Assembly: GCA_903833275.1 (NCBI GenBank)
Contig: CAILEP010000008.1
Location: 124,001-188,000 of the forward strand
From: an uncultured Bdellovibrionales bacterium
GTDB taxonomy: Bacteria; Bdellovibrionota; Bdellovibrionia; Bdellovibrionales; UBA1609
Reading direction: 5' to 3'
DNA length: 64,000 nucleotides
In this document: piece after piece, positions 1 to 64,000 of the stretch
Layout of the letters: each line of letters opens with the position of its first letter
Numbering within the stretch: position 1 is the stretch's first letter
The notes under the pieces: generated by a model
Told to the model about the DNA's origin: nothing
What the model saw: the letters and a program-made list of their open reading frames with translations, nothing else
Database searches by the model: none
Made by a program: the position numbers and the translations under genes

Positions 1-786
1 CTGGGCAGTCGAGTCGAACTGGCTGACAGTGTTTGGCTTGGCCGAAACGTTGAATTGCAAGTGTGGGGTGGACAGAAGGTTCGTCTAATGCGCAAAGTGA
101 CTGTGCAAGATACAACTAAAATACTTGGTGATGTTGAGATCGGCGCTTATTCAACTCTGGCCTCAAATATTTTTATTTCCTCCGGCAATCATCAGTTTAA
201 AGCTGAACCCGCGTTACTAATTAAGACTCAAGATAAAAAGTATTCATTTAAATCTGAGCCTATTTATATTGGAGAAGACGTTTGGATCGGCGCCAATGTT
301 TATATAAATCACGGCGTCACGATTGGCCGAGGGGCCGTAGTCGGCGCCAATGCGGTCGTCAATTCTAACATCGAGCCTTATACAATTTACGGCGGGGTCC
401 CAGCGAAGAAAATTGGCTCGCGTCTTATTTTTAACCCGACGTCTCAAATATCGGCGGAAAGAAAATCTGATCGAATATTTTTCTATAAAGGCTTCGACCA
501 CGAAAATGATTTTGAACATGGAATGCTCATTTTGTCATCGCCCTGCACGGTCGTTCTAGCGAACAGACAAGAAGCTAACCAGGTCGCCTTCAAGATCTAC
601 AGTGAAAACAAAAATGAAGTTGAGTTTAGAGTCGGAGAATCTATAATGACCAAAGAATTGAGGCCGGGCCTAAACGACATTCGTTGCAATGCCCAAATTG
701 AGATCGGCCGCGAACTTAACATTGCATTATCTGTTCGAGATATGCAGAAAGGTGCCCTCTATGTCCAATCTGTCAACATCGCCTGA
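1..786 (+). CDS. Hexapeptide-repeat acyltransferase, 5' end outside window
   Basis: The frame is open from base 1, so the true start lies upstream; 261 residues are visible. Left-handed beta-helix hexapeptide repeats run from about residue 5 to 50 and again from 89 to 121 (IYIGEDVWIG, VTIGRG, VVGANAVV). They end in the PYTIYGGVPAKKIG signature typical of the maltose/galactoside/xenobiotic O-acetyltransferase family. A candidate catalytic histidine is H64 (SSGNH). About 115 residues follow the beta-helix and match nothing I recognise. The family transfers acetyl from acetyl-CoA to a sugar or amino sugar; a surface-glycan substrate is inferred from the neighbouring pse and rfb genes. It overlaps the next gene by 26 bases, which suggests co-transcription. 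Confidence 0.85.
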   Translation: MGSRVELADSVWLGRNVELQVWGGQKVRLMRKVTVQDTTKILGDVEIGAYSTLASNIFISSGNHQFKAEPALLIKTQDKKYSFKSEPIYIGEDVWIGANVYINHGVTIGRGAVVGANAVVNSNIEPYTIYGGVPAKKIGSRLIFNPTSQISAERKSDRIFFYKGFDHENDFEHGMLILSSPCTVVLANRQEANQVAFKIYSENKNEVEFRVGESIMTKELRPGLNDIRCNAQIEIGRELNIALSVRDMQKGALYVQSVNIA

Positions 787-1774
787 GACTACAGGCAGAC
801 TCGGATCTATTAAAATTAGAACACTGAGCTTTAAGACCCCTCGAAAACTTTACGCACTCCACCGGTTTTTATTTCGCCTCACAAATGGCCGGTGGAATGA
901 CACCGTTCACTCAGTTTTAAAGGTGGTTAACGGACGGTACCCTGAGATTGAGCCTAAGACCTCGCAATTTAAATACAACCCTGTTGCTGTCGCGAAAGTG
1001 GTTGAGACACTTGATCGCGACGGCTTCTGCATTCTCGAGCAGAAACTCAGTGATGATACTGTTGAGAGACTTTTGAGCTTTAGCCAAAAAACACCAGTCA
1101 AGTGCGTCTTGCCGGGCGATTACGGTCAGGCCGGCAGTCAATTTGCGAATGAAGATATTTTGATCGCTGACGCCAAGAATCGGTCGGCGCGATGCCTACA
1201 TGATACAGCTGACATTCTCAAAAATTCTGAGGTGCAAAGCCTTGCACTTGACCCCTTACTTCTAAATATTGCACAGGACTACCTCGATGTTAAACCGCTG
1301 CTCAGCTCGGTGGTGATGTGGTGGAGCCTGCCGGTAGAAGATAAAGAAAAGTTCGCTGGAGCCGCAGCGCAAGAGTACCATTTTGACATGGATCGTTTGA
1401 AATTTTTTAATTTTTTTATATATCTCACCGATGTCGATACCAACAATGGGCCCCATTGCTACGTACGCGGCTCGCACAAAAAACTACCGCCGCAATTTCG
1501 GCGTCGCGGGCGTTTTTCGGACAAAGATGTTAAAGCTCATTACGGTCATGACGTTTTAGAGCTGACAGGCAAAAAGGGCACGATTATGGCGGTCGACACA
1601 CGCGGCCTGCACAAAGGTAAGGTGCTCACCGAGGGCTCGCGTTTGATAATGCAAATTGGTTTTGCCGACTCACTATTTGGTGAATATTACCCACGTGTTG
1701 CTTTTCAAAATTTGAGCGAAGAACGGCAAAAATTTGCCTCAGATCATTTTGAATCTTACTTTAATTTTCTATAG
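761..1774 (+). CDS. Phytanoyl-CoA dioxygenase (PhyH)-family Fe(II)/2-oxoglutarate oxygenase
   Basis: The 337-residue protein starts at the ATG at 761, preceded by AAAGGTG; an open frame extends further upstream but would overlap the previous gene deeply. The facial triad can be read as H207-x-D209 (YHFDMD) and H284 (RGLHKG), with R294 (GSRL) as the 2-oxoglutarate-binding arginine. This is the usual PhyH pattern. Such enzymes hydroxylate or otherwise oxidise small molecules using O2 and 2-oxoglutarate. The substrate cannot be read from the sequence, but the position between a sugar acetyltransferase and a GNAT-like protein suggests a sugar or amino-acyl decoration. No signal peptide is visible, so it is probably cytoplasmic. 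Confidence 0.82.
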   Translation: MSNLSTSPETTGRLGSIKIRTLSFKTPRKLYALHRFLFRLTNGRWNDTVHSVLKVVNGRYPEIEPKTSQFKYNPVAVAKVVETLDRDGFCILEQKLSDDTVERLLSFSQKTPVKCVLPGDYGQAGSQFANEDILIADAKNRSARCLHDTADILKNSEVQSLALDPLLLNIAQDYLDVKPLLSSVVMWWSLPVEDKEKFAGAAAQEYHFDMDRLKFFNFFIYLTDVDTNNGPHCYVRGSHKKLPPQFRRRGRFSDKDVKAHYGHDVLELTGKKGTIMAVDTRGLHKGKVLTEGSRLIMQIGFADSLFGEYYPRVAFQNLSEERQKFASDHFESYFNFL

Positions 1775-1779
1775 AAATC

Positions 1780-2790
1780 ATGCCTTACACCTTTGTCCCG
1801 TGGCAGAATCAGAGTGAAGATAGAGTCCCTAGCGAGGTAGTTGGCTCAGCCCACTATCTCGCATCTCAACGGGGCTTTCTATATCATCAGGCCTATTCGA
1901 AATATAACCAGGCGTACTTTGATAGAGCTCGTGACTTCTCGTTTTTGGTTTACGAAGGCGAAAGCCTCGCGGCTATAGTCTTCGCAAATACCGTAAGAAA
2001 TGAGGGCATTGGCTATTTTAACGCCCCTGTCGGCGTGTTCATGCCGTCTTCGGGCGTGCGCGGGACTCCAGCAATATCAGAATCCAGCGACGCGTTGAGC
2101 GGCTTTGACGAAATCTATAAATCGATATTAGCTCACTTAATTGAAATTGCCCGTAAAGAGAAACTTAAACATATTCTGTTGCGTGAGCCGCTTGAAGTGT
2201 CGAGCTCCCTGGCTTTTAGCAAAATAAGGATTGTCGAAAATGTCGAGGGCTGGTGCGATCTTAACGAGAGCGAAGAAGATCTTCTGAGACACATGCGTAA
2301 GAGCTATCGCTCCTTAATTAACTGGGGCCGACGCAGCCTTGACCTTCAACTCGTTAGCAGTGCCAAACCCGACAAAGAAGCGTTCATGGCTTTTAAAGCC
2401 CTACATATTGAAGTGGCAGGTCGCCAAACGCGCAGCGATCAGACTTGGCAGCTTCAGTACGAAGCGATTTGTGAAAACCACTCATATTTGATTTTGGCCC
2501 GCCTTGAAGGTCGGCTTGTTGCAGGCAATTTAATTGTTTGCGGCAATGACGAAGCTTATTACGGGGTCGGGGTCAACGACCGCGAACTTTTTCACGATAA
2601 GAAAGGCATCGGCCATTGGCCTCTTGTCGCCGCAATATTTGAAGCGAAACGACGCGGGCACAAAACTTTCAATCTTGGCAACGTTGGCCCGACTTTTGAA
2701 AACGAAAAAGAGCGCGACATTGGTTTTTTCAAAAAGGGCTTTACCGATAGAATGCAGTCCGCCAATACCGCGCTATTCGAAATTAGGTAA
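1780..2790 (+). CDS. FemAB/GNAT-like acyltransferase
   Basis: This 336-residue protein starts 5 bases after the PhyH stop. The C-terminal half resembles the acyltransferase fold shared by FemAB, CelD/BioF2-like and GNAT proteins: a LLRHMRKSYRSLINWG stretch near residue 170, then an ARLEGRLVAGNLI strand-turn-strand, YYGVG, and a final FNLGNVGP segment followed by IGFFKKGF. Known members transfer amino acids from aminoacyl-tRNA or acyl groups from acyl-CoA to glycans or peptidoglycan. As the last gene of the plus-strand glycan set, it is a candidate for N-acylation of an amino sugar; this is inference. It meets the minus-strand gene convergently, 23 bases apart. Confidence 0.7.
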   Translation: MPYTFVPWQNQSEDRVPSEVVGSAHYLASQRGFLYHQAYSKYNQAYFDRARDFSFLVYEGESLAAIVFANTVRNEGIGYFNAPVGVFMPSSGVRGTPAISESSDALSGFDEIYKSILAHLIEIARKEKLKHILLREPLEVSSSLAFSKIRIVENVEGWCDLNESEEDLLRHMRKSYRSLINWGRRSLDLQLVSSAKPDKEAFMAFKALHIEVAGRQTRSDQTWQLQYEAICENHSYLILARLEGRLVAGNLIVCGNDEAYYGVGVNDRELFHDKKGIGHWPLVAAIFEAKRRGHKTFNLGNVGPTFENEKERDIGFFKKGFTDRMQSANTALFEIR

Positions 2791-2813
2791 AATATTGGGC
2801 CCCATAGGCAACA

Positions 2814-4907
2814 CTACCGCACACGAAACAGAGGTCTCACTACAGGTGGCTCAAGTCGAGTCTCAATGTTACCTTTTGTGAGCTCATCTTTCAGTCTTGA
2901 GAGCGCCGAATTATAACCATTCACAATCCATTCAATGTCAGCCTCAGAATGCGCCCAACAAACATTATGCGTGCCGATAACAAGCACGCCTTTTTTGTGA
3001 AGCTCATACAACAGGAGGGTCTTGATCGCCTCAACCGACTCGTTCTTATAAGCCTTCAATCCGATAAGACGCCAAGGGTCTTTGCCTTTAAAGTCTATCA
3101 CTTCTGCGAGTTCATATTTGGCAATTAACTTATTCACTTCAGTTGCGATGCGGCCGCCGGTTTGCCAAAGCGTTTTGATAACATCACGCTCTTTCATCTT
3201 TTTTATGACAGCAATCGAGGCTGCGAGCGAAAGCGTCTCGCCCCCGAAAGTACCGGAAAAGAATACTTCCTCCATCAATTTCATCACATCTCGGCGGCCC
3301 ACAATGGCCGAAATTGGCATTCCATTGCCCATAGATTTTCCGAAGCTAGCGAGGTCTGGGCTAACACCAAAATACTCTTGGGCGCCCCCCATGGCGAAAC
3401 GAAACCCCGTGATAATCTCATCAAATATTAACAGCGCGCCATGCCGGTGCAAAAGGTCTTTAAGTCTTACGAAATAGTCTTTCTCTGGCTCAACAAAATT
3501 GGTTGGCTCAAGAATCATACAGGCAAACTCGCCTGGATGTTTTTTTAATAATTCTTCAATGGCCTGCAAGTTATTGTACGGTACTGTATGCGTTAGCTCC
3601 TGCACTGCCTTCGGCACACCCTTATTTCGGGTCGTCGAGCCAATATACCAATCTTGCCAACCGTGATAACCGCAAACCATCACGCGCTCGCTGCCAGTAA
3701 AGGCACGCGCCAGACGAATGCAACCAGTTGTGGCATCAGAACCATTCTTACCGAAGCGAACTTGCTCGGCACACGGTATGATATCAATGAGCATTTCTGC
3801 CAACTCGGTTTCAAGCTCAGTCGCCAAACTCAAAGTAATGCCTTTATCCAGCTGCGAACGAATTGCCGCGTTTACATCTGGGTCGCAATAGCCGAGAACG
3901 TTCGGCAAAAGGCCGTTAACTAAATCGACATACTCGTTACCATCGATATCCCATATCCGCCCACCTAAACCATGGGTGGCAAATAACGGCGCAAAACCGA
4001 CAGGATATTGGGTGCGCGATTTACTAAAAGTTTGCGAACCCAACGGTATTGATTTCTCGGCGCGCTCTAGAAATTCTTTCGAAACTCTAAACTCTCGCTC
4101 ACAATTTTGCGCAGCATCTTCGCGCTTGGTTTTTTCTAATCCCTCATTACGCAAGCGCGGGGTCTGCAATTTTCTAATTTCTGGGCGGGCCTCTAGCACC
4201 TCTAGCACCTGAAGAAAACTAGGTGCTTTATCAGAATTAAGATGTTGAGCAATGCCTTCAAGAAATGCGAGGTCTTCAGCATGGTCGAGAGTCCATCGCT
4301 CTTGCCCCAGGCCCGGCACCGGACAAGCAAATTCTTCAACTTTAAATTCATGCCGGTGGTGCAAAATATATTGGGTTACGTGCTCACGGTGGGTTTTTAA
4401 TTTCGCCTTTATCTGGGCCCGCTCAAGCGCTTTAAAAGTCATCACTTCGCAATCAAGCCCGTCTGGCCATGAGCCGTTGACCGCATTTGAAAGATAATCA
4501 ACCTTCATTTTCTTAAGTTGCAAAACCAACATGCCACAAACATTCGAGTCCAGAAACGGACAGTCGGCCGTCAGTCGCATAACTAAATCAGCCTTGTATT
4601 CGAGTGCGGCTTGATAAACGCGCTTCAAAACGTCATTGAGGTCGCCAGCATAGCAATCAATATTATTTTTTTTGCAATATTCAACCAAAGCCCGATCAGC
4701 CGGTTCGTTTGAGGTTGCGACCACCACCTGATCTACCCCGCGAGTCTCGCGAGCTGCTCGAACAACCCAGTCGATCACCGGGCGACCCCCCAGCGGCTTT
4801 AATGTCTTTTCAGGAAAGCGACTCGAACCCATACGGGCTTGAATAACCGCCACTGTTTTCTGCTTCACCGAATTTGGATTAGGCGAATTTTTTATCTGAT
4901 CGATCAT
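2814..4907 (-). CDS. Fused SpsF-like cytidylyltransferase / class III aminotransferase
   Basis: This 697-residue two-domain protein joins two enzymes. Residues 18-245 are an SpsF/NeuA-type nucleotidyltransferase with IQARMGSSRFPEK (22-34), LTADCPFLD and a WTLDHAEDL motif near 206. Residues 280-697 are a PLP-dependent class III aminotransferase of the glutamate-1-semialdehyde aminomutase type, with GKNGSDATTGCIRLAR at 386, DEIITGFR from 496 and the Schiff-base lysine K524 (FGKSMGNGMP). The first domain should activate an acidic sugar as a CMP derivative. The second may isomerise or transaminate a sugar precursor. The linker (about 246-275) is charged and low in complexity. It is the last gene of the minus-strand pseB-pseC-AKR group. 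Confidence 0.85.
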   Translation of the reverse strand: MIDQIKNSPNPNSVKQKTVAVIQARMGSSRFPEKTLKPLGGRPVIDWVVRAARETRGVDQVVVATSNEPADRALVEYCKKNNIDCYAGDLNDVLKRVYQAALEYKADLVMRLTADCPFLDSNVCGMLVLQLKKMKVDYLSNAVNGSWPDGLDCEVMTFKALERAQIKAKLKTHREHVTQYILHHRHEFKVEEFACPVPGLGQERWTLDHAEDLAFLEGIAQHLNSDKAPSFLQVLEVLEARPEIRKLQTPRLRNEGLEKTKREDAAQNCEREFRVSKEFLERAEKSIPLGSQTFSKSRTQYPVGFAPLFATHGLGGRIWDIDGNEYVDLVNGLLPNVLGYCDPDVNAAIRSQLDKGITLSLATELETELAEMLIDIIPCAEQVRFGKNGSDATTGCIRLARAFTGSERVMVCGYHGWQDWYIGSTTRNKGVPKAVQELTHTVPYNNLQAIEELLKKHPGEFACMILEPTNFVEPEKDYFVRLKDLLHRHGALLIFDEIITGFRFAMGGAQEYFGVSPDLASFGKSMGNGMPISAIVGRRDVMKLMEEVFFSGTFGGETLSLAASIAVIKKMKERDVIKTLWQTGGRIATEVNKLIAKYELAEVIDFKGKDPWRLIGLKAYKNESVEAIKTLLLYELHKKGVLVIGTHNVCWAHSEADIEWIVNGYNSALSRLKDELTKGNIETRLEPPVVRPLFRVR

Positions 4908-4935
4908 TGCGAGCCCCCATCACATATTCTGAATT

Positions 4936-5865
4936 CTAACTATCTATTAATTTCCACTGGTACGGGTTCAAAACCTCTTCTGGTACCGCCAAAAACCCGA
5001 TCGCATCCCGCACGGTTTGAATTTCATTACGTGAAAGCGGCGGCCGCGTAAAAAGTTTTAAGTTCTCACCCAATTGTTTTGAACTTTCGACACCAAAAAC
5101 GAGGCTCTGAGCCCAGTCAAGCCCGAGGGCATATGCATAGGCGAGATCCCTGCGATTAACGCGATCAAGTTTCACAACCAGTCTATCTACAATCTTAAGC
5201 ATTGGCCCGATATCGTGCCCAGCTATTTTTTGCTTAATAGGGTCAAAACTCTCGGTAAGCACACCTTGCAAAAGCACTGAGCGCAATTGAATTTCGACAT
5301 CGGGCCGCGAGCGACGAATATCTTGAAATTTCGATTCCAACGGCCGGCCATCAAGCAAATTACACGGCATCTGAATAAATTTAATATCTGAATCGTGTAG
5401 AGCTTCAATCGCCTCTTCAATGTTAAGCGCCGACACTCCAAGTTTCTCGTAATGCTCATGAAGCGCCAAAACACGACTTCTGATTTCGGCATTTTTATGA
5501 TTAGCCCATCGATGGTACATGAAAATGTCGATTTTGGTTCGGCCCAAAGCCGCGAGCGATGCCCGCAGGCTTTCTTCTGCTCGCTGGCCCATAGCCGAAT
5601 CATTCTCGATTGGCGCCAACTTTGTACCCACAAGAACGCGACCCTTGTCGATTTGCATTAGAAATTCGCCAAGCACATGCTCCGCAGTGCCATATGCCCG
5701 CGCTGTATCGAAAAATTGAATTCCCGAATCATAGGCGAGCCTCATAGTCTTAATCGCTTCGTCATGCGAGGTCTGGCCATGGCTATTGGTGACCCCATAG
5801 GGAGTACCGAATTGCACCGTGCCGAGGGCGAGTTTTTTAAAATGTAATGGCTTACCTGAGCCCAC
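4936..5865 (-). CDS. Aldo/keto reductase in glycan cluster
   Basis: The 309-residue protein has the aldo/keto reductase barrel with an N-terminal GTVQFGTPYG strand. The catalytic tetrad is visible as D53 and Y58 (FFDTARAYG), K82 (VGTKL) and H118 (FMYHRW). The C-terminal NADPH-binding end is shorter than in classical members. The start is GTG at 5865, nine bases beyond the pseC stop. Reductases of this type recur beside SpsF-like transferases and GSA-aminotransferase-like proteins in nonulosonate and flagellin-glycan clusters, so reduction of a sugar intermediate is the likely role. The exact step is unknown. Confidence 0.8.
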   Translation of the reverse strand: MGSGKPLHFKKLALGTVQFGTPYGVTNSHGQTSHDEAIKTMRLAYDSGIQFFDTARAYGTAEHVLGEFLMQIDKGRVLVGTKLAPIENDSAMGQRAEESLRASLAALGRTKIDIFMYHRWANHKNAEIRSRVLALHEHYEKLGVSALNIEEAIEALHDSDIKFIQMPCNLLDGRPLESKFQDIRRSRPDVEIQLRSVLLQGVLTESFDPIKQKIAGHDIGPMLKIVDRLVVKLDRVNRRDLAYAYALGLDWAQSLVFGVESSKQLGENLKLFTRPPLSRNEIQTVRDAIGFLAVPEEVLNPYQWKLIDS

Positions 5866-5874
5866 CGATTTCTC

Positions 5875-7044
5875 TTATTTCTTAAAAAAACGTTTTATGG
5901 TTTCGATCACATACTCTTGTGACGCGTGCTCGAGCCCATGATACATCGGCAAACTCAAACAGCGCGAGTAGTAGTTATCACAGGCCGCGAACGACTGCTT
6001 GCCATAGAGCTCTTGATAGTAAGGGTGTCGATACACTGGCAAATAGTGAACCTGGGCGTAAACATCATTCGCCCGCAAAAAATCATAAAGTTGCTTGCGC
6101 TGATTATTTTGGTTACCGCACATCACAACGTAGAGATGATAGGCATGCCGAGCCCGCGAATCGGCTTCGGCATTTGGAAGAACAAGAGGAGTCCCTGCCA
6201 ATTCGTCACGGTACACTTGTGCAATTTCGCGCCTGCGTCGCAAATTTTCGTCCATGCGCTTCATTTGACTCAAGCCTAAGGCGCAAAGAATATCGGAGAT
6301 CCTATAGTTGAACCCGAGCGATTGCATCTCCATGTACCAGCCGCCATGGGCTTCATGCATGAGTTTAGGGTCACGTGTGATGCCGTGAGTACGCAAAGAA
6401 CGCAAACGATCATTAAGGTCAGATTTGGCCGTTACAGCCAGGCCACCCTCACCGCAGGCGATATGCTTTACCGGGTGAAATGAAAAAACCGCAATATCGG
6501 CAAACCGTCCACTACCAGCTTTGCGCCATTGCTGCTTTGAGTCCAGAAACTCAGCGCCCAAAGCGTGGCAGGAATCTTCGATAATCCAGAGGCCATGTTG
6601 ATCTGCAATATTGCGAAGCCGTTCAAAATCGAGGGGGTAACCTGCAAAATCAACAGCTACGATACCACGATAGGTGCCGGATTTGCTTGCTGCCAATTTT
6701 TTCTCTAATTGATCGAGATCAAGACAATAAGTTTTCGCATCAATATCCACAAACTCAACGTCGGCTCCGCAGTAACGAATGCAGTTGGCTGAGGCCACAA
6801 AAGTATTTGGTGTCACCAGCACTCGATCACCCGGTTTTACGCCCAAGGCAAGTGCCGCCAGATGAAGCGCTGCCGTACCGTTAGTTACCGCCACCGCATG
6901 CGAGGCACCCAAATACTGGGCCATAGCGGCCTCAAATTCATCAACCGTGGGGCCCTGTGTAAGAAAATCACCGCCTAAAACCGAGAGCACGGCCTCTTTA
7001 TCTGAATCCGTAATTGTTTGGCGACCGTAGGGTATCGGCTTCAT
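5875..7044 (-). CDS. pseC: PseC-type UDP-4-amino-4,6-dideoxy-N-acetyl-L-altrosamine transaminase
   Basis: The 389-residue PLP aminotransferase belongs to the DegT/DnrJ/EryC1 family. Visible landmarks are YGRQTITDSD at the N-terminus, VTNGTAALHLA (53-63), the D157-containing IIEDSCHALGAE and the internal aldimine lysine K193 (SFHPVKHIACGEGG), which matches PseC more closely than other sugar aminotransferases. PseC converts the PseB 4-keto product to the 4-amino sugar in pseudaminic acid synthesis. The start at 7044 follows AAAGGG at a good distance. It lies 35 bases downstream of pseB. PseH, PseG and PseI are not in this window. Confidence 0.9.
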   Translation of the reverse strand: MKPIPYGRQTITDSDKEAVLSVLGGDFLTQGPTVDEFEAAMAQYLGASHAVAVTNGTAALHLAALALGVKPGDRVLVTPNTFVASANCIRYCGADVEFVDIDAKTYCLDLDQLEKKLAASKSGTYRGIVAVDFAGYPLDFERLRNIADQHGLWIIEDSCHALGAEFLDSKQQWRKAGSGRFADIAVFSFHPVKHIACGEGGLAVTAKSDLNDRLRSLRTHGITRDPKLMHEAHGGWYMEMQSLGFNYRISDILCALGLSQMKRMDENLRRRREIAQVYRDELAGTPLVLPNAEADSRARHAYHLYVVMCGNQNNQRKQLYDFLRANDVYAQVHYLPVYRHPYYQELYGKQSFAACDNYYSRCLSLPMYHGLEHASQEYVIETIKRFFKK

Positions 7045-7079
7045 GTTTTTATTGGCCCTTTAAATAATCCGGCGAATCT

Positions 7080-8090
7080 CTATGCCTCAAACTGTGCATC
7101 GACATGCAACTTAATTAACGATCGCAACTCGCCCACACCCAACCACTCTTTGTTGTTGCCAGAACTGTAACGAAAATTGTCGGGTACTTTTTCGGCCTTA
7201 AATTTTTTGCACCATTCTTCGGTGCTCCAGCTGGGGTTGATCGGTGCGATCACATAGAATTTGCCGCAGTCATAGGTATTCATTGCATCAGTTTCGGTGA
7301 TCATTTCTTCATGAAGCTTTTCGCCAGGGCGAATACCGACAATTTCAGTTTTGCATTTTGGCGCAATGGCTTCAACCACGGTCGTGATTTTGTACGACGG
7401 TATTTTGGGCACATAAAGTTCGCCACCCCAAGAGTGCTCGATCGCATGCATGACTAAGTTTACACCTTCTTCGAGCGTAATATTGAAGCGAGTCATATCT
7501 GGATGTGTGATCGGTATTGTCCCCGACTTTTTCTTTTCGAGAAAAAATGGCACAACCGAACCACGCGAGCCGAGAACATTGCCATAACGAACGACTGAAA
7601 AAGTAAGGTCGCGAGGCCCTTTGAAATTATTTGCGGCGATAAAAAGTTTATCTGAGCAAAGTTTTGTCGCGCCATAAAGATTTATCGGTGCCGCGGCTTT
7701 ATCAGTCGAAAGAGCTACAACTTTTTTAACACCCATATCTAGGGCGGCATTGACGACATTCTCAGCGCCAAAGATATTGGTCTTTATGCACTCCATTGGA
7801 TTGTATTCAGCCACAGGCACATGCTTCAAAGCCGCTGCATGAATAATAATATCGATGCGCTCGCAAGCTCGCTTTAACCGTTCACCATCACGAACATCGC
7901 CAATAAAAAATCTCAACTGAGGATATTTTGCCGTCGGAAACTGTTGCGCCATTTCGTACTGTTTAAGCTCGTCGCGCGAATAGATAACCAATCGCTTAAC
8001 TTGGGGAAACTGTTTTAAGGTCATTTCGACAAATTTTTTGCCGAACGAACCGGTACCGCCCGTGATTAATATTCTCTTATCATTTAGCAT
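7080..8090 (-). CDS. pseB: PseB-type UDP-N-acetylglucosamine 4,6-dehydratase (5-inverting)
   Basis: The 336-residue short-chain dehydrogenase-like enzyme has the NAD(P)-binding GGTGSFGKKF (11-20) and IIHAAALKHVPVAEYNP segments typical of FlaA1/PseB. The catalytic D130, K131 and Y139 are spaced as in characterised FlaA1 enzymes, with the conserved K143 following (STDKAAAPINLYGATK). It dehydrates and epimerises UDP-GlcNAc, the first step of pseudaminic acid synthesis used for flagellin or surface glycosylation. It is the first gene of the minus-strand run pseB-pseC-AKR-SpsF fusion. No strong ribosome binding site is visible before the ATG. Confidence 0.92.
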   Translation of the reverse strand: MLNDKRILITGGTGSFGKKFVEMTLKQFPQVKRLVIYSRDELKQYEMAQQFPTAKYPQLRFFIGDVRDGERLKRACERIDIIIHAAALKHVPVAEYNPMECIKTNIFGAENVVNAALDMGVKKVVALSTDKAAAPINLYGATKLCSDKLFIAANNFKGPRDLTFSVVRYGNVLGSRGSVVPFFLEKKKSGTIPITHPDMTRFNITLEEGVNLVMHAIEHSWGGELYVPKIPSYKITTVVEAIAPKCKTEIVGIRPGEKLHEEMITETDAMNTYDCGKFYVIAPINPSWSTEEWCKKFKAEKVPDNFRYSSGNNKEWLGVGELRSLIKLHVDAQFEA

Positions 8091-8144
8091 AGATAAACTG
8101 ATTACAACGCGAGCGATTTCGAGTCTAGCAAATAGTTTACGCGA

Positions 8145-9416
8145 TTAGACCTGAAGGGCTCGAGTGGGCTTTAAAAGCATCGCCATTACGAGCGCCCAAC
8201 CGCAGAGAAGAATATGAAGGGGTTTGGCGTCAAAAAAGGTCGACTGGGTCAAACCACCGATGTGAAAAAACACCTGAGCGCCCACAGAACCCAAGGCGAC
8301 AGCGCGCGCTAAGGTGTCCTGGCCGCGGTCGCGCCAGTAGAGCTTCAGCGCACTCCAGAAGAAAAAGGCGCAAAAATAGAGCCAAATGACAAAACCCGGC
8401 AAACCACTGCCAGCTAGAACTTGTAGAAAATTATTATGAGTTTGCGCCTCAAAAGATTCGTGACCGAATACTTTTTGATTGTACTCGTGGGTGAAAAAAT
8501 AGTTGTAGCCGTAGCCAACGCCGACGATGGGGTGATCTTTAAACATCTGCCAGTTAACGCGCCAAAGATCATAGCGCTGCGACACCGAATGGCTCGCCCC
8601 TTCATTGATAATACTAGCCAGGCGATCGCGCACGAGCGACGAACTGAGGGCCCCGACCAACAACACCCCGGCCAAGCCGGCGGTCAGTTTTACCCCAAGA
8701 TCGCGGCGATACACAAACGCCATCACGACGAGAGCGCCACCGATACCCACCCAAGCACCTCGAGTAAAAGTACAGATGAGGCCGAGACCCAGAATTGTGG
8801 TCAGCGCCACCGTCACCAGCCGTCGTTTTTGCGAGCCCCGGCGACAAAGTAGGTAAGCAAAAGCGAATGCGAAAACTTGGCCAAGGCAATAGGCAAACGA
8901 CATGGTGTTGGAGAAAAACCCTCGAGCACGCCAAACCGCAACCCCGCCGAATGTGTCGTGATCGTAAGTGCTTTTGGCGTCGATCAGATCAAGGCCGGTA
9001 AAAGATTGCACAACCCCGTAAACGGCGGCGATCGCAAAGGCGACCACCACAATATTTAAAAATCGCTGCTGCCATGACTCAAGCTCAATGAAGGTTATCG
9101 TGAGCGCATAGAGCAAAAGAATAAATCGCAGCTGGCCGACGACATCGATGCGAAACTTCATCGGCAGTGTGGTGGCATTTAAAGCCCCTGCGGCCACAAC
9201 CAGTAAAAAAGCCAAAAACCACGGCTCGGGGCCGAGTCGCACCAAATTGTATTTTTTGGTCGCGAGCGCCACCATTGCGAAAACCACAGTGCCGTAGCCA
9301 AAAAGCTCCATGCCCGCCATCGAGGTGGCAAGGCTAAGGGCATAGAGTGCGAGCAGCGCGCCAGCGGCAATCACGAAAATTCGCTTGCGAATAGAAATGT
9401 TGGAATCGATTGGCAT
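8145..9416 (-). CDS. O-antigen ligase/polymerase family membrane protein
   Basis: The 423-residue protein is strongly hydrophobic throughout, with about ten to twelve membrane segments. A large periplasmic loop near residues 270-330 holds the Wzy_C/O-antigen ligase pattern SQRYDLWRVNWQMFKDHPIVGVGYG followed by THNNFLQVLAGSGLPG. An arginine in the transmembrane region (FTRGAWVG) also fits WaaL-like proteins. These proteins either join O-antigen to lipid A core or polymerise repeat units; sequence alone does not separate the two. The ATG at 9416 follows CGGAG. It ends 54 bases before pseB and may head that transcript. Confidence 0.85.
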   Translation of the reverse strand: MPIDSNISIRKRIFVIAAGALLALYALSLATSMAGMELFGYGTVVFAMVALATKKYNLVRLGPEPWFLAFLLVVAAGALNATTLPMKFRIDVVGQLRFILLLYALTITFIELESWQQRFLNIVVVAFAIAAVYGVVQSFTGLDLIDAKSTYDHDTFGGVAVWRARGFFSNTMSFAYCLGQVFAFAFAYLLCRRGSQKRRLVTVALTTILGLGLICTFTRGAWVGIGGALVVMAFVYRRDLGVKLTAGLAGVLLVGALSSSLVRDRLASIINEGASHSVSQRYDLWRVNWQMFKDHPIVGVGYGYNYFFTHEYNQKVFGHESFEAQTHNNFLQVLAGSGLPGFVIWLYFCAFFFWSALKLYWRDRGQDTLARAVALGSVGAQVFFHIGGLTQSTFFDAKPLHILLCGWALVMAMLLKPTRALQV

Positions 9417-9532
9417 TTGCTCCGGATGGTTTCATGGGGCTTCGAGATTGTCAATTCGCCGGTTATACCCGAAAAAATCCGAAGGCGGACACTTTCGGGC
9501 GCTAACGACAATGTGACTGGTAGAAAATTAGA

Positions 9533-9558
9533 ACGGGGCTTGCAGTGCCAAACCCCGT
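9533..9558 (+). other. Hairpin in leader of small membrane peptide gene
   Basis: ACGGGG at 9533-9538 pairs with CCCCGT at 9553-9558. After one mismatch, TTG (9540-9542) pairs with CAA (9549-9551) around the loop CAGTGC. It sits 35 bases upstream of the small ORF starting at 9594 and directly before a second hairpin, so the leader would fold into two tandem stems. No U-run follows, so it is not an ordinary terminator. Confidence 0.5.
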
Positions 9559-9567
9559 CGTGGAACC

Positions 9568-9587
9568 CCCTTCTGCAAAGAAGGGAG
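9568..9587 (+). promoter_or_regulatory. SD-sequestering GNRA-loop hairpin
   Basis: CCCTTCT (9568-9574) and AGAAGGG (9579-9585) form a perfect 7-bp stem closed by GCAA, a GNRA tetraloop. The 3' arm contains the Shine-Dalgarno sequence GAAGGGAG for the ATG at 9594, at 6-7 bases spacing. When folded, the stem would hide the ribosome binding site, so translation of the downstream peptide would depend on melting or refolding. The pairing is read directly; the regulatory role is inferred. Confidence 0.6.
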
Positions 9588-9593
9588 TAACCA

Positions 9594-9725
9594 ATGAAGA
9601 AACACCCACGTGTTTCCAAATTCGGTCGGAAGATGACAAGACTTGAGTTAGCACTATCACTTTTTCTACTAGTGCTTAAAATCTTGTTGATCGTCATAAA
9701 GCTGGCTGCCGTTCTAAGGGCTTAA
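9594..9725 (+). CDS. 43-residue cationic membrane peptide
   Basis: The short gene encodes a basic N-terminus (MKKHPRVSKFGRKMTR) followed by about 25 hydrophobic residues (LELALSLFLLVLKILLIVIK) with two lysines inside the helix, ending LAAVLRA. A single membrane or amphipathic helix is expected. Support for a real gene is the strong GAAGGGAG ribosome binding site at correct spacing and the structured leader that encloses it. Size, charge and shape resemble type I toxins and other regulated small membrane proteins, but I recognise no family. It stands alone between O-antigen ligase (divergent) and rfbB. Confidence 0.6.
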   Translation: MKKHPRVSKFGRKMTRLELALSLFLLVLKILLIVIKLAAVLRA

Positions 9726-9917
9726 GAGTCGGATGACTATGACTTTGGGCTGGCTAACCACTCGATTCAACCGCAGTTTGGGGGTGAAGCGACACTGGGG
9801 TTGAAAAAATGGCGGCACTCCCCCTCACTGCAAAACGCTCTAGACAAAACGGCGGCGGCAAAACATAATGGCGCGCAAACCGACCTTCATTACGAGCGCC
9901 AGATTAGGAGTCTTTTT

Positions 9918-10997
9918 TTGCCCAACCCGTCAGCCCATAACAGCCCAAAACGCTTACTGATCACCGGCGCTGCCGGTTTTATCGGCAGTCAGGTCGCGCG
10001 CGAAGCCCTCAAACTTGGTTATAAGGTCACAATACTAGATCTCCTAACTTACGCCGGCCACATGGCCAATATTGATGAGATTGTTGACGGCGACCGGGTG
10101 AAATTCGAAAAGGGCGACATCGGCGATTTTGAAAAAGTCTACGCGTTGTTAAAACGCGATGGCATTACCGGGGTCATGCACCTGGCGGCTGAGTCGCATG
10201 TCGACAATTCGATTAATGGCCCCCTGCCCTTTGTGCAGACCAATGTTCTTGGCACTTTTCATTTGCTCGAAGCGGCACGCCGTTATCACGAAGAATTAAC
10301 TGGTGACGCCAAGGCGGCGTTTCGATTTTTGCATGTTTCAACAGACGAAGTTTTTGGCGAGCTGGATGACAAAGGTTTTTTTACCGAAGAAACCCCTTAC
10401 GCGCCGAACTCGCCTTATTCAGCTTCGAAAGCTGCCTCTGATCATTTGGTAAATGCCTGGGGCCACACTTATAAATTGCCGGTTGTCACCACCAACTGTT
10501 CAAATAATTATGGGCCGAGACAGTTTCCGGAAAAGTTGATCCCGCGCATGATTGTCTGCGCCTTGAGTGGCGAAAAATTACCGGTCTACGGCAAAGGCCT
10601 TAATGTTCGCGACTGGATTCACGTTGAAGATCACGCACGCGGGCTACTTTTGGCGCTTGCCAAAGGCACCCCGGGCGAAAGCTATTGTTTCGGCGGGCGC
10701 TCTGAGAGAAAAAATATCGATGTCGTGAACGCACTTTGTGCCATTCTTGATCGAGTGCACGCGCGCGCCGACGGCCGCTCGTACGCTGAACAAATTTCTT
10801 ACGTCACCGACCGTGCCGGCCACGATTGGCGCTATGCCATTGACGACACCAAGGCCGAAAGCGAACTTGGTTTTCGACGCGAATATAAGAATTTCGAGGC
10901 CGGCCTCGAGCAAACGATTAAATGGTATCTCGACAATTCGAAATGGCTCAAAACCATTGCAGACAGTAAGACCGAACATTCTTCGGTCAAAAAATAA
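9918..10997 (+). CDS. rfbB: dTDP-glucose 4,6-dehydratase
   Basis: I choose the TTG at 9918, seven bases after AGGAG; the frame is open further upstream but those codons lack a binding site and the family usually starts just before the Rossmann motif. The 359-residue protein shows LLITGAAGFIGSQ (13-25), HLAAESHVDNSI, the active-site T142-D143-E144 (STDEVFGE) and Y167-x3-K171 (YSASK), and SNNYGPRQFPEKLIP. Length matches the family (about 355). It makes dTDP-4-keto-6-deoxyglucose for rhamnose or other deoxysugars. It is followed by rfbA after 9 bases; rfbC and rfbD are not present nearby. Confidence 0.95.
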   Translation: MPNPSAHNSPKRLLITGAAGFIGSQVAREALKLGYKVTILDLLTYAGHMANIDEIVDGDRVKFEKGDIGDFEKVYALLKRDGITGVMHLAAESHVDNSINGPLPFVQTNVLGTFHLLEAARRYHEELTGDAKAAFRFLHVSTDEVFGELDDKGFFTEETPYAPNSPYSASKAASDHLVNAWGHTYKLPVVTTNCSNNYGPRQFPEKLIPRMIVCALSGEKLPVYGKGLNVRDWIHVEDHARGLLLALAKGTPGESYCFGGRSERKNIDVVNALCAILDRVHARADGRSYAEQISYVTDRAGHDWRYAIDDTKAESELGFRREYKNFEAGLEQTIKWYLDNSKWLKTIADSKTEHSSVKK

Positions 10998-11006
10998 GGG
11001 AGCACT

Positions 11007-11879
11007 ATGAAGGGCATTTTACTCGCCGGTGGCAGCGGTTCACGTCTTTACCCCTCGTCAAAAGCCATTAGCAAACAGCTCTTGCCGGTTTATGACAAGC
11101 CCACAATTTACTATCCACTTTCTGTGCTAATGCTGGCTGGCATTCGCGAAGTTTTGATTATCAGCACCGAGCGCGACATCCCGCTAATTCAAGAGTTGCT
11201 CGAAGACGGCAGCGCCATCGGCATGAAGATCGAATACGCCACACAAGCCGCGCCCAAAGGTATTTCAGAGGCGTTTTTGATTGGCGAAAAATTTCTGGGT
11301 GGTTCGCCGTGCTGTTTGATTTTGGGCGACAATCTTTTCTATGGTAACGACCTTTTCAAATTGCTCGACGATGCCCTCTCGCACGAAAAAGGCGCCACGA
11401 TTTTTGGCTACCACGTTAGCAACCCCGAACAATTCGGAGTTGTCGAGTTCGACAAAAACTTCAAAGCCCTAAGCCTCGAAGAAAAACCGAAAGCGCCGAA
11501 ATCAAATTGGGCCGTCGTCGGTTTATATTTTTATGACAAAACCGTCGTGGCAAAAGCTAAAAGCTTGAAACCATCGGCCCGCGGCGAACTTGAAATCACT
11601 GACCTCAATCGAATGTATTTACAAGAGGGCCAACTTCGCGTTTTGCCTATGAGGCGCGGTATGGCCTGGCTCGACACCGGCACTCACGATTCGCTCTTAG
11701 CATCGTCACAGTTTGTGCAAACCATTGAACAGCGCCAAGGTCTTAAAATTGCGTGTATCGAAGAAATCGCGTTTGCGAAGGGTTTTATTTCTGAAACCGA
11801 GCTCGCCACGTTGGCTGAAAAAATGCCGAACTCGAGCTATGGGCAGTACGTTAAGAATTTACTTAAGCACAGACACTAG
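11007..11879 (+). CDS. rfbA: Glucose-1-phosphate thymidylyltransferase
   Basis: The 290-residue protein has the nucleotidyltransferase signature GGSGSRLYPSS then KQLLPVYDKPTIYYPLS near the N-terminus, ILGDNLFYG near 110, and the C-terminal WLDTGTHDSLL of RfbA/RmlA. Length is typical. It forms dTDP-glucose from glucose-1-phosphate and dTTP, the substrate of the adjacent dehydratase. A GGGAG site precedes the ATG. Its stop overlaps the convergent lipoprotein gene by 4 bases. Confidence 0.95.
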   Translation: MKGILLAGGSGSRLYPSSKAISKQLLPVYDKPTIYYPLSVLMLAGIREVLIISTERDIPLIQELLEDGSAIGMKIEYATQAAPKGISEAFLIGEKFLGGSPCCLILGDNLFYGNDLFKLLDDALSHEKGATIFGYHVSNPEQFGVVEFDKNFKALSLEEKPKAPKSNWAVVGLYFYDKTVVAKAKSLKPSARGELEITDLNRMYLQEGQLRVLPMRRGMAWLDTGTHDSLLASSQFVQTIEQRQGLKIACIEEIAFAKGFISETELATLAEKMPNSSYGQYVKNLLKHRH

Positions 11880-12586
11880 GCCTGATCGAGCTTTTTGTTG
11901 ACTGCAGAGAGCCAATGTTTGGCATCGGCCACGCCCGTTTTCACCTGCTCAACAATATGGCTCTGGTCGACAACAACGCCCCGTTTGCTTTCTAGAATAG
12001 CTGCGTAGCCGTGATCGATGACCGAAATCAAAAGTGCTTTGGCTTGTCGAATTTTTTTAGGCGTTAAATCGGCTGGCACTTCGCGCTCAGAAGTGGCCCA
12101 ATCGATACCGACAATAATGCCGTAATCGCGTAGCAATTTGTAGATGGCATTATGGTACGCACCGAGATGAACATTGGCTTCACCGACATCCGTTTGCTTG
12201 GTATTAATAGCCTCAATCCAAAGATTTGCATCGTTCACGCTATTTTGAATTTGCGGGATTTTGTGACCAGTGTCGACGACCCCGGGTCTATTGCTATCGG
12301 CGACAGCGGCTTGGCCGTGCCCAATTAATGAAATCAATAGCGCTTTGGCTTCGTTGATCTGCTGCGGGCTTAATTCGCGTGGGACTTCGTGCTCAGTCGG
12401 TTTGCCATCAGCTCGAACTACAATGTGATAGTCGATGAGCAATTTAACCGCGTCATTTTGAAAACCATCAAGATGAGCATTGCCATCGTCTGCGGCGGCT
12501 TTCGCATTGGGGTCGATGGTTGCGCCGCACGCACTTAAAATCGTCGTCGCGGTCAAAAGTAGGCCTAGTAATATCGTTTTTGTCAC
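11876..12586 (-). CDS. Lipoprotein with two tandem copies of an about 95-residue domain
   Basis: The 236-residue protein has a lipoprotein signal peptide ending ILSAC, with lipidated C20. Two homologous halves follow, about residues 38-133 and 138-236. Each contains an NAxHLxxxxN-like start, KLLxDYxI, the shared EVPxxLxPxxIxxAKALLIS, xxGxAA and VVDxxHxxxQ, then VxDAxxWxxAxNxK. The duplication is plain by eye. No family is recognised; the halves look all-alpha. It presumably sits in the inner or outer membrane facing the periplasm. It converges on rfbA with a 4-base overlap. Confidence 0.75.
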   Translation of the reverse strand: MTKTILLGLLLTATTILSACGATIDPNAKAAADDGNAHLDGFQNDAVKLLIDYHIVVRADGKPTEHEVPRELSPQQINEAKALLISLIGHGQAAVADSNRPGVVDTGHKIPQIQNSVNDANLWIEAINTKQTDVGEANVHLGAYHNAIYKLLRDYGIIVGIDWATSEREVPADLTPKKIRQAKALLISVIDHGYAAILESKRGVVVDQSHIVEQVKTGVADAKHWLSAVNKKLDQA

Positions 12587-12640
12587 GGTCGCTCCTGATT
12601 GGTTATGGAGCGTAACGCAGCAAGCGCTATGCCGATCAAA

Positions 12641-12671
12641 ACTTGCGGCACGACTGCTCAGGCGGTCGCAA
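12641..12671. other. Intergenic imperfect hairpin
   Basis: CTTG at the left edge pairs with CAAG at the right. Inside, CGACTG pairs with CGGTCG (one G-T) around the loop CTCAGG. It lies in the 235-base gap between the lipoprotein start (12586) and the end of the histidine kinase (12822). No U-run accompanies it. Its function is unknown. Confidence 0.35.
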
Positions 12672-12760
12672 GTATCGAAGCCATGTATTCTTGTTTAGAG
12701 TGGCGACGTTTTTTGGCACTCTGCCTTCGGTTTGCGAGTCTCGATCATGGATTCACGACA

Positions 12761-12814
12761 GCGTGGGCGCCTCAGCAGGGTATATATCAAACCCCCCGGA
12801 AGGTTTGCCCACGC
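12761..12814. other. Structured intergenic element downstream of kinase operon
   Basis: A perfect 8-bp outer stem, GCGTGGGC (12761-12768) with GCCCACGC (12807-12814), encloses a second stem AAACC (12789-12793) with GGTTT (12802-12806) that abuts it exactly, leaving a 20-base unpaired segment between the 5' arms. It begins 7 bases beyond the stop of the minus-strand kinase gene and lacks a T-run on either side, so a simple intrinsic terminator is unlikely. It could be a 3' processing or attenuation structure, or part of the lipoprotein leader. Confidence 0.45.
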
Positions 12815-12821
12815 AGGTCAC

Positions 12822-14861
12822 TCACTCGACTAAAAATGGAGCGTCGGCAAGTCTATTTTTCGGTAGTATTTTAACATTAAGCTCTCTGGATCTCGAAAGA
12901 ACCTCTGGCTCCGCAAAATGCGCTGTCACTAAAGTTGATCGGCTGGCAATACCAAACTCGGCTATCAATTCTAGGCCATTCGTGCGCGGATCTTGAAAAT
13001 CATAATCGACAAAGAATTGAAATATTTCGTGGCCATTTTTTGACCGGTCGCTATACCAAATACGAAACTGCTCGGCAGTCATAATGTTACTTATAAAGAC
13101 TGTCTGCGAGGCGGCCAACTCGGCCAGCCGGTGGCGCCAGACTTCATGAATGGCCTTATCGTCGTCGACAATTATGATACTGGCCCCTTGTTGAATTGAA
13201 ATGTGCGAGCGGTATTCTTCTACTACCTCTCGCCAAGGTATCCGCATCGTAATTTCTGTGCCTTCATTGACTTCGGACCTGATTTTAAACTCACCGCCAA
13301 TCGACTCTATTCTTTGACGGGCCGAAAAGAGACCAAGGCCGTTGCCCCCCTCTTTGCCAAAAGTCATCTCTTCAACACCAGCTTTTTTTAAAACTTCTTC
13401 TGGCATACCATGGCCGAAGTCTCTTATTAGTATTTCAGTTAGTGAGCCTTTTTTAGATAGGGCCAACACAATTTTTCCGTTTTGCTTAGACGCCTCGATA
13501 GCATTTGTAAGTAGATTCGAGATGACGTTCTGAAGTTGTGTCTCTTGCAAAGCAACAACAACTTCGCCGATCCCGTCATCCCTGTGGTAATCAATTTGCA
13601 CGTTTTTAGAAGCGGCCAGGGGCGCCTTTTCACGCAAACACAACCGAATATTTTCATCCAGCCGGGTTTCTAAAACAAGGGTAGACTTCACAGCCGAGGC
13701 GGCGTTGGGCCTCACTTCTTTTCTGTAGTTGCTCAACAAATCATTCGCAATATTTGTTATTCTCTTAACTGCCGCCACAAGTAATTCGCGATTTGCCTCG
13801 GGGTAATTGTGCGCTTCTTTAAGAACTAATTGAAGCGCCGTTAGCGGCGACCGAATATCATGAGCCACCTGCCTCGAAAGTCGACCAATCGCCGCGCTCT
13901 TCTCGCTTTCGACAAGTTTAGTATTGGTTTCGATCAAGCGCCGCTCATATAACGTGATTTGGGCAACAAATGTCTTTAGACCCAAAAGAAGCTGGCGGTT
14001 CTCCCAAAGCAAAAACCTGGGCTCTCGAAATTCAAAGGTATTCTTTATTTCAACACTAGTGGATGCCCGGGCCAAATCTGCAATAATCGTCTCAAATGGG
14101 TAAAGAAAGAAATAGCGAACAGCTAAACCAATGAAGAGCAGCATAAAGAGCAATGCGACTATTGATCCCAGCGCAATAATTTTTTGAAGCGTTCTATTGA
14201 CCGCACTTATAGACTCAACATTCGGCTTTAAATCTGCCACAACTGCCGAGTCACCCAAGCGATAGACTTCATCAGACAGTCTTTGATTGGACCTAACCAT
14301 CCGAAAAAGTGATTTACCATCCACATTCAATGTCCCGCGCACGCCCGGTTTCACCCCAACCAAGTTAGAGGCCATAAATACGATGCCTACAGCATCACCA
14401 TAAAGGTACAATGGGGCCACGGAGGCGACCAAAACATGTTCATCATCCTGGCAAAGGGCTTCGCCCGTTAATTTGCCATCAAACTCTTTGAGACAAGCAC
14501 TAACAACAGGGTTTTTCGAAACTAACTTATTTTTGGGCAGCATTTCGAAAAATTCAAGATTCGATCTGTGGCGAAAGTCTTCGATTTGCTCATTGTATAC
14601 GCTATAATCGCGGCTCGCCTCTGCAAGCACCAAAGCTCCAGACAAATTTGCATCCGACTGTATCACTTTGCTAAGGTTGGCGAGGTAGACGCGTTTGTCC
14701 TCGAATGAGTTCTCAATAATTTGCCGCAAATTCTCTTTTTGCACTTCGCTAAGACGCTCAACACTCCAGTTAAGCGATTGTTTGGTCAAAGGCAATATTG
14801 CCAGTGTGCCCAAGAAAAGAGAAACCACCGCAATCGCGATAAAGGCATTTGCTATTCTCAA
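12822..14861 (-). CDS. Membrane sensor histidine kinase with C-terminal receiver domain
   Basis: The 679-residue protein has one membrane helix at 5-27, a periplasmic sensor region of about 200 residues with two cysteines (C123, C137), and a second helix at 229-253. Then come a HAMP-like linker, the H-box with phospho-acceptor H334 (VAHDIRSPL), the N-box around N449-N453, G-boxes DFGHGMP and GGNGLGL, and a receiver domain at 560-679. The receiver keeps D566-D568, acceptor D619 (FFVDYDF) and K668. It is therefore a hybrid kinase; no DNA-binding output partner is adjacent. Its start overlaps the stop of the upstream binding-protein gene by 4 bases, so the two are probably co-translated and may form one sensor. 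Confidence 0.9.
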   Translation of the reverse strand: MRIANAFIAIAVVSLFLGTLAILPLTKQSLNWSVERLSEVQKENLRQIIENSFEDKRVYLANLSKVIQSDANLSGALVLAEASRDYSVYNEQIEDFRHRSNLEFFEMLPKNKLVSKNPVVSACLKEFDGKLTGEALCQDDEHVLVASVAPLYLYGDAVGIVFMASNLVGVKPGVRGTLNVDGKSLFRMVRSNQRLSDEVYRLGDSAVVADLKPNVESISAVNRTLQKIIALGSIVALLFMLLFIGLAVRYFFLYPFETIIADLARASTSVEIKNTFEFREPRFLLWENRQLLLGLKTFVAQITLYERRLIETNTKLVESEKSAAIGRLSRQVAHDIRSPLTALQLVLKEAHNYPEANRELLVAAVKRITNIANDLLSNYRKEVRPNAASAVKSTLVLETRLDENIRLCLREKAPLAASKNVQIDYHRDDGIGEVVVALQETQLQNVISNLLTNAIEASKQNGKIVLALSKKGSLTEILIRDFGHGMPEEVLKKAGVEEMTFGKEGGNGLGLFSARQRIESIGGEFKIRSEVNEGTEITMRIPWREVVEEYRSHISIQQGASIIIVDDDKAIHEVWRHRLAELAASQTVFISNIMTAEQFRIWYSDRSKNGHEIFQFFVDYDFQDPRTNGLELIAEFGIASRSTLVTAHFAEPEVLSRSRELNVKILPKNRLADAPFLVE

Positions 14862-15886
14862 TTTGGAACTCGGCGAAAAATTTTCAAAACGTCATCCGTG
14901 TACAGGTCATCAACTTTTATATTTTTATTTTCGATAATGCCGTCACGAAGTGCAATTTTAAGCCCCGATTGCCATTGAGACCGTGTCATCTCACCAAAAT
15001 GAGGCGCACCGACACCCTCATAGAGGTAGCGCTGCGCTAATTTCATCTGCGTCAGTTGTTGTTTAAGGGTTAAATCATAACTTCCATCGATGTAATGGTC
15101 TTTATGGTACCAATTTTTCATGACTACGCTCACAGCAGCCGCCGGATTGCGATAGGCCTCTTGCCACCCTCGGCGAGTAACGCGTAAGAAATTCGCCAAC
15201 TCCAATTTCCGGCTCGAAATGGTCTTTGATTTCGCATAGAATACTGTGCCGTAAAAGTGAAAACCATAAAGATAACTTTGAAACTGGCGAGTGTTATAAC
15301 CCTTAAGAGCAAAACCCACTGGGTGGTTAAACGCCCACACTGGCAGGGCGTCAAAAAGATTTAGGCGTAAATCGTCCAGTAGGTCGTCAAACTTGAAAGA
15401 GGGGATGTATTTAAAATTTACATCGCTCAACGACAATCCTTCATGTGCCAACATGACACGAATAAAGGCTTTCTCTTGATCCGTGAAAATGCCGATCGTT
15501 TTGCCTTTGAGGCCCTTTAACGATTTGACTTTGGGGTCGACGGCAAGAGACAGCGGATTGATCTGATATTCGGCGGCAAAAGCCTTTAGATCTTGCCCTT
15601 TTGCCACCTGACGAATGACCTCATGCCCAGAATGCATGGCTACATCGACTTCATCCGCAATCAGACTCTCACTTATGTTGAGGTCTTGCGAGACAAATTT
15701 CAAATCGATGCCAGCCTCGCGATACCAGCCCTTTTCATACGCTAAAAATAGACCGGCAAACTCGACGGTCGGGTAATAAGTCAAATGAACACGCAGTGGC
15801 GCTTTAAATGCGGCACGCGCCATAGTCACATCAAAAGAAAATAAAAAAGTGAGCCCCAAAAGTAAGCTCAAGGGCCTTATATTCAC
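14858..15886 (-). CDS. NMT1/THI5-like periplasmic substrate-binding protein
   Basis: The preferred start is GTG at 15886, which overlaps the previous stop as GTGA, follows GGAGAGG, and yields a clean signal peptide (NIRPLSLLLGLTFLFSF, cleavage after ARA). An in-frame upstream start at 15937 would add 17 basic residues and spoil the signal. The 342-residue protein has the NMT1/THI5 pattern: YYPTVEFAGLFLAYEKGWYREAGIDLKF, DVAMHSGHEVIRQVAKG and LKGLKGKTIGIF. This family binds pyrimidine precursors, sulfonates and similar small ligands. No permease or ATPase is nearby; instead a hybrid kinase overlaps, so ligand sensing is more likely than uptake. Confidence 0.85.
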   Translation of the reverse strand: MNIRPLSLLLGLTFLFSFDVTMARAAFKAPLRVHLTYYPTVEFAGLFLAYEKGWYREAGIDLKFVSQDLNISESLIADEVDVAMHSGHEVIRQVAKGQDLKAFAAEYQINPLSLAVDPKVKSLKGLKGKTIGIFTDQEKAFIRVMLAHEGLSLSDVNFKYIPSFKFDDLLDDLRLNLFDALPVWAFNHPVGFALKGYNTRQFQSYLYGFHFYGTVFYAKSKTISSRKLELANFLRVTRRGWQEAYRNPAAAVSVVMKNWYHKDHYIDGSYDLTLKQQLTQMKLAQRYLYEGVGAPHFGEMTRSQWQSGLKIALRDGIIENKNIKVDDLYTDDVLKIFRRVPN

Positions 15887-16683
15887 TTGTTGATAACCTC
15901 TCCGAACCAAATGACCTCTCGTGCTCCGCTTCGACAAGCTGACTCTACAATTATCTGTGATAGATTACCCCAGAAGCTAAAATTTACGCCGAGAAAATTT
16001 ACGATTGATCCAGATGGCAGCCGGTATCGTCGACTCTCAAGATATGGGTTATTAGCACTGGTTACGGGCAAAAGATTAACAGTTGAGTTAATCTCAGTAA
16101 AAACTTCGTCTACATAACCAATGATGACTCGATCCCCTTCTTCGACAAAGCCTTTGTGCAAATGCGTCCAGAAAGGCAATGCGTGAAACGCGATAGGGTA
16201 GTAAATGAGTTTTAAGTCGGCATGAATACCAAATCGCTCGACAATTCTTCTAATCATTGTGCCGTAGTGCTTTATATAATCACTACCTGGCACGACACAC
16301 ATAATAAACTTCTTATGTGATTTGTGCACAAAGAACCGAGGACGAACAACATTGTATTTTCGTGCCGTCGGGCGATGATAGAAGTCAATTTCGCAGAGCG
16401 TACCATCGGTCAATTCACGCTCAAAAACGAATTCAAAATGCTTTGGGTAAATGCCATGTACCTCAAGGCGACCGCCAAATTTTGCAGTTTCTAATATTTG
16501 CCCCACTGGCAGTTTCTGCATTACGTACTCATCAAGAGCTTCATACATCGTATGTGTTTCTGGCGTTGGCGACGGTATGTAATCAATATTTACCAAATCA
16601 CTAATTTGGTAGATAGAGCCAAGACTCAGGTTAATTCGATCTTCCTTAAGGGGCCCTCTGTGAAGCGCTTGAATTCTTGTCAT
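15883..16683 (-). CDS. Unrecognised 266-residue protein in sensor operon
   Basis: No family is recognised. The protein has no signal peptide or membrane helix. It is rich in aromatic residues and histidines in the middle (for example YYPIAFHALPFWTHLH, residues 155-175) and has alternating strands such as FIMCVVPGSDYIKHYG, RVIIGYVDEVF and a C-terminal IIVESACRSGAREVIWFGEV. That pattern suggests an alpha/beta enzyme with a possible nucleotide- or base-binding C-terminus, but this is weak. It starts 7 bases after the Nudix gene and its stop overlaps the binding-protein start (GTGA), so it is part of the four-gene unit. Confidence 0.8.
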   Translation of the reverse strand: MTRIQALHRGPLKEDRINLSLGSIYQISDLVNIDYIPSPTPETHTMYEALDEYVMQKLPVGQILETAKFGGRLEVHGIYPKHFEFVFERELTDGTLCEIDFYHRPTARKYNVVRPRFFVHKSHKKFIMCVVPGSDYIKHYGTMIRRIVERFGIHADLKLIYYPIAFHALPFWTHLHKGFVEEGDRVIIGYVDEVFTEINSTVNLLPVTSANNPYLESRRYRLPSGSIVNFLGVNFSFWGNLSQIIVESACRSGAREVIWFGEVINK

Positions 16684-16690
16684 ACAACAG

Positions 16691-17086
16691 TTACTTCCAT
16701 CGCTCTGTAATCAATTCAAGTGTCGGCTTTGCAATGCTAAGCTTTTGCAACTCATCCCGACTAAACCATCCATACTCTGTTGACTCTGAGTTCAAAACAA
16801 CAGCGCTTGGGTTTACGGCTCTTGCCGTATGTTCAAGAAAAATAAAGTGCCTTTCGGGCTCAATTAGCTCTCTCACCCCGCGATACTCAATTTCTTGCAG
16901 GTGAAGATTCGTCTCTTCAAGAATTTCGCGGCGAAGTGCTTCGATAAGCGATTCTCCGAAATCGACCTTACCGCCTGGGATAATCCATTGATCCCCATAT
17001 TTACCAGAAGAACGCATTAAAAATGCGCGATTTTGATTATCAAAAATTAGGGCCCCGACTATCGCCCGCGGCACGTTTTTAGTCAC
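16691..17086 (-). CDS. Nudix hydrolase
   Basis: The best start is GTG at 17086, with GGAGG eight bases upstream; an in-frame start at 17140 is possible but lacks a binding site. The 131-residue protein has an intact Nudix box: G39-x5-E45-x7-R53-E54-I55-L56-E57-E58 (GKVDFGESLIEALRREILEE), with preceding strand WIIPGG. Nudix enzymes cleave nucleoside diphosphates linked to another group. Specificity is not readable; the WFSRDEL segment near 110 is common in ADP-sugar or mutT-like members. It is the first gene of the operon with the unknown protein, the binding protein and the hybrid kinase. Confidence 0.9.
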   Translation of the reverse strand: MTKNVPRAIVGALIFDNQNRAFLMRSSGKYGDQWIIPGGKVDFGESLIEALRREILEETNLHLQEIEYRGVRELIEPERHFIFLEHTARAVNPSAVVLNSESTEYGWFSRDELQKLSIAKPTLELITERWK

Positions 17087-17232
17087 TGTTTGATCCTCCG
17101 ATTGATCGAAGGTCAAAGCTGCCAAAACCATGCCACGCAATGAGCTCAGTACGCCACAAAGGTGCTTAATCGTTGTCTAAATGTTTAACACTGTGACAAT
17201 TACGGGCTTACGCCTTTTGCCTGATGCTGAAA

Positions 17233-17463
17233 TTATATCTCGAAAATCGCCAACACAAAGGTGTAGGCCATCCAGCAGAATAGGGTGATGGCGAGCATCG
17301 CCCAGGCTGAAATTTTATAGAATTTGCCGACGCGAAGGGCGCGCTGCGAATATTCGCCGGCGATAGCCTCGATTCGAATATTTTCGGTGATCGAGCTCAT
17401 CAAGCCTCGGGCGGCGAGAGCAAAAGTCAAAAGGCTGAAAAAGAAAACGAGTGCGTCTGTCAT
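17233..17463 (-). CDS. Small two-helix membrane protein
   Basis: The 76-residue protein has two hydrophobic segments, about residues 5-22 (LVFFFSLLTFALAARGL) and 52-74 (AWAMLAITLFCWMAYTFVLAIF), joined by a charged loop (ENIRIEAIAGEYSQRALRVGKFYK). No family is recognised and the ribosome binding site is weak. It stands alone between the Nudix operon and the START-domain operon. Confidence 0.55.
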   Translation of the reverse strand: MTDALVFFFSLLTFALAARGLMSSITENIRIEAIAGEYSQRALRVGKFYKISAWAMLAITLFCWMAYTFVLAIFEI

Positions 17464-17690
17464 CTAGAGAGTGTATCGGAATAAGGCGTTTAAATATTAA
17501 ATGCTTTGGTTTATTAGGTCGCGCGACCTCAGTGATCTCTTCGCCACGATGGCGTGGTCGAAATCTCAAGACCTCAAAGCGACCTCAGCACCGCAAACCG
17601 CCGCCGCACGCGACGACTGAGCACCAGACATAAGCCCAGGTCGAACTTCTATCTATGATCGTTTATCTCTGCTCGATTATCTTTGATCGA

Positions 17691-18140
17691 CTATCTCTTA
17701 GAACGATCGGCCTTTTGATGGTCAGCTTTGTGCGCGTCAGTCTTCGAATGATCAGGGTGCGCCCCTGACTCGACGCGGGTCGTAGACTCGGCATGGGCAA
17801 AAGTGCCCTCTCTCTGGGCAGAATCTTTTCGAACTGATTCTTTTTTTACCACATCGACTTCAGCCGTGATTCTGAATTTATGCTCTTCGACAAAGCGTGA
17901 GGCTTCGTTTACGAAATCAATTTTCTGAATGATCTTTATGACTTCATTGCCCACTCGATCCATGAGCTCGTCTTTAGATTTTTGCGCGCCCTGCAAAAGC
18001 AACCCGACCACATCTTTTGGTAACTTGAGTTCGCCAAGATAGGCCCGAATGCTTTCTTCGGTCATAAAGGCCGCGCCAATCCCGGCGCTGATTAGTTTTC
18101 GAAGTAGATCAAAGCCCTTCTGACTTTCATCGTTTGCCAT
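17691..18140 (-). CDS. Phasin-like helical protein with charged C-terminal tail
   Basis: The 149-residue protein starts with FDLLRKLISAGIGAAFMTEESIRAYL, then a helical region and a KSKDELMDRVGNEVIKIIQK stretch that recalls phasins and PhaF-like granule proteins. The last 45 residues are hydrophilic and rich in H, K, D and S (HPDHSKTDAHKADHQKADRSK). It overlaps the upstream START-domain gene by 14 bases, so they are probably co-expressed. The phasin link is by resemblance only. Confidence 0.65.
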   Translation of the reverse strand: MANDESQKGFDLLRKLISAGIGAAFMTEESIRAYLGELKLPKDVVGLLLQGAQKSKDELMDRVGNEVIKIIQKIDFVNEASRFVEEHKFRITAEVDVVKKESVRKDSAQREGTFAHAESTTRVESGAHPDHSKTDAHKADHQKADRSKR

Positions 18141-18561
18141 AAAGCTCTTTCACTCGTTTGTGATATGAGCTCATCATATTGGGCAAATTCACACTCACGA
18201 GGGCTTTGGCTATGGGGCCAGGCACAAACATATTAAATTTCGCTTCGACAAAATACGTAGCGCGGGTCTTGCCGCCCTCATCTGCCAACTGCCAATAACC
18301 ATTTGAAACTTTAAAAAGGTCTCCAGACTCGAGCACCCATGCCACTTTTTGATTTGGGTCTTCGGTCATCCAAAGTCGATATTTAAAATCTTTGATTACG
18401 TTTACGGTGTACTCGACAAGCTTGCGGCCCGATTCGGTTTTAATCACTTTGCAATTACGAACCTCGGTCAAAAACTCGGGGTATTTTTCGTAATCAGAAA
18501 CGATTTTATAAAACTCTTCAACGGTGCAACCAAATAACTCAGATGTTTTTGCGTCAGCCAT
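18127..18561 (-). CDS. START/SRPBCC domain protein (RatA/COQ10-like)
   Basis: The 144-residue protein fits the COQ10/RatA branch of the START-like superfamily: EEFYKIVSDYEKYPEFLTEVRNCKVI at the N-terminus, a central strand series (VEYTVNVIKDFKYRLWM), and a final helix PGPIAKALVSVNLPNMMSSYHKRVKEL. Members bind lipids such as quinones in a deep pocket or associate with ribosomes. There is no signal peptide. It is the middle gene of a three-gene minus-strand group. Confidence 0.8.
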   Translation of the reverse strand: MADAKTSELFGCTVEEFYKIVSDYEKYPEFLTEVRNCKVIKTESGRKLVEYTVNVIKDFKYRLWMTEDPNQKVAWVLESGDLFKVSNGYWQLADEGGKTRATYFVEAKFNMFVPGPIAKALVSVNLPNMMSSYHKRVKELYGKR

Positions 18562-18581
18562 AGAATATGAGCTTAGTTGAC

Positions 18582-19385
18582 CTACCGGCCAGCGTCAAAC
18601 GTCTGGTCAGTTGTCGACTCAAACAGTGGCAGCAACCGCAGATAATGCTCAGACAAAAGTTGGGCATTTTCGTTAAAAAGCTGACTCGCCTCGTTGAGAT
18701 CGTCTGAGTCTTTTTTAAGAGACTGAAAATAGCCCGCCGGGACCTTACCTTCAGAGCCCTCGAGGCCGCGCCACATGTGGGTCCAGTCTTTTAAGCGACC
18801 CTTCATGTCCGCGACGTAACCGGCTGAACTCGTTTGGCAGTCACTGAGTTCGGTTGAAAAAGTGTTAAGACCGCCCAGCAATTTTGTTCGATTCTCGCTC
18901 GCGGGCATACACTTTGTGACCGCTGCTTTAAGTACTTCGACCTCTTGATTGTAAACATCCACCCACGAATAGAGTTCGTCGGATGAGGCGTCTAGATTTT
19001 TGTAGCTGGTTTCGATCGGCTTAAAATGATCTCGCTGCCAAAGATGTTTTTGCTCTTCGAGTGGGCTGAGCAAAGTAAACCAACTTGAATAAGTTTGCGA
19101 AAGCAACTGCGTGTAGTGGGCCAGCGAATCGCCGTCGGCTAAAATCTCTTCGTTCATTTGTTGCGCGCGCTGTTTCAACTGAGCGCAAGACACTAAGATT
19201 TTGTCTTTGCTCTTCGGTGTAATAACAGAAATTTCATTTAGCGGGGCCTCTGCCGCAACAGCCTTTTGAAAAAAGCCGATAAAAAAAACCACGAAGAGGA
19301 CAGCCGCAGACAGCGCCACCGCAAGCGCAAAAGGAGGGCGAGCCGCGGGCGTCTTAGATTGAATTTGAGAAGTGTTTGTATTCAT
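18582..19385 (-). CDS. Exported helical protein with N-terminal membrane anchor
   Basis: The ATG at 19385 (AGGC upstream) is preferred over an in-frame GTG at 19421. The 267-residue protein has an internal hydrophobic segment at about 20-45 (FALAVALSAAVLFVVFFIGFF) ending in AVAAEA, which is either a late signal peptide or an anchor. The remainder is mostly alpha-helical with three cysteines (SCAQL, KCMP, DCQT) and no recognised domain. It ends 20 bases before the START-domain gene on the same strand. Confidence 0.65.
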   Translation of the reverse strand: MNTNTSQIQSKTPAARPPFALAVALSAAVLFVVFFIGFFQKAVAAEAPLNEISVITPKSKDKILVSCAQLKQRAQQMNEEILADGDSLAHYTQLLSQTYSSWFTLLSPLEEQKHLWQRDHFKPIETSYKNLDASSDELYSWVDVYNQEVEVLKAAVTKCMPASENRTKLLGGLNTFSTELSDCQTSSAGYVADMKGRLKDWTHMWRGLEGSEGKVPAGYFQSLKKDSDDLNEASQLFNENAQLLSEHYLRLLPLFESTTDQTFDAGR

Positions 19386-19504
19386 CGCGAAAAGCCTATC
19401 TAAAACGACCCTTTTCGTCACTTTGAAAAAACGGCTGACATGTTAGCGGATTAGGCACTCCCGCTTCGGCGACCTAACCTATTGAATTATCTGAATTAAT
19501 GAGC

Positions 19505-19567
19505 CAGGGGCCGTGCCAAACCCTTTGGGCCCCAAATTGCAAACTTAGTCTTTGTTCGTCGCCCCTG
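19505..19567 (+). promoter_or_regulatory. Leader with mutually exclusive stems upstream of lipoprotein gene
   Basis: CAGGGGC at 19505-19511 can pair perfectly with distal GCCCCTG at 19561-19567. Alternatively, GGGGCC (19507-19512) can pair with proximal GGCCCC (19528-19533). The two folds exclude each other. The element lies in a 193-base gap, 48 bases before the GGAGG/ATG of the lipoprotein gene at 19615. Competing stems are what a switchable leader would show, but no known riboswitch core is recognised. Confidence 0.4.
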
Positions 19568-19614
19568 AGACCTAGAAGGTTTTTAATTGAGACGGCTTTA
19601 ACTGGAGGCTTTAT

Positions 19615-20358
19615 ATGTCAGCTACCAAATCAACTCTACTTTGCTCAACGATTTCTATTATCGCGCTATTAAGTGCCTGTGCGCCAAGCAATTCAGCTGC
19701 GCCACGATCTGGCATGTCGCCTCGCGCCCGCTCAGAGCAAAACATAAACGCTGTCGGGCCGAACGCTACGGCGCCGAACACTGCTGCGCCATCCGCCGCA
19801 ACGCCAACCGGCGGTACCAAACCCGCGGCCGCTGTTGTCGCTATACCCGATAAATGCCGAATCACTGACAGCTCGAAAATGAGCCCTGACCAGGGCAGTG
19901 AAAAATTATGTAACGCAGTTTCTGTTAAGGCCGATCAGAAAAGCGGCGACATCAAAGTCGATCATTTAGTTGATATCGAAGACAGCCATGATGCGCATGT
20001 TTTTGATGCGAAAACCGAAACTAAAACTGTTGTTCAAACTGATGGCAAAAATCTGGTCACACTTAATTTTATTTCAGATGCGACCACTTCAATAGACCAA
20101 GGGTCAAATCTAAACACAGTCCAATTGGCTTTCGAACTACCAGATGCATTCGACAAGATCGACATCAGCACGCTGCAAGTAAAAATGAGCGGCAAAGCGA
20201 TCTCTGCTGAAGCCAAAGACCTTTCGAACCGTGACGAAGATGTTTTATATGTTCTCGAAAATGTTAACGGCAAGTATCGTTTGCACTTTCTATTTGCAAA
20301 ACCCGCCACAATTACGACGGTTAATTTCGCGCTCGACATTAGCTACTCGACGAAATAA
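19615..20358 (+). CDS. Lipoprotein with Ala/Pro/Thr linker and beta domain
   Basis: The ATG follows GGAGG at good spacing. The 247-residue protein has a lipoprotein signal peptide ending ALLSAC, with lipidated C22. A flexible stretch rich in A, P, T and S follows to about residue 76. The C-terminal domain, with two cysteines near its start, has many alternating beta-type strands (VQLAFELPDAFDKIDISTLQVKM, YRLHFLFAKPATITTVNFALDI). No family is recognised. It is a single-gene unit between a structured leader and a probable terminator. Confidence 0.75.
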   Translation: MSATKSTLLCSTISIIALLSACAPSNSAAPRSGMSPRARSEQNINAVGPNATAPNTAAPSAATPTGGTKPAAAVVAIPDKCRITDSSKMSPDQGSEKLCNAVSVKADQKSGDIKVDHLVDIEDSHDAHVFDAKTETKTVVQTDGKNLVTLNFISDATTSIDQGSNLNTVQLAFELPDAFDKIDISTLQVKMSGKAISAEAKDLSNRDEDVLYVLENVNGKYRLHFLFAKPATITTVNFALDISYSTK

Positions 20359-20362
20359 CCCG

Positions 20363-20395
20363 AGGCGAATTTAATTAATTTGCCTAATTCTTTTT
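20363..20395 (+). terminator. Probable intrinsic terminator
   Basis: AGGCGAATT (20363-20371) pairs with AATTTGCCT (20377-20385) with one G-U, loop TAATT, followed by AATTCTTTTT. It begins 4 bases after the lipoprotein stop. The stem is A/T-rich, so strength is moderate. Confidence 0.5.
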
Positions 20396-20677
20396 AAAAA
20401 GCGCTTCGGCTGCAGCTCGAAGCGCATCTTGAGAGGTTGAGCCACCAGCGCCCGACCCTGGTCGAAAAAAATCACAAAGAGTCGAACGATCTTTAACCTG
20501 AATGACTTCAGCCGATGGCTCGCGACATTCGTTGTAGGCCTTTGGGTCGTAGAATTGGCAATTCTTGCAAACCCGCACGTCGGCTCGGCATTTCGGGCAC
20601 TCGTCGCGCCGACTGACGATGTCGATAAACGAAATCTCGGCCCCACACGAAAAACATTTTAAACGAATTTCAGCCAT
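20384..20677 (-). CDS. Eight-cysteine zinc-ribbon protein
   Basis: This 97-residue protein has cysteines at 8, 11, 27, 30, 37, 40, 51 and 68, forming CxxC pairs (CFSC, CPKC, CKNC) that would bind one or two zinc ions. The CxxC-x15-CxxC spacing marks a rubredoxin-like zinc ribbon. A frame-shifted reading of similar length exists here but loses the CxxC pattern. Function is unknown. It starts 16 bases after the glpX stop and is likely co-transcribed with glpX. Confidence 0.75.
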   Translation of the reverse strand: MAEIRLKCFSCGAEISFIDIVSRRDECPKCRADVRVCKNCQFYDPKAYNECREPSAEVIQVKDRSTLCDFFRPGSGAGGSTSQDALRAAAEALFKKN

Positions 20678-20693
20678 TTAAAACCACGCGCAG

Positions 20694-21653
20694 TTATTTC
20701 GGTTTTCGAATTAAATCGTGAAGCGCTTCGATATGGCGAATCGTGCCGGTCTGCGAACGCATCACCACGGAGTGTGTTGAGACTCGCCCTTGCGGTAAAG
20801 TGCGAACGCCTTTCAATAACGGGCCGTCAGTTACCCCAGTGGCGCAAAATAATGTTTCACCACGCACAAGTTCATCGCGGGTGTAGGTTTTATTTAAATC
20901 TTTGACGCCCATTCGCTCGGCTCGAGTGCGCTCGCTGTCATGATGAAACAGCAAGCGACCTTGAAAATCTCCGCCCATGCATTTGACGGCGGCTGCGGTG
21001 ATAACCCCCTCTGGGGCGCCGCCAATACCGATCAGAAGATCAATACCCGACTGCTCAAGACAGGTCGCGACTCCGGCCGAAACGTCGCCGTCGGTGATTA
21101 AACGAATACGAGCGCCGAGTTCGCGAACTTCAGCGATTAAACTTTCGTGGCGTGTTCGAGCGAGAATGACAACGGTCACGTGCTCGACAGCCTTTTTCAA
21201 ACGCGCGGCTACAGCCTTAATATTTTCAGTCGCAGATTGATTGAGATCGATTGCACCAGCCGCTTCGGGGCCGCAGGCAATTTTAGACATATAGGTATCA
21301 GGGGCGTGCAAGAAATTGCCCCGGCCGGCGGCCGCAATAACTGAAATTGCTCCTTCACCCCCCATGGCACAAATAGTCGTGCCCTCAAGTGGGTCAAGCG
21401 CAATATCAACCGGGATTGAATCAGGCCCTTTGCGACCGACGCTCTCACCAATATACAACATGGGCGCCTCATCGCGCTCGCCTTCGCCAATAACGACGGT
21501 GCCGTCGATATTAACCGAATCGAAAGCGCGGCGCATGGCATCGACAGCGGCTTGATCGGCCGCCTTTTCGTTACCACGACCCATAAACCGCGCGCTCGAC
21601 AGAGCGGCGGCTTCGGTGATTCGTACAAACTCAAGAGCTAAGTTTCGATCCAT
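20694..21653 (-). CDS. glpX: Class II fructose-1,6-bisphosphatase
   Basis: The 319-residue protein is a clear GlpX: MDRNLALEFVRITEAAALSSARFMGRG at the start, VVIGEGERDEAPMLYIGE and IALDPLEGT for metal and phosphate binding, IGIGGAPEGVITAAA, and the family length. It dephosphorylates fructose-1,6-bisphosphate in gluconeogenesis in the cytoplasm. It is followed by the zinc-ribbon gene on the same strand. Confidence 0.97.
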   Translation of the reverse strand: MDRNLALEFVRITEAAALSSARFMGRGNEKAADQAAVDAMRRAFDSVNIDGTVVIGEGERDEAPMLYIGESVGRKGPDSIPVDIALDPLEGTTICAMGGEGAISVIAAAGRGNFLHAPDTYMSKIACGPEAAGAIDLNQSATENIKAVAARLKKAVEHVTVVILARTRHESLIAEVRELGARIRLITDGDVSAGVATCLEQSGIDLLIGIGGAPEGVITAAAVKCMGGDFQGRLLFHHDSERTRAERMGVKDLNKTYTRDELVRGETLFCATGVTDGPLLKGVRTLPQGRVSTHSVVMRSQTGTIRHIEALHDLIRKPK

Positions 21654-21735
21654 TTCATGGCCTCTATTAAATTGTCATGCAGCTACAGCAGGTCTGTCGT
21701 CGCTTAATTTAGGATTATAAAATCGCAGATGCAAA

Positions 21736-22422
21736 TCAAATTGTGGGCTGTTTTTTTGTGGCCGGCGTCATGGCCTTCGCCTTCAGTTTTTCTTCAAGAA
21801 ATGTACGCATTCGGCTAGCGACCCTCTGTAAAACCACCTCGAGACCGAACTCGACAAAAAATTGCGGCATTGGCAACACACTGTAGCCATAGTCCGCATG
21901 AAAGCCCATCAAGGTGCCGCGTTTGGAGAGAGAAGCGGCCTCCGGCACGTATTCAGCAAAAGAAAAATCGCCCGTCATGCCCTTAAAATTGCCTTCGAGC
22001 ACCATAAATCGCAAATGTCGAACGCCGTCGGCACTTGTTTCAGCAGTCACTCGCATTGTCATGCGGGCGTGGTAATCAAACGCCGCCGTATGCAAAAATA
22101 AATCTTGAGGAGCGGGCCCGACGCGCACTTCAAGGACATGATCGCTCACCTTCTTCAATTCGTCGTAATTTTGGGCCTCAGCAAATGTGGCGGCCGCATC
22201 GGTGTCGACAAGACCACCGCCCTCCATGTGCAAAATAGACTTTGTTGGCAAATTGTCGGGTAATTTTTCAGCATCTACCGAGACCACAATTTGGCGATCT
22301 TCGGTGACTTTCTTGAAGACTTTAGGCTTAGCGCGCCAAAAAGGTTCGCTTGAAGCAGCTGAAGCCACCGAGACGGCAAATGTGGCCGCGAAAATCAAAT
22401 GTATTGCATTGCTTTTTTGCAT
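21736..22422 (-). CDS. Secreted SRPBCC-like protein
   Basis: The ATG at 22422 gives a signal peptide (QKSNAIHLIFAATFAVSVASA, cleavage near SAA-S). An in-frame start at 22458 would overlap the divergent pgsA start and bury the signal. The mature 210 residues contain a strand-rich core (VVSVDAEKLP, LEVRVG, MTMRVTAE, LRFMVLEGNFKGMTGDFSF) with a long C-terminal helix (VEFGLEVVLQRVASRMRTFLEEKLKAK), the layout of START/polyketide-cyclase-like domains. A periplasmic lipid-binding role is possible but not shown. Confidence 0.7.
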   Translation of the reverse strand: MQKSNAIHLIFAATFAVSVASAASSEPFWRAKPKVFKKVTEDRQIVVSVDAEKLPDNLPTKSILHMEGGGLVDTDAAATFAEAQNYDELKKVSDHVLEVRVGPAPQDLFLHTAAFDYHARMTMRVTAETSADGVRHLRFMVLEGNFKGMTGDFSFAEYVPEAASLSKRGTLMGFHADYGYSVLPMPQFFVEFGLEVVLQRVASRMRTFLEEKLKAKAMTPATKKQPTI

Positions 22423-22442
22423 TGGTAAGATCTTCGCTTCGC

Positions 22443-23069
22443 ATGAACAAAGTGTCAAACACGACCCCGCAAACTAATTCGCCCAGCAGCCCAAACGGCT
22501 ATACGCCCACGGCGCTTGAGCGACGCATGCCTATGATGGCGACTTCGGCGCGATTTTTCATTGCCCCCTTTCTCTATTTTGTGCTTTTAAACGACTCACC
22601 TAGCATGCGCTATATCGTGGCCGCCCTGTTTATTGTCGGCTCGATCACCGATTGGCTCGATGGGTTTTGGGCCCGCAAATACAATGCCGCATCGAATATG
22701 GGCAAATTCATGGACCCCATTGCCGACAAAGTGTTGGTGATCACGGCCTTAATCTTATTGCTCTATTTACGCCGAGTAGACCCCATTACTCCGTCGATTA
22801 TTTTGGCGCGTGATATCTTTATTGGCGGTTTGCGTTCAGTGGCTGCCGCAAATGGCGTCGTTATCGACGCCAAACCCACGGGCAAATACAAAACAGCACT
22901 GCAGATGATCGCAATCCCCTGCATGTTTATTGACCTAAATATTGCGGGCGTTGAAATCGCTCGCATCGGCCAATGGGGGCTTTGGGTAAGCACCGTTCTC
23001 AGCATCGTTTCTGGAGTTCAATACACCGTTGGCTATTTTAGTGGAGCCAAAAAGGGCAAAGGACTATGA
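22443..23069 (+). CDS. pgsA: CDP-diacylglycerol-glycerol-3-phosphate 3-phosphatidyltransferase
   Basis: With the ATG at 22443 the protein has 208 residues; a later in-frame ATG near 22530 is also plausible because residues 1-28 are hydrophilic. The CDP-alcohol phosphotransferase signature is complete: D70-xx-D73-G-xx-A77-R78-x8-G87-x3-D91-x3-D95 (DWLDGFWARKYNAASNMGKF onward). Four or more membrane helices follow the family pattern. It forms phosphatidylglycerophosphate in the inner membrane. The stop overlaps the next start by 4 bases (ATGA). Confidence 0.92.
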   Translation: MNKVSNTTPQTNSPSSPNGYTPTALERRMPMMATSARFFIAPFLYFVLLNDSPSMRYIVAALFIVGSITDWLDGFWARKYNAASNMGKFMDPIADKVLVITALILLLYLRRVDPITPSIILARDIFIGGLRSVAAANGVVIDAKPTGKYKTALQMIAIPCMFIDLNIAGVEIARIGQWGLWVSTVLSIVSGVQYTVGYFSGAKKGKGL

Positions 23070-24382
23070 GTTGGTTACGTTCAAATGTTTGGGAGATTCA
23101 ACGTTCGCGACTGCTGTCGTTTCTCGGCGCGATTTTGTCGCTCTTGCACGTTATCAATTATTTTTATTGGGTCAATCGTAGCCAAATTTTGAACCCGACC
23201 CACAACTCGACACTTATGTGTTGGGATTTCACTCGCCACTGCGGGCCACTGCTTAACCTCGCGCCGCACTTCTTTGCGGCGTTCTTAACGGCCTATCTTG
23301 CGCTATCGTGCTTTGCCGTATTGGCCTTTATTTCGCGGCGCCTGACAGGTCTTGCCTGGGCGATGTTATTCGGCGCCAATTTAATCAAACTTTTTTTCTA
23401 TCTCTCAGACGCCAGTCTCGCCATCGACGTGCAAGCGCTTTTACTTTTTATTAATTTTGGCTTTCTATTTGTACCCAGCAAAGCTCAACTCGCGCGCTTT
23501 AGCATTCTTATTTATTATTTTGTCGCCGGCCTTCGCGAACTCTCGCCCGATTGGCTGACAGGCAAAGCTCTGCAAGGAGTCTTTCCGTTATCAATGAAGG
23601 GTCTCGAGTGGGTCGCCGCCTTCGGCATTATCGCGCGCTGGACTCTGCCACTTCTTTTGCTTTCGCCTATTGGCCAACACCTTGCTATCGGCGTGATCGG
23701 CCTCTTGACCTTTCACATTGCCAACTTCTATTTTCGTTCAGATTACGAATCAGTCGTAATGGGCACCTTTGTAATCTTTTTTCTTCTCGATTATTTCGAG
23801 CAAAAACGCACAGAGCGCGAGTCACTTTATCAATCGTATGCCCTACCTGAGCCCTCAAAACTTTGGTGGCCAGTGTTTGTCGGTGTTTTTATTGTCGCGC
23901 AGATACCCGCGGTTTCAAAAGAATCAGCCTTGCAGTTTTTGAAAGTTGAAGGCCCCGCCGCAATCGCCGATTGCGTACAAATTACTTTTGCAAATTATGA
24001 TAACCGAATCGAGCAGCTCGCGGTCGAAGCCCCACTTGGCTTAAAGCCACAGCTAAAATGCATGGCACGCATTGCCTATAATTCGGCGCGCGGACTCTGC
24101 CACGATTTGGCCAAAGACCCGTCGTTTCGATCACTCTCAACGTACTTTTTAAGCCGCGGCCTTTCTGAGGCCCGCATGAAAACGGTTTTTGCCGAAGATA
24201 ATATTTGCGCCGACGCCACAACCACAGGTGCTGCCGTCGCGCCGACAAAGCCGGCAGCGGCAATGCCGCCAATGTTAGCAATGCCGCCAATGTTAGCAAT
24301 GCCGCCAGCGTTAGCAGCGCCGACAACTGCTACGGCCCCTGCCGTACAGGCTTCACCCAAACCGACTGAGGTGACAAAATGA
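23066..24382 (+). CDS. HTTM-like multi-pass membrane protein
   Basis: The 438-residue protein has about eight to nine hydrophobic segments in residues 15-285. Residues about 145-175 (FSILIYYFVAGLRELSPDWLTG) resemble the HTTM/vitamin K-dependent carboxylase-like domain, in which similar D-W-x-x-G motifs occur. A soluble region with five cysteines follows (295-390), then a low-complexity tail built on tandem AMPPMLA-type repeats and Ala/Pro/Thr. It overlaps pgsA and the next gene by 4 bases each, so the three are one operon. Catalytic activity is uncertain. Confidence 0.75.
   Translation: MSWLRSNVWEIQRSRLLSFLGAILSLLHVINYFYWVNRSQILNPTHNSTLMCWDFTRHCGPLLNLAPHFFAAFLTAYLALSCFAVLAFISRRLTGLAWAMLFGANLIKLFFYLSDASLAIDVQALLLFINFGFLFVPSKAQLARFSILIYYFVAGLRELSPDWLTGKALQGVFPLSMKGLEWVAAFGIIARWTLPLLLLSPIGQHLAIGVIGLLTFHIANFYFRSDYESVVMGTFVIFFLLDYFEQKRTERESLYQSYALPEPSKLWWPVFVGVFIVAQIPAVSKESALQFLKVEGPAAIADCVQITFANYDNRIEQLAVEAPLGLKPQLKCMARIAYNSARGLCHDLAKDPSFRSLSTYFLSRGLSEARMKTVFAEDNICADATTTGAAVAPTKPAAAMPPMLAMPPMLAMPPALAAPTTATAPAVQASPKPTEVTK
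24260..24313 (+). repeat. 18-bp tandem repeat inside coding sequence, three copies
   Basis: The unit GCAATGCCGCCAATGTTA occurs at 24260-24277 and 24278-24295 exactly, then at 24296-24313 with three changes. It encodes AMPPML/AMPPAL hexapeptides near the C-terminus of the HTTM-like protein. Units of 18 bp preserve frame, so copy number can vary without loss of the protein. Confidence 0.85.
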
Positions 24383-25752
24383 ACGCGCACTTGGGTTTCG
24401 GGCAAAGATTAATTTTGCCGTTTTTGGTTGGCGTACTTTTTTTCACGGGTTTTTTGGTCTTCAGATATAACCCTGAACTTATGGGCACCGAAAGTTTCTA
24501 TTCTGTGCTTTCTGAGAGCTCAGACGACAACGACATCGCAGTCAAAACCAAACTTTTCGACGCAAGCATGGCTGGGCTTTCGAAGTCTGAAGCTGCTGGT
24601 TCAGGCGAAGCCGCCAAGAAAGCCAGTACTCAAAAATACGGTCACGACTTTGTCGTCGATGAGAATTTTCACAAGGCCTCGCTGGGTGATGAAAAGGGCG
24701 ATTGGCAATTTAGTTCAGATCTCGTGATTAGCCACACAAGCCACTCCTTAAAAGTTTTTGATTTAGACGGAAATTTAAAATGGAGCTTCAATGCCCCCGC
24801 GACCGCTTCTGCCCCGGCTACCTTCGTAAAAGGCGCTTGGCCCATCTACGGGCACTCGCTTGTGGTGGCCACGGAGCAAGGCCCGCTCTATGCTTTTGAC
24901 CTCACTTCAGGCCGACTGGTCTGGCACACGCGCACCGAGAACAAATATTTTCTCGCGCCGATTATTGCCGGCGAGAATCTTTTGCTATTTGGCGAGCTGC
25001 CCGGAGGGCAAAAGTGGACCCTCACCCCAATGAGCCTAAAGACTCTTGAAGCCAAAGAGCCCATTGGGCCTTACGAACTGCCCTTGGCCGGCCTGCCGTT
25101 GCGCACCGAAGGCGAGCTGGTCTTCGCCACCCAAACCGGGCATCTAACAGCTATTGACCTTGAAACCCTGGCCACCAAACCGAAATGGACAGCCGTTGGC
25201 TCTTCAGGCTTTCGCAATTCGCCCACCGAACTCAACGATCGCATCTACATTGGCAACGAAGACGGCGGCGTGGTCGTTTACGATAAGCGAAATGGCAAGA
25301 AACTAAGCGAAATTGAGCTTGGGTCAATTCTTCAAGTGGCCCTCAAAATCAAAGAAAGTGCCGGCATGGGGGCCTCGATTGATACCACCGGCAATCTCGT
25401 CGCCTTTGATTCAAGGTCGACCAAACGGCTTTGGAAGTACAGCCTTGGCTCGTCGGCGAGCACCTTGCCGGTTGAGCTCATTCAACTCACCAATCACAGT
25501 CTGCATAAGCTTAATTTCAATTCTGACCTACGCGGCTGGGCCGTTTGGGCCCCCTGCCAGAACACCCATATCTGCGTTTTTGACCTCAAAAAGGGCGGCC
25601 TTTTGCATCGCATCGACCTAAAAGGCACAATGGCCACGCGATTCGCGTTTTCGGGCGATGCGCTCTGGGCGGACGTAAAAGATAAAGATGGGATATGGTT
25701 AAAGAAATATGTCGCTCGCGCTCAATCTGAGGGTGGCGAGAAGAAGCCTTGA
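24379..25752 (+). CDS. Membrane-anchored PQQ-type beta-propeller protein
   Basis: The 457-residue protein has one N-terminal membrane helix (LILPFLVGVLFFTGFLVF, residues 11-28), a variable stretch, then a series of propeller repeats: SHSLKVFDLDGNLKWSF, GPLYAFDLTSGRLVWHT, GHLTAIDLETLA, GGVVVYDKRNGKKLSE, GNLVAFDSRSTKRLWKY, CVFDLKKGGLLH. This is the PQQ/BamB-like repeat style with xxAxDxxTGxxxW. The propeller would lie in the periplasm. The first 4 bases overlap the HTTM-like gene, linking it to pgsA. It ends 49 bases before the tRNA. Confidence 0.82.
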   Translation: MNAHLGFGQRLILPFLVGVLFFTGFLVFRYNPELMGTESFYSVLSESSDDNDIAVKTKLFDASMAGLSKSEAAGSGEAAKKASTQKYGHDFVVDENFHKASLGDEKGDWQFSSDLVISHTSHSLKVFDLDGNLKWSFNAPATASAPATFVKGAWPIYGHSLVVATEQGPLYAFDLTSGRLVWHTRTENKYFLAPIIAGENLLLFGELPGGQKWTLTPMSLKTLEAKEPIGPYELPLAGLPLRTEGELVFATQTGHLTAIDLETLATKPKWTAVGSSGFRNSPTELNDRIYIGNEDGGVVVYDKRNGKKLSEIELGSILQVALKIKESAGMGASIDTTGNLVAFDSRSTKRLWKYSLGSSASTLPVELIQLTNHSLHKLNFNSDLRGWAVWAPCQNTHICVFDLKKGGLLHRIDLKGTMATRFAFSGDALWADVKDKDGIWLKKYVARAQSEGGEKKP

Positions 25753-25801
25753 CAAAAACTGGGGCCGACAATAATTTGTGTTCCTTCTATACATAAAGAG
25801 C

Positions 25802-25877
25802 GCGGGAGTAGCTCAGTTGATAGAGCGCTGCCTTGCCAAGGCAGAGGTCGCGGGTTTGAGTCCCGTCTCCCGCTCCA
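25802..25877 (+). tRNA. tRNA-Gly (GCC)
   Basis: A complete cloverleaf can be drawn. Acceptor GCGGGAG pairs with CTCCCGC, D-stem GCTC with GAGC, and anticodon stem CTGCC with GGCAG around loop TTGCCAA (anticodon GCC). The T-arm is GCGGG-TTTGAGT-CCCGT, the discriminator base is T and the CCA end is encoded. A terminator follows directly. A partial split copy of its T-arm lies about 80 bases downstream. Confidence 0.97.
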
Positions 25878-25883
25878 AAAATA

Positions 25884-25917
25884 AAAAAACCGACCCAACG
25901 TGGTCGGTTTTTTTATT
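25884..25917 (+). terminator. Intrinsic terminator of tRNA-Gly
   Basis: AAAAACCGACC and GGTCGGTTTTT form an 11-bp stem around a short CAACGT loop. The hairpin is followed by a T-rich run (TTTTTTTATTTTTT) and lies 8 bases after the tRNA CCA end. Confidence 0.9.
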
Positions 25918-25958
25918 TTTTGACCAAGAATCGTGATACAAGCTCGTGACTTGTAGGC

Positions 25959-26059
25959 GTCGCGGGTTTGACAAAAGTAGCAGGACGCTACTTTTGAGCG
26001 AGACCGACGTAGTCGGCGAGCCCGAAGGGCCGAGGGCAGTAGCCCGAGGCAGTCCCGTC
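25959..26059 (+). repeat. Split tRNA T-arm copy holding a four-hairpin element
   Basis: GTCGCGGGTTTGA (25959-25971) and GTCCCGTC (26052-26059) together reproduce the T-arm of the adjacent tRNA-Gly, interrupted after TTGA by 80 bases. The insert is almost all hairpins: AAAAGTAGC/GCTACTTTT (25973-25981 with 25987-25995), CCGAC/GTCGG (26004-26016), GCCC/GGGC (26020-26030) and GGGC/GCCC (26034-26045). This suggests a palindromic mobile element or attachment-site remnant beside the island. The next ATG (26080) is only 20 bases downstream. Confidence 0.75.
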
Positions 26060-26079
26060 ACAAAATCGTTGGAGACCAA

Positions 26080-26391
26080 ATGACCTCTGACAATCGAATA
26101 CCCCAGCTTACCAATTATCTTCGAAACGAATTTTCAGCCACAAAGATTTACCTTTTTGGCTCACGGGCCAAAGGCACTTCGCGCTCTGACAGTGATTATG
26201 ATTTCGTGGTGGTATCAACACGAAATGATATCGACAAGTGGCAAGCCTACGAAAAGGCTAGTAAGGACATTTTTGAAACTTACGGAGTGCAAGCCGATGT
26301 TTGGGTCTATTCAGGCACGGCTTTCGACGAATTAGTAAAGGACTTTGGATCATTGCCTGAAACTGCAGTTAATACGGGCATTGAGGTTTAA
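26080..26391 (+). CDS. MNT-type minimal nucleotidyltransferase (antitoxin)
   Basis: The 103-residue protein has the polymerase-beta-like signature G27-S28-x10-D39-x-D41 (GSRAKGTSRSDSDYDF) preceded by IYLFGSR. This is the minimal nucleotidyltransferase of HEPN/MNT toxin-antitoxin modules, where it neutralises the HEPN RNase by adding AMP to the toxin. The pair is adjacent: the HEPN gene starts 3 bases after this stop. The second half (DVWVYSGTAFDELVKDF) supplies the usual third acidic residue in a strand. The tRNA-linked context fits a horizontally acquired module. Confidence 0.9.
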   Translation: MTSDNRIPQLTNYLRNEFSATKIYLFGSRAKGTSRSDSDYDFVVVSTRNDIDKWQAYEKASKDIFETYGVQADVWVYSGTAFDELVKDFGSLPETAVNTGIEV

Positions 26392-26394
26392 TTC

Positions 26395-26802
26395 GTGGCC
26401 GTGAATCGAAACGTACACCAATGGTTAAAAAAATCAGCTGAAAACCTTCGCCTCGCAAAACTGATTTTAAATTTTGAAGAAAAATTCTACGAACATGTTT
26501 GTTTTAATACCCAGCAATCGGTTGAAAAAGCCATCAAAGGATATTTAACCTTACACAAGATTCGCTTTGATAAAACCCATAATATTGCGGCTTTAGTGGC
26601 ACTCGTTGCGCTGGTAGACAATAATCTGGCGGCCAAACTTAAGCCCGCCGAAACCCTTACTAAATTTGCCGTTCGCATTCGATATCCCGAAGAAGTCGGC
26701 GACACTTTAGTTGTGGATTTTAAATTAGCCAAACATACTATCGAAATTGCTGACCAAGTATTCGAATTGTTGAAGTATATTTTAGCTGAAGACCATGAAT
26801 AA
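26395..26802 (+). CDS. HEPN-domain toxin
   Basis: The GTG at 26395 follows GAGG at 8 bases. The 135-residue helical protein has the HEPN pattern: WLKKSAENLRLAKLIL at helix 1, NTQQSVEKAIKGYL at helix 2 (the family's usual AQQAxEKALKA position), and the RNase motif R57-x4-H62 (RFDKTH) before a third helix. A later VEEVGD-like loop and final helix follow. In HEPN/MNT modules this protein cleaves RNA unless adenylylated. Its stop overlaps the next lipoprotein gene by 8 bases. Confidence 0.9.
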   Translation: MAVNRNVHQWLKKSAENLRLAKLILNFEEKFYEHVCFNTQQSVEKAIKGYLTLHKIRFDKTHNIAALVALVALVDNNLAAKLKPAETLTKFAVRIRYPEEVGDTLVVDFKLAKHTIEIADQVFELLKYILAEDHE

Positions 26803-27493
26803 GCATTATTCCCGAACTCTAGTTTTCTTTCTACTCAGCACTCTACTCGCGTGCTCCACCAAACCACTAAAAATCGAGACCCATTCGCAAGCCCCCAAAT
26901 CACCCTTTCATGCCATAACCTGCTTAGAAGATCGTGAACGTCAAAAAGCCCGCTCCGAAGAACTTCAGCAAATCGTAACCGCGGATCAAAAAGACAGATT
27001 GGTGCATCCGGTGGACTGGTCAGTTGTTTCACCACGCGACCTGATTCGAATAAAACGAGTTGGCGAAATTTTTGCTGAGGGCTGTTTTTTAACTGGCAAA
27101 GATTATGATGCCGCCGCCTTAGTGATTCAACATGGCGATCACCCGGATCACTCTTATCAGACTTATCTCTGGGCAAAACGCGCTGTCGAATTGGGAACAA
27201 CCGATCACAAAGGGCTAATGTTAGCTGGTCTTGATCGACACCTCGTCAGTCGAGGGTTTAAACAACTTTTTGGCACTCAATCTCGAAGAATCCATGACGA
27301 CTGCCGGTGCGTAGAACCCGTTGAAACTCGATTCACTGACAAACTCAGAGTCGAAATGGGCTCAACAAAACTCAAGATTTCAATGGCCGAAGCTTTGCAA
27401 ATAAATAACGGCAATCAGGCTTGTAAGGGCGTCAGATTCTGCGAGAGCAAATTAGTCTCTGCGCCGCTCGGCACTCTGCCAGGGGTGTGGTGA
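26795..27493 (+). CDS. DUF6624-like lipoprotein attached to HEPN/MNT pair
   Basis: The 232-residue protein starts inside the HEPN gene (8-base overlap). It has a lipobox at LLAC with lipidated C20. The centre (AALVIQHGDHPDHSYQTYLW, then LAGLDRHLVSRGFKQLFGTQ) resembles the DUF6624 pattern of HGD and DRxLxxxGxxQxxGTQ motifs. Additional cysteines (DDCRC, ACKG, FCESK) could form disulfides. Translational coupling to a toxin gene is unusual for a lipoprotein; whether this is chance proximity or a shared function is unknown. Confidence 0.7.
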   Translation: MNKHYSRTLVFFLLSTLLACSTKPLKIETHSQAPKSPFHAITCLEDRERQKARSEELQQIVTADQKDRLVHPVDWSVVSPRDLIRIKRVGEIFAEGCFLTGKDYDAAALVIQHGDHPDHSYQTYLWAKRAVELGTTDHKGLMLAGLDRHLVSRGFKQLFGTQSRRIHDDCRCVEPVETRFTDKLRVEMGSTKLKISMAEALQINNGNQACKGVRFCESKLVSAPLGTLPGVW

Positions 27494-27545
27494 ATTAATT
27501 CTTAATTAACGAAGATTCAAACCAAAGCGAAACGGCACGCACTAT

Positions 27546-27770
27546 TTATTTCAAACCCTTTGACAGTTTTTTGATCAAATCTTCGTACGCCCCTGGCGCC
27601 CCTTCTGAGGCGCACCATTCTTTCACTTTCTTTTTATTAAATGGCATTTTTTGGGCAACAAGAACCGCCTGATCCAAACATTCTCGCGCTTTAAAGTGAA
27701 TATATGAAGCCAATCCGGTTTTCCCCCGCTCCAAAAATATTGGATCCATTATTTGGGTGTCTTCTGACAC
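27546..27770 (-). CDS. Small unknown protein, fourth gene of TumE/TumA operon
   Basis: The 74-residue protein starts at GTG 27770, three bases after the preceding stop, with GGTGGG upstream. It has no signal peptide or membrane helix and appears helical (YIHFKARECLDQAVLVAQKM, EDLIKKLSKGL). No family is recognised. Tight spacing makes it the last member of the minus-strand run that begins at 28924. Confidence 0.6.
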   Translation of the reverse strand: MSEDTQIMDPIFLERGKTGLASYIHFKARECLDQAVLVAQKMPFNKKKVKEWCASEGAPGAYEDLIKKLSKGLK

Positions 27771-27773
27771 TTA

Positions 27774-28265
27774 TTAATCCCACCAGCCCCAAATATTTTT
27801 AAATATAAGATCGAATGCCTTTTTTAAATCATTACGCTGCATTTTATGAGCACGCCGATACAGACGAGAACCTTCAGCGTGAATCTTTGCCGCATTTCTT
27901 GGAGTTTCTTTGGCATATTTCAAATCCAGCGTGGTGTATTTTTCACCTGGCTTTGCTTTTTTGAACTTCATGCGAAGTCGACCGTATCTCTTTCGAAAAT
28001 CTTTTGAAATCTCTTCGAAATAACAATCTTGATCGACTCGCTTAAGTAGAACTTCAACCTCACGTATCTGACGAGCCACCTTCGGTGCTTCAACTATTAT
28101 ATTGTTTTCTAGAATACACTTGCGAGTGCGCTCAAGCTTATATTGAAGCAACCGCAAAATGAAAATCCAATCCCAGTCATAGTCATCTTTGAGTACTTTT
28201 TTATAGTCTCGAAGTTTTTTCTCGAGCCCCATTTTTTTGGTTAATTTTTTCTTTGCCATAGTCAT
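27774..28265 (-). CDS. Unknown basic, helical protein in TumE/TumA operon
   Basis: The 163-residue protein begins 3 bases after the antitoxin stop; a second ATG at 28259 could also serve. It is very rich in K and R and aromatic residues. The DYDWDWIFILRLLQYKLERT segment near residue 27 resembles short phage- and plasmid-borne proteins of unknown function that open in the same D-Y-D-x-x-x-I-xx-LL way. A basic internal stretch (FRKRYGRLRMKFKKAK) could contact nucleic acid. The function is unknown. Confidence 0.65.
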   Translation of the reverse strand: MTMAKKKLTKKMGLEKKLRDYKKVLKDDYDWDWIFILRLLQYKLERTRKCILENNIIVEAPKVARQIREVEVLLKRVDQDCYFEEISKDFRKRYGRLRMKFKKAKPGEKYTTLDLKYAKETPRNAAKIHAEGSRLYRRAHKMQRNDLKKAFDLIFKNIWGWWD

Positions 28266-28268
28266 AGC

Positions 28269-28637
28269 CTATACCGCGAGCTTAAACGTCACTTCATCAT
28301 ATTCAACTCGGGGCCGCTTAACAGTTCGGCCCGCGACACTGGCAGTCCTAATTTTTATAACGCCAATTTCTTCAAAAAATTGAATGGTCTTATTCAAATT
28401 TGACACATCGGCATCGATCAGCTTTGCCAGCTCATAAACCGAGCGTGGCTTAAACGTAATAATCGCCGACAGAACGGGAATATTTCGCACAAAGCGGTTG
28501 AAATCGGCCTTGTTGTCAAAACTGATTTCATATTCAGTTTCGCCGTTAAATTTGCCTCGACGAACACGCTGCGCCGCCAATTTAAAATCTGTAAACACTT
28601 GATCGACTGTTTTGCATGAAACTACCAGTTTTTTCAT
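28269..28637 (-). CDS. TumA/HVO_A0114-like winged-helix antitoxin
   Basis: The 122-residue protein contains a winged-helix DNA-binding core in its second half: ITFKPRSVYELAKLIDADVSNLNKTIQFFEEIGVIKI, where SVYELAKLIDADVSNLNK is the helix-turn-helix. It matches the HVO_A0114/COG4190 type of predicted regulator that is paired with TumE toxins. Its start overlaps the toxin stop as ATGA. It is expected to neutralise the toxin and repress its own promoter, probably through the palindrome at 28928-28940. Confidence 0.75.
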   Translation of the reverse strand: MKKLVVSCKTVDQVFTDFKLAAQRVRRGKFNGETEYEISFDNKADFNRFVRNIPVLSAIITFKPRSVYELAKLIDADVSNLNKTIQFFEEIGVIKIRTASVAGRTVKRPRVEYDEVTFKLAV

Positions 28638-28924
28638 ATTTGAACTCCCATATGCTCAGTAATTAGTTTTCTAAAATCGCCAATCAGCCGGTCTAAGTTC
28701 GTAAATTCATACGGCAGCTCTCTGTCATCGATATGAATGTGCGGCCCCTTGGGGTGGTGATTATCCATGAGGACGCGTTTGGCCGATTGCCTGTCTACGC
28801 AGATAAGGCCCCATTTTAAGCCATCTTCATAAGACGACGACTTCGGTACGGCATGAACTGAAATTTCAATCACATACCGCCGCCGAATTACAAACTTCTC
28901 ATGCCGGACTAAAGCGGCCTTCAT
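28634..28924 (-). CDS. TumE-family (DUF6516) toxin
   Basis: I take the ATG at 28924 (96 residues); the frame stays open to a TTG at 28942, but that lies inside the operator palindrome. The protein has the DUF6516 layout: an N-terminal AALVRHEKFVIRRRYVIEISVHAVP strand pair, KWGLICVDRQSAKRVLMDNHHPKGPHIH and a C-terminal helix (LIDRLIGDFRKLI-like). The conserved HPKGPHIH region is a likely active site. TumE proteins are toxins paired with a COG4190-like antitoxin, as here. Confidence 0.72.
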   Translation of the reverse strand: MKAALVRHEKFVIRRRYVIEISVHAVPKSSSYEDGLKWGLICVDRQSAKRVLMDNHHPKGPHIHIDDRELPYEFTNLDRLIGDFRKLITEHMGVQI

Positions 28925-28927
28925 ATA

Positions 28928-28958
28928 GGTATAATATACCAATATTAGGATTTTTCAA
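28928..28958 (-). promoter_or_regulatory. Promoter overlapping perfect 13-bp palindrome (TumA operator candidate)
   Basis: On the minus strand, TTGAAA (28958-28953) and TATTAT (28936-28931) are separated by 16 bases, a good sigma-70-type promoter. The -10 lies inside the palindrome GGTATAATATACC (28928-28940, central A/T). Transcription would begin only a few bases before the toxin ATG at 28924. A repressor on this palindrome would block the promoter. Confidence 0.6.
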
Positions 28959-29181
28959 TAGAATTTTTAGCATAAAGTTGTGCCATCGATACGGCACGGC
29001 TACTTGCGAAAGGAATAAAATTCGATATTACATCCAAGCAGCCTATCGACGAAGAGTTTACACTTCAGAACTTGCCGCTAACCTATATCCCAACCATTTC
29101 AGGTTTTCGGTTTATTTATCCGGCGAATACGCCAATAACTATAACGCCATCTCTAAGTAAATCATACTTTGGCACTTCTGT

Positions 29182-29727
29182 TTGGAGCTTAGGTTGAGGT
29201 TACCCCCGAATTTAAGCCGTTCGGGGGTAACCTCAGGCGTAGTCACCAAAATTGCCGGTGCGGGTTTTAGCGGTTCGACAGATGGTATCGGCTCTTCTGC
29301 TTCTTTTAATAATCCCTGGGGCGTGGCCGTCGCCGCCGATGGCAGCGTTTTCGTTGCCGATACTAGCAATAACTCAATTAGAAAGATCACCGCGGCCGGT
29401 GTTGTGAGTACCTTTGCTGGAGCTATTGCAAATGGCCTCGGTGTGACAGGTTCAGCCGATGGCATCGGTGCCGCCGCTTCATTCAATAAGCCGATTGGCA
29501 TTGCCGTAGATTCAAGTGGCAATGTTTACGTTGCCGACTCGGGCAATAATACAATTCGCGTAATCAACCAATCAGGCGTGGTGAGCACTTTTGTTGGTTC
29601 GGCTAAATCAATTGGCAATTTGCCAGGCCCTCTACCGGCCTCTCTTGCCTCGCCGACGAGTGTTACGATATTTGGTTCGTCTCTTTACATCACCGTGTAT
29701 AATGCCGTGCTGAGAGTTGGTTTGTAA
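29182..29727 (+). pseudogene. NHL-repeat protein fragment
   Basis: The 181-codon frame encodes two and a half NHL/SMP30-type propeller repeats (GVAVAADGSVFVADTSNNSIRK, GIAVDSSGNVYVADSGNNTIRV), each with VADxxNNxIR. There is no signal peptide, no convincing start and no ribosome binding site; a functional propeller needs about six repeats. The 5' portion overlaps a perfect inverted repeat. It therefore looks like the 3' remnant of a longer secreted NHL protein whose front was lost through an insertion or rearrangement. Confidence 0.6.
29196..29234. repeat. Perfect 15-bp inverted repeat
   Basis: GAGGTTACCCCCGAA (29196-29210) and TTCGGGGGTAACCTC (29220-29234) are exact reverse complements separated by nine bases (TTTAAGCCG). 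No T-run follows on either strand, so it does not look like a normal terminator. It marks the upstream edge of the NHL fragment and may be a transposon end or breakpoint scar. Confidence 0.8.
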
Positions 29728-29912
29728 ACCAATGCCCCAGCGCGAACCATTAAAGTGGCATACCGACCACGCCGACATTCAAGTTAGCTGATTCGAAATA
29801 ATCTAAGCCTGTGGCGATTGACGGGGCGCCAGTACCTATTTGGCAACTCCAGATTATTGGAGTTCATGACAATATATTGGAGTTCGCGAAAACCTGTGCC
29901 AACATCAACCTT

Positions 29913-32456
29913 ATGCTACCGATAGATCAGCATTTAGCTAGTATTTTAGAAAAGCTTGAGACGGCACAAAACCTTGTGCTGGTTGCCGAGCCTGGTGCTG
30001 GCAAGACGACTCGCCTGCCCCCAGCCTTACTTAAAAAATTTAGCGGAGAAATTTTAGTGCTCGAGCCCAGGCGCATGGCTGCAGTGGCCGCCGCCGATCG
30101 CATCGCCAGCGAGAACAATTGGCAGCTTGGTCGCGAAGTTGGTTATCGCGTGCGGTTTGAGAATAAAACTTCGGCTGGCACTCGGTTGATATTTATGACC
30201 GAGGCCCTATTGGCCAGAAAGCTTCTCAACGATAGCGACCTGAAAAATGTCGACGTGGTGGTGCTTGATGAGTTTCATGAGCGCTCGATTCACGTTGACC
30301 TGGCGCTCGGGCTGTTGCGTGAATTGCAAGAATTGCGAGACATTAAAATTGTCGTTATGTCAGCGACTTTAGAAGCCGAAAAAATCGCCCGTTTTCTCAG
30401 CCACTCGGGTCTTGAAGCGCCGATCGTGAGAGTGCCGGGGCAATTGCATCCGCTCAAAATTGAATTGCTCGATAAGCCCATACGGGCGTTGCCCGATTCT
30501 AGTTTCTATACAACTTTGGTGCAAAAAATTGCGGCCGCGGCCAGCTCGAGCCCCGGCAATATTTTAGTTTTCTTGCCAGGGGTTGGCGAAATTTCTCGCG
30601 CCAAAGACCGGCTCGCCGATCTTGCCACGCAATTAAAAGTCGAAATAATTATTTTGCACGGGTCGTTGAGTCTTGAAGAGCAACGGCGCGCCTTACAATC
30701 GAGTGGCGTGCGACGAATTATTTTATCTACCAATATTGCCGAGAGCTCATTAACTGTCGACGGGGTCACCGCGGTCGTCGACAGCGGCTTTGCTAAAGTC
30801 ATGAGCCAAGATTTAACCACCGGCTTTTCGCGCCTTAAGCTTTCGCGCATTTCACAATCGAGCGCCAAACAACGAGCCGGTCGAGCGGCGCGCCAAGCGC
30901 CTGGCCTTTGCATTCGCCTCTGGGGCCGAAGCGAAGAGCTCTCGTTGAAAAAAGATGACGTGCCCGAAATACTTCGCAGTGATTTGAGCGAGAGTCTGTT
31001 GTTCTTGGCCACCATGGGTGTAACAAATTTTGATTCATTCACTTGGTACGAAAAACCGTCAGCGGTCGCGCTCAAAAAAGCCCAAGAAGAATTGCTCGAT
31101 CTCGGCGCTATAATCGTAGATCAGGCGGCGGGCGGGCCTGAGCAAACCAAAATCACCTCGCACGGCCGACAAATGGCGCAATTGCCGCTTTCGCCTCGTT
31201 GGGCTCATTTTTTGTTGATGTGCGCCCAGCATGGCCACTCACGCGATGGGGCACGGGCCGCGGCACTTATGCAAGAACGCGAAATCTTGCGCGAGGGTAC
31301 GGCCGAAGCCTACATCGGCGACGGATACGAAAACGACCTTCAGTTGCGGCTCTTTTTGCTTAAAGAATTTGGCCAGGGCCGAGGCGGGCGCGACCTCCAC
31401 ACTTACTCCGCAAAACAAGTCTTAGTATCGGCCGATCGCCTGGACCAACTGGCACGCGAAGTCGCGAGTGCTGGCCCGCAGGGTAGACCGGCGGCAGCCG
31501 AAGGCCTTTCGTTTGAGCAAATCGTGCTTAAATCTTTTTCGGCCCAGCTCTGTCGGCGACGCGCAAAATCTGAGAAGGCTTTGATGGTCGGTCGACGGGG
31601 CGTAAAGCTCGCGGCTGAATCAATTGTTAAAGACAGCGAATTTTTTATTGCCCTGCAAACCATCGAATTGCCGGGCTCAGCCGACACCGCCGTCAGTCTT
31701 GCTGTTGGAGTATCGCGCGAGATGATTTTAGCCACCTTGAAATCTGAAATTTACGATCGAGATGAGCTTTTTCTCGATGAAGAAAAAGGCCGCCTCTTTA
31801 ACCAGAAAGAGAAATGCTTTCGCGATTTACCTCTTGAAGAACCGCGCTTGTCACCCGCTGCGGCTGGGCAATCTGAAACCCAACTTGCCGATTTTTTGCT
31901 TAACAATAGAGCCTATCTCGCAAAACACAATGACGCCTTTGCTGCTTGGCTCGAGCGCTGGCAGGCGTTTTCGCAATCACTGGCCGAGCCCGTTGAGCTG
32001 CCTCTCAAAACGGCATTGCAAATGGTTTGTGTTGGCGAAAGTAAACTCGAAACGATCGTTGAAAAAGACCTCACTTACTTTCTAGAATCCAATTTGCCCG
32101 ATTCGATTGTAAATGATTTTCGCGCTTACGCGCCGGCGACTTTTACGGCGCCAACGGGTTCGAAATTCAAAATTAATTACCCCGAGGGGCGCTCGCCCTA
32201 CGTTGAAGTGCGCTTGCAAGAACTTTTCGGGGTTAACGAAAACCCAAAACTCTTTGGTGGCAAAACTCCGCTGCAGTTTCACCTGCTCGGGCCCAATTAT
32301 CGCCCTCAGCAGGTCACCTCAGATCTCGCGAGTTTTTGGCAAAACACCTACCCCATCGTTCGTAAAGAGTTGCGAATTCGCTACCCCAAACACAGTTGGC
32401 CCGAAAACCCATTGCTCGCCGAGCCAGTAAAAAAAGGGCGCTCGACGAAGTCGTAG
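29913..32456 (+). CDS. hrpB: ATP-dependent helicase HrpB
   Basis: The ATG at 29913 gives 847 residues starting MLPIDQHLASI, the usual HrpB beginning; an in-frame start at 29811 would add 34 atypical residues. The DEAH-type motifs are clear: Walker A PGAGKTT (26-33), motif Ia LEPRRMAA, motif II D119-E-F-H, SAT at 150-152, LVFLPGVGEI, STNIAESSLTVDGV and QRAGRAAR. The C-terminal HrpB domain follows (FYPRxSWPxx-like RYPKHSWPENPLLAEP at the end). Its cellular role is poorly defined; HrpB-type helicases are thought to act on RNA. Confidence 0.95.
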   Translation: MLPIDQHLASILEKLETAQNLVLVAEPGAGKTTRLPPALLKKFSGEILVLEPRRMAAVAAADRIASENNWQLGREVGYRVRFENKTSAGTRLIFMTEALLARKLLNDSDLKNVDVVVLDEFHERSIHVDLALGLLRELQELRDIKIVVMSATLEAEKIARFLSHSGLEAPIVRVPGQLHPLKIELLDKPIRALPDSSFYTTLVQKIAAAASSSPGNILVFLPGVGEISRAKDRLADLATQLKVEIIILHGSLSLEEQRRALQSSGVRRIILSTNIAESSLTVDGVTAVVDSGFAKVMSQDLTTGFSRLKLSRISQSSAKQRAGRAARQAPGLCIRLWGRSEELSLKKDDVPEILRSDLSESLLFLATMGVTNFDSFTWYEKPSAVALKKAQEELLDLGAIIVDQAAGGPEQTKITSHGRQMAQLPLSPRWAHFLLMCAQHGHSRDGARAAALMQEREILREGTAEAYIGDGYENDLQLRLFLLKEFGQGRGGRDLHTYSAKQVLVSADRLDQLAREVASAGPQGRPAAAEGLSFEQIVLKSFSAQLCRRRAKSEKALMVGRRGVKLAAESIVKDSEFFIALQTIELPGSADTAVSLAVGVSREMILATLKSEIYDRDELFLDEEKGRLFNQKEKCFRDLPLEEPRLSPAAAGQSETQLADFLLNNRAYLAKHNDAFAAWLERWQAFSQSLAEPVELPLKTALQMVCVGESKLETIVEKDLTYFLESNLPDSIVNDFRAYAPATFTAPTGSKFKINYPEGRSPYVEVRLQELFGVNENPKLFGGKTPLQFHLLGPNYRPQQVTSDLASFWQNTYPIVRKELRIRYPKHSWPENPLLAEPVKKGRSTKS

Positions 32457-32484
32457 AAAGCGCCAAGCACTTTATAATCTGCAA

Positions 32485-32952
32485 TTAAGTTTTTTGCGTC
32501 AGCCAAGTCGAAATAAACCCCTTGTATTTGCGGCGAATCGACTGCGGCATATTGCTATAGGTGCCGATTACTTTTCGACAGATACTTGAACCGCACCGGC
32601 AACGCATTCGCCACCACCAGCTCTTTTCGGTCATTTCGTAATCCCAAGTGATCTGCTCGCCAGCTGCGATGTCGCGCATGGCTTTAATTTTAAATCGCCC
32701 TTTGATGCCGCAGTTTGGGTCGCAGGAGTGATTTACGTATCGCGCGACCCCTTTAGAATCGCGCCAAAGCGCTTTGCCACATTGAATGGTGTGACCCAAA
32801 AGATCAGGGGTCCAACCGTCGAATTCGTTATCGTAAAATGGGCCGTCATAGACCGCGACCACCTCACCTTTTTTGATCGGCTCGCGCGCGTAGACCCCTT
32901 GGCCGTATTTTTTGGTGCGTCTTAAGAAAATCTTTGGGTTGTCGGCACCCAT
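32485..32952 (-). CDS. SET-domain protein lysine methyltransferase
   Basis: This compact 155-residue SET protein retains all main motifs: the YGQGVYA entry (16-22), GEVVAVYDG, RYVNHSCDPNC (71-81), the catalytic tyrosine region ITWDYE (101-106) and a post-SET zinc cluster C118-x-C120-x4-C125. Together these suggest an active S-adenosylmethionine-dependent lysine methyltransferase. It has no signal peptide. Bacterial SET proteins are uncommon and their targets (histone-like or secreted host-directed proteins) are rarely known. It converges with hrpB, 28 bases apart. Confidence 0.9.
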   Translation of the reverse strand: MGADNPKIFLRRTKKYGQGVYAREPIKKGEVVAVYDGPFYDNEFDGWTPDLLGHTIQCGKALWRDSKGVARYVNHSCDPNCGIKGRFKIKAMRDIAAGEQITWDYEMTEKSWWWRMRCRCGSSICRKVIGTYSNMPQSIRRKYKGFISTWLTQKT

Positions 32953-33049
32953 CTGCGAAGCCCTCTCATCAAAAAACTAAGAAGTGAGCATATCAGACGT
33001 TTACCTTGACCGAAACAGTTTAGGTGGCAACCATGTTTTTAACTCGACC

Positions 33050-34411
33050 TTAAACGGTTTTTGAAAACTGTGTGGCCTGCGACTCTTTCAGTTTCGGGTC
33101 AAATACCATACAGATATTTCGAATAAAAGCGCGCCCGAGGGTGGTTACAACCACGCTTTTTTTATCGCAAGTGATCAACCCATCGGATACTAAATCTTTA
33201 ATCTGCCTATCGCTCTCATCGAAAATCTTCAATTGCAAATCGCCAACGAATGTGTGCTCGTATTTCGTTAAAAGACCGAGAATAATATCTTTGATTTCGT
33301 GGTCAGCCCTTGAAATCTGATGGCCCCTCATTAGGGGCAAATGACCCGCACTGACAACTTGCATATATTTTGCGAGATCTTTTTCGTTTTGCATGTAGAA
33401 TTCACGGCTCTCGCTAATAGCCGATACACCAAGCCCAATCAGTGGGATATTCTTTTGATTTGTGTACCCCATAAAATTTCGATGCAAAGATTTTTGGTCA
33501 GCGGATTTTGCGAGAGTATCGGTCGGCAAGGCAAAGTGATCCATGCCGATTTCAACATACCCGGCGTCAAGTAAGAGGGCGCGCCCGAGCTCGAATAGCT
33601 TTCGCTTTTCGCTCGACGACGGCAGATCGGCCTCGAGTTTGGCCTGAGCCGGCCGCATCGATGGCACATGAGCATAACTATAAAAAGCGATTCGGCCCGG
33701 CCTTAGACTAACAACTTTTTCGAAGGTGTCTCGCACCGTCTCTTCAGTTTGCAGCGGCAGACCATATATAAGATCGAAATTAATTTCAACAAAGCCCACG
33801 CCGCGAGCGGCTTCGACAAAGGCGCGCACATCATTAAAAGGCTGAACTCGATTGATTTTTTTTTGCACAGTTTCGGCGAAGTCTTGTACGCCGAGACTTA
33901 ATCGATTGCAGCCGCGGCTTCTTAATACCTTCAGGTGATCGATCGTCGTGCGCCTGGGGTCTACCTCGACAGAGAATTCGAAGTCGGGGGTCATTTTAAA
34001 ATTTGAGAGTATTGTCGAAACCAATCGATCTAGATCTTCTGGTTTAAGATAAGTTGGCGTACCGCCACCGAGGTGCAAGCACTGTATCGAAAGGGGCTGT
34101 CGCCGAAAGGCTTGCGATCGGTACATTTCTAATTCTTTGAGCACGACACTTACATACTCCGTCGATTTGTCTCGATCGTGAGTTATAAAGTTGTTGCAGC
34201 CACAATAGAAACAAAGGCTTTCACAAAATGGTATATGCACGTAAACGCCGACACCAACGCGTTCGCGTTCAGATAACGCCGAGTCTTCAGAAATGTTTTT
34301 AAGCCAAACCTCGGGAGTCGGCATATCTCGCCAAAAAGGCACAGGCGGGTAACTGGTGTACCGCGGGCCCGCCACATCATATTTCTCGAAAAGGCCGCTT
34401 TTTTGCATCAT
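33050..34411 (-). CDS. hemN: Oxygen-independent coproporphyrinogen III oxidase
   Basis: The 453-residue radical-SAM enzyme has C63-x3-C67-x2-C70-x-C72 (CESLCFYCGC), the extra cysteine typical of HemN rather than HemW. It also has KYDVAGPRYTSYPPVPFW at the N-terminus, HLGGGTPTYL, RLSLGVQDF and NFDLIYGLPLQT. Length matches HemN (about 455). It converts coproporphyrinogen III to protoporphyrinogen IX without oxygen in haem synthesis. It is a single gene divergent from the secreted-protein pair at 34565. Confidence 0.94.
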   Translation of the reverse strand: MMQKSGLFEKYDVAGPRYTSYPPVPFWRDMPTPEVWLKNISEDSALSERERVGVGVYVHIPFCESLCFYCGCNNFITHDRDKSTEYVSVVLKELEMYRSQAFRRQPLSIQCLHLGGGTPTYLKPEDLDRLVSTILSNFKMTPDFEFSVEVDPRRTTIDHLKVLRSRGCNRLSLGVQDFAETVQKKINRVQPFNDVRAFVEAARGVGFVEINFDLIYGLPLQTEETVRDTFEKVVSLRPGRIAFYSYAHVPSMRPAQAKLEADLPSSSEKRKLFELGRALLLDAGYVEIGMDHFALPTDTLAKSADQKSLHRNFMGYTNQKNIPLIGLGVSAISESREFYMQNEKDLAKYMQVVSAGHLPLMRGHQISRADHEIKDIILGLLTKYEHTFVGDLQLKIFDESDRQIKDLVSDGLITCDKKSVVVTTLGRAFIRNICMVFDPKLKESQATQFSKTV

Positions 34412-34564
34412 TTATGGCGCTAAACTAGCACGGCTCAAACCCGACAAAACTGATTGCGGTCATCTTTGATTAAATTGGCTTCTATAAGAACCCCGACTCG
34501 ACGAAGGCTCAGCTCATGACCTCAACCAGATGAATCAGAAAGCCTCGCTTGCTACAATTTAGAG

Positions 34565-34948
34565 ATGAGAAAAATCTACTTTTTGATTGCCGCCAACTTC
34601 GCAGCCACGCTGCTTTTTGCGTCTTTAGCCGCCGCCTCTGACGTCATGCGCTCGTCAGTATGGAGTATAAAACTGCAAAAAGAATTGCGACACGAACTCT
34701 GTCAGCCAAAAGACTACACCCGCTTCTGTTACAATTTAGATCAAGAAAAGTGTGAAACGGTTATCGAAAAATTTACCGCCGACTGCATACCTAAACTCGG
34801 CATGCCCGATCGTGTTGAAATTTTCGGCAATGGCGTGAAGCTCGCCTATCGTGTCGGCAGCTGTGTGGCCAAGAAAGTAGACTTCAAGTTTGCTGATCAG
34901 CGCTCGCCCGCTTCGAAATGTAAAAACGCGCAGGAGTGGATGCAATGA
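34565..34948 (+). CDS. Small secreted cysteine-containing protein
   Basis: The 127-residue protein has a clear signal peptide (MRKIYFLIAANFAATLLFASLAAA). The mature part holds six cysteines (ELCQP, RFCYN, EKCET, ADCIP, GSCVA, SKCKN), enough for three disulfides. No family is recognised. Its stop overlaps the start of the next gene as ATGA, with AGGAG inside this gene serving the second start, so the two secreted proteins are translated together. Confidence 0.75.
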   Translation: MRKIYFLIAANFAATLLFASLAAASDVMRSSVWSIKLQKELRHELCQPKDYTRFCYNLDQEKCETVIEKFTADCIPKLGMPDRVEIFGNGVKLAYRVGSCVAKKVDFKFADQRSPASKCKNAQEWMQ

Positions 34949-36924
34949 AATCGGTCTACGCTGGATCTTTCAAATTTGCTTTATGCCTTGGCAGGACTTT
35001 GAGCTTGAGCGTGGTTTTAAGCTTGAGCGCTGTGACGTTACGGCCGTTGACCGCCCGCGCGGCCGCCTCGCAAAACACTTGTTTGGGCGACGACAAAACT
35101 GCGCTCAATAAAATTGCGCAGGTCGAACACGCTGTTTCTTGCTCGACCGCACTTCGGCCAAATGAATGCGAAGAGCTCATTGGGCTGGGCCTAGCCGGCA
35201 CCGCTGTCATGGGCGCCGCTGCCGTTGGCACCGCACTCAAAGATAGCTCGGCCCTTTGTGGCGAGTCGCCAACGTCTTCTGAATCTTTTTTCTCAACCGA
35301 AGCCTATGCCGCCCCGGTTTGCAATTTTAACCGAAAAATCCCGCCTCGCGTTGGCAAGGGCCAAGTGAGACTGAACGGTGAGAATCTTGTGCGCTCGCTC
35401 GACAAAGACGCGGCAGACCAAGTGGCTAAAATAGAGGGGGCTTTACAAAAAACCGACAAAGTTGCGGCAAGCCTAGATTTCTCAACTGATCTTCAAGCCA
35501 ATGCTTACAAAACTTTGCTGAGCGATACTAAAAAAGCGGCCACGATCTCGCCTGAAGCGAAAAGACTGATGCAAGAGTTTATCAGCAAATACGGGTCAGT
35601 GCCCAACGACCAATTGCTCGCCTTCTGGTCTGATATTAGCAAAAAAGTGGATGGCCTTTTAAATGCGGCTCAACAGGCTGAACTCAATCAAGTTAGAACG
35701 CAAACAATTGAAGGGTCATTTGGCCGTGCCTTTCGACGATTCAAAGTTGATAAGTTTGAACTCCCCGCCCCGGTTCTAGAGAGCGAGAAAAGTCGTTTTG
35801 CCCGTTCGAGGGCCGTCGTTGATAGTATGCAAGAGCGCACCGCTCTGACCGCTCAAAGAAAAGCCTATCAGACGAGTCTATCTCAGTTTGCACGCATCTC
35901 AGAAAAATCTGCAGACGCCGACCTCGCTTTTGCGGTTCGCCTCACACAACATGATTTGACGGACTCTGCCGCCGCCTCTCGCGTACGCATCGCGATTTTG
36001 CGCAGACAGTTTTTAGCGACCCTCGGCCTCAACACCGGGCGTTCAGGTCTTGAGCTCGCAGGGCTCGCAACAGCAGCCAGCGAATCAGCCACCGCCCGCA
36101 TGCTTGGCGGAGTCGCCGCTCGTCGCGTAGCCACCTTAGCGATACCTGTCGTCGGAGAGCTCGTTGCGACCGCCTCTTTTGCCGCTGACAGTATAAGCTC
36201 AACGGCCAAGTGCGATGATAGTCGCATGAGTTCGTGGGTAAAGCTGAACAATGACGATTGCTCTCCGATCGTTGCGCTCGACGATAAGATGCTCGAATTT
36301 TTGAGCCTCGACCCGGCTCAACGGCTCAATCTTGTTAAAAGAGACAATTCACTTTGCCTTGCGCTAGAACAGCTAAACCAAAAATACATTTCGCATTGGG
36401 AGCTCTCTTGCTCGCCCAACAGTATGAAGCTGGTTAATACAGCCAATCGCAGCCAGGGTGTTGTGATCGAAACCGCGGCCGACGGCACCAACAAACGCCA
36501 AAGATTTTTTGATTCGCCCAACACCCGGGATTTCGAAGTGCTTTACGACGACAGCGGCGCCCCAACCAGTCTAGTACACGTTAAGCGCGGCCAAATGTGG
36601 TCGCAAGGTGATGAGAACTTTAATTTGACCGCCGATCAGGGTCGCGCAAGCGAATTGCAGCATTTTGCAAAAATGACGATCGCTGAGATCGAAAACATAC
36701 CTGTAAAAAAACGCCAAAGCTCAAGTGCATTCGAAAAGTTCTCGAAAATGCAAATGCAGGTGTCGCAAATATCAGAAGCGCGTGGCTGCTGCTTCAATCA
36801 CCTCGCCATGCCTGATAATTTGTGCAATCAGTTTGTTATGAAGACGCCCTTCAATTCGCCCATGACCAAAGCCGGGGCCGGGGTGCCGACTGGTGCGGGC
36901 GCCGCTCGCACTGACACAAAATAG
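34945..36924 (+). CDS. Large secreted protein with central hydrophobic region
   Basis: The ATG at 34945 overlaps the previous stop (ATGA) and follows AGGAG. The 659-residue protein has a signal peptide ending near TARAAAS. It has an N-terminal cysteine region, a helical middle (130-360) and a hydrophobic, Ala/Val-rich stretch at about 370-415 (ARMLGGVAARRVATLAIPVV, then ELVATASFAAD), followed by a further cysteine-rich C-terminal part. It has no recognised domain. In length, cysteine placement and the hydrophobic block before a C-terminal domain it resembles the protein at 55448-57688. Confidence 0.75.
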   Translation: MKSVYAGSFKFALCLGRTLSLSVVLSLSAVTLRPLTARAAASQNTCLGDDKTALNKIAQVEHAVSCSTALRPNECEELIGLGLAGTAVMGAAAVGTALKDSSALCGESPTSSESFFSTEAYAAPVCNFNRKIPPRVGKGQVRLNGENLVRSLDKDAADQVAKIEGALQKTDKVAASLDFSTDLQANAYKTLLSDTKKAATISPEAKRLMQEFISKYGSVPNDQLLAFWSDISKKVDGLLNAAQQAELNQVRTQTIEGSFGRAFRRFKVDKFELPAPVLESEKSRFARSRAVVDSMQERTALTAQRKAYQTSLSQFARISEKSADADLAFAVRLTQHDLTDSAAASRVRIAILRRQFLATLGLNTGRSGLELAGLATAASESATARMLGGVAARRVATLAIPVVGELVATASFAADSISSTAKCDDSRMSSWVKLNNDDCSPIVALDDKMLEFLSLDPAQRLNLVKRDNSLCLALEQLNQKYISHWELSCSPNSMKLVNTANRSQGVVIETAADGTNKRQRFFDSPNTRDFEVLYDDSGAPTSLVHVKRGQMWSQGDENFNLTADQGRASELQHFAKMTIAEIENIPVKKRQSSSAFEKFSKMQMQVSQISEARGCCFNHLAMPDNLCNQFVMKTPFNSPMTKAGAGVPTGAGAARTDTK

Positions 36925-36972
36925 CTTTTTTTTAAATTGCGCCTCGATGGGGCCCTCGAGTCAACCCTGAAA

Positions 36973-37431
36973 CTATGGGCGAATTCGGCAATCGAGCTTG
37001 TCTGTGAAGGGTCGGCCCTCATCAAAGGCGACCCGGATAAGAGCTTCAACCGATTCGTTGGCTTCATTTGAAATCAACTCAGAAATATTTTTCGGCAGAA
37101 AAAGATTGTAAGAAGACTCTCGCGATTTTTGAATTTGAAAACGATTGAAGGCCGTCAAACTTGGGTCACGTGGGTTAAACTCAGTGGCCGTGACGGTCTC
37201 GCAACCGACCAGGCGATTGTATTTGCCGGTGGTCTCATCTAACAAACTAACATCTACATCAGCGAGCGTTGTGTCGTTGACCAGTACGACCTCAACTTTA
37301 AGTTTGTGTGCGGGCGTTTCATTTCGAGAGCTGCAATCGAGAGTGGTATTCGCATAGGCGACATTAAAGGCAATTGATAAAATTAAAAAGCAGGCTGTAG
37401 CGATACCCTTACATCCGTAGTTCTTTGTCAT
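36973..37431 (-). CDS. Small secreted protein
   Basis: The ATG at 37431, after a G-rich site, gives a signal peptide (GIATACFLILSIAFNVAYA). The 152-residue protein is strand-rich (LKVEVVLVNDTTLADVDVSLLDETTG) with cysteines near residues 32, 75 and 149. It carries no recognised family. An in-frame upstream start would lengthen the N-terminus by seven residues. It lies convergent to the large secreted protein and divergent from the HNH nuclease. Confidence 0.65.
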   Translation of the reverse strand: MTKNYGCKGIATACFLILSIAFNVAYANTTLDCSSRNETPAHKLKVEVVLVNDTTLADVDVSLLDETTGKYNRLVGCETVTATEFNPRDPSLTAFNRFQIQKSRESSYNLFLPKNISELISNEANESVEALIRVAFDEGRPFTDKLDCRIRP

Positions 37432-37561
37432 AGGCCCCCCGGCGCAAAACAATTTCAGTCGTGCTGACAGTAGCTGTACCGATTAGTAGCTCTTGCTAAT
37501 AAAGTCAAACCATCCAATACTCTTTTTCGGGTGAGATAACTAATTCACGAAGGGGGGCCGC

Positions 37562-38020
37562 GTGAAAAGAATTTTTGCAATCCTAAGTTTCTCGATATTG
37601 GCAATCGGGGTGATCGCAAGCAATCAAGCCATGGCGATGACAACGCCGAACGCCGATGTAACACCGGGGCTGCTATGCACGGCAGATGACCCAAATTTTA
37701 TGGGTTTCTACTACGCCGAAAAAATCGCGCGCTGCAAACGCAATGTTGGCACTGCCGAGAAAACGCAAATCGCTGCGGAGTATGGTGATATCCCCAAATC
37801 AGAGTGGCACAATTACGAGTTCGATCATCTCTTGCCTCTTTGCGCTGGGGGTTCGGATGACATTAAAAATCTTTGGCCTCAACCAATCGACGAAGCCCAC
37901 CTTAAAGATAGAATTGAAGACGAAGTCTGCCTTGGAATGAGTGCCGGCACCATGACCCAGGCCGTGGCCGTACAAAAAATTAAAGATTGGTTTGACCAGA
38001 ACTCGGGCCAGAAGCACTAG
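37562..38020 (+). CDS. Secreted HNH-type endonuclease
   Basis: The GTG at 37562 follows GAAGGGGGG. The 152-residue protein has a signal peptide (RIFAILSFSILAIGVIASNQAMA) and a short HNH core: YEFDHLLPLCAGGSDDIKNLWPQ, with D88-H89 and N103 as candidate catalytic residues. Similar small HNH proteins degrade DNA; export suggests action on foreign or prey DNA or nucleotide scavenging. Three cysteines could stabilise the fold outside the cytoplasm. Confidence 0.82.
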   Translation: MKRIFAILSFSILAIGVIASNQAMAMTTPNADVTPGLLCTADDPNFMGFYYAEKIARCKRNVGTAEKTQIAAEYGDIPKSEWHNYEFDHLLPLCAGGSDDIKNLWPQPIDEAHLKDRIEDEVCLGMSAGTMTQAVAVQKIKDWFDQNSGQKH

Positions 38021-38072
38021 CTGTAAGTCTAGACCCGGGCCTCATCGACCCGGGCCAAGGTCGGCATAAGCC

Positions 38073-38099
38073 TTAAGTATTTTCGAAAAATACCGATTT
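38073..38099 (+). promoter_or_regulatory. Sigma-28-like promoter before lone H-box protein
   Basis: TTAAG (38073-38077) and ACCGATTT (38092-38099) fit the flagellar sigma-28 layout (TAAAGTTT-N11-GCCGATAA) in register. The ATG of the H-box gene is 38 bases downstream, after AGAGAG. Two mismatches in the -10 lower confidence. Confidence 0.4.
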
Positions 38100-38136
38100 A
38101 AATTAGAGGCAATTATCACGCTTAGAGAGTAATACG

Positions 38137-38406
38137 ATGGCCGACGAACTCAACAGAACGAAACAAGATCGCGCATTTCTACACGATTTGGCTACGCCAA
38201 TGACGATCTTTAAACTCACTGTTACCAAGATCGCGCAAAAGCTAACGGGCCCAGAAAGCAAACTGTCTGACGAAGACAAAGCTTTTTACGACAAGTTGCT
38301 TCAGCGCGCCCTGAACTCAGCAAAGAAACTCGAAGAGTTTCACGCCAATCACCGTGCTGTTCTTGCTGCCCGAGAAGTCGAAGACGCCGGCAAAAAGGCC
38401 TCGTAA
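38137..38406 (+). CDS. Stand-alone histidine-kinase dimerisation (HisKA-like) domain
   Basis: The 89-residue protein consists of a single H-box helical hairpin. H16 lies in FLHDLATPMTIFKLTV, which matches the HDLRTPL-type phosphoacceptor helix, and the second helix is FYDKLLQRALNSAKKLEEFH. There is no ATPase domain. It may act as a phosphotransfer protein, or as a decoy or partner for a kinase supplied elsewhere. A sigma-28-like promoter upstream would link it to motility. Confidence 0.7.
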   Translation: MADELNRTKQDRAFLHDLATPMTIFKLTVTKIAQKLTGPESKLSDEDKAFYDKLLQRALNSAKKLEEFHANHRAVLAAREVEDAGKKAS

Positions 38407-38432
38407 AAAAAAGCCTTCGCTTTACGAAGGCT
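38405..38432 (-). terminator. Intrinsic terminator, minus strand
   Basis: AGCCTTCG (38412-38419) and CGAAGGCT (38425-38432) form an 8-bp stem; read on the minus strand it is followed by eight T. It ends the porin/binding-protein operon. Reading the other way the T-run is weak. Confidence 0.8.
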
Positions 38433-38465
38433 CTACCTAACTTTAAATGACTAGAAAACGAGTTA

Positions 38466-38864
38466 CTATTTGCCGCAGACTTCAACGTCTGCGCCGTGCG
38501 GCACTTCGGCTACGTAACCCACACCGGCGTCGTGAGACTCGACGTAATCAACCACTTCGCGGTCGTCCTTTTTAACGACTGGCGGGGTCAGAGCGCGGCG
38601 AAAATACTGCTTCTCCCACATCTTTTTATACTGATGTTCGCTCATGTTTAAGTACTGCAAAAGTTTCGGTCTCAATGCTTTATTATCAACGATCTTTGGT
38701 TCGTCAAAATACGCCGTGTAGGCTGTGCGAATTTCTTTAGCATTTAAAGCGTTGCCCTTGTGACAAATAAAAACAATGTCACTTGCAAACGCATAGTTGG
38801 CGAGCAGAAGAAGCGATGCCGTTAATAGTTTAGCTGCATAATGAGAGGTCATTTTATTTTTCAT
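38466..38864 (-). CDS. Short PBP-like (phosphate-binding type) periplasmic protein
   Basis: The 132-residue protein has a signal peptide (KLLTASLLLLANYAFA). The rest matches the C-terminal lobe layout of PstS-like short binding domains seen beside outer-membrane proteins: IVFICHKGNALNAKEIRTAYTAYF, a W-x-x-x-x-F motif (MWEKQYFRRALTPP) and DAGVGYVAEVP. It lacks a second lobe, so ligand binding would need a partner. It starts 16 bases after the porin stop. Confidence 0.75.
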   Translation of the reverse strand: MKNKMTSHYAAKLLTASLLLLANYAFASDIVFICHKGNALNAKEIRTAYTAYFDEPKIVDNKALRPKLLQYLNMSEHQYKKMWEKQYFRRALTPPVVKKDDREVVDYVESHDAGVGYVAEVPHGADVEVCGK

Positions 38865-38880
38865 TTTTTAACACCCTTTC

Positions 38881-40125
38881 TTAGAAGCGAATCGCATAAT
38901 CGAAGCGAACTTGGTTGTAGTCATTACCCGGGTTTTCAAAACTCGAAGCTTTAAAGTGCGTTGTCGCGAACTCAAGCTTCACAGCACTCTGATCATTTAG
39001 GTTGTAGCGACCGCCGAGTGCACTTCGGATGTACGGCAGACCATTGTACTGGCCAAGAAAGAATGGATCTTTGGTATTGAAATCACCCCACTCATAGCGC
39101 ACGTAGGGAGCCCATCGTGCGTCAACCCAATAAGCAAGCTGTGTATAGCCCGCGGTGCTGTTCTTTGTACCCGTCGAGGCTGAGTTCGTCGTCTGCGTTG
39201 GCGTACCTGACGTGTTGTCTGTGCCCACTATATTTTCAGCACTGTTTTCGAAATTGTAGAATTCATTTAAGAACTCCCATGGGCCCGATTCGTAAACTGC
39301 ATGCAATGCCATAATACTAATTTTCGACGAGAAAAAAGTGTCATTGACGTTGTGATTGGCGTTGGCATTGCCCGTCCAGCTAGAAGCTGTGCCTTTGCCC
39401 ATTTGCGGGGCGTAGTCGACGCTTTCGGCTAACGCCGATAAACCGACTTGCAAACCATCAAGAGCGCCGTTAAAAAACCAAGTCAGGCGCGCGCCTAGTG
39501 CCATATTGGTGTTGTCGTCGTGCACCATGTTCATATCAATATTTGTAAACTGATCGTCGTTCATCTTGCTGCCGTTACCGCCGTAAGCCATGTAACTCAA
39601 ACGACCCGCGCTAAACACTTGCTGACCATTGAGCCAAATGCCAGTGGTATGTACGGGCAATACGCCGTAGTGGTCTTCCCAGTCGAGAAAGCGCGGCTTT
39701 TCAACTGCGGTTTGCAAAAGCGAACCATGATGATAGGCGATTACATAGAAGCCCATCGGAGTATGAAAGCGGCCGATCCAAGCCGTTAATTGATTAGAGA
39801 AAGTATAGCCCACTTGCAATCGCTCGGTGTCGATGCCAATACCTTGATCGCTAAAACCAGGCTCTAAATTAAGTTCGGCCAAAAAGCGCACTCGAGTGCC
39901 GGTGTCAGGCGCAATGTAAAAATCAAGATTATTGCAAAAAACACCGCGGGCATAGCCGTGATGCAAATCAGTTGAAGAATCTGTGCCATACCCGCAATCA
40001 GCCATACCTCGCAACGGTGTGCCGCCTTCAATTAACGACTCTTCTGCAGCGAAACCTCGAGACATGCGCGCCGTCATGGCCACAAACAGTAACAATAAAA
40101 TTCTCAAATGAACTTTGGTAAACAC
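38881..40125 (-). CDS. Outer-membrane porin
   Basis: The GTG at 40125 follows AGGGGGAG and gives a signal peptide (RILLLLFVAMTARMSRGFAA). The 414-residue protein has alternating strand patterns with aromatic girdles (LQVGYTFSNQLTAWIGRFHT, YTQLAYWVDARWAPYVRYEW) and ends in F (VRFDYAIRF), the usual beta-barrel insertion signal. It resembles gated porins. The linked gene encodes a PstS-like short binding protein, so oxyanion uptake such as phosphate is a reasonable guess. Confidence 0.8.
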   Translation of the reverse strand: MFTKVHLRILLLLFVAMTARMSRGFAAEESLIEGGTPLRGMADCGYGTDSSTDLHHGYARGVFCNNLDFYIAPDTGTRVRFLAELNLEPGFSDQGIGIDTERLQVGYTFSNQLTAWIGRFHTPMGFYVIAYHHGSLLQTAVEKPRFLDWEDHYGVLPVHTTGIWLNGQQVFSAGRLSYMAYGGNGSKMNDDQFTNIDMNMVHDDNTNMALGARLTWFFNGALDGLQVGLSALAESVDYAPQMGKGTASSWTGNANANHNVNDTFFSSKISIMALHAVYESGPWEFLNEFYNFENSAENIVGTDNTSGTPTQTTNSASTGTKNSTAGYTQLAYWVDARWAPYVRYEWGDFNTKDPFFLGQYNGLPYIRSALGGRYNLNDQSAVKLEFATTHFKASSFENPGNDYNQVRFDYAIRF

Positions 40126-40205
40126 AAGACTCCCCCTACTAATGGTGTTATACGAACCTAAATATTGTGTTGACTTGGCCTTCGTTGACAATTGAAATTT
40201 AAAGC

Positions 40206-40802
40206 ATGAATCGCATTGTCATTCGCGCCATAACATTCGTGACACTTTCGTGGGCCGCGCTTCTTTCAAATAGGGCGCACGCTGAAAACATGGCTGCACT
40301 GCAGACTATGCCCGGCCCGACAAAATCCGAATTTGAAACACGATGGCTCGGGGATGAAATCACCTGGACCGATGAAACCGGTCACCCGCACAAACTTGCC
40401 GACTTTAAAAGCTCTCTCGTCGTTCTTACCATGATCTACACTGAGTGCAAAAAGACCTGCCCGATGGTCACCACCGCCAAACTCAAAGAGCTTCAAGCCG
40501 CGCTCGACACCCAGAACAAATCGGCACAATTTGTCGTGGTCACCCTAGACCCTGAGAATGACACGCCTGAAGTTCTGGCCCAGTTTAAGAAGAAAATCGG
40601 AATGGATCGCGACAATTGGCATTTTCTGCGTGGCACAACGAAAGAAACTCATCAGTTTGCCCGAAAGCTCGACCTCGATGACTATTGGAAAATGGACGAG
40701 CATATTCTACACAAGTTTAAAATTATCTATCTCGATTTTCAGACATCTCATCGCCGAACCCTTGATTGGGACCATCGGGATATAGCGAAGCTACTTGAAT
40801 AG
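40206..40802 (+). CDS. SCO1/SenC-family copper-binding thioredoxin-like protein
   Basis: The 198-residue protein has a signal peptide (ending NRAHA) and the SCO pattern: LVVLTMIYTECKKTCPMVTT with copper ligands C-x3-C, and the third ligand histidine in DEHILHKFKIIYLD. Between them lies FVVVTLDPENDTPEVL, also typical. SCO proteins deliver copper to cytochrome oxidase or act as thiol oxidoreductases in the periplasm. It is divergent from the porin gene. Confidence 0.9.
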   Translation: MNRIVIRAITFVTLSWAALLSNRAHAENMAALQTMPGPTKSEFETRWLGDEITWTDETGHPHKLADFKSSLVVLTMIYTECKKTCPMVTTAKLKELQAALDTQNKSAQFVVVTLDPENDTPEVLAQFKKKIGMDRDNWHFLRGTTKETHQFARKLDLDDYWKMDEHILHKFKIIYLDFQTSHRRTLDWDHRDIAKLLE

Positions 40803-40816
40803 CTGAAGCTCATCCA

Positions 40817-40852
40817 ATAAAAAAAGCCAGCCCGATTCAATCGGCACTGGCC
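40817..40852 (-). terminator. Intrinsic terminator of cheY (minus strand)
   Basis: GGCCAGTGCCGATT and AATCGGGCTGGC on the minus strand pair with two small internal offsets, followed by TTTTTTT. The structure lies between the convergent SCO and cheY genes and could serve both. Confidence 0.75.
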
Positions 40853-40887
40853 AAATAATTTCTAACATTAAAAAGTACAGATCTAAG

Positions 40888-41292
40888 TTACGCTGCCGCC
40901 GGGTTGCGCTTTTTATAAACCGCAGTCAACTTCTCACTCAGCGCATTGGTGCTGAAGGGCTTGATCATATAGTTATCAACGCCCACCTGAATGGCGGTTG
41001 CCACCTGCGACGACTCAGATTCGGCAGTCAAAAGCAAAAATGGCGTATGCTTAAATCGGCTTTCAGCGCGAACGCGTTTTAAGAAATCAAGGCCTGTGCA
41101 GTTTGGCATATTCCAGTCAGAGATGACTAGGCCCACCGGTGGGTTGGCTGCCGCCAGCGTCTCAAACGCTTGTGCACCGTCTTCAGCTTCAAGAAAATTC
41201 GAGAACCCGAGGTCGGTGCATGATTTTTTAACAAGCTTTCGCATTGTCTTCATGTCATCAACTACCAGGATTATTGTTTTTGGGTCGAACAT
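40888..41292 (-). CDS. cheY: CheY-like single-domain response regulator
   Basis: The 134-residue receiver domain has acidic D12-D13, phosphoacceptor D59 (VISDWNMP), T89 (LLLTAES) and K111 (MIKPF). The NMP after the aspartate and the length match CheY. AAGGAGGAG precedes the ATG at good spacing. Phospho-CheY binds the flagellar switch to alter rotation. It lies apart from the cheA operon but next to the CheX protein. Confidence 0.93.
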   Translation of the reverse strand: MFDPKTIILVVDDMKTMRKLVKKSCTDLGFSNFLEAEDGAQAFETLAAANPPVGLVISDWNMPNCTGLDFLKRVRAESRFKHTPFLLLTAESESSQVATAIQVGVDNYMIKPFSTNALSEKLTAVYKKRNPAAA

Positions 41293-41356
41293 ACTTTTCT
41301 CCTCCTTACATTTTTAACATCTTAACTTTTAATAACTGACTTAAAACAAAACTTTT

Positions 41357-42175
41357 TTATGCAAATACAATTTCAATACGAAACGGCCCCGCCTCGCTGG
41401 TAAACGGCATGCAAAGAACAAGGGTCGTGGCCTTTTCAACTTTCGGGTTCAAAAGAATAATGGGCAGCGCCGGCGGTAGCGCTATATTGCGAGTTTGATT
41501 TAAGATCGTCTTCGCATGACCATAAATCATATTCATCAGTTCGCCAGCGGCATCGGCGGTGTCTTTATCAACCTTCTCGATGTCATCATCCAAGATTAGC
41601 TTGTAGATCTTTTTAAAGACTGCCTCGCTGAAACAAATTGTAACGCTACCCTTAAAACCCTCGACCTTTACGTTCACCCGACCAGCGACGACATCATCGG
41701 CCTCGAAAATTTGAGATTTTGTTGAAATCTTACCCGGAGTGATTTGAATTTTAACCTGACCCTCAAAGGCCTTCGCCGCACTTTTCACAAATGTCTTCAA
41801 CACGTCGGCATCGACTTTGGGTGCCTGATTGGTCTGCAACTCTTTTGTGATATCGTTCGTACTCGCAAAAATGGCAAATGCTTTGTCGATGCCTCGTTGT
41901 TTAAATTCATTGTGCAACGTGCCCGAAACATTTATCGAAAAAAGTCGTTTATCAATCTTCTTGAGATCAAGCTGAAATCTCATAAGCAAACCCAGCGCGT
42001 TTTGATCAAGGCCCGTCACTGCCGAAAAATCTAAAACGTGAAACTCGTTGGCGCGTGCGAGAGATTCTTTTATCTGAACCTCGACATCGCTGCAGACATG
42101 CTTAAACGCAAGATCTGGCAGTTTCAGGATATGAAATTCTTGATTTGCTGTAGTATCTATTTTTTGTGCGCCCAT
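41357..42175 (-). CDS. STAS-CheX fusion (CheY phosphatase-like)
   Basis: The 272-residue protein has a STAS-like N-terminal domain (about 1-110: FHVLDFSAVTGLDQNALGLLM) and a CheX/CheC-type C-terminal domain (about 120-272). The latter holds the phosphatase helix ADAAGELMNMIYGHAKTIL, with the E-xx-N pair expected of active CheX proteins. CheX dephosphorylates CheY-P. The STAS domain could link signal or partner binding to phosphatase activity. It lies 64 bases upstream of cheY on the same strand. Confidence 0.85.
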   Translation of the reverse strand: MGAQKIDTTANQEFHILKLPDLAFKHVCSDVEVQIKESLARANEFHVLDFSAVTGLDQNALGLLMRFQLDLKKIDKRLFSINVSGTLHNEFKQRGIDKAFAIFASTNDITKELQTNQAPKVDADVLKTFVKSAAKAFEGQVKIQITPGKISTKSQIFEADDVVAGRVNVKVEGFKGSVTICFSEAVFKKIYKLILDDDIEKVDKDTADAAGELMNMIYGHAKTILNQTRNIALPPALPIILLNPKVEKATTLVLCMPFTSEAGPFRIEIVFA

Positions 42176-42183
42176 CTAAGCTT

Positions 42184-42210
42184 GCATCGGCAACGAAAGC
42201 CTCCGCTTAA
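42184..42210 (-). promoter_or_regulatory. Possible sigma-28-like promoter before STAS-CheX
   Basis: Read on the minus strand, TTAAG-CGG-N11-GCCGATGC fits the sigma-28 layout with six of eight -10 matches. However, it lies only 8 bases before the ATG at 42175, so the transcript would be nearly leaderless, and GGAGG falls in the spacer. This weakens the call. Confidence 0.25.
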
Positions 42211-42323
42211 AGTCTAGATCGAAGGTTTTTGCACCTTATTTTGTGTCGACGCGCCCCGCACGGCTCGACCTTAGCCCGGGCCTTAACACGACCTTAAAAT
42301 TTCATCCGCTCGAGGCAATTTAT

Positions 42324-42350
42324 TAAGAAAAACTCAACCGTTGTCGATAA
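42324..42350 (+). promoter_or_regulatory. Sigma-28-like (FliA) promoter of the MCP gene
   Basis: TAAG (42324-42327), a 15-base spacer and GTCGATAA (42343-42350) match the flagellar sigma consensus TAAA-N15-GCCGATAA with two changes. It lies 68 bases before the chosen start. Chemoreceptor genes are classic sigma-28 targets, which supports the call. Confidence 0.55.
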
Positions 42351-42417
42351 CTATGTAGAGCGTTTAATAGAATTATTATTTCAACAAATACCAACAAACA
42401 AAATGGTCCGAGGGTAT

Positions 42418-43926
42418 ATGAAAAGAATGAGCCTGCGAACAAAAGTGCTATTGGCAATGATCCCAATGATTGCCGGTATGGTGATGATTTCGTTTTTTGC
42501 AGTCCACGACATCGGCGAAGTCAGCACCTCGCTCGATCGCATGCTCAACCTTTACGGCAAAAGAAACCAACTCGGCAGCGACGCCATCCGCTCAATGAAC
42601 AATGCTGAAAACCTACAAAGACTGCTGACCAATTCTCCTCCTGAAAAGCAGCAAAGAACGATTAAAGAACTTGATGAACAGATCGACGGCACGGTCTCGA
42701 TTGTCGATGACTACTTAGCGATGGCCGGCGACTATGCTAAAGCCAATTTGCCGAAAGCAAAAGAAAAGATCAAAGAATGGATCGAAGTCGACCAACAAGT
42801 GCGCCAGCTAGTACTAGCCGGCAAATCGGCCGAGGCTCGCAATTTGATTTTTGATAAATCCGATAAAATTGCCGACCAATTTCAGGCTATATTAGACGGC
42901 TGCTACGAAGCCAGCCACAGCAAAATGATGGCCGAGGCCGAAAAAGGCATTGAGACTTACAACCGTTCGAAATGGAGCCTTTGGCTTCTAACCGCCATCG
43001 CTTCGGCAATGGGTCTGGTTCTCATTGGGTTTATCATTGCGAACGTAAATAAAATGATGGCAGGGGTCGACCGCAATATTCACGAACTCGAAGAGAACTC
43101 GCGGGCACTGGGCCATGCGGCACATGACATGACAGATTCATCGACTCGCCTGGCTTCGGGCGCCAGCCAGCAGGCGGCTTCTCTTGAAGAAACCGCGGCC
43201 TCAATCGAACAGATCAGTGCAATGGTAAATAAAAACGCCGAAAATGCCACGAAGTCTCAAGAGGGTTCAAACAGAAGCCGCGATGTGGCCATGCAAGGTC
43301 AGCAAGTGGTAGAAGAAATGACCCACGCCATTCAAGACATTAACCACGCCAATACCGAAATTATGGGGCAAATCGAAACCAGCAATCGAGAGATATCTGA
43401 GATCGTAAAAGTGATCGCGGAAATTGGTAGCAAAACAAAGGTTATTAACGACATCGTTTTTCAAACTCGCCTGCTGTCATTCAACGCCTCTGTCGAAGCC
43501 GCCCGCGCTGGCGAACATGGCAAAGGTTTTGCCGTGGTTGCCGAAGAAGTCGGCAATCTTGCCGAAATGAGCGGCAATGCGGCAAAAGAGATCTCGGCCA
43601 TGCTTGACGGCAGCATCGGCAAAGTCGAAAGCATTGTAAGCCAAACAAAAAGTAGCGTCGAACGCCTGGTACGCACTGGTAAAGAAAAAGTCGACACCGG
43701 CGTCGCCATTGCAAAACGCTGCGGCGAAGTTCTTTCACAGGTTGTTCAAAACGTAACCGAAGCCAACCAAGGTATTTCAGAAATCTCGTCTGCCTCTCGG
43801 GAACAGGCGCAGGGTGTACAAGAGATTAATAAGGCGATTGCCCAACTCGACCAAGTGACGCAGGCAAACGCTCTCGGCGCACAGCAATCGGCCGATACGG
43901 CGCAAAAAGTATCGGTGCAGGCCTAA
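42418..43926 (+). CDS. Methyl-accepting chemotaxis protein, ended by in-frame TAA
   Basis: The start is either ATG 42403 or ATG 42418; GAGGG lies just before the latter. The protein has a membrane helix ([21 protein letters not shown]), a four-helix-bundle periplasmic domain, a second helix ([21 protein letters not shown]), and the cytoplasmic coiled coil. The CheA/CheW hairpin tip is intact: [36 protein letters not shown]. Methylation-type helices surround it. It ends at TAA 43924-43926 right after VSVQA, in the middle of a helical heptad pattern that continues in the same frame. See the next entry. Confidence 0.9.
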
Positions 43927-44166
43927 GCGCTATCAGTTACCATTCGCGATATCTCAAACGTGGTTCGCGGTGGCCCAGCGGCTGCCGTTGCAGATCGAAA
44001 TGACGGTCGCCCGTCAAACACAGATTCGAGTTTCAAACAAATGGATCAACGTGTGGTGCCGATTCGAAATACGGCGTCAAATGCGACGGCTCTTAAGCGC
44101 GCCGCTGGCTCGACACTTGAGAGCCAAGTGCCGAATGAAGACGACCCCCGCTTCAGCGATATTTAA
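43927..44166 (+). pseudogene. In-frame C-terminal tail of the MCP, cut off by TAA
   Basis: Directly after the TAA the same frame stays open for 79 codons: ALSVTIRDISNVVRGG, then a flexible Ser/Asn/Ala linker, ending PNEDDPRFSDI. An amphipathic final helix, flexible tether and acidic-aromatic terminus is what longer MCPs carry as a CheR/CheB docking tail. A one-base change in a CAA or GAA codon would explain it. The alternatives are stop-codon readthrough or a sequencing error. No independent start or ribosome binding site is evident. Confidence 0.7.
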
Positions 44167-45210
44167 TTAGCCTTCTTTTTTAATTAGATTCAGCCGACAC
44201 ATTTCGATGTAGTCGGCCCGCTTTTTTCTAAGAATATAATCTTGCGGTTTGGCTTTCTTTAACGCCGCCCAAGCCAGCTTTTTCTTCTCGTCACTTTGCT
44301 CCCGAGCCTCTTTGAGCGATGCCGCGTCGACTTTGAAACCCGCTTTTGTCAGCGGTTCGTAACCATAGATTTTCATAAAGGGCGCCGTCACCGTTTCGAT
44401 ACACTCGATTTCAGCTTCAGTTAAAGTCTTTTTAAACTTGTCTATATTGGCTTTGACTGGTGCGAGAACATTAGACTCCCAAAGCGCTGACTGTTTTGAG
44501 ATGACCTGAGCCTCTTCAGAACGCGATATGTCCATCATTTCAGGCACAAATTTTAATTTTAAAAAGGCGCACACCTTTTTCAATGTGATCTCTTCATTTT
44601 GAATAAAATCTTCGTACCGAATAGACAAAACACGCTCCGGGTGCGCTTTTTTAAGACTCTCGGCGGCTTCAAACGCCCGAACCCAAATTTGAGAATTTAG
44701 CAAGCTGTCGAATTCGTAAATAATTGCACGGTTCATACTGCTAACCTGGGCGCGCGGGTCGCGCACCACATTCAGAAATAACATCTCGGGGTCAGCCTTC
44801 ATTAACTCGGGCCAGTAACGAATACTATCGAGTGATTTATCCATCACGACTTGGGCCTTATGAACGCTTGCCGCCTCTTTGAGAATTTCATTTACAATGG
44901 CATGAATACTTCGCGGCCTATTTTTAATTCTTTCAAAAAACTCATTCGCCTCAAAAGAAACCCCTGGCCATTTAACCAGAGATACAGATTGAAGACCCAA
45001 AACATCTGCAACCAACTGAAAATAGTTTGTGTCGTCGGCAAGGTCTCGATAGAGCGGCAGAAGTGGCATCATGTCACAAATATGAAGCGGGTACGGAGAA
45101 TAGAAACCGGAGATAAAATTAAGTCGCAATCGCAAAGCATGACTGCCACAGCGCCGCAGAGGTATCATAAGAACTTGTTGGATCTTTTTCTCGGTGTCGG
45201 CTTTACTCAT
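44167..45210 (-). CDS. Sulfotransferase at the end of the che operon
   Basis: The 347-residue protein has the PAPS-binding motifs of sulfotransferases: the 5'-phosphosulfate loop PLRRCGSHALRLRL (17-30) and the 3'-phosphate motif VVRDPRAQVSSM near 147-158. The C-terminal third is charged (EQSDEKKKLAWAALKKAKPQ). It has no signal peptide, so acceptors would be cytoplasmic or membrane-associated. The gene lies 25 bases after the CheB-like gene on the same strand. PAPS can be supplied by the cysD-cysNC genes 6 kb away. Confidence 0.85.
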   Translation of the reverse strand: MSKADTEKKIQQVLMIPLRRCGSHALRLRLNFISGFYSPYPLHICDMMPLLPLYRDLADDTNYFQLVADVLGLQSVSLVKWPGVSFEANEFFERIKNRPRSIHAIVNEILKEAASVHKAQVVMDKSLDSIRYWPELMKADPEMLFLNVVRDPRAQVSSMNRAIIYEFDSLLNSQIWVRAFEAAESLKKAHPERVLSIRYEDFIQNEEITLKKVCAFLKLKFVPEMMDISRSEEAQVISKQSALWESNVLAPVKANIDKFKKTLTEAEIECIETVTAPFMKIYGYEPLTKAGFKVDAASLKEAREQSDEKKKLAWAALKKAKPQDYILRKKRADYIEMCRLNLIKKEG

Positions 45211-45235
45211 GCTTTAACTCGTGTCTGCTTCATAC

Positions 45236-46702
45236 CTAAGCCGCTCGTTTGCTCGAAAGCTTTTTAATAAGTGCGCTCGCGATGTGCCGTAGGTCGATCA
45301 CGTCTTCGGCTGCGCCAAGTTCAATGGCCTCTCTTGGCATACCAAACACCACGCAAGATTTTTCTGACTGCGCAATCGTGTATGAGCCCTTATTCTTGAG
45401 GCCCAGTAGGCCCTTTGCACCGTCGGCGCCCATGCCGGTTAAAATAACTCCGATAACTGGGCCACGATATCTCACAACAATTGAATTGAATAAAAAATCA
45501 ACAGATGGCCGATGACGATTGACCGGGGCGTCTTCAGAAATCACCACGTAAGTCTTTTCGCCTAGAGTTTTGATGGCCATTTGCTTGCCGCCAGGGGCAA
45601 TCAAAACACGACCGGCTTGAACGATATCGCCGTCCTCTGCTTCTTTTACCTCAAACGGGCAAAGAGTGCCCAAACGGCGCGCAAAGGCGTCAGAAAATAC
45701 GGGCGGAATGTGTTGCACAATAACGATCGGCGGGATTTCACGCGGCAAACCAGTGAGCAAGACTTGCAAGGCTTCTGTACCACCGGTTGAAGAGCCGATG
45801 GCAATCAGGGTTTTTTGATTTAGTTTGGTTGATGCCGCTGGAGCAACTGGCGCAACCAAATCGGGTTCAGCTTTCGTAATATTGGCTTTCGCAGCGCCTT
45901 TTACTTTCTCAATTATAACGGGGATAATTCGCTCAAGTTCGTCAAAGCTTGGCTTTTGAATGTAATCCACCGCCCCATTTTCAAGTGCCGCCAAAACTGA
46001 AGGCCCGTCTTCGATACTTGCCGAGGTGATCATCACGGTTGGGGTCGGCCTTCTCTTCATGACGTCTTTGACAAGCGTCACACCGTCAATGTCGGGCATC
46101 TGAATATCCATCGTTATAACGTCAGGGCGATGTTTCTCAATAAGCCCCATGACCTCAAGGGGCTTGCCGGTTGAACCGACAATTTCAAATGAAGGGTCTC
46201 GTTTGAAAATACTCTCGAGTAGCACTCGAATTGTTTTTGAGTCATCGACAATCAAAACTCGAACGACGGCTTTTGGTGTGACGAGCTTTGGTGTGAAGGG
46301 CTTTTCAACTGCGATTGTTGCATTCAGAGTGGAGGCGTTGTTCTCAACCCGCACTCGCCCTGTAGTTGGGTAGAAAAGAATGCGGGTGTCATCTTCGCGA
46401 AACGCGATTCGATAGTTGCGCACCCCGTGGGTTTTCAACATCTCGACGACTTTTTTACAGCCGGCCTCAGGCCCAATCACTTTGACTTCACTGCGCTCTG
46501 GCGTAGGTATTAAAACGCGCAAACTGTTTTGAAACGCGGTGCTCGCTAAATCTATCTCACGAAAATGCCCAGCCCGGGCTACAGAGCCAAAGGCTTCAAA
46601 GCACGAAATAAAAACACTCTTTTTTAAAATAAATGTAGCGAACTCATCAGGTGTCGTCTCGACTATCTTAGAATAGGGCACCCCTGAAGAATCATTTGCC
46701 AT
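45236..46702 (-). CDS. cheB: CheD-like/receiver/CheB fusion
   Basis: The 488-residue protein carries three parts. Residues 20-125 resemble CheD: C34 in FISCF and H46 in AGHF align with the catalytic Cys and His, and FYPTTGRVRVE matches the CheD C-terminal strand, but the region is divergent. Residues 146-270 are a receiver (D153-D154, D199, K250). Residues 295-488 are a CheB methylesterase with S305 (GSSTGG), H331 (VQHIPP) and D427 (GMGADGAKG). It would demethylate or deamidate receptors under CheA control. It overlaps the CheR-like gene by 11 bases. Confidence 0.88.
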   Translation of the reverse strand: MANDSSGVPYSKIVETTPDEFATFILKKSVFISCFEAFGSVARAGHFREIDLASTAFQNSLRVLIPTPERSEVKVIGPEAGCKKVVEMLKTHGVRNYRIAFREDDTRILFYPTTGRVRVENNASTLNATIAVEKPFTPKLVTPKAVVRVLIVDDSKTIRVLLESIFKRDPSFEIVGSTGKPLEVMGLIEKHRPDVITMDIQMPDIDGVTLVKDVMKRRPTPTVMITSASIEDGPSVLAALENGAVDYIQKPSFDELERIIPVIIEKVKGAAKANITKAEPDLVAPVAPAASTKLNQKTLIAIGSSTGGTEALQVLLTGLPREIPPIVIVQHIPPVFSDAFARRLGTLCPFEVKEAEDGDIVQAGRVLIAPGGKQMAIKTLGEKTYVVISEDAPVNRHRPSVDFLFNSIVVRYRGPVIGVILTGMGADGAKGLLGLKNKGSYTIAQSEKSCVVFGMPREAIELGAAEDVIDLRHIASALIKKLSSKRAA

Positions 46703-48581
46703 CGCCGGCCCCTAAATATTCAGTCGAAACATAACCAAAACTGGTCGCAGGCAATATGTCTGAGGCCTTGATATTTTTCTCATCACTAGCCCCACGCCCC
46801 ATGTCTTCTAAGAGCACATGCCCCGGCCATTCTGCAATTTTGCTCATAATCGAGCTCGCAAAACGGCCGAATATCAAAATCGATGTGCGGCGACTACCGT
46901 AACGAGCCTTTAAGTGACTAAATTGGTTTTTAAAATCTGCGACGTAAAACTGATTGTTGCTCAAGGTGTTCGATGCACCCTCGATCAATTCGATCGAGCG
47001 CCCACTTAAACTCGACAAATCTTTGGCCACCGCTGGCAATGCCTGCTCGAGCCCATCCATTAAAAAAACCGTGGGCGGCTGATCGCCGGTAAATTCGCGA
47101 ATAAGATGATCGATTTTTTTACGGTCACCCGGCCCCGCCATGACAATACGAAAACATGTGTCGGGCGCTTTAATCTGAAGAGCCGCCTTGAATTCTTGAT
47201 CGACGCGCGCCACAACCTTCTCTTCGAGCCCATGGTTAATAACAGCGCATGAGAGTTTGGTGCGAATCTGATCACCCTGCTCTTGCAGCTGATTAAGCGC
47301 CGGCTTTTCGACGTAGTCAGAGGCCCCCAACTGCAAGGCGCGAACCGCCAAGTCGGCATTGTCTCGCGAAACTGACGAAATCATGACCACCGGAGGGTGA
47401 CCACGTCTGAAATTCTTTTCTAAATATTCTATACCGGTTTGCTCGGGCATATGAATATCAAGAGTCATCACGTCGACCGTGTTCTTTTTCAAAAATTCGG
47501 CAGCCTCTAGGCCATTCAAAGCTTTGCCGACAATTTCAAACCCATATTCGGGCCGCAATATTTGTCTAAGTAACGAATGGACTGTACCCGAATCATCAAC
47601 GGCAAGAACTCGCGTTAATTTCGGCTTGGCCGCTACTGACACAGCCGCCGGCGCTGGGGTCGGTTTGGCCGAAACCCCAGAAACTTTTGTCAAACGCGCT
47701 GAATCAGAACGTTCATAAATCGCGATCCCCACATTTTTCATTGGCAAATCGACGCCGCCAAGCGATTCAGAGACGCCGACGAAGAAATAGCCATCGGGCC
47801 GAAGGCACTGCAACAAGTTTTCGGTAATTAGTTTAATCTGAGCTGGGCTAAAATAGATAAATACGTTGCGGCAAAAAATGGCATCAAAGGGCGCTTCTGA
47901 TTTCGTTCGCGAAATATCGAGAAGATTTTGGGTTTGAAACTTACAACGCGATTTAATAGAGGCCTTCACCTTGGCGTAATCGGCAATTTCGCCGGTACCA
48001 CGCGCCCAGTGGTCACCCATATAAAGGGCCGGTATCGAGATGATATCTTTGCGATGATAGACCCCGTTTTGAGCGATAGAAACTGATTTTGGGTCAACAT
48101 CTGTACCAACAATTTCAAAGGTGAACGTCGGGTCAATTTTCTTAAGGTGAAAGTCGAGAAATAGTGCCAACGAATAGACTTCGTGGCCTCGGCTGCACGC
48201 AGCAGACCAAAACCTCAGCTTGCTTTGCCCACGTTTTTTGGCGGCGGCGACTAAAGCAGCTAACCCCTGGTCGCGCAAGAATTCGAAGTGAGTAAACTCT
48301 CTGAAAAAAAATGTGTGGTGGGTCGTAAGTAGCGACACCAACGCCTGCGTCTCGGCCTCAGTATTTTCGTTGAAATAGCTGACGTACTCTTGCGGCCTGC
48401 GCATTCGCAGGTCGATTAAACGTTTGCGAAAGCGCGAGGCCACCATATGACTTTGCTTTTCGCCGAGCCGAACGCCGGTGAGCTCCCCGACTATTTCGGC
48501 CACAGAGGCCAAGAGTATTTTCTCAGCTTCAGGGCCCTGATGAACTTTTAGTTTTGGTGGCGAAAGCTTTTTGACGGCCAT
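46692..48581 (-). CDS. cheR: CheR/receiver/degenerate CheB fusion
   Basis: The 629-residue protein begins with a complete CheR methyltransferase (20-290: TTHHTFFFRE, FWSAACSRGHEVYSLAL for SAM binding, FCRNVFIYF). A linker and a receiver domain (325-440) with D329-D330, D375 and K426 follow. The last 150 residues keep the CheB fold pattern (FRIVMAGPGDRKKI..., NNQFYVAD), but the GASTGG serine motif is replaced by GPGD and the catalytic His and Asp motifs are gone, so this CheB domain should be inactive. A receiver on CheR would bring methylation under phosphorylation control. Confidence 0.88.
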   Translation of the reverse strand: MAVKKLSPPKLKVHQGPEAEKILLASVAEIVGELTGVRLGEKQSHMVASRFRKRLIDLRMRRPQEYVSYFNENTEAETQALVSLLTTHHTFFFREFTHFEFLRDQGLAALVAAAKKRGQSKLRFWSAACSRGHEVYSLALFLDFHLKKIDPTFTFEIVGTDVDPKSVSIAQNGVYHRKDIISIPALYMGDHWARGTGEIADYAKVKASIKSRCKFQTQNLLDISRTKSEAPFDAIFCRNVFIYFSPAQIKLITENLLQCLRPDGYFFVGVSESLGGVDLPMKNVGIAIYERSDSARLTKVSGVSAKPTPAPAAVSVAAKPKLTRVLAVDDSGTVHSLLRQILRPEYGFEIVGKALNGLEAAEFLKKNTVDVMTLDIHMPEQTGIEYLEKNFRRGHPPVVMISSVSRDNADLAVRALQLGASDYVEKPALNQLQEQGDQIRTKLSCAVINHGLEEKVVARVDQEFKAALQIKAPDTCFRIVMAGPGDRKKIDHLIREFTGDQPPTVFLMDGLEQALPAVAKDLSSLSGRSIELIEGASNTLSNNQFYVADFKNQFSHLKARYGSRRTSILIFGRFASSIMSKIAEWPGHVLLEDMGRGASDEKNIKASDILPATSFGYVSTEYLGAGDGK

Positions 48582-48608
48582 TTTCTGTTTATCCCAATTC
48601 TATTTTGG

Positions 48609-49106
48609 CTAAGCTGTTTTTTTATCGACCGTGGCTTTCGCAATGGCCTTCTGGTCGTCTAGGCTAAGGGCCTTGGCGATGTCTAAAAACAATACAAGCC
48701 TTTTCTCTTGACGGTAGACGCCGGTAATAAACTCGGTCTTTTTCGAGCCATCGATTTCGGGCTTTTCAGACACATCCACCGATTGTACGTGAAGAACATT
48801 GTCGACCGAATCCACCACCATCCCAATAGTGACGGCTTGAAGGTTGCAAATTATAATTGCATTCTCTGTCGACTGGTTGGGTTTTATCCCCAGTTTTTTT
48901 CGAAGATCGATTACAGAAATCACCTGCCCTCGGAGATTCATAATACCAAGAAAGTGAGTGGGCGCGAACGGTATGGGTGTAGTCTCAGTTATGGCGATCA
49001 CCTCGCGCACATCCAACAGAGGGATCGCGAAGCTTTCTTCGCCAAGAGAAAAACTTAAATATCGCTCTGCCTTGCCCGCCGTTTCGCTTATTTTTTCGTT
49101 GCTCAC
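48609..49106 (-). CDS. cheW: Chemotaxis coupling protein CheW
   Basis: The 165-residue protein has the CheW signatures: RYLSFSLGEESFAIPLLDVREVI, FLGIMNLRGQVISVIDLRKKLG, and VGMVVDSVDNVLHV. It bridges the chemoreceptor tip and CheA. GTG 49106 overlaps the cheA stop as GTGA; 27 bases separate its stop from the CheR-like gene. Residues 1-18 and the last 20 are variable and basic. Confidence 0.94.
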   Translation of the reverse strand: MSNEKISETAGKAERYLSFSLGEESFAIPLLDVREVIAITETTPIPFAPTHFLGIMNLRGQVISVIDLRKKLGIKPNQSTENAIIICNLQAVTIGMVVDSVDNVLHVQSVDVSEKPEIDGSKKTEFITGVYRQEKRLVLFLDIAKALSLDDQKAIAKATVDKKTA

Positions 49107-50947
49107 GCGCTCACCATACTTTTGTTGTTGTAGTTTGCACTACCTGTTTTCGTTCGAACAATTAGTTCATGCAATTCTAGAATTAGCGCGGGTCGCCCGT
49201 TGCCTAATATCGCGCTACCACTAAACCCTTTTATATGGCGAATCTCTTTGCCCAGTGCTTTGATCACAACCTGTTGCTTACCAATAATATCGTCAACCAG
49301 AACAACAAAGGGCTTTTCTTGGTTGCGCACAACAATTGCAATTTCATCATTGTCTTTGGTCGTAGCTCTTTTACGCCCTAAAATATCCGCCAACCGAAAG
49401 AGCGGTATATTTTCGCCCCGAAGCAAAAGTATATCGCCGAGCCCTGTTGTATTTTGAATATCTTCTGGTTTAGGTCGAAGCGATTCGTGAACATGCGAGA
49501 GCGGTATGACAAATGCATCACTTCCGCAATTAATCACCATGCTATCAATAATTGCTAACGTCAGTGGCAATACAATTCGAAAACAACTGCCCTTGCCGAT
49601 CTGTGACTCAATCTGAATTTCGCCCTGAATTTGCGAAATATTTGTCTTCACGACGTCCATCCCGACGCCCCGGCCTGAAACATCAGTGACGACAGTTTTA
49701 GTTGAAAAACCGGAAGCGAAGATCAAATGATGGGCTTCGCGATCACCTAGCACTGTGCCGGGTTTCAAGATGCCCTTCTGGATTGCGATCTGTGTCAGCT
49801 TCGCCCCATCAAGCCCGGCGCCATCATCGCGAATTTCGATAACTAGCGAACCGCTTTGGTGAAATGCCGCGAGCTTTATCGTCCCCACTTCTGGCTTGCC
49901 AGCTTTTAATCTGGCCTCGCTTGTCGACTCGATGCCGTGGTCAACAGCGTTTCGCACCATATGCACGAGTGGGTCACCCAATTTTTCAAGCAAGGTCTTA
50001 TCGACTTCGGTGTCTTCACCGATGAGCTCCAAATTCACTTTTTTATCAAGAGACTTCGCGGTGTCGCGAACGATTCGCTGCATTTTCTGAAAGGTCTGCT
50101 TGAGCGGCACCACTCTAAGACTCATCGAAATGTCTTGCACTTCTTTCGTGACTTTGCCGATCTGATCGACGGTTTTTAAAAGCAACGGCGATTCAATTCG
50201 ACTCACCTGCTCTCGAACCACCGTTTGCAATATCACCAATTCGCCGACGTAATTGAGCAGTCGCTCAAGGCGAGCAAAACTGACTCGAATACTATCATCG
50301 ACTGCACCGGCTGTCGCTTTTGCTGCAGTGGCGGCGGGTGCCGCCCCGGGCGCAGATGTAGATGCCGGCGCAGGTGTGGCCGCCGTCGTAGAAGCAGGTG
50401 ACGTTGCGGGCGCGGGCGAAGCGGCGACAACTGGCGGCGGTTGTTCGGCCGCAACCTCTGCCTCGGCACTCGCGGTGTCATCCGCAAAAAGCTCGGCCGC
50501 AGGCGGCATGTCTTCGGCCTCAGCTTCAGGCTCTGCCATTGGCGCCGCCGAGGCCTCAATGCCATTTTTGATCATGTTCTGCATTTCATTTAATAGTTCA
50601 GTGCAATCAAATTGGGCCTCAAGATTGTCGCGCAGACCATCAAGCATCATGCGCACGTGATCATTGCATCGAAGCAGAAGATCAACTGACTGCGATACGA
50701 TTGCCAATTCGCCATTTTTCATTTTCAAAAGCAATGATTCAAGTTGGTGGGTAAAATGGCTGAGCTGATCGAAACCGACGGCCTTCGCACTCCCCTTGAA
50801 ATTGTGCGCGAGCCGAAATATTTTATCCAATAAAGAGCGATCACCGGTGTTGGTCTCAAGATCTAAAAAACACTGTTCGGTGTCAGCCAAGAGTTGACTG
50901 GCCTCTTCGAGAAAGCCGACTTTCATTTCTTTTTCGAAATCATCCAC
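49103..50947 (-). CDS. cheA: Chemotaxis sensor kinase CheA
   Basis: The 614-residue kinase has an N-terminal HPt domain with phosphoryl H48 (AHNFKGSAKAVGF), followed by an Ala/Pro-rich linker (about 140-210) in place of a CheY-binding P2 domain. It then has P3 dimerisation (FARLERLLNYVGELV), P4 ATPase (MVRNAVDHGIE, DDGAGLD, GRGVGMDVV) and a CheW-like P5. The start is GTG 50947 after AAGGCG. The linker is coded by a G/C-rich low-complexity stretch. It is the first gene of the cheA-cheW-cheR-cheB-sulfotransferase run. Confidence 0.95.
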   Translation of the reverse strand: MDDFEKEMKVGFLEEASQLLADTEQCFLDLETNTGDRSLLDKIFRLAHNFKGSAKAVGFDQLSHFTHQLESLLLKMKNGELAIVSQSVDLLLRCNDHVRMMLDGLRDNLEAQFDCTELLNEMQNMIKNGIEASAAPMAEPEAEAEDMPPAAELFADDTASAEAEVAAEQPPPVVAASPAPATSPASTTAATPAPASTSAPGAAPAATAAKATAGAVDDSIRVSFARLERLLNYVGELVILQTVVREQVSRIESPLLLKTVDQIGKVTKEVQDISMSLRVVPLKQTFQKMQRIVRDTAKSLDKKVNLELIGEDTEVDKTLLEKLGDPLVHMVRNAVDHGIESTSEARLKAGKPEVGTIKLAAFHQSGSLVIEIRDDGAGLDGAKLTQIAIQKGILKPGTVLGDREAHHLIFASGFSTKTVVTDVSGRGVGMDVVKTNISQIQGEIQIESQIGKGSCFRIVLPLTLAIIDSMVINCGSDAFVIPLSHVHESLRPKPEDIQNTTGLGDILLLRGENIPLFRLADILGRKRATTKDNDEIAIVVRNQEKPFVVLVDDIIGKQQVVIKALGKEIRHIKGFSGSAILGNGRPALILELHELIVRTKTGSANYNNKSMVSA

Positions 50948-51220
50948 TTTTTTGCGCCTTTAGCTAAACTTTGCTGTCGTAATTGAACCTCATTATTTTT
51001 CGGTCAAAATCGCAATGAACATAAGAGCCTTTTGACTAAGGTCGAGAGACATTTTAGACTATTTTTTTTGTGTTGACGGCTCGGCCGCCTACCTCGACCT
51101 CTCTGCCAATCGAGCTCGACTTAAGGCTGATCACGCCACCGAATTTCGCGCTTTGTAATTAACCTTAATCATTATGTTTTTTCATCTTTTTGCCGATTTT
51201 CATATCAAGGTGTTTAGACC

Positions 51221-52024
51221 ATGATGGATCATCTCGACCAACTCGAGGCGCAGAGCATTTATATTATTCGCGAGGCCTATGCGAAATTCAAACGCATTGG
51301 TGCGCTTTGGTCGATCGGCAAAGATTCGACCGTACTGCTTTGGCTAATTCGAAAATCATTTGCCGGCAATTGCCCGATACCGCTCGTTCATATCGACACA
51401 AGTTTTAAAATCCCAGAAATGATCACCTACCGTGATCAGATTGCCAAGCAATGGGGCTTGCAAATGATTGTCGGGCAAAACAAAGAAGCCCTAAAAAATG
51501 GCATGAATCACACCAAGGGTCGCCTTGAGTGTTGCACCGCTCTTAAAACCACCGGCCTTCAACAAGTGATCGAGCAGCACAAATTTCAGGGCATTATGCT
51601 TGGCATTCGCCGCGACGAAGAAGGCACTCGGGCGAAAGAGCGCTTTTTCTCACCAAGAAATAAAAACTTCGAATGGGATTTTAAAGACCAGCCACCCGAG
51701 CTTTGGGATCAATTTCAGACCGACTATCCTGCCGAAATTCACGTGCGTGTGCACCCGCTCTTACAATGGACAGAGCTCAATGTTTGGGAGTACATTCTGA
51801 AAGAAAAGATCCCGATAATTGATCTCTATTTTGCAAAAAACGGCAAACGCTATCGCAGCTTGGGATGCGCCCCCTGCACCGCCACGATCACTTCAAACGC
51901 CTCGAGCATCGAAGAGATTATTGAAGAATTGAAAACCACCAAGGTCAGCGAACGCTCGGGCCGAGCCCAAGACCAAGCCGACAATCATGCGATGCAAAAA
52001 TTGCGGGTGAAAGGCTACATGTGA
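51221..52024 (+). CDS. cysD: Sulfate adenylyltransferase subunit 2
   Basis: The 267-residue protein has the PP-loop [12 protein letters not shown] (31-42), [31 protein letters not shown] and the C-terminal GCAPCT segment of CysD. Together with CysN it makes adenosine 5'-phosphosulfate from ATP and sulfate. The stop overlaps the cysNC start by 4 bases. It is divergently oriented to cheA across a 273-base gap. Confidence 0.96.
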
Positions 52025-53919
52025 GAGATTCAATCGCAGTGGTCATGGTGGGTGAAGTCGACCACGGCAAGTCGTCACTCGTTGGGCGGTTGCTTGATGA
52101 AACAGGTGCCATCTCCCCCTCTCGGGTTGAAGCCGTGAAACGCATTTGCCAACAGCAAGGCAAAGAATTCGAACACGCGTTTCTGCTCGATGCCTTCGAA
52201 GAAGAACAGCGCCAGGGCATCACCATCGACGTATCACATGTACACTTTGCAACTAAAGTGCGAAGCTACCATCTTATCGACGCCCCCGGGCACCGAGAAT
52301 TTTTGAAGAACATGGTCAGCGGCTCGAGTTCAGCTGATGCCGCCATTCTTTTAATCGATGCGAAGCAAGGCGTTCAAGAACAGAGCCGAAGGCACAGTTA
52401 TTTGCTCAAAATGCTTGGCATTAAAAATGTCATCGTCGCCGTCAACAAAATGGACCTCGTTGGCTATTCAGAGATGGTCTTTACCGCTATTCGCTTTGAA
52501 CATGAAACTTATCTTAAAGAATTGGGCATCACGCAGGTGCAATATGTGCCATTATCCGCAAAGGTCGGCGTCAACATTTCGAATACCTCAAACGAAATGC
52601 CCTGGTATAAGGGCACACACTTAGTCGGGTGCCTCGATACCCTGCCCTCAAGAAAATTGCACGATGAGGGGCCACTGCGTTTCTCGGTTCAAGATGTTTA
52701 CAAGTTTGATGATCGAAGAATTGTCGCCGGTCGTGTTGAATCAGGCCGCCTCAACGTTGGCGCTGAACTCAAAATTTGGCCCGCTGGCAAAAACGTGAAG
52801 GTCACAACCATCGAACGCTGGAATTCGTTAAAGAAAGACTTCGCCGAGGCTGGCGAGTCGATCGGCATCACACTCTCCGATCAAGTTTTTATTGAGCGCG
52901 GTCACGTGCTCACGTTAAACCAAGAACCGGTTTCGAGCGCTTCTGCTATTGAGACAAGCCTTTTTTGGATGGGTCAGCGCCCCCTCTGCCTACACGATCA
53001 CGTTAAAATTAAATTGCTAAATCAAGAAATGACCTGCGAAGTTTCGCGAATCCATCGTATAATCGACACCACAAGCCTACAAGGTAGCACGAGCGATATT
53101 CACCGAGTTGAAAAATTTGAAGTCGCTGAGGTCACACTTAAAATGTCTCGCCCGCTTATGGCTGATACCTTCGCTCAATTGCCAACATCTGGTCGATTCG
53201 TGCTAGTCGATAGCAACAAAGTCTCGGGCGGCGGTATTATCACTAAAACGTTCGACACTGACCTCGAGCACGATCGCCCCAAAAATCTGCACATCACCCG
53301 CGAGCTTTCAAATGTTGCGACCAGCGATCGCAATGCACGTAATGGTCACCAGGGCGCCGTTTTGTGGCTGACCGGCCTCAGCGGCTCAGGCAAGAGCACT
53401 CTTGCCAAAGTTTTAGAAAGCGCTCTCTTTGACCGCGGCCATCAAACCTATGTACTGGATGGTGACAACCTTCGTCACGGGCTCAACAGCGATCTTGATT
53501 TTTCGATCGCAGGCCGCAGAGAAAATATCAGACGCGTCGCTGAAGTCGCAAAAATTCTCTCAGAAGCTGGGCAAATTGTGATAGCCGCGTTTATCACTCC
53601 GTTCGAGCGCGACCGAGCCAATTTGCGCCGAATCGTCAACTCACCAAACTATTTTGAGGCTTTTGTCGATTGCCCACTCGAAGTCTGCGAAGCACGCGAC
53701 CCGAAAGGGCTTTATAAATTGGCCCGCACAGGTCAGCTGCCTCTTTTTACCGGCGTCTCATCACCGTTTGAAAAGCCGACTCGGCCCGAGATTATTATTG
53801 ATTCAAATAAAATTTCGCCTGAAGACAATATGCGTGTTCTGCTGCGATTTCTCGAGTCGAAAAATGTATTTGTTAACTCAGCTCCAAAGAAACATTTACG
53901 CACTCTCAAGTCGTCGTGA
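52021..53919 (+). CDS. cysNC: Bifunctional sulfate adenylyltransferase subunit 1/APS kinase
   Basis: The 632-residue fusion has a CysN GTPase part (1-430) with G1 GEVDHGKSS (11-19), G3 DAPGH and G4 NKMD, and EF-Tu-like barrels. The C-terminal CysC kinase has Walker [10 protein letters not shown] (452-460), [13 protein letters not shown] and the YEAPxxPE-like FEKPTRPEI. It converts sulfate and ATP to APS, then PAPS, the sulfate donor. No cysH reductase is visible, and a sulfotransferase sits nearby, so PAPS may serve sulfation. Confidence 0.95.
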
Positions 53920-53933
53920 CAGGGCAAACCGTT

Positions 53934-55451
53934 ATGGGCGCAAAAGCAACTATTGCGATTATCGGCGGGGGGGCTTCAGGGGCCATTCTTCTTCTTAGAC
54001 TTAATCGTGTTTTTGGCGACCAAATGCTGGTTAAAATAGTCGACCCGGATGAACACCTCGGCTGGGGGCGTGCCTATTCGACTTCCGACGAGGCGCATTT
54101 GCTTAATGTTTCTGCCGAAAACATGAGCGTCTTTGACGAGCACCCTCTAGATTTTGTCGATTGGTTAAAAGCTCAAGGCCACGAACCGCACCAAATCCCA
54201 ACTTGGCCTTTTGTGCCGCGGGCATGGTTTGGCTCCTATTTAAGTCAGAAGATTGCTGAGGTGCCGACAACTCGATACCAACACATCGGCGCTCGGGCCC
54301 TGTCGCTAAGACGCAAGGCCGGCATTTGGTTTGTCAAAACCGACATCGATCATGTAGTTGAAGCCGATGGCGTCGTCATCGCCACCGGTTTCGAGAAAAC
54401 CCTTTCGTCGACTCTATTAAAGACTGCGACGAGTACAGCCTTAGCATGGGTGATTCAACCCTACGACACCAAGAAACTAAACGAAATCGGCGCGAGCGAC
54501 AGTGTGGTCATCGTCGGCACGGGCTTAACGGCCATTGATGTCTACCGCCAATTAAGAAAGCATACCGCTGGCAAAATCCATTTCATTTCTCGCCACGGCT
54601 TCTTGCCTCTGCGCCATCCAAACGAAAATTTAGAATCTGAGATTCGCCTGCCTCGCCTTAACGGGTTTTCACCGATTCAAATATTTCAAACATTGCGAGC
54701 TTTCGAAAAAACTCGAATTATTTCGTGGATTCAAATCGTCAACCAAGTGCGACGACAGTCTGGCGATATTTGGCGAGCCTGGTCACCGCGCGAACGCGGT
54801 CAATTTTTTCGCCATTTGAAAACATATTGGGAGATCTCTCGTCACCGCATGCCCTCGTTTGTTGCCGACGAACTTTTACAAGATGCCGCCAACGGCCGCG
54901 TTCAAATTCACCCAGGCCGAATTATATCGACAAAAGCAGCTGGCACCCAAATTCAAATGCAATTTCAACCGCGCGGCACAACAACTGCAGCTGAGCTCCT
55001 CTGCGAATGGATTATTTTAGCCACCGATTCTAAAATCGAAGAAAGCCTCGATATTCGTCAGGTGAAAATGGCTGTCAAGAAAAGCCAACATGGCTTGGGT
55101 TATGTCAATATTGGCGCCGGCAATCTCTGGCTACTCGGCCCCAGTGCCAAAGCCAGCTTGTGGGAGAGCACGGCCGTCCCCGAAATCGTCAGTCAAGCGC
55201 TTGTGATCTCAAAACAAATAATCTCGGCCTTTCACGATCAAAATGAGAATATATTTACCGTGCACCCAATGGCCGTTGGGCAAACTTATTGGCAACACCT
55301 GACCGGGGCCTTGGGGTACACGCTTACCTTTGCAAAGACCGTAATTATTCTTGGCATTCACGCCCTGCTACCCTTTCTTTTCGCCGACTATGCGAGCAAC
55401 AGAGTGAGAGACCTCACTCGCCTTTTCAATAAGCGCAGGCTCAAAAAGTGA
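53934..55451 (+). CDS. FAD/NAD(P)-binding protein
   Basis: The ATG at 53934 follows AGGG; a GTG at 53916 overlapping the cysNC stop (GTGA) is an alternative. The roughly 505-residue protein has an N-terminal dinucleotide-binding motif (IAIIGGGASGAILL) and the HLLNVSAENMSVF segment of the NAD_binding_9 FAD/NAD(P) family. It has a second nucleotide motif (VVIVGTGLTAIDVYRQLRK) near 195 and a hydrophobic C-terminus (TVIILGIHALLPFLFADY). Its substrate is unknown. Being in line with cysD-cysNC suggests sulfur or sulfated-metabolite chemistry. Confidence 0.82.
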   Translation: MGAKATIAIIGGGASGAILLLRLNRVFGDQMLVKIVDPDEHLGWGRAYSTSDEAHLLNVSAENMSVFDEHPLDFVDWLKAQGHEPHQIPTWPFVPRAWFGSYLSQKIAEVPTTRYQHIGARALSLRRKAGIWFVKTDIDHVVEADGVVIATGFEKTLSSTLLKTATSTALAWVIQPYDTKKLNEIGASDSVVIVGTGLTAIDVYRQLRKHTAGKIHFISRHGFLPLRHPNENLESEIRLPRLNGFSPIQIFQTLRAFEKTRIISWIQIVNQVRRQSGDIWRAWSPRERGQFFRHLKTYWEISRHRMPSFVADELLQDAANGRVQIHPGRIISTKAAGTQIQMQFQPRGTTTAAELLCEWIILATDSKIEESLDIRQVKMAVKKSQHGLGYVNIGAGNLWLLGPSAKASLWESTAVPEIVSQALVISKQIISAFHDQNENIFTVHPMAVGQTYWQHLTGALGYTLTFAKTVIILGIHALLPFLFADYASNRVRDLTRLFNKRRLKK

Positions 55452-57688
55452 GGCGACGATACCTCGTTTACCTTTGCTCAACGGCACTCAGTCTCGCCAT
55501 TCACAGCGCAACGGCGCCCGCCGCGGCGACCGAACTAAAAGCAAACACGGCGCCGACAATACAAACTGAAAAGGGCTCGTCGGTCGCCCACTGCCCTCGC
55601 TATCTTAAAGATTTTAACAATTCGATTTCGCCGACAATCCAAATGATGAGTCTGTGCCAAGACAATGCCAAAATGCCAGCTGAGGGTGACGACCCACAGT
55701 TCTTGCAAAAATCTCTTGCGGAGCATTTTTCGTTTCTACCGAAATCACAGAAAGACTTGGCCGAGAACTGTGCACTCGATTTCTCGAGCGCTTGCCCCGG
55801 AGGCCATGGCCCGGGCTGCAAAGAGAAACTAAAACCCGCGTTGCAAGAGATTGCCGGCTTTTACAATTTGCAAGGTCGACTGCACGATGAGATCTCTTCG
55901 CTACAAAATGAGATAAAATACAGCGACCAATTGCTAGCTAGCGGCGGCCACCCCTCGAACGAACGAGTTTGCAGCCATGCTTATGAAGATTTAAAAGCCG
56001 ATTGTGCAACCAAAGCCTGCGATGGGGCGCAGTTGGCAGCCGCCTCAGAACTTGAAAACGTAACAACCGAGCTTTTGGCGGTGGCGAAAAAAATCGAAGC
56101 CCTCGAGGTTGAACTTCAAAACCTAAAATTAGCAGAATCACAATCACACCTAGGGCACGAACTTAATAGCGATTATGTCGCCCCCATTAAAAAGTTAACC
56201 CAGCAAATCGCCTTTCTGAAAGCGCAGTACCCGATGGCCCAGGGCCGTGCCTCTAAAAAAAACTGGCAAACGAATAAGCCGCAAACACAAAGCGCGGCTG
56301 TCATTGCCCAGCTTCAAGAAAATCGTGGCGAACTAGCAAAACGGCTTTCGCAGCTCGAGGTCGCCGCCAACTGTTCGCATTCATCAAGCTGTGAATTTAA
56401 AAGCCTAAAAGAAACGGCCTCTACGCTACCCAAATTTGCCGTCAGAAACTATTTCGCCGAACACGGCGAGACCACGGCGCAAATTGTATCAATGCTTCGG
56501 CTCAATGATTTTCAGTGCCGTATTGAGCAAGGCGCGATTAACAAAGATTTAAATTGGCTCGCCGCCACAACTGTAATCAATGTCGGCCTCACTGTTGCCA
56601 CCTTCGGCGCCTCTGCCGTTTCGGTTCTGGCCCGGGCCGGCGAAATGCTCAGCGAAACGACGACCGCTGCCGGCACAACGCGTGTCGCTCTCAAGGTCAC
56701 CGCTGCCTCGGGCGCTGTGGCCGCCGACACCTATTGGCTACAAGACGGGGTCCGCAATGCAATTAGAGAATGCAACAAAACGCATCTGCAAAAGGGCCTT
56801 GCCGAAAATAAATTGAGCGCGAACTCACCGACCTCGACCAAGGTCTGCTCGGCACAGCAGTTCTCACGAGCCTACCGCGACACTCAAGCTTGCATCACCG
56901 ATGCCGTTTTTGCAGCTCTCGGAGGGGCCCCTTTTCTTCAAGCGCTAAAACTGTTTAAACCCGCACCGGCAATCTCGCAAACCGCCGAAACGCGCTTGAT
57001 GCCTCAGCTAGAAAATGCTCAACACGAACTGCCCACAACCCGCGAGGCCGAGCATTTTAAGTCACGAACCGTGGCCCGCAGCGATGGCCGAAATTTTGAC
57101 GAAATCACCCACGACGGGGCCTTATCGCAGGGCCAAGAAGCGCCATTGACTCGCGCCTATGTGCACAAATACCCCAATTTCGCACGCCGGTTTGGTTTTG
57201 AATTTGGTGAAGGCAGTCGCACCCGGCCGGCAGATTCGAAAACTATCAATGGGTTGATCGAAGACTTCAACAAAACGAGCCCGGAAAAAGAAAAAATCAC
57301 CGTTCGCTTTTACGATGATTGGTCGCCCAACGGCGTTTCACGAGACGAGTTTGTCAAACGCTGGGCCGACGGTGACGGGTTACCGTTTAATCAGAAAAGC
57401 GCCGACACACACTTTCATGATTTGGGCGTACATGGCATCCCGGGCCTCACTTTGACAAGCGAGATCACAAAGCGCTCGCAGCACAACTACAAAGTGATAA
57501 TCGAGTTACTAGAATCTCGCGAATTTCGCGACAAACCGGGGTTAAAAAAGCAAGTGGTCGAGCCTCCGATGACGGCCATCATAAATTTTAATCGAGCGCT
57601 TGCCGTTGGTCGTGAAGCACGGCACCGAATGGCCGCTAAATTAGATTGGCCAAAAAACGAATCAGAGGGTCGACAAATTTGCCTTTGA
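55448..57688 (+). CDS. Large secreted protein with coiled coil and hydrophobic core
   Basis: GTG 55448 overlaps the previous stop (GTGA). The 746-residue protein has a signal peptide ending near APAAA and a cysteine-containing helical part with a long coiled coil (about 205-300: ELENVTTELLAVAKKIEALE). A hydrophobic Ala/Val-rich block at about 370-435 (VINVGLTVATFGASAVSVLA) follows. A separate C-terminal domain (about 540-746) contains THFHDLGVHGIPG and VRFYDDWSPNGVS. No domain is recognised. Its end overlaps the MpaA-like gene on the other strand by 53 bases. Confidence 0.75.
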   Translation: MRRRYLVYLCSTALSLAIHSATAPAAATELKANTAPTIQTEKGSSVAHCPRYLKDFNNSISPTIQMMSLCQDNAKMPAEGDDPQFLQKSLAEHFSFLPKSQKDLAENCALDFSSACPGGHGPGCKEKLKPALQEIAGFYNLQGRLHDEISSLQNEIKYSDQLLASGGHPSNERVCSHAYEDLKADCATKACDGAQLAAASELENVTTELLAVAKKIEALEVELQNLKLAESQSHLGHELNSDYVAPIKKLTQQIAFLKAQYPMAQGRASKKNWQTNKPQTQSAAVIAQLQENRGELAKRLSQLEVAANCSHSSSCEFKSLKETASTLPKFAVRNYFAEHGETTAQIVSMLRLNDFQCRIEQGAINKDLNWLAATTVINVGLTVATFGASAVSVLARAGEMLSETTTAAGTTRVALKVTAASGAVAADTYWLQDGVRNAIRECNKTHLQKGLAENKLSANSPTSTKVCSAQQFSRAYRDTQACITDAVFAALGGAPFLQALKLFKPAPAISQTAETRLMPQLENAQHELPTTREAEHFKSRTVARSDGRNFDEITHDGALSQGQEAPLTRAYVHKYPNFARRFGFEFGEGSRTRPADSKTINGLIEDFNKTSPEKEKITVRFYDDWSPNGVSRDEFVKRWADGDGLPFNQKSADTHFHDLGVHGIPGLTLTSEITKRSQHNYKVIIELLESREFRDKPGLKKQVVEPPMTAIINFNRALAVGREARHRMAAKLDWPKNESEGRQICL

Positions 57689-58337
57689 TCGCGTGTTGGC
57701 CAAGGCCCTTTTCAATTTCAACCGTCAACGTGTGAATCTCATTTTCAAAACACCAAGTGTGAAAGCCACCGGTGATTTTATAGCCGAGGCCTTCAGGGTC
57801 ATGATCAATTCGTAAACCCACGCCCGTAGACAGTTCGAGCAAAGACTCATGAATCTTCTTGTGCTCTTGGGTTTCGCCTGCCTTGTGAAAAAGCGGCAGC
57901 AAAACAGTATCTAGGTAAGAGTGCAAATCAAGCACGAAATCGATCTTACTACCCTCGATAAACTGCCGTAGATATTTCGTTTCAACTTCGCTTTCTGCTG
58001 CTGGCCCCGGTGGGTAGCGCGGGTTCGAATATTCGGCCGTCCAATCTTTAGTGGGCCAATTTCGATTGAGGTCAACGTTGTTGGCATTCCATCGCTGACT
58101 GAGCGAAAAACCGTCGGGGTTAGCGATCGGCAGAAACGCCAGCTTCGGCAACAAGTGAGTGTGATTGTAAAAAATCTCATTCAGGATAAGCGTGTTCAGT
58201 ATAACGCCTTCGGTTTCGTCCCCGTGCAAACCGCTCAGCACCAAAATACGACAGTCGCGCGGGTCACCACTTCGACTTAAAACCTCGATCGATTGCCCGT
58301 TTTTAGATTGTCCAAGCTTCAGTGTTTTAATAGACAT
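57636..58337 (-). CDS. M14 carboxypeptidase, MpaA-like murein peptide amidase
   Basis: The ATG at 58337 follows a GGGGGG run, giving 233 residues, close to MpaA. Zinc ligands H38 and E41 (GLHGDETEG) and H139 (DLHSY) are present, as are NPDGFS, NNVDLNRNWP for substrate binding and the catalytic E207 (TLTVEIEKG). No signal peptide is present, so it acts in the cytoplasm, where MpaA splits the L-Ala-D-Glu-mDAP tripeptide recovered from the wall. Other small M14 peptidases remain possible. Confidence 0.85.
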   Translation of the reverse strand: MSIKTLKLGQSKNGQSIEVLSRSGDPRDCRILVLSGLHGDETEGVILNTLILNEIFYNHTHLLPKLAFLPIANPDGFSLSQRWNANNVDLNRNWPTKDWTAEYSNPRYPPGPAAESEVETKYLRQFIEGSKIDFVLDLHSYLDTVLLPLFHKAGETQEHKKIHESLLELSTGVGLRIDHDPEGLGYKITGGFHTWCFENEIHTLTVEIEKGLGQHAIKGKFVDPLIRFLANLI

Positions 58338-58448
58338 CCCCCCAGCAAATCGCATGTTTAACTTTGCCACGACTTCAATTCGCTGTCATCGGTCTTGTTT
58401 TACCATATTACAATCGTGTATATATACGCCTCATAAAGGGGGGCCGCT

Positions 58449-59126
58449 TTGCCTTCGAAAATTCAGAATCAACTTTTGTTTGCCTGGGTCGCCTATTGGC
58501 TTTTAGCGACGGGCCTCCAAAACTATTTGCTCAAGCCACTCGGCATCGACAACCTTCACAACTACTTGATTACGGCAGTTTATTTTCTCTTCTTTACATC
58601 CCTTTCGATAGTCTACTTTCGCGATCAATTCAATTTCGGGTTGAGTTCGAAGGCCCAATATCGAGGCCCGGCAGGCAGGCCCTTTTTTATCGCGCTTGGC
58701 CTTTCGATTCTATTTTTCGTATCCTGTCTCGCATTCAATTTATGGCGCCCGCTGGGGCCTGATCAACAATCCAAGATATTAAAATCTGGCTTTTACTTTC
58801 CGCTTTTTTCACTTAGCACGACCGTTACCAAGTTTTGCGATATCACGTTTCAACAAGTACTGATCGTAGGCTTATTGCGAAAAATGTCGGCTTTCGAAAT
58901 GCCAAAGAACCGAGCCATCTGGGCTTTTTCAATTTGCTTTTTCGCTGTTCATTTGCCACTTGTTCTGATTATGGGCCTCTTCGCGTTTTATTTTATAGTG
59001 CCAAGTCTTTTCGCCGGTGTAGCCATGTCGTATCTCATTCTACGCTTTCGAAACGGTTGGCTTTTGTCGCTGAGCCTACACCTGGCTTTCTATTTGGTAA
59101 TTGGCCTCTTCATGCGGCACTATTAA
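58449..59126 (+). CDS. Degenerate CPBP-like membrane protein
   Basis: Translation from TTG 58449, after an AGGGGGG site, gives 225 residues with about six to seven membrane helices. Late helices resemble CPBP/Abi proteases: ICFFAVHLPLVL and SLSLHLAFYLVIG carry the two histidine motifs. The usual EExxxR is replaced by FQQVLIVGLLR, so the catalytic glutamates are missing and proteolysis is doubtful. It is followed 56 bases later by the ABC exporter. Confidence 0.7.
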   Translation: MPSKIQNQLLFAWVAYWLLATGLQNYLLKPLGIDNLHNYLITAVYFLFFTSLSIVYFRDQFNFGLSSKAQYRGPAGRPFFIALGLSILFFVSCLAFNLWRPLGPDQQSKILKSGFYFPLFSLSTTVTKFCDITFQQVLIVGLLRKMSAFEMPKNRAIWAFSICFFAVHLPLVLIMGLFAFYFIVPSLFAGVAMSYLILRFRNGWLLSLSLHLAFYLVIGLFMRHY

Positions 59127-59182
59127 AGTAGCGCTTCACGTTATGATGTGACGGCCTATGGTCAAACACCTATCTTCTTTAG

Positions 59183-60202
59183 GTGATACAAACTCAAAAT
59201 CTCTCAAAGACCTTTCGTGTTCATAAAAAAGTCGCGGGCCTTGCCGGCTCAGTGAAATCACTGTTCAATCGACAATGGCTCGACAAGCAGGCCTTGCGCG
59301 ATGTTACATTGCACGTCGGCTCTGGTGAAATTCTTGGCCTGGTGGGCGCCAACGGCGCCGGCAAAACCACTTTGGTTAAAATATTGGCCGGAGTCATACA
59401 CCCCAGCAGCGGCTCGGTTTCAATTTTAGGCCACAACCCCTGGAGTCGCTCAAACGATTTTCGACGCCAAATCTCGTTGATAATGGGTCAAAAAGCCCAG
59501 CTCTGGTGGGATTTACCCGCCGAAGATTGTTTTTTGCTTCTACGCGAAATCTATCAAATACCTCACCCCCAATATAAACAAAACCTCGAATATCTCGTCG
59601 AGTCACTCGGAGTAAAAGACCAACTCAACATTCAAATTCGCCGCCTCTCGCTTGGCGAACGCATGAAAATGGAGCTTATCGCAGCACTGCTGCACACCCC
59701 CCGCGTGGTTTTTTTCGATGAACCCACCATTGGCCTCGACCTCACCGCTCAACGGGCGATACGTAATTTTATTTTAGAATACCGAAAGCTTCATAAGCCC
59801 GCGATGATTTTAACCTCGCATTACATGGAAGACATCGAACGCCTCTGCCCCCGCATCGCGATTATCAAAGACGGTCAAATTGTATATGATGGCGATCTCG
59901 CCCGCGTGGTAAACACCTACGCCAATCACAAAATTCTCTCAGTCGAATTCGAAACCGAGGTCAGCCCCGCGCAAAGCCCTAAGGCGTTTGCGGCGCTCAA
60001 TGCCGAGGTCATTTTTCAAGACTCAAGCACTGTGCGCCTAAAAGTCGCACGCACGGCCGTCGCCCAAGTCGCTGGCCAAATGCTACAGCAGTTTCGGGTC
60101 AAAGATTTAAGTATTGAAGAAGAAGACATCGGCAACATTATCGAAAAACTTATTCGGCGCGATAAAGACGTAAGCGGCAAAATCGTCACCCCCAAATTAT
60201 GA
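59183..60202 (+). CDS. ABC-2-type exporter ATPase
   Basis: The 339-residue ATPase has Walker A GANGAGKTT (55-63), Q-loop IMGQKAQLWW, signature LSLGERMKME (155-164), Walker B VVFFDEPT and H-switch LTSHYMED. The WWDLPAEDCF stretch after the Q-loop and the extra C-terminal domain occur in the ATPases paired with DUF990/PF06182 permeases. It powers export by the two permeases encoded next. GTG 59183 is the assumed start; its binding site is weak. Confidence 0.92.
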   Translation: MIQTQNLSKTFRVHKKVAGLAGSVKSLFNRQWLDKQALRDVTLHVGSGEILGLVGANGAGKTTLVKILAGVIHPSSGSVSILGHNPWSRSNDFRRQISLIMGQKAQLWWDLPAEDCFLLLREIYQIPHPQYKQNLEYLVESLGVKDQLNIQIRRLSLGERMKMELIAALLHTPRVVFFDEPTIGLDLTAQRAIRNFILEYRKLHKPAMILTSHYMEDIERLCPRIAIIKDGQIVYDGDLARVVNTYANHKILSVEFETEVSPAQSPKAFAALNAEVIFQDSSTVRLKVARTAVAQVAGQMLQQFRVKDLSIEEEDIGNIIEKLIRRDKDVSGKIVTPKL

Positions 60203-60212
60203 GCGCCAGACA

Positions 60213-61040
60213 ATGACCTGGTTTAACGCCATGTTTGCCGCTGAATTTAAGCGCATGTTTTCATACCGTGTTGATTTCTGGCTGCAATTTTTCGTCTCAG
60301 TTGCGGTCGAACTTATGGTCTCCTATTTTCTGTGGGAGGCCCTTTTTGCAAGCACCGCCACCCCTGGTGTTGTGCCCGGCCACGCCCCCGAAATTGGCGG
60401 CTATACCTTTCAGATGATGTTACTCTACGTCGTGTTCGCCGCATTCGGCGGGCGTATCGTGCGCGGCAATGAACGTATGATTATTGCCTCTGACATTTAT
60501 GACGGCGGCCTGACCAAATACTTGCTCTACCCCGTTAGCTATTTGATGGTAAATTTCTCGCGCGCCCTCGCGTACAATTCGGTCACGATCATACAGATGG
60601 GCATGGGGCTTTTACTTCTATTTGCATTTTATGGCTTGCCCCCCGAATATAATTTTAGTTTCGAAAATATGTTGATGGGCACCTCGGCCTGCCTGGTCGC
60701 TTCTGCCTTTTATTTTGTGATGTATGTCATTATCGATTACATCGCCTTCTGGGTCGACACCATCTGGAGCCTCAGCGTCATGTTTCGATTTATCGCCCAA
60801 TTCTTAAGCGGGCTGTTTATACCACTTGAAATGTTTCCGCCGGCTGTTCGACGGGCGGTCTACCAAACGCCATTCCCTTACATCGGGTCTGAGCCAATTA
60901 AAATGTTTTTGGGCCGTTCGTCTTGGTCGCAATGGGCCCATACCAATCTAACGATTATCCTGTGGACGATACCGCTCTTTTTTCTTATGCAGCTCGTTTG
61001 GCGACGCGGCCTTAAAAATTACACAGGCGTTGGCATATGA
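60213..61040 (+). CDS. ABC-2-type permease (PF06182 family), first subunit
   Basis: The 275-residue protein has six hydrophobic segments and the family pattern at the N-terminus (FNAMFAAEFKRMFSYRVDFWLQF) and near 195-220 (FRFIAQFLSGLFIPLEMFPP), with RRGLKNYTGVGI at the end. It pairs with the second permease, whose ATG overlaps its stop. The exported substrate is not readable; relatives export lipids, peptides or drugs. Confidence 0.88.
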   Translation: MTWFNAMFAAEFKRMFSYRVDFWLQFFVSVAVELMVSYFLWEALFASTATPGVVPGHAPEIGGYTFQMMLLYVVFAAFGGRIVRGNERMIIASDIYDGGLTKYLLYPVSYLMVNFSRALAYNSVTIIQMGMGLLLLFAFYGLPPEYNFSFENMLMGTSACLVASAFYFVMYVIIDYIAFWVDTIWSLSVMFRFIAQFLSGLFIPLEMFPPAVRRAVYQTPFPYIGSEPIKMFLGRSSWSQWAHTNLTIILWTIPLFFLMQLVWRRGLKNYTGVGI

Positions 61041-61825
61041 TTCGTTATTTGCGGTTATACGGATATTTTTTGCAATTTTCTTTTTCAAAGGCGTTCGAGT
61101 TTCGCATCGACTTTTATTTTCGAATTCTTATGGATGTTGTTTACTACATAATGAATCTGCTCTTCTTCAAAGTGATTTTTTTACACTCAAAGTACCTCGC
61201 CGGCTGGAGCGAATCACAGGTCATGATTTTTGTAGGCGCCTTTATCGTCGTAGACGCCCTCAATATGACCGTTTTTGCCAATAACTCTTGGAATGTCGCT
61301 CAACTCGTAAATCGCGGCGATCTCGATTACTACCTGGTGCGGCCGGTATCGACGTTCTTCTTTGTTTCACTTCGAGATTTTGCTGCCAATTCGTTTGTTA
61401 ATTTAATTATGGCGGTTTCGATTTTAGTTTGGGCCTTTATGAAGTACCCAGAGCCCATTGGCCTGCTGCGAACTTTATTATTTGGCTTGCTGGTTTTGAA
61501 CGGCTCATTGCTCTATTTCTTGGTGCTGATGCTATTTATCATCCCCGTTTTTTGGACCCATTCGGCCCGCGGGTTACAGCCACTTTTTTGGACGACCTCA
61601 AAATTTATGGAGCGCCCACACGCCATTTACTCTAGAGTTGTCCGCTGGGTTTTGATGACGATTATGCCCTTCGCACTTATGGCCTCTGTGCCGGCCTCAG
61701 TGCTCTTTGCCCCCAACCCATGGGCAATCACGCTTGGCAGCCTGCTCGTCACCGTTGCCTTCATGTCTTTAGTGCTGTTTATTTGGAGCTTAGGGTTGCG
61801 AAACTATTCGTCAGCATCGTCTTAG
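61037..61825 (+). CDS. ABC-2-type permease (PF06182 family), second subunit
   Basis: The 262-residue protein starts at an ATGA overlap and has about six membrane segments. LRLYGYFLQFSFSKAFEFRIDF at the N-terminus and FIWSLGLRNYSSASS at the end mirror the first permease. GDLDYYLVRPVSTFFFV near 100 is a typical permease segment of the pair. The two permeases form a heterodimer with the ATPase at 59183. Its end overlaps the convergent PilZ gene by 4 bases. Confidence 0.88.
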   Translation: MIRYLRLYGYFLQFSFSKAFEFRIDFYFRILMDVVYYIMNLLFFKVIFLHSKYLAGWSESQVMIFVGAFIVVDALNMTVFANNSWNVAQLVNRGDLDYYLVRPVSTFFFVSLRDFAANSFVNLIMAVSILVWAFMKYPEPIGLLRTLLFGLLVLNGSLLYFLVLMLFIIPVFWTHSARGLQPLFWTTSKFMERPHAIYSRVVRWVLMTIMPFALMASVPASVLFAPNPWAITLGSLLVTVAFMSLVLFIWSLGLRNYSSASS

Positions 61826-62232
61826 GCAGTTGCGACTCGAACCGCCTGGATAAATTTGACCAGAAAACCGACGGCGTTTTTATTCATCGAGTCTTCAGTG
61901 ATTTGACCATTGTACATAAATCGATTTCGCAAATCTTTTCGCACATTTTTAATTTTGAAAAAACATTGAAAGAATTTTTTACTGTCGTTAAAAATCAAAT
62001 TGAGCTTGGCGACTTCACCACTTGCTAAAATATCATCAGCCCCGCGAAGATAGAACGAGATGCCACCTTTCGAAATGTCATTAAGCTCGATCTTAACAAG
62101 GCGCCCGTTGCCGGCGACCAACTCGCCGGTTAGCACATCTTGCACCATAAGGCGTTCATCACGCCGACGCTCGCGGCCTGACGCCCGAGGCATCACTGCC
62201 GCGGCCTTTGAACCTTTAAAACCGTTTGCCAT
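61822..62232 (-). CDS. PilZ-domain protein
   Basis: The ATG at 62232, just after GAGGGG, gives 136 residues; an in-frame GTG at 62253 is an alternative. The PilZ marks for cyclic-di-GMP are present: an RERRRDER arginine cluster and NDISKGG (D/NxSxxG). Residues between form the beta barrel (LNLIFNDSKKFFQCFFKIKNV). It is a single-domain receptor for cyclic-di-GMP of unknown output. It converges with the ABC permease. Confidence 0.82.
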   Translation of the reverse strand: MANGFKGSKAAAVMPRASGRERRRDERLMVQDVLTGELVAGNGRLVKIELNDISKGGISFYLRGADDILASGEVAKLNLIFNDSKKFFQCFFKIKNVRKDLRNRFMYNGQITEDSMNKNAVGFLVKFIQAVRVATA

Positions 62233-62381
62233 TTGCCCCTCACGACCGATCACTCAATATACCGGTTACATTGTAGTCTGAGGGGTGCCGAACTGGCAAA
62301 CAACAGTCTAGTTGTCGCTTGTACTTTGGGCGAAAGGTCCTGCCTCAACGGCCCGCGACGACGGTTTTTGGGCAATCAAGG

Positions 62382-62489
62382 TCATTCCTTTCCAGCTTTC
62401 TCCGACTTTTCTTCATCGCTGCCTGGTGCCATCCCATGGTCCTTCATCATCGCACCTTTATGGTGCTTGCCCATCATCGGGCAGGTCAC
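62382..62489 (-). CDS. 35-residue Met/His-rich peptide (possible fragment)
   Basis: The GTG at 62489, with GGGGG nearby, opens a frame encoding VTCPMMGKHHKGAMMKDHG followed by a Glu/Lys-rich end. The dense M, H and C content suggests metal (copper) binding. Directly upstream, the same frame continues beyond TGA 62490-62492 for 39 codons from an ATG at 62609. It may be a stand-alone peptide, the end of a broken gene, or non-coding. Confidence 0.3.
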   Translation of the reverse strand: MTCPMMGKHHKGAMMKDHGMAPGSDEEKSEKAGKE

Positions 62490-63132
62490 TCAACCCCCGC
62501 GAATGGCTATTTGCAAAGCCCAAGCTTTAAAGGCGGGGCACCGTTTTAAAAAACTTGCCCCCCTGCGCGCGAATAGTCTGAAGTCCTGGCGAAAAATTGA
62601 ATTAAGCATACCTGGCAAAAGGGCTGGAAATGGCCACTGAACGGCCTATCCGCGAAGATACGGCATTGCGAAGTCTTTTAGTTGAAACGTAGAATCACCG
62701 ATTAACAGGCATGGATTTTAGTCATTTATTTAATCAGCCTGGCGACGAGCTCAAACTGCTTCACTCGGTGGCGCTGGCGATTCAACAAAACTACGAAAAG
62801 TATCGCGGGCTATTTTGTTGGTTGAAGCTTCAACGGGTGGCACCTGGCCAAACGCAAATTATTTGGGCCAAAACCTTCATTGATCAGAATGACCTTGAAA
62901 GTCATGTTTTTGGTGGGCCCTACTGCCAATCTAGGCCCCTGCCCCTAATGGTTCAGGGGCTTTGGGGTAGTACAAATTGACCGACATGAAAAAAGATACC
63001 AGACGCGACCCTGGCTAGGTGCCGGAGTAAATTTTTGTAAACTTACAATACCTGCAGGATTGCACCAGTTTTAGCCTGCAAGGCCTCCCTCGGTTCCAGT
63101 GATTTTCAAATCACCGCTTTCCGACTGATCTT
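62490..63132. other. Long stretch without a confident gene
   Basis: This 643-base stretch holds no gene I can support. A plus-strand frame at 62711-62980 (89 codons, MDFSHLFNQPGDELKLLHSV) has no ribosome binding site and an odd composition at its end. Its last part contains the hairpin CCCCT/AGGGG (about 62939-62960). Bases 63000-63130 show several short palindromes, including GTGATTTTCAAATCAC, but no tRNA fold. The region may be decayed sequence at an island edge. Confidence 0.5.
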
Positions 63133-63726
63133 CTATCTTTGTGTACTCAAATCATCTTTGCGGAACGTAGAATCTTTCATCTGATGAGTTGTTGTCTGCC
63201 AACTGCCTTTGACCTCGCCTGTTGAAGAAATATCTTCAGCACCTGTACGTTCAAGGCACTTACTTGCTTTTGTTACTTCATCAGACGTGGCGGCATGAAC
63301 AGAAAGTAAAATCCCACCATCTTTTAGAAAACCCTCGTAACGTTTGGCTTCATATTCAGGGATCCCTAATCCGATCAAAGCACCACCAATACCGCCGATG
63401 GTACCGCCTACACCAGCACCAGCCAGTGCCGCCATGATCGGGCCAGCCGCAATAAATGGTCCGAAACCTGGAATTGCCAACGCCCCAATGCCGGCAAGCA
63501 AGCCCAGCGTTCCACCAACAACAGCACCGGTGCCAGCGCCAGTGGCGGCACCTTCAGGCGCTTTTGTTGCCTTTGTATGCGCAAAGTCTTGAGAGCCTGC
63601 AAGGTCAGGCATTAGAACTGAAATATCATTTGTGAAAAACCCATCCGCTTTTAAAGCATTAACTGCTCTCTCTGCGTCTGAGCGTGTTTTGTAAATCCCC
63701 AGAACTGCTATCTTTTTGTCATTCAT
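63133..63726 (-). CDS. General-stress-type protein with glycine-zipper helices
   Basis: The 197-residue protein begins with an YflT/GSP17M-like fold (IAVLGIYKTRSDAERAVNALKADGFFTNDISVLMPD). A Gly/Ala-zipper segment follows at about 60-118 (GTGAVVGGTLGLLAGIGALA, GAGVGGTIGGIGGALIGLG), then ILLSVHA and a hydrophilic tail. Such proteins commonly accompany BON-domain proteins in stress loci, as here (24 bases from the next gene). The exact function is unknown. Confidence 0.75.
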   Translation of the reverse strand: MNDKKIAVLGIYKTRSDAERAVNALKADGFFTNDISVLMPDLAGSQDFAHTKATKAPEGAATGAGTGAVVGGTLGLLAGIGALAIPGFGPFIAAGPIMAALAGAGVGGTIGGIGGALIGLGIPEYEAKRYEGFLKDGGILLSVHAATSDEVTKASKCLERTGAEDISSTGEVKGSWQTTTHQMKDSTFRKDDLSTQR

Positions 63727-63749
63727 AAAAATCTCCTTTAAAAATTAAT

Positions 63750-64000
63750 TTATTCTTTAGCGGGTACAATAGCCATTTCATCGGTAACGTTGGTAACGCC
63801 GGCGACTGAGCGAGCATATTTCAAAATACGACTTTGCTCGTGTGCTGATCGTACCGGACCTTTAAGTGTCACCACGCCATCAACAGAAATGATTTTTACA
63901 TTCTGCGCGTAAGTCGAAAGGTCTTTTTCTTTCATTATTTCCTGCCGAATGCGACGGATAATAATCATATCATTCTTGCTGTACGTTTGTTGATCAGCCG
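63750..64000 (-). CDS. BON-domain protein, 5' end outside window
   Basis: The reading frame is open to the window edge (83 residues visible). It matches a BON domain: IRRIRQEIMKEKDLSTYAQN, VKIISVDGVVTLKGPVRS, and SVAGVTNVTDEM. BON proteins are exported and thought to contact membranes; any signal peptide would lie beyond the edge. Internal ATG 63968 is unlikely to be the start because the domain begins before it. It is probably co-transcribed with the glycine-zipper gene. Confidence 0.8.
   Translation of the reverse strand, partial: ADQQTYSKNDMIIIRRIRQEIMKEKDLSTYAQNVKIISVDGVVTLKGPVRSAHEQSRILKYARSVAGVTNVTDEMAIVPAKE

Follow-up and report, generated by a model that had tools for sequence, protein, structure and literature searches.

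LuxP-LuxQ, the AI-2 receptor of Vibrio, consists of a periplasmic binding protein and a transmembrane hybrid kinase, and the periplasmic domain of LuxQ itself does not bind the signal directly (PMC8534201). BctC-BctE, TorT-TorS, and XylFII-LytS also belong to the kinases activated by a binding protein (SBP) (PMC9602780, PMC8534201), and one survey counts only about ten characterised SBP-kinase cases (PMC9602780). Among the open papers searched, none was found that describes an NMT1/THI5-type binding protein as the ligand receptor of a separate kinase.

The window, which is the whole stretch of 64,000 nucleotides analysed here, comes from an uncultured Bdellovibrionales bacterium and harbours genes for such a combination. 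Similar to LuxP-LuxQ, it encodes a periplasmic binding protein and a transmembrane hybrid kinase, but this binding protein belongs to the NMT1/THI5 family. In BctC-BctE, TorT-TorS, and XylFII-LytS the ligand-loaded binding protein acts on the kinase, as is proposed below for the window; these systems use other SBP families, and BctC additionally serves a transporter. The following features were identified:

12822-14861, minus strand: hybrid histidine kinase, 679 aa, TTG start
14858-15886, minus strand: periplasmic binding protein of the NMT1/THI5 family, 342 aa including a signal peptide, GTG start
15883-16683, minus strand: X, nucleoside-phosphorylase-like protein, C-terminally truncated, 266 aa
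15883-15915, minus strand: proposed deletion junction, made up of the final 8-10 codons of X plus the GTGA overlap
16691-17086/17140, minus strand: Nudix hydrolase, with the start at 17086 or at 17140

The layout of the first-pass annotation agreed with the ORF list and Pfam: the Nudix gene and X are separated by 7 bases, X overlaps the NMT1 gene by 4 bases (GTGA), and the NMT1 gene overlaps the kinase gene by 4 bases (TTGA). No permease gene was present between or beside the four genes in the window. That annotation had proposed the four genes as a candidate for one new signalling system. We favour, with a probability of about 0.72, a reading in which the NMT1 protein and the kinase form an intact two-gene sensor, while X is a truncated fusion remnant beside the Nudix gene after a deletion.

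The four genes have a GC content of 42-45% and are AT-richer than most of their neighbours, and three of the four showed the poorest codon fit among the genes tested, which is consistent with gene acquisition. As the genes are AT-richer than most neighbours, their composition could also result from a recent transfer of all four together. A promoter scan was uninformative, with fewer sites than in shuffles. Close to the four genes, at 11876-12586, the window also encodes a lipoprotein-like protein of 236 aa that contains an internal duplication and matches Colicin_M weakly (E 0.0012).

The Nudix gene, protein X and the proposed deletion junction

The Nudix protein matched the NUDIX family of Pfam (PF00293, 3.9e-18) and possesses a Nudix box, GKVDFGESLIEALRREILEET; of the consensus GX5EX7REUXEEXGU, the GX5EX7REUXEE part is present and the final GU is NL. 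One close relative of the gene was found in the order, with neither X nor the NMT1-kinase pair beside it.

Protein X is aromatic-rich, as had been claimed, with 12.8% F/W/Y compared to a median of 8.9% in the long ORFs of the window. It has no match in Pfam, NCBIfam, PDB (by sequence), phages, or viral contigs, and used alone as query the window X detected no relative in other genomes of the order, nor in a scan of genome contigs. The search with tblastn revealed relatives on Klebsiella and Streptomyces plasmids, and an X profile detected twenty-one genomic loci in Pantoea and actinobacteria as well as a full-length relative in one genome of the phylum (G210). Ten out of the twelve members of the X alignment matched PNP_UDP_1 (best 1.2e-5), and the X profile reached uridine phosphorylases at 0.0038. 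The first-pass annotation had suggested a structure-based search for X. In a low-confidence model of the Pantoea relative (mean pLDDT 55, pTM 0.50), residues 134-376 match phosphorylases and nucleosidases, with a Foldseek match to MTA nucleosidase at 1.1e-4 (TM 0.24) and VIA Z values of up to 8.3. Matches of the X profile to RecA fusions were rejected as repeat-summed noise, and isolated peptidyl-tRNA hydrolase rows among the structural matches were rejected as well.

Full-length X relatives match the PNP_UDP_1 superfamily, which includes uridine phosphorylase and MTA/SAH nucleosidase, and differ from it by an extra N-terminal region of approximately 130 residues. The window X differs further, as the complete core including its C-terminal half is not present. 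Similarity of the relatives to X ends at residue 263 out of 266, where the relatives continue, typically via 'GK(L/V)GxL...'. Since the Pantoea relative matches phosphorylases over residues 134-376 and the homology ends at 263, the window X is without the second half of the core; it keeps the N-terminal extension and the first core half, and about 100-140 C-terminal residues are absent. X is therefore probably devoid of catalytic activity.

The end of X resembles a different gene. In the same-genus genome G130, a methyltransferase gene precedes the NMT1 gene and ends GIDIIWIGETVSS, with the same GTGA overlap, whereas the window X ends AREVIWFGEVINK. The last 8-10 residues of X match the C-terminus of this methyltransferase with a score of 33. 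Of about 3,030 ORF ends, the runner-up scores 15, and the X relatives reach 9-17 against the X tail. At the DNA level, 20 of 33 bases match between X and G130 at an identical distance to GTGA; a match of this size over 33 bases was reached at 4 of 127,934 window positions. Part of the tail likeness (IIYFG/IIWIG) is expected, because the X family itself shares an IIYFG motif, and by the discriminating part after the glycine alone 46 out of 3,033 tails score as well. The junction region is short, and the undeleted state is not seen in any genome of the same species. The methyltransferase of G130 has no match in the window's genome or in the rest of the order; the DMT gene of G130 has no match in the window's genome either, in a search without a positive control among its genomes.

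Because its tail matches the methyltransferase tail, X looks like a deletion scar whose overlap with the NMT1 gene was inherited. In relatives, enzyme and DMT transporter genes stand before the pair; in the window's genome they were probably lost in a deletion that joined the 5' portion of a phosphorylase-like gene to the final codons of the methyltransferase gene, and that would have left the Nudix gene, the truncated X, and the intact sensor pair. The Nudix gene and X thus look like remains of an enzyme cluster cut by deletion, and therefore the four genes are not likely to be one new system. X also serves as a caution, since close spacing and overlaps of the ATGA type may be the legacy of a deletion and are no proof of a functional unit.

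The missing second half of the phosphorylase core, the methyltransferase-like tail, and the fact that none of the other NMT1-kinase loci showed X or the Nudix gene make it unlikely that all four genes are one working nucleotide-signal system, in which the pair senses a nucleotide-derived signal produced or degraded by Nudix and X, even though the genes are tightly spaced and co-directional, Nudix genes lie near X in Enterobacterales and actinobacteria, and a phosphorylase gene stands beside the pair in G328. Quite unlikely is also a selected half-phosphorylase, ligand-binding or dimer-forming and possibly regulating NMT1 through translational coupling. The reading frame of X is open, with a normal start, and the GTGA overlap couples X to NMT1, but X breaks off halfway through the fold core, the tail resembles that of another gene, and the relatives found run past the truncation point, apart from a few damaged copies.

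The NMT1-kinase pair

The binding protein matched NMT1 of Pfam (PF09084) at 5.8e-34, with 118.3 bits compared to a curated cut-off of 20.5, and is the sole protein of this Pfam family in the window's genome. The solved structures closest by sequence are THI5, the FAMP-binding protein 3ix1, and 4nmy, a binding protein of clostridial origin. This set hints that the ligand may be pyrimidine-like. NMT1-family ligands are diverse, and nitrate, sulfonate, and taurine binders exist; for this reason a nucleobase, pyrimidine, or thiamin-precursor-like ligand is only weakly suggested. ThiY and THI5, the FAMP- or HMP-related NMT1 proteins among these closest structures, are unlike the window protein in that they serve transport or thiamin synthesis, without a kinase.

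The kinase consists of a first transmembrane segment (TM1), a periplasmic sensor of about 195 residues, TM2, HisKA (H334), HATPase_c, and a C-terminal receiver. Hydropathy in three orthologues placed the two TM segments on both sides of the roughly 195 residues; the window kinase has an extra hydrophobic stretch at 143-161, which was taken as part of the sensor. HATPase_c matched Pfam at 1.6e-18, the HisKA match was weak, and the receiver was not called by Pfam. Nonetheless, the receiver residues D566-568, D619, T646, and K668 are conserved, and an NCBIfam hybrid-kinase match spans residues 331-667. With HisKA, HATPase_c, and the receiver residues, the protein is a hybrid histidine kinase, in agreement with the first-pass annotation. 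The sensor region gave no convincing Pfam match, only weak Cache matches, each from single members among six, and its single-sequence model (pLDDT 42) was too poor to interpret.

The search at order level (141 genomes) revealed an NMT1 gene (61% identical) followed by the kinase gene (47%) in G130, and G102, from another genus of the order, also carries the pair. Across the phylum, 369 genomes were searched with a sensor-region profile and, independently, with an NMT1 profile; as both were built from G000, G130, and G102, the independent confirmations are G276 and G328. Strong matches to the sensor profile were present in only five out of the 369 genomes (G000, G130, G102, G276, and G328). These are also the top five genomes for the NMT1 profile, with E-values from 1e-185 to 1e-94 and the next match at 1e-29. 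One further genome, G275, matched the sensor profile weakly (1.1e-4); the gene in front of the kinase there codes for a sigma-54 regulator and not for NMT1. In this phylum, the sensor family is nearly restricted to NMT1-paired kinases.

In all five genomes, which are few in number for evidence on the pair, the NMT1 and kinase genes are adjacent and overlapping, by 4 bases in four genomes and by 11 in G102, and sensor and NMT1 co-occur across three families. Between the window and G130, dN was 0.32 for NMT1 and 0.48 for the kinase while dS was saturated, indicating strong purifying selection on both genes. Single-chain proteins of 700-747 aa with NMT1, HisKA, and HATPase_c are encoded in four more distant genomes, three of them with a receiver. 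Fusions such as those in L152, L153, and L156 have NMT1, HisKA, HATPase_c, and receiver in the same order as in the window, where NMT1 is instead secreted as a protein of its own and the kinase has retained a periplasmic domain. Adjacency, overlap, and co-occurrence show that NMT1 and the kinase are a real conserved sensor pair.

The proposal that the permease-less binding protein is the ligand sensor of the kinase stands, to judge by the gene adjacency (5/5) and the NMT1-kinase fusions. The first-pass annotation had named a lack of conserved order, a transporter beside the binding protein, and a kinase without it as findings against its proposal. The order of the pair is conserved in relatives, and the four-gene order was seen at no other NMT1-kinase locus; as X appears to be a truncated relic, this speaks against the four-gene order and not against the pair. 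ABC permease or ATPase genes were not seen in the retrieved stretches at the five loci, some of them on short contigs, and among the matches to the sensor profile only the weak one in G275 has a kinase without NMT1 in front of it. NMT1 proteins usually serve ABC transporters (PMC9602780). It is nevertheless very unlikely that NMT1 works here as a common scavenging protein for an ABC permease encoded elsewhere, with the kinase as a chance neighbour, since the two genes overlap at all five loci, no permease gene appeared in the retrieved stretches, and co-occurrence across families is joined by fusions.

For the NMT1-kinase sensor, we propose that the NMT1 protein is secreted to the periplasm, where it would bind a nucleobase, pyrimidine, or thiamin-precursor-like molecule. 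The ligand-closed complex would dock on the periplasmic domain of the kinase, which may either activate or inhibit it, and docking would change the phosphoflow that runs via H334 and D619 to a response regulator encoded elsewhere, in the way that LuxP acts on LuxQ. In G328, a sigma-54 regulator is linked to the pair.

Related neighbourhoods

The gene order in G328 is sigma-54 response regulator, uridine-phosphorylase-like enzyme, methyltransferase, DMT transporter, NMT1, and kinase, and in G130 it is oxidoreductase, DMT, methyltransferase, NMT1, and kinase. Beside the pair in G102 and G276, neither a methyltransferase nor a phosphorylase was seen, and the pair is thus not obligatorily linked to these enzymes. 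Enterobacterial X adjoins DMT, Nudix, and aminotransferase genes, and 23 of the 24 loci examined have a Nudix box no more than about 4.5 kb away from X; these loci come from only two lineages besides the window and are thus not independent. These neighbourhoods suggest that X was historically linked to Nudix, and that phosphorylase, methyltransferase, and DMT were linked to the kinase pair. The latter link gives a testable ligand class. A nucleotide-derived signal had been suspected in the first-pass annotation, and a nucleoside-related theme finds support, because X and the G328 gene belong to the phosphorylase superfamily and the closest solved relatives of the binding protein include THI5 and the FAMP-binding protein.

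The cluster in G328 (L149, 4259-11995) is a candidate complete signalling cluster, with a stand-alone receiver-like ORF downstream, and a better target than the window itself. It is doubtful, although conceivable, that such a complete form is a self-contained cell-cell signalling circuit, in which the enzymes would make a methylated nucleobase- or nucleoside-derived signal, DMT would export it, and the NMT1-kinase pair would sense it. In that case, the window's genome would keep only the listening half.

Actinobacterial loci (L065, L066, and L077-L096, at about 5000-12500; L065 and L066 annotated) harbour folE, queD, queE, a gene for a 272-aa protein, and full-length X, together with thymidylate-kinase-like, DUF2797, methyltransferase, and Nudix genes. 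This folE/queD/queE-X cluster has the appearance of a 7-deazapurine pathway not yet characterised; enzymes of the folE/queD/queE type and a Nudix step are also part of tubercidin synthesis (PMC6112128). The 7-deazaguanine neighbourhood seen in Streptomyces and Pantoea was weighed as a pathway for the window and is a lead only, as no such genes were present among the window ORFs examined.

Pantoea agglomerans (L076, 4774-11528) possesses an intact X-DMT-Nudix-DegT aminotransferase operon, which by eye adjoins QueC-like and PfkB/nucleoside-deoxyribosyltransferase-like genes. Klebsiella plasmids (L062) carry the X-DMT-Nudix-DegT aminotransferase operon too, and in K. oxytoca the X copies are shortened and have transposase genes in their vicinity (L063, L064). 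Two genomes of the order encode an exported phosphorylase-like protein of 506-520 aa (L098, 4127-6756; L099, 5712-10744). Its neighbours are exported proteins with ADP-ribosyltransferase-like patterns, seen by eye and without Pfam support, and the exported proteins of these two loci are possibly secreted effectors.
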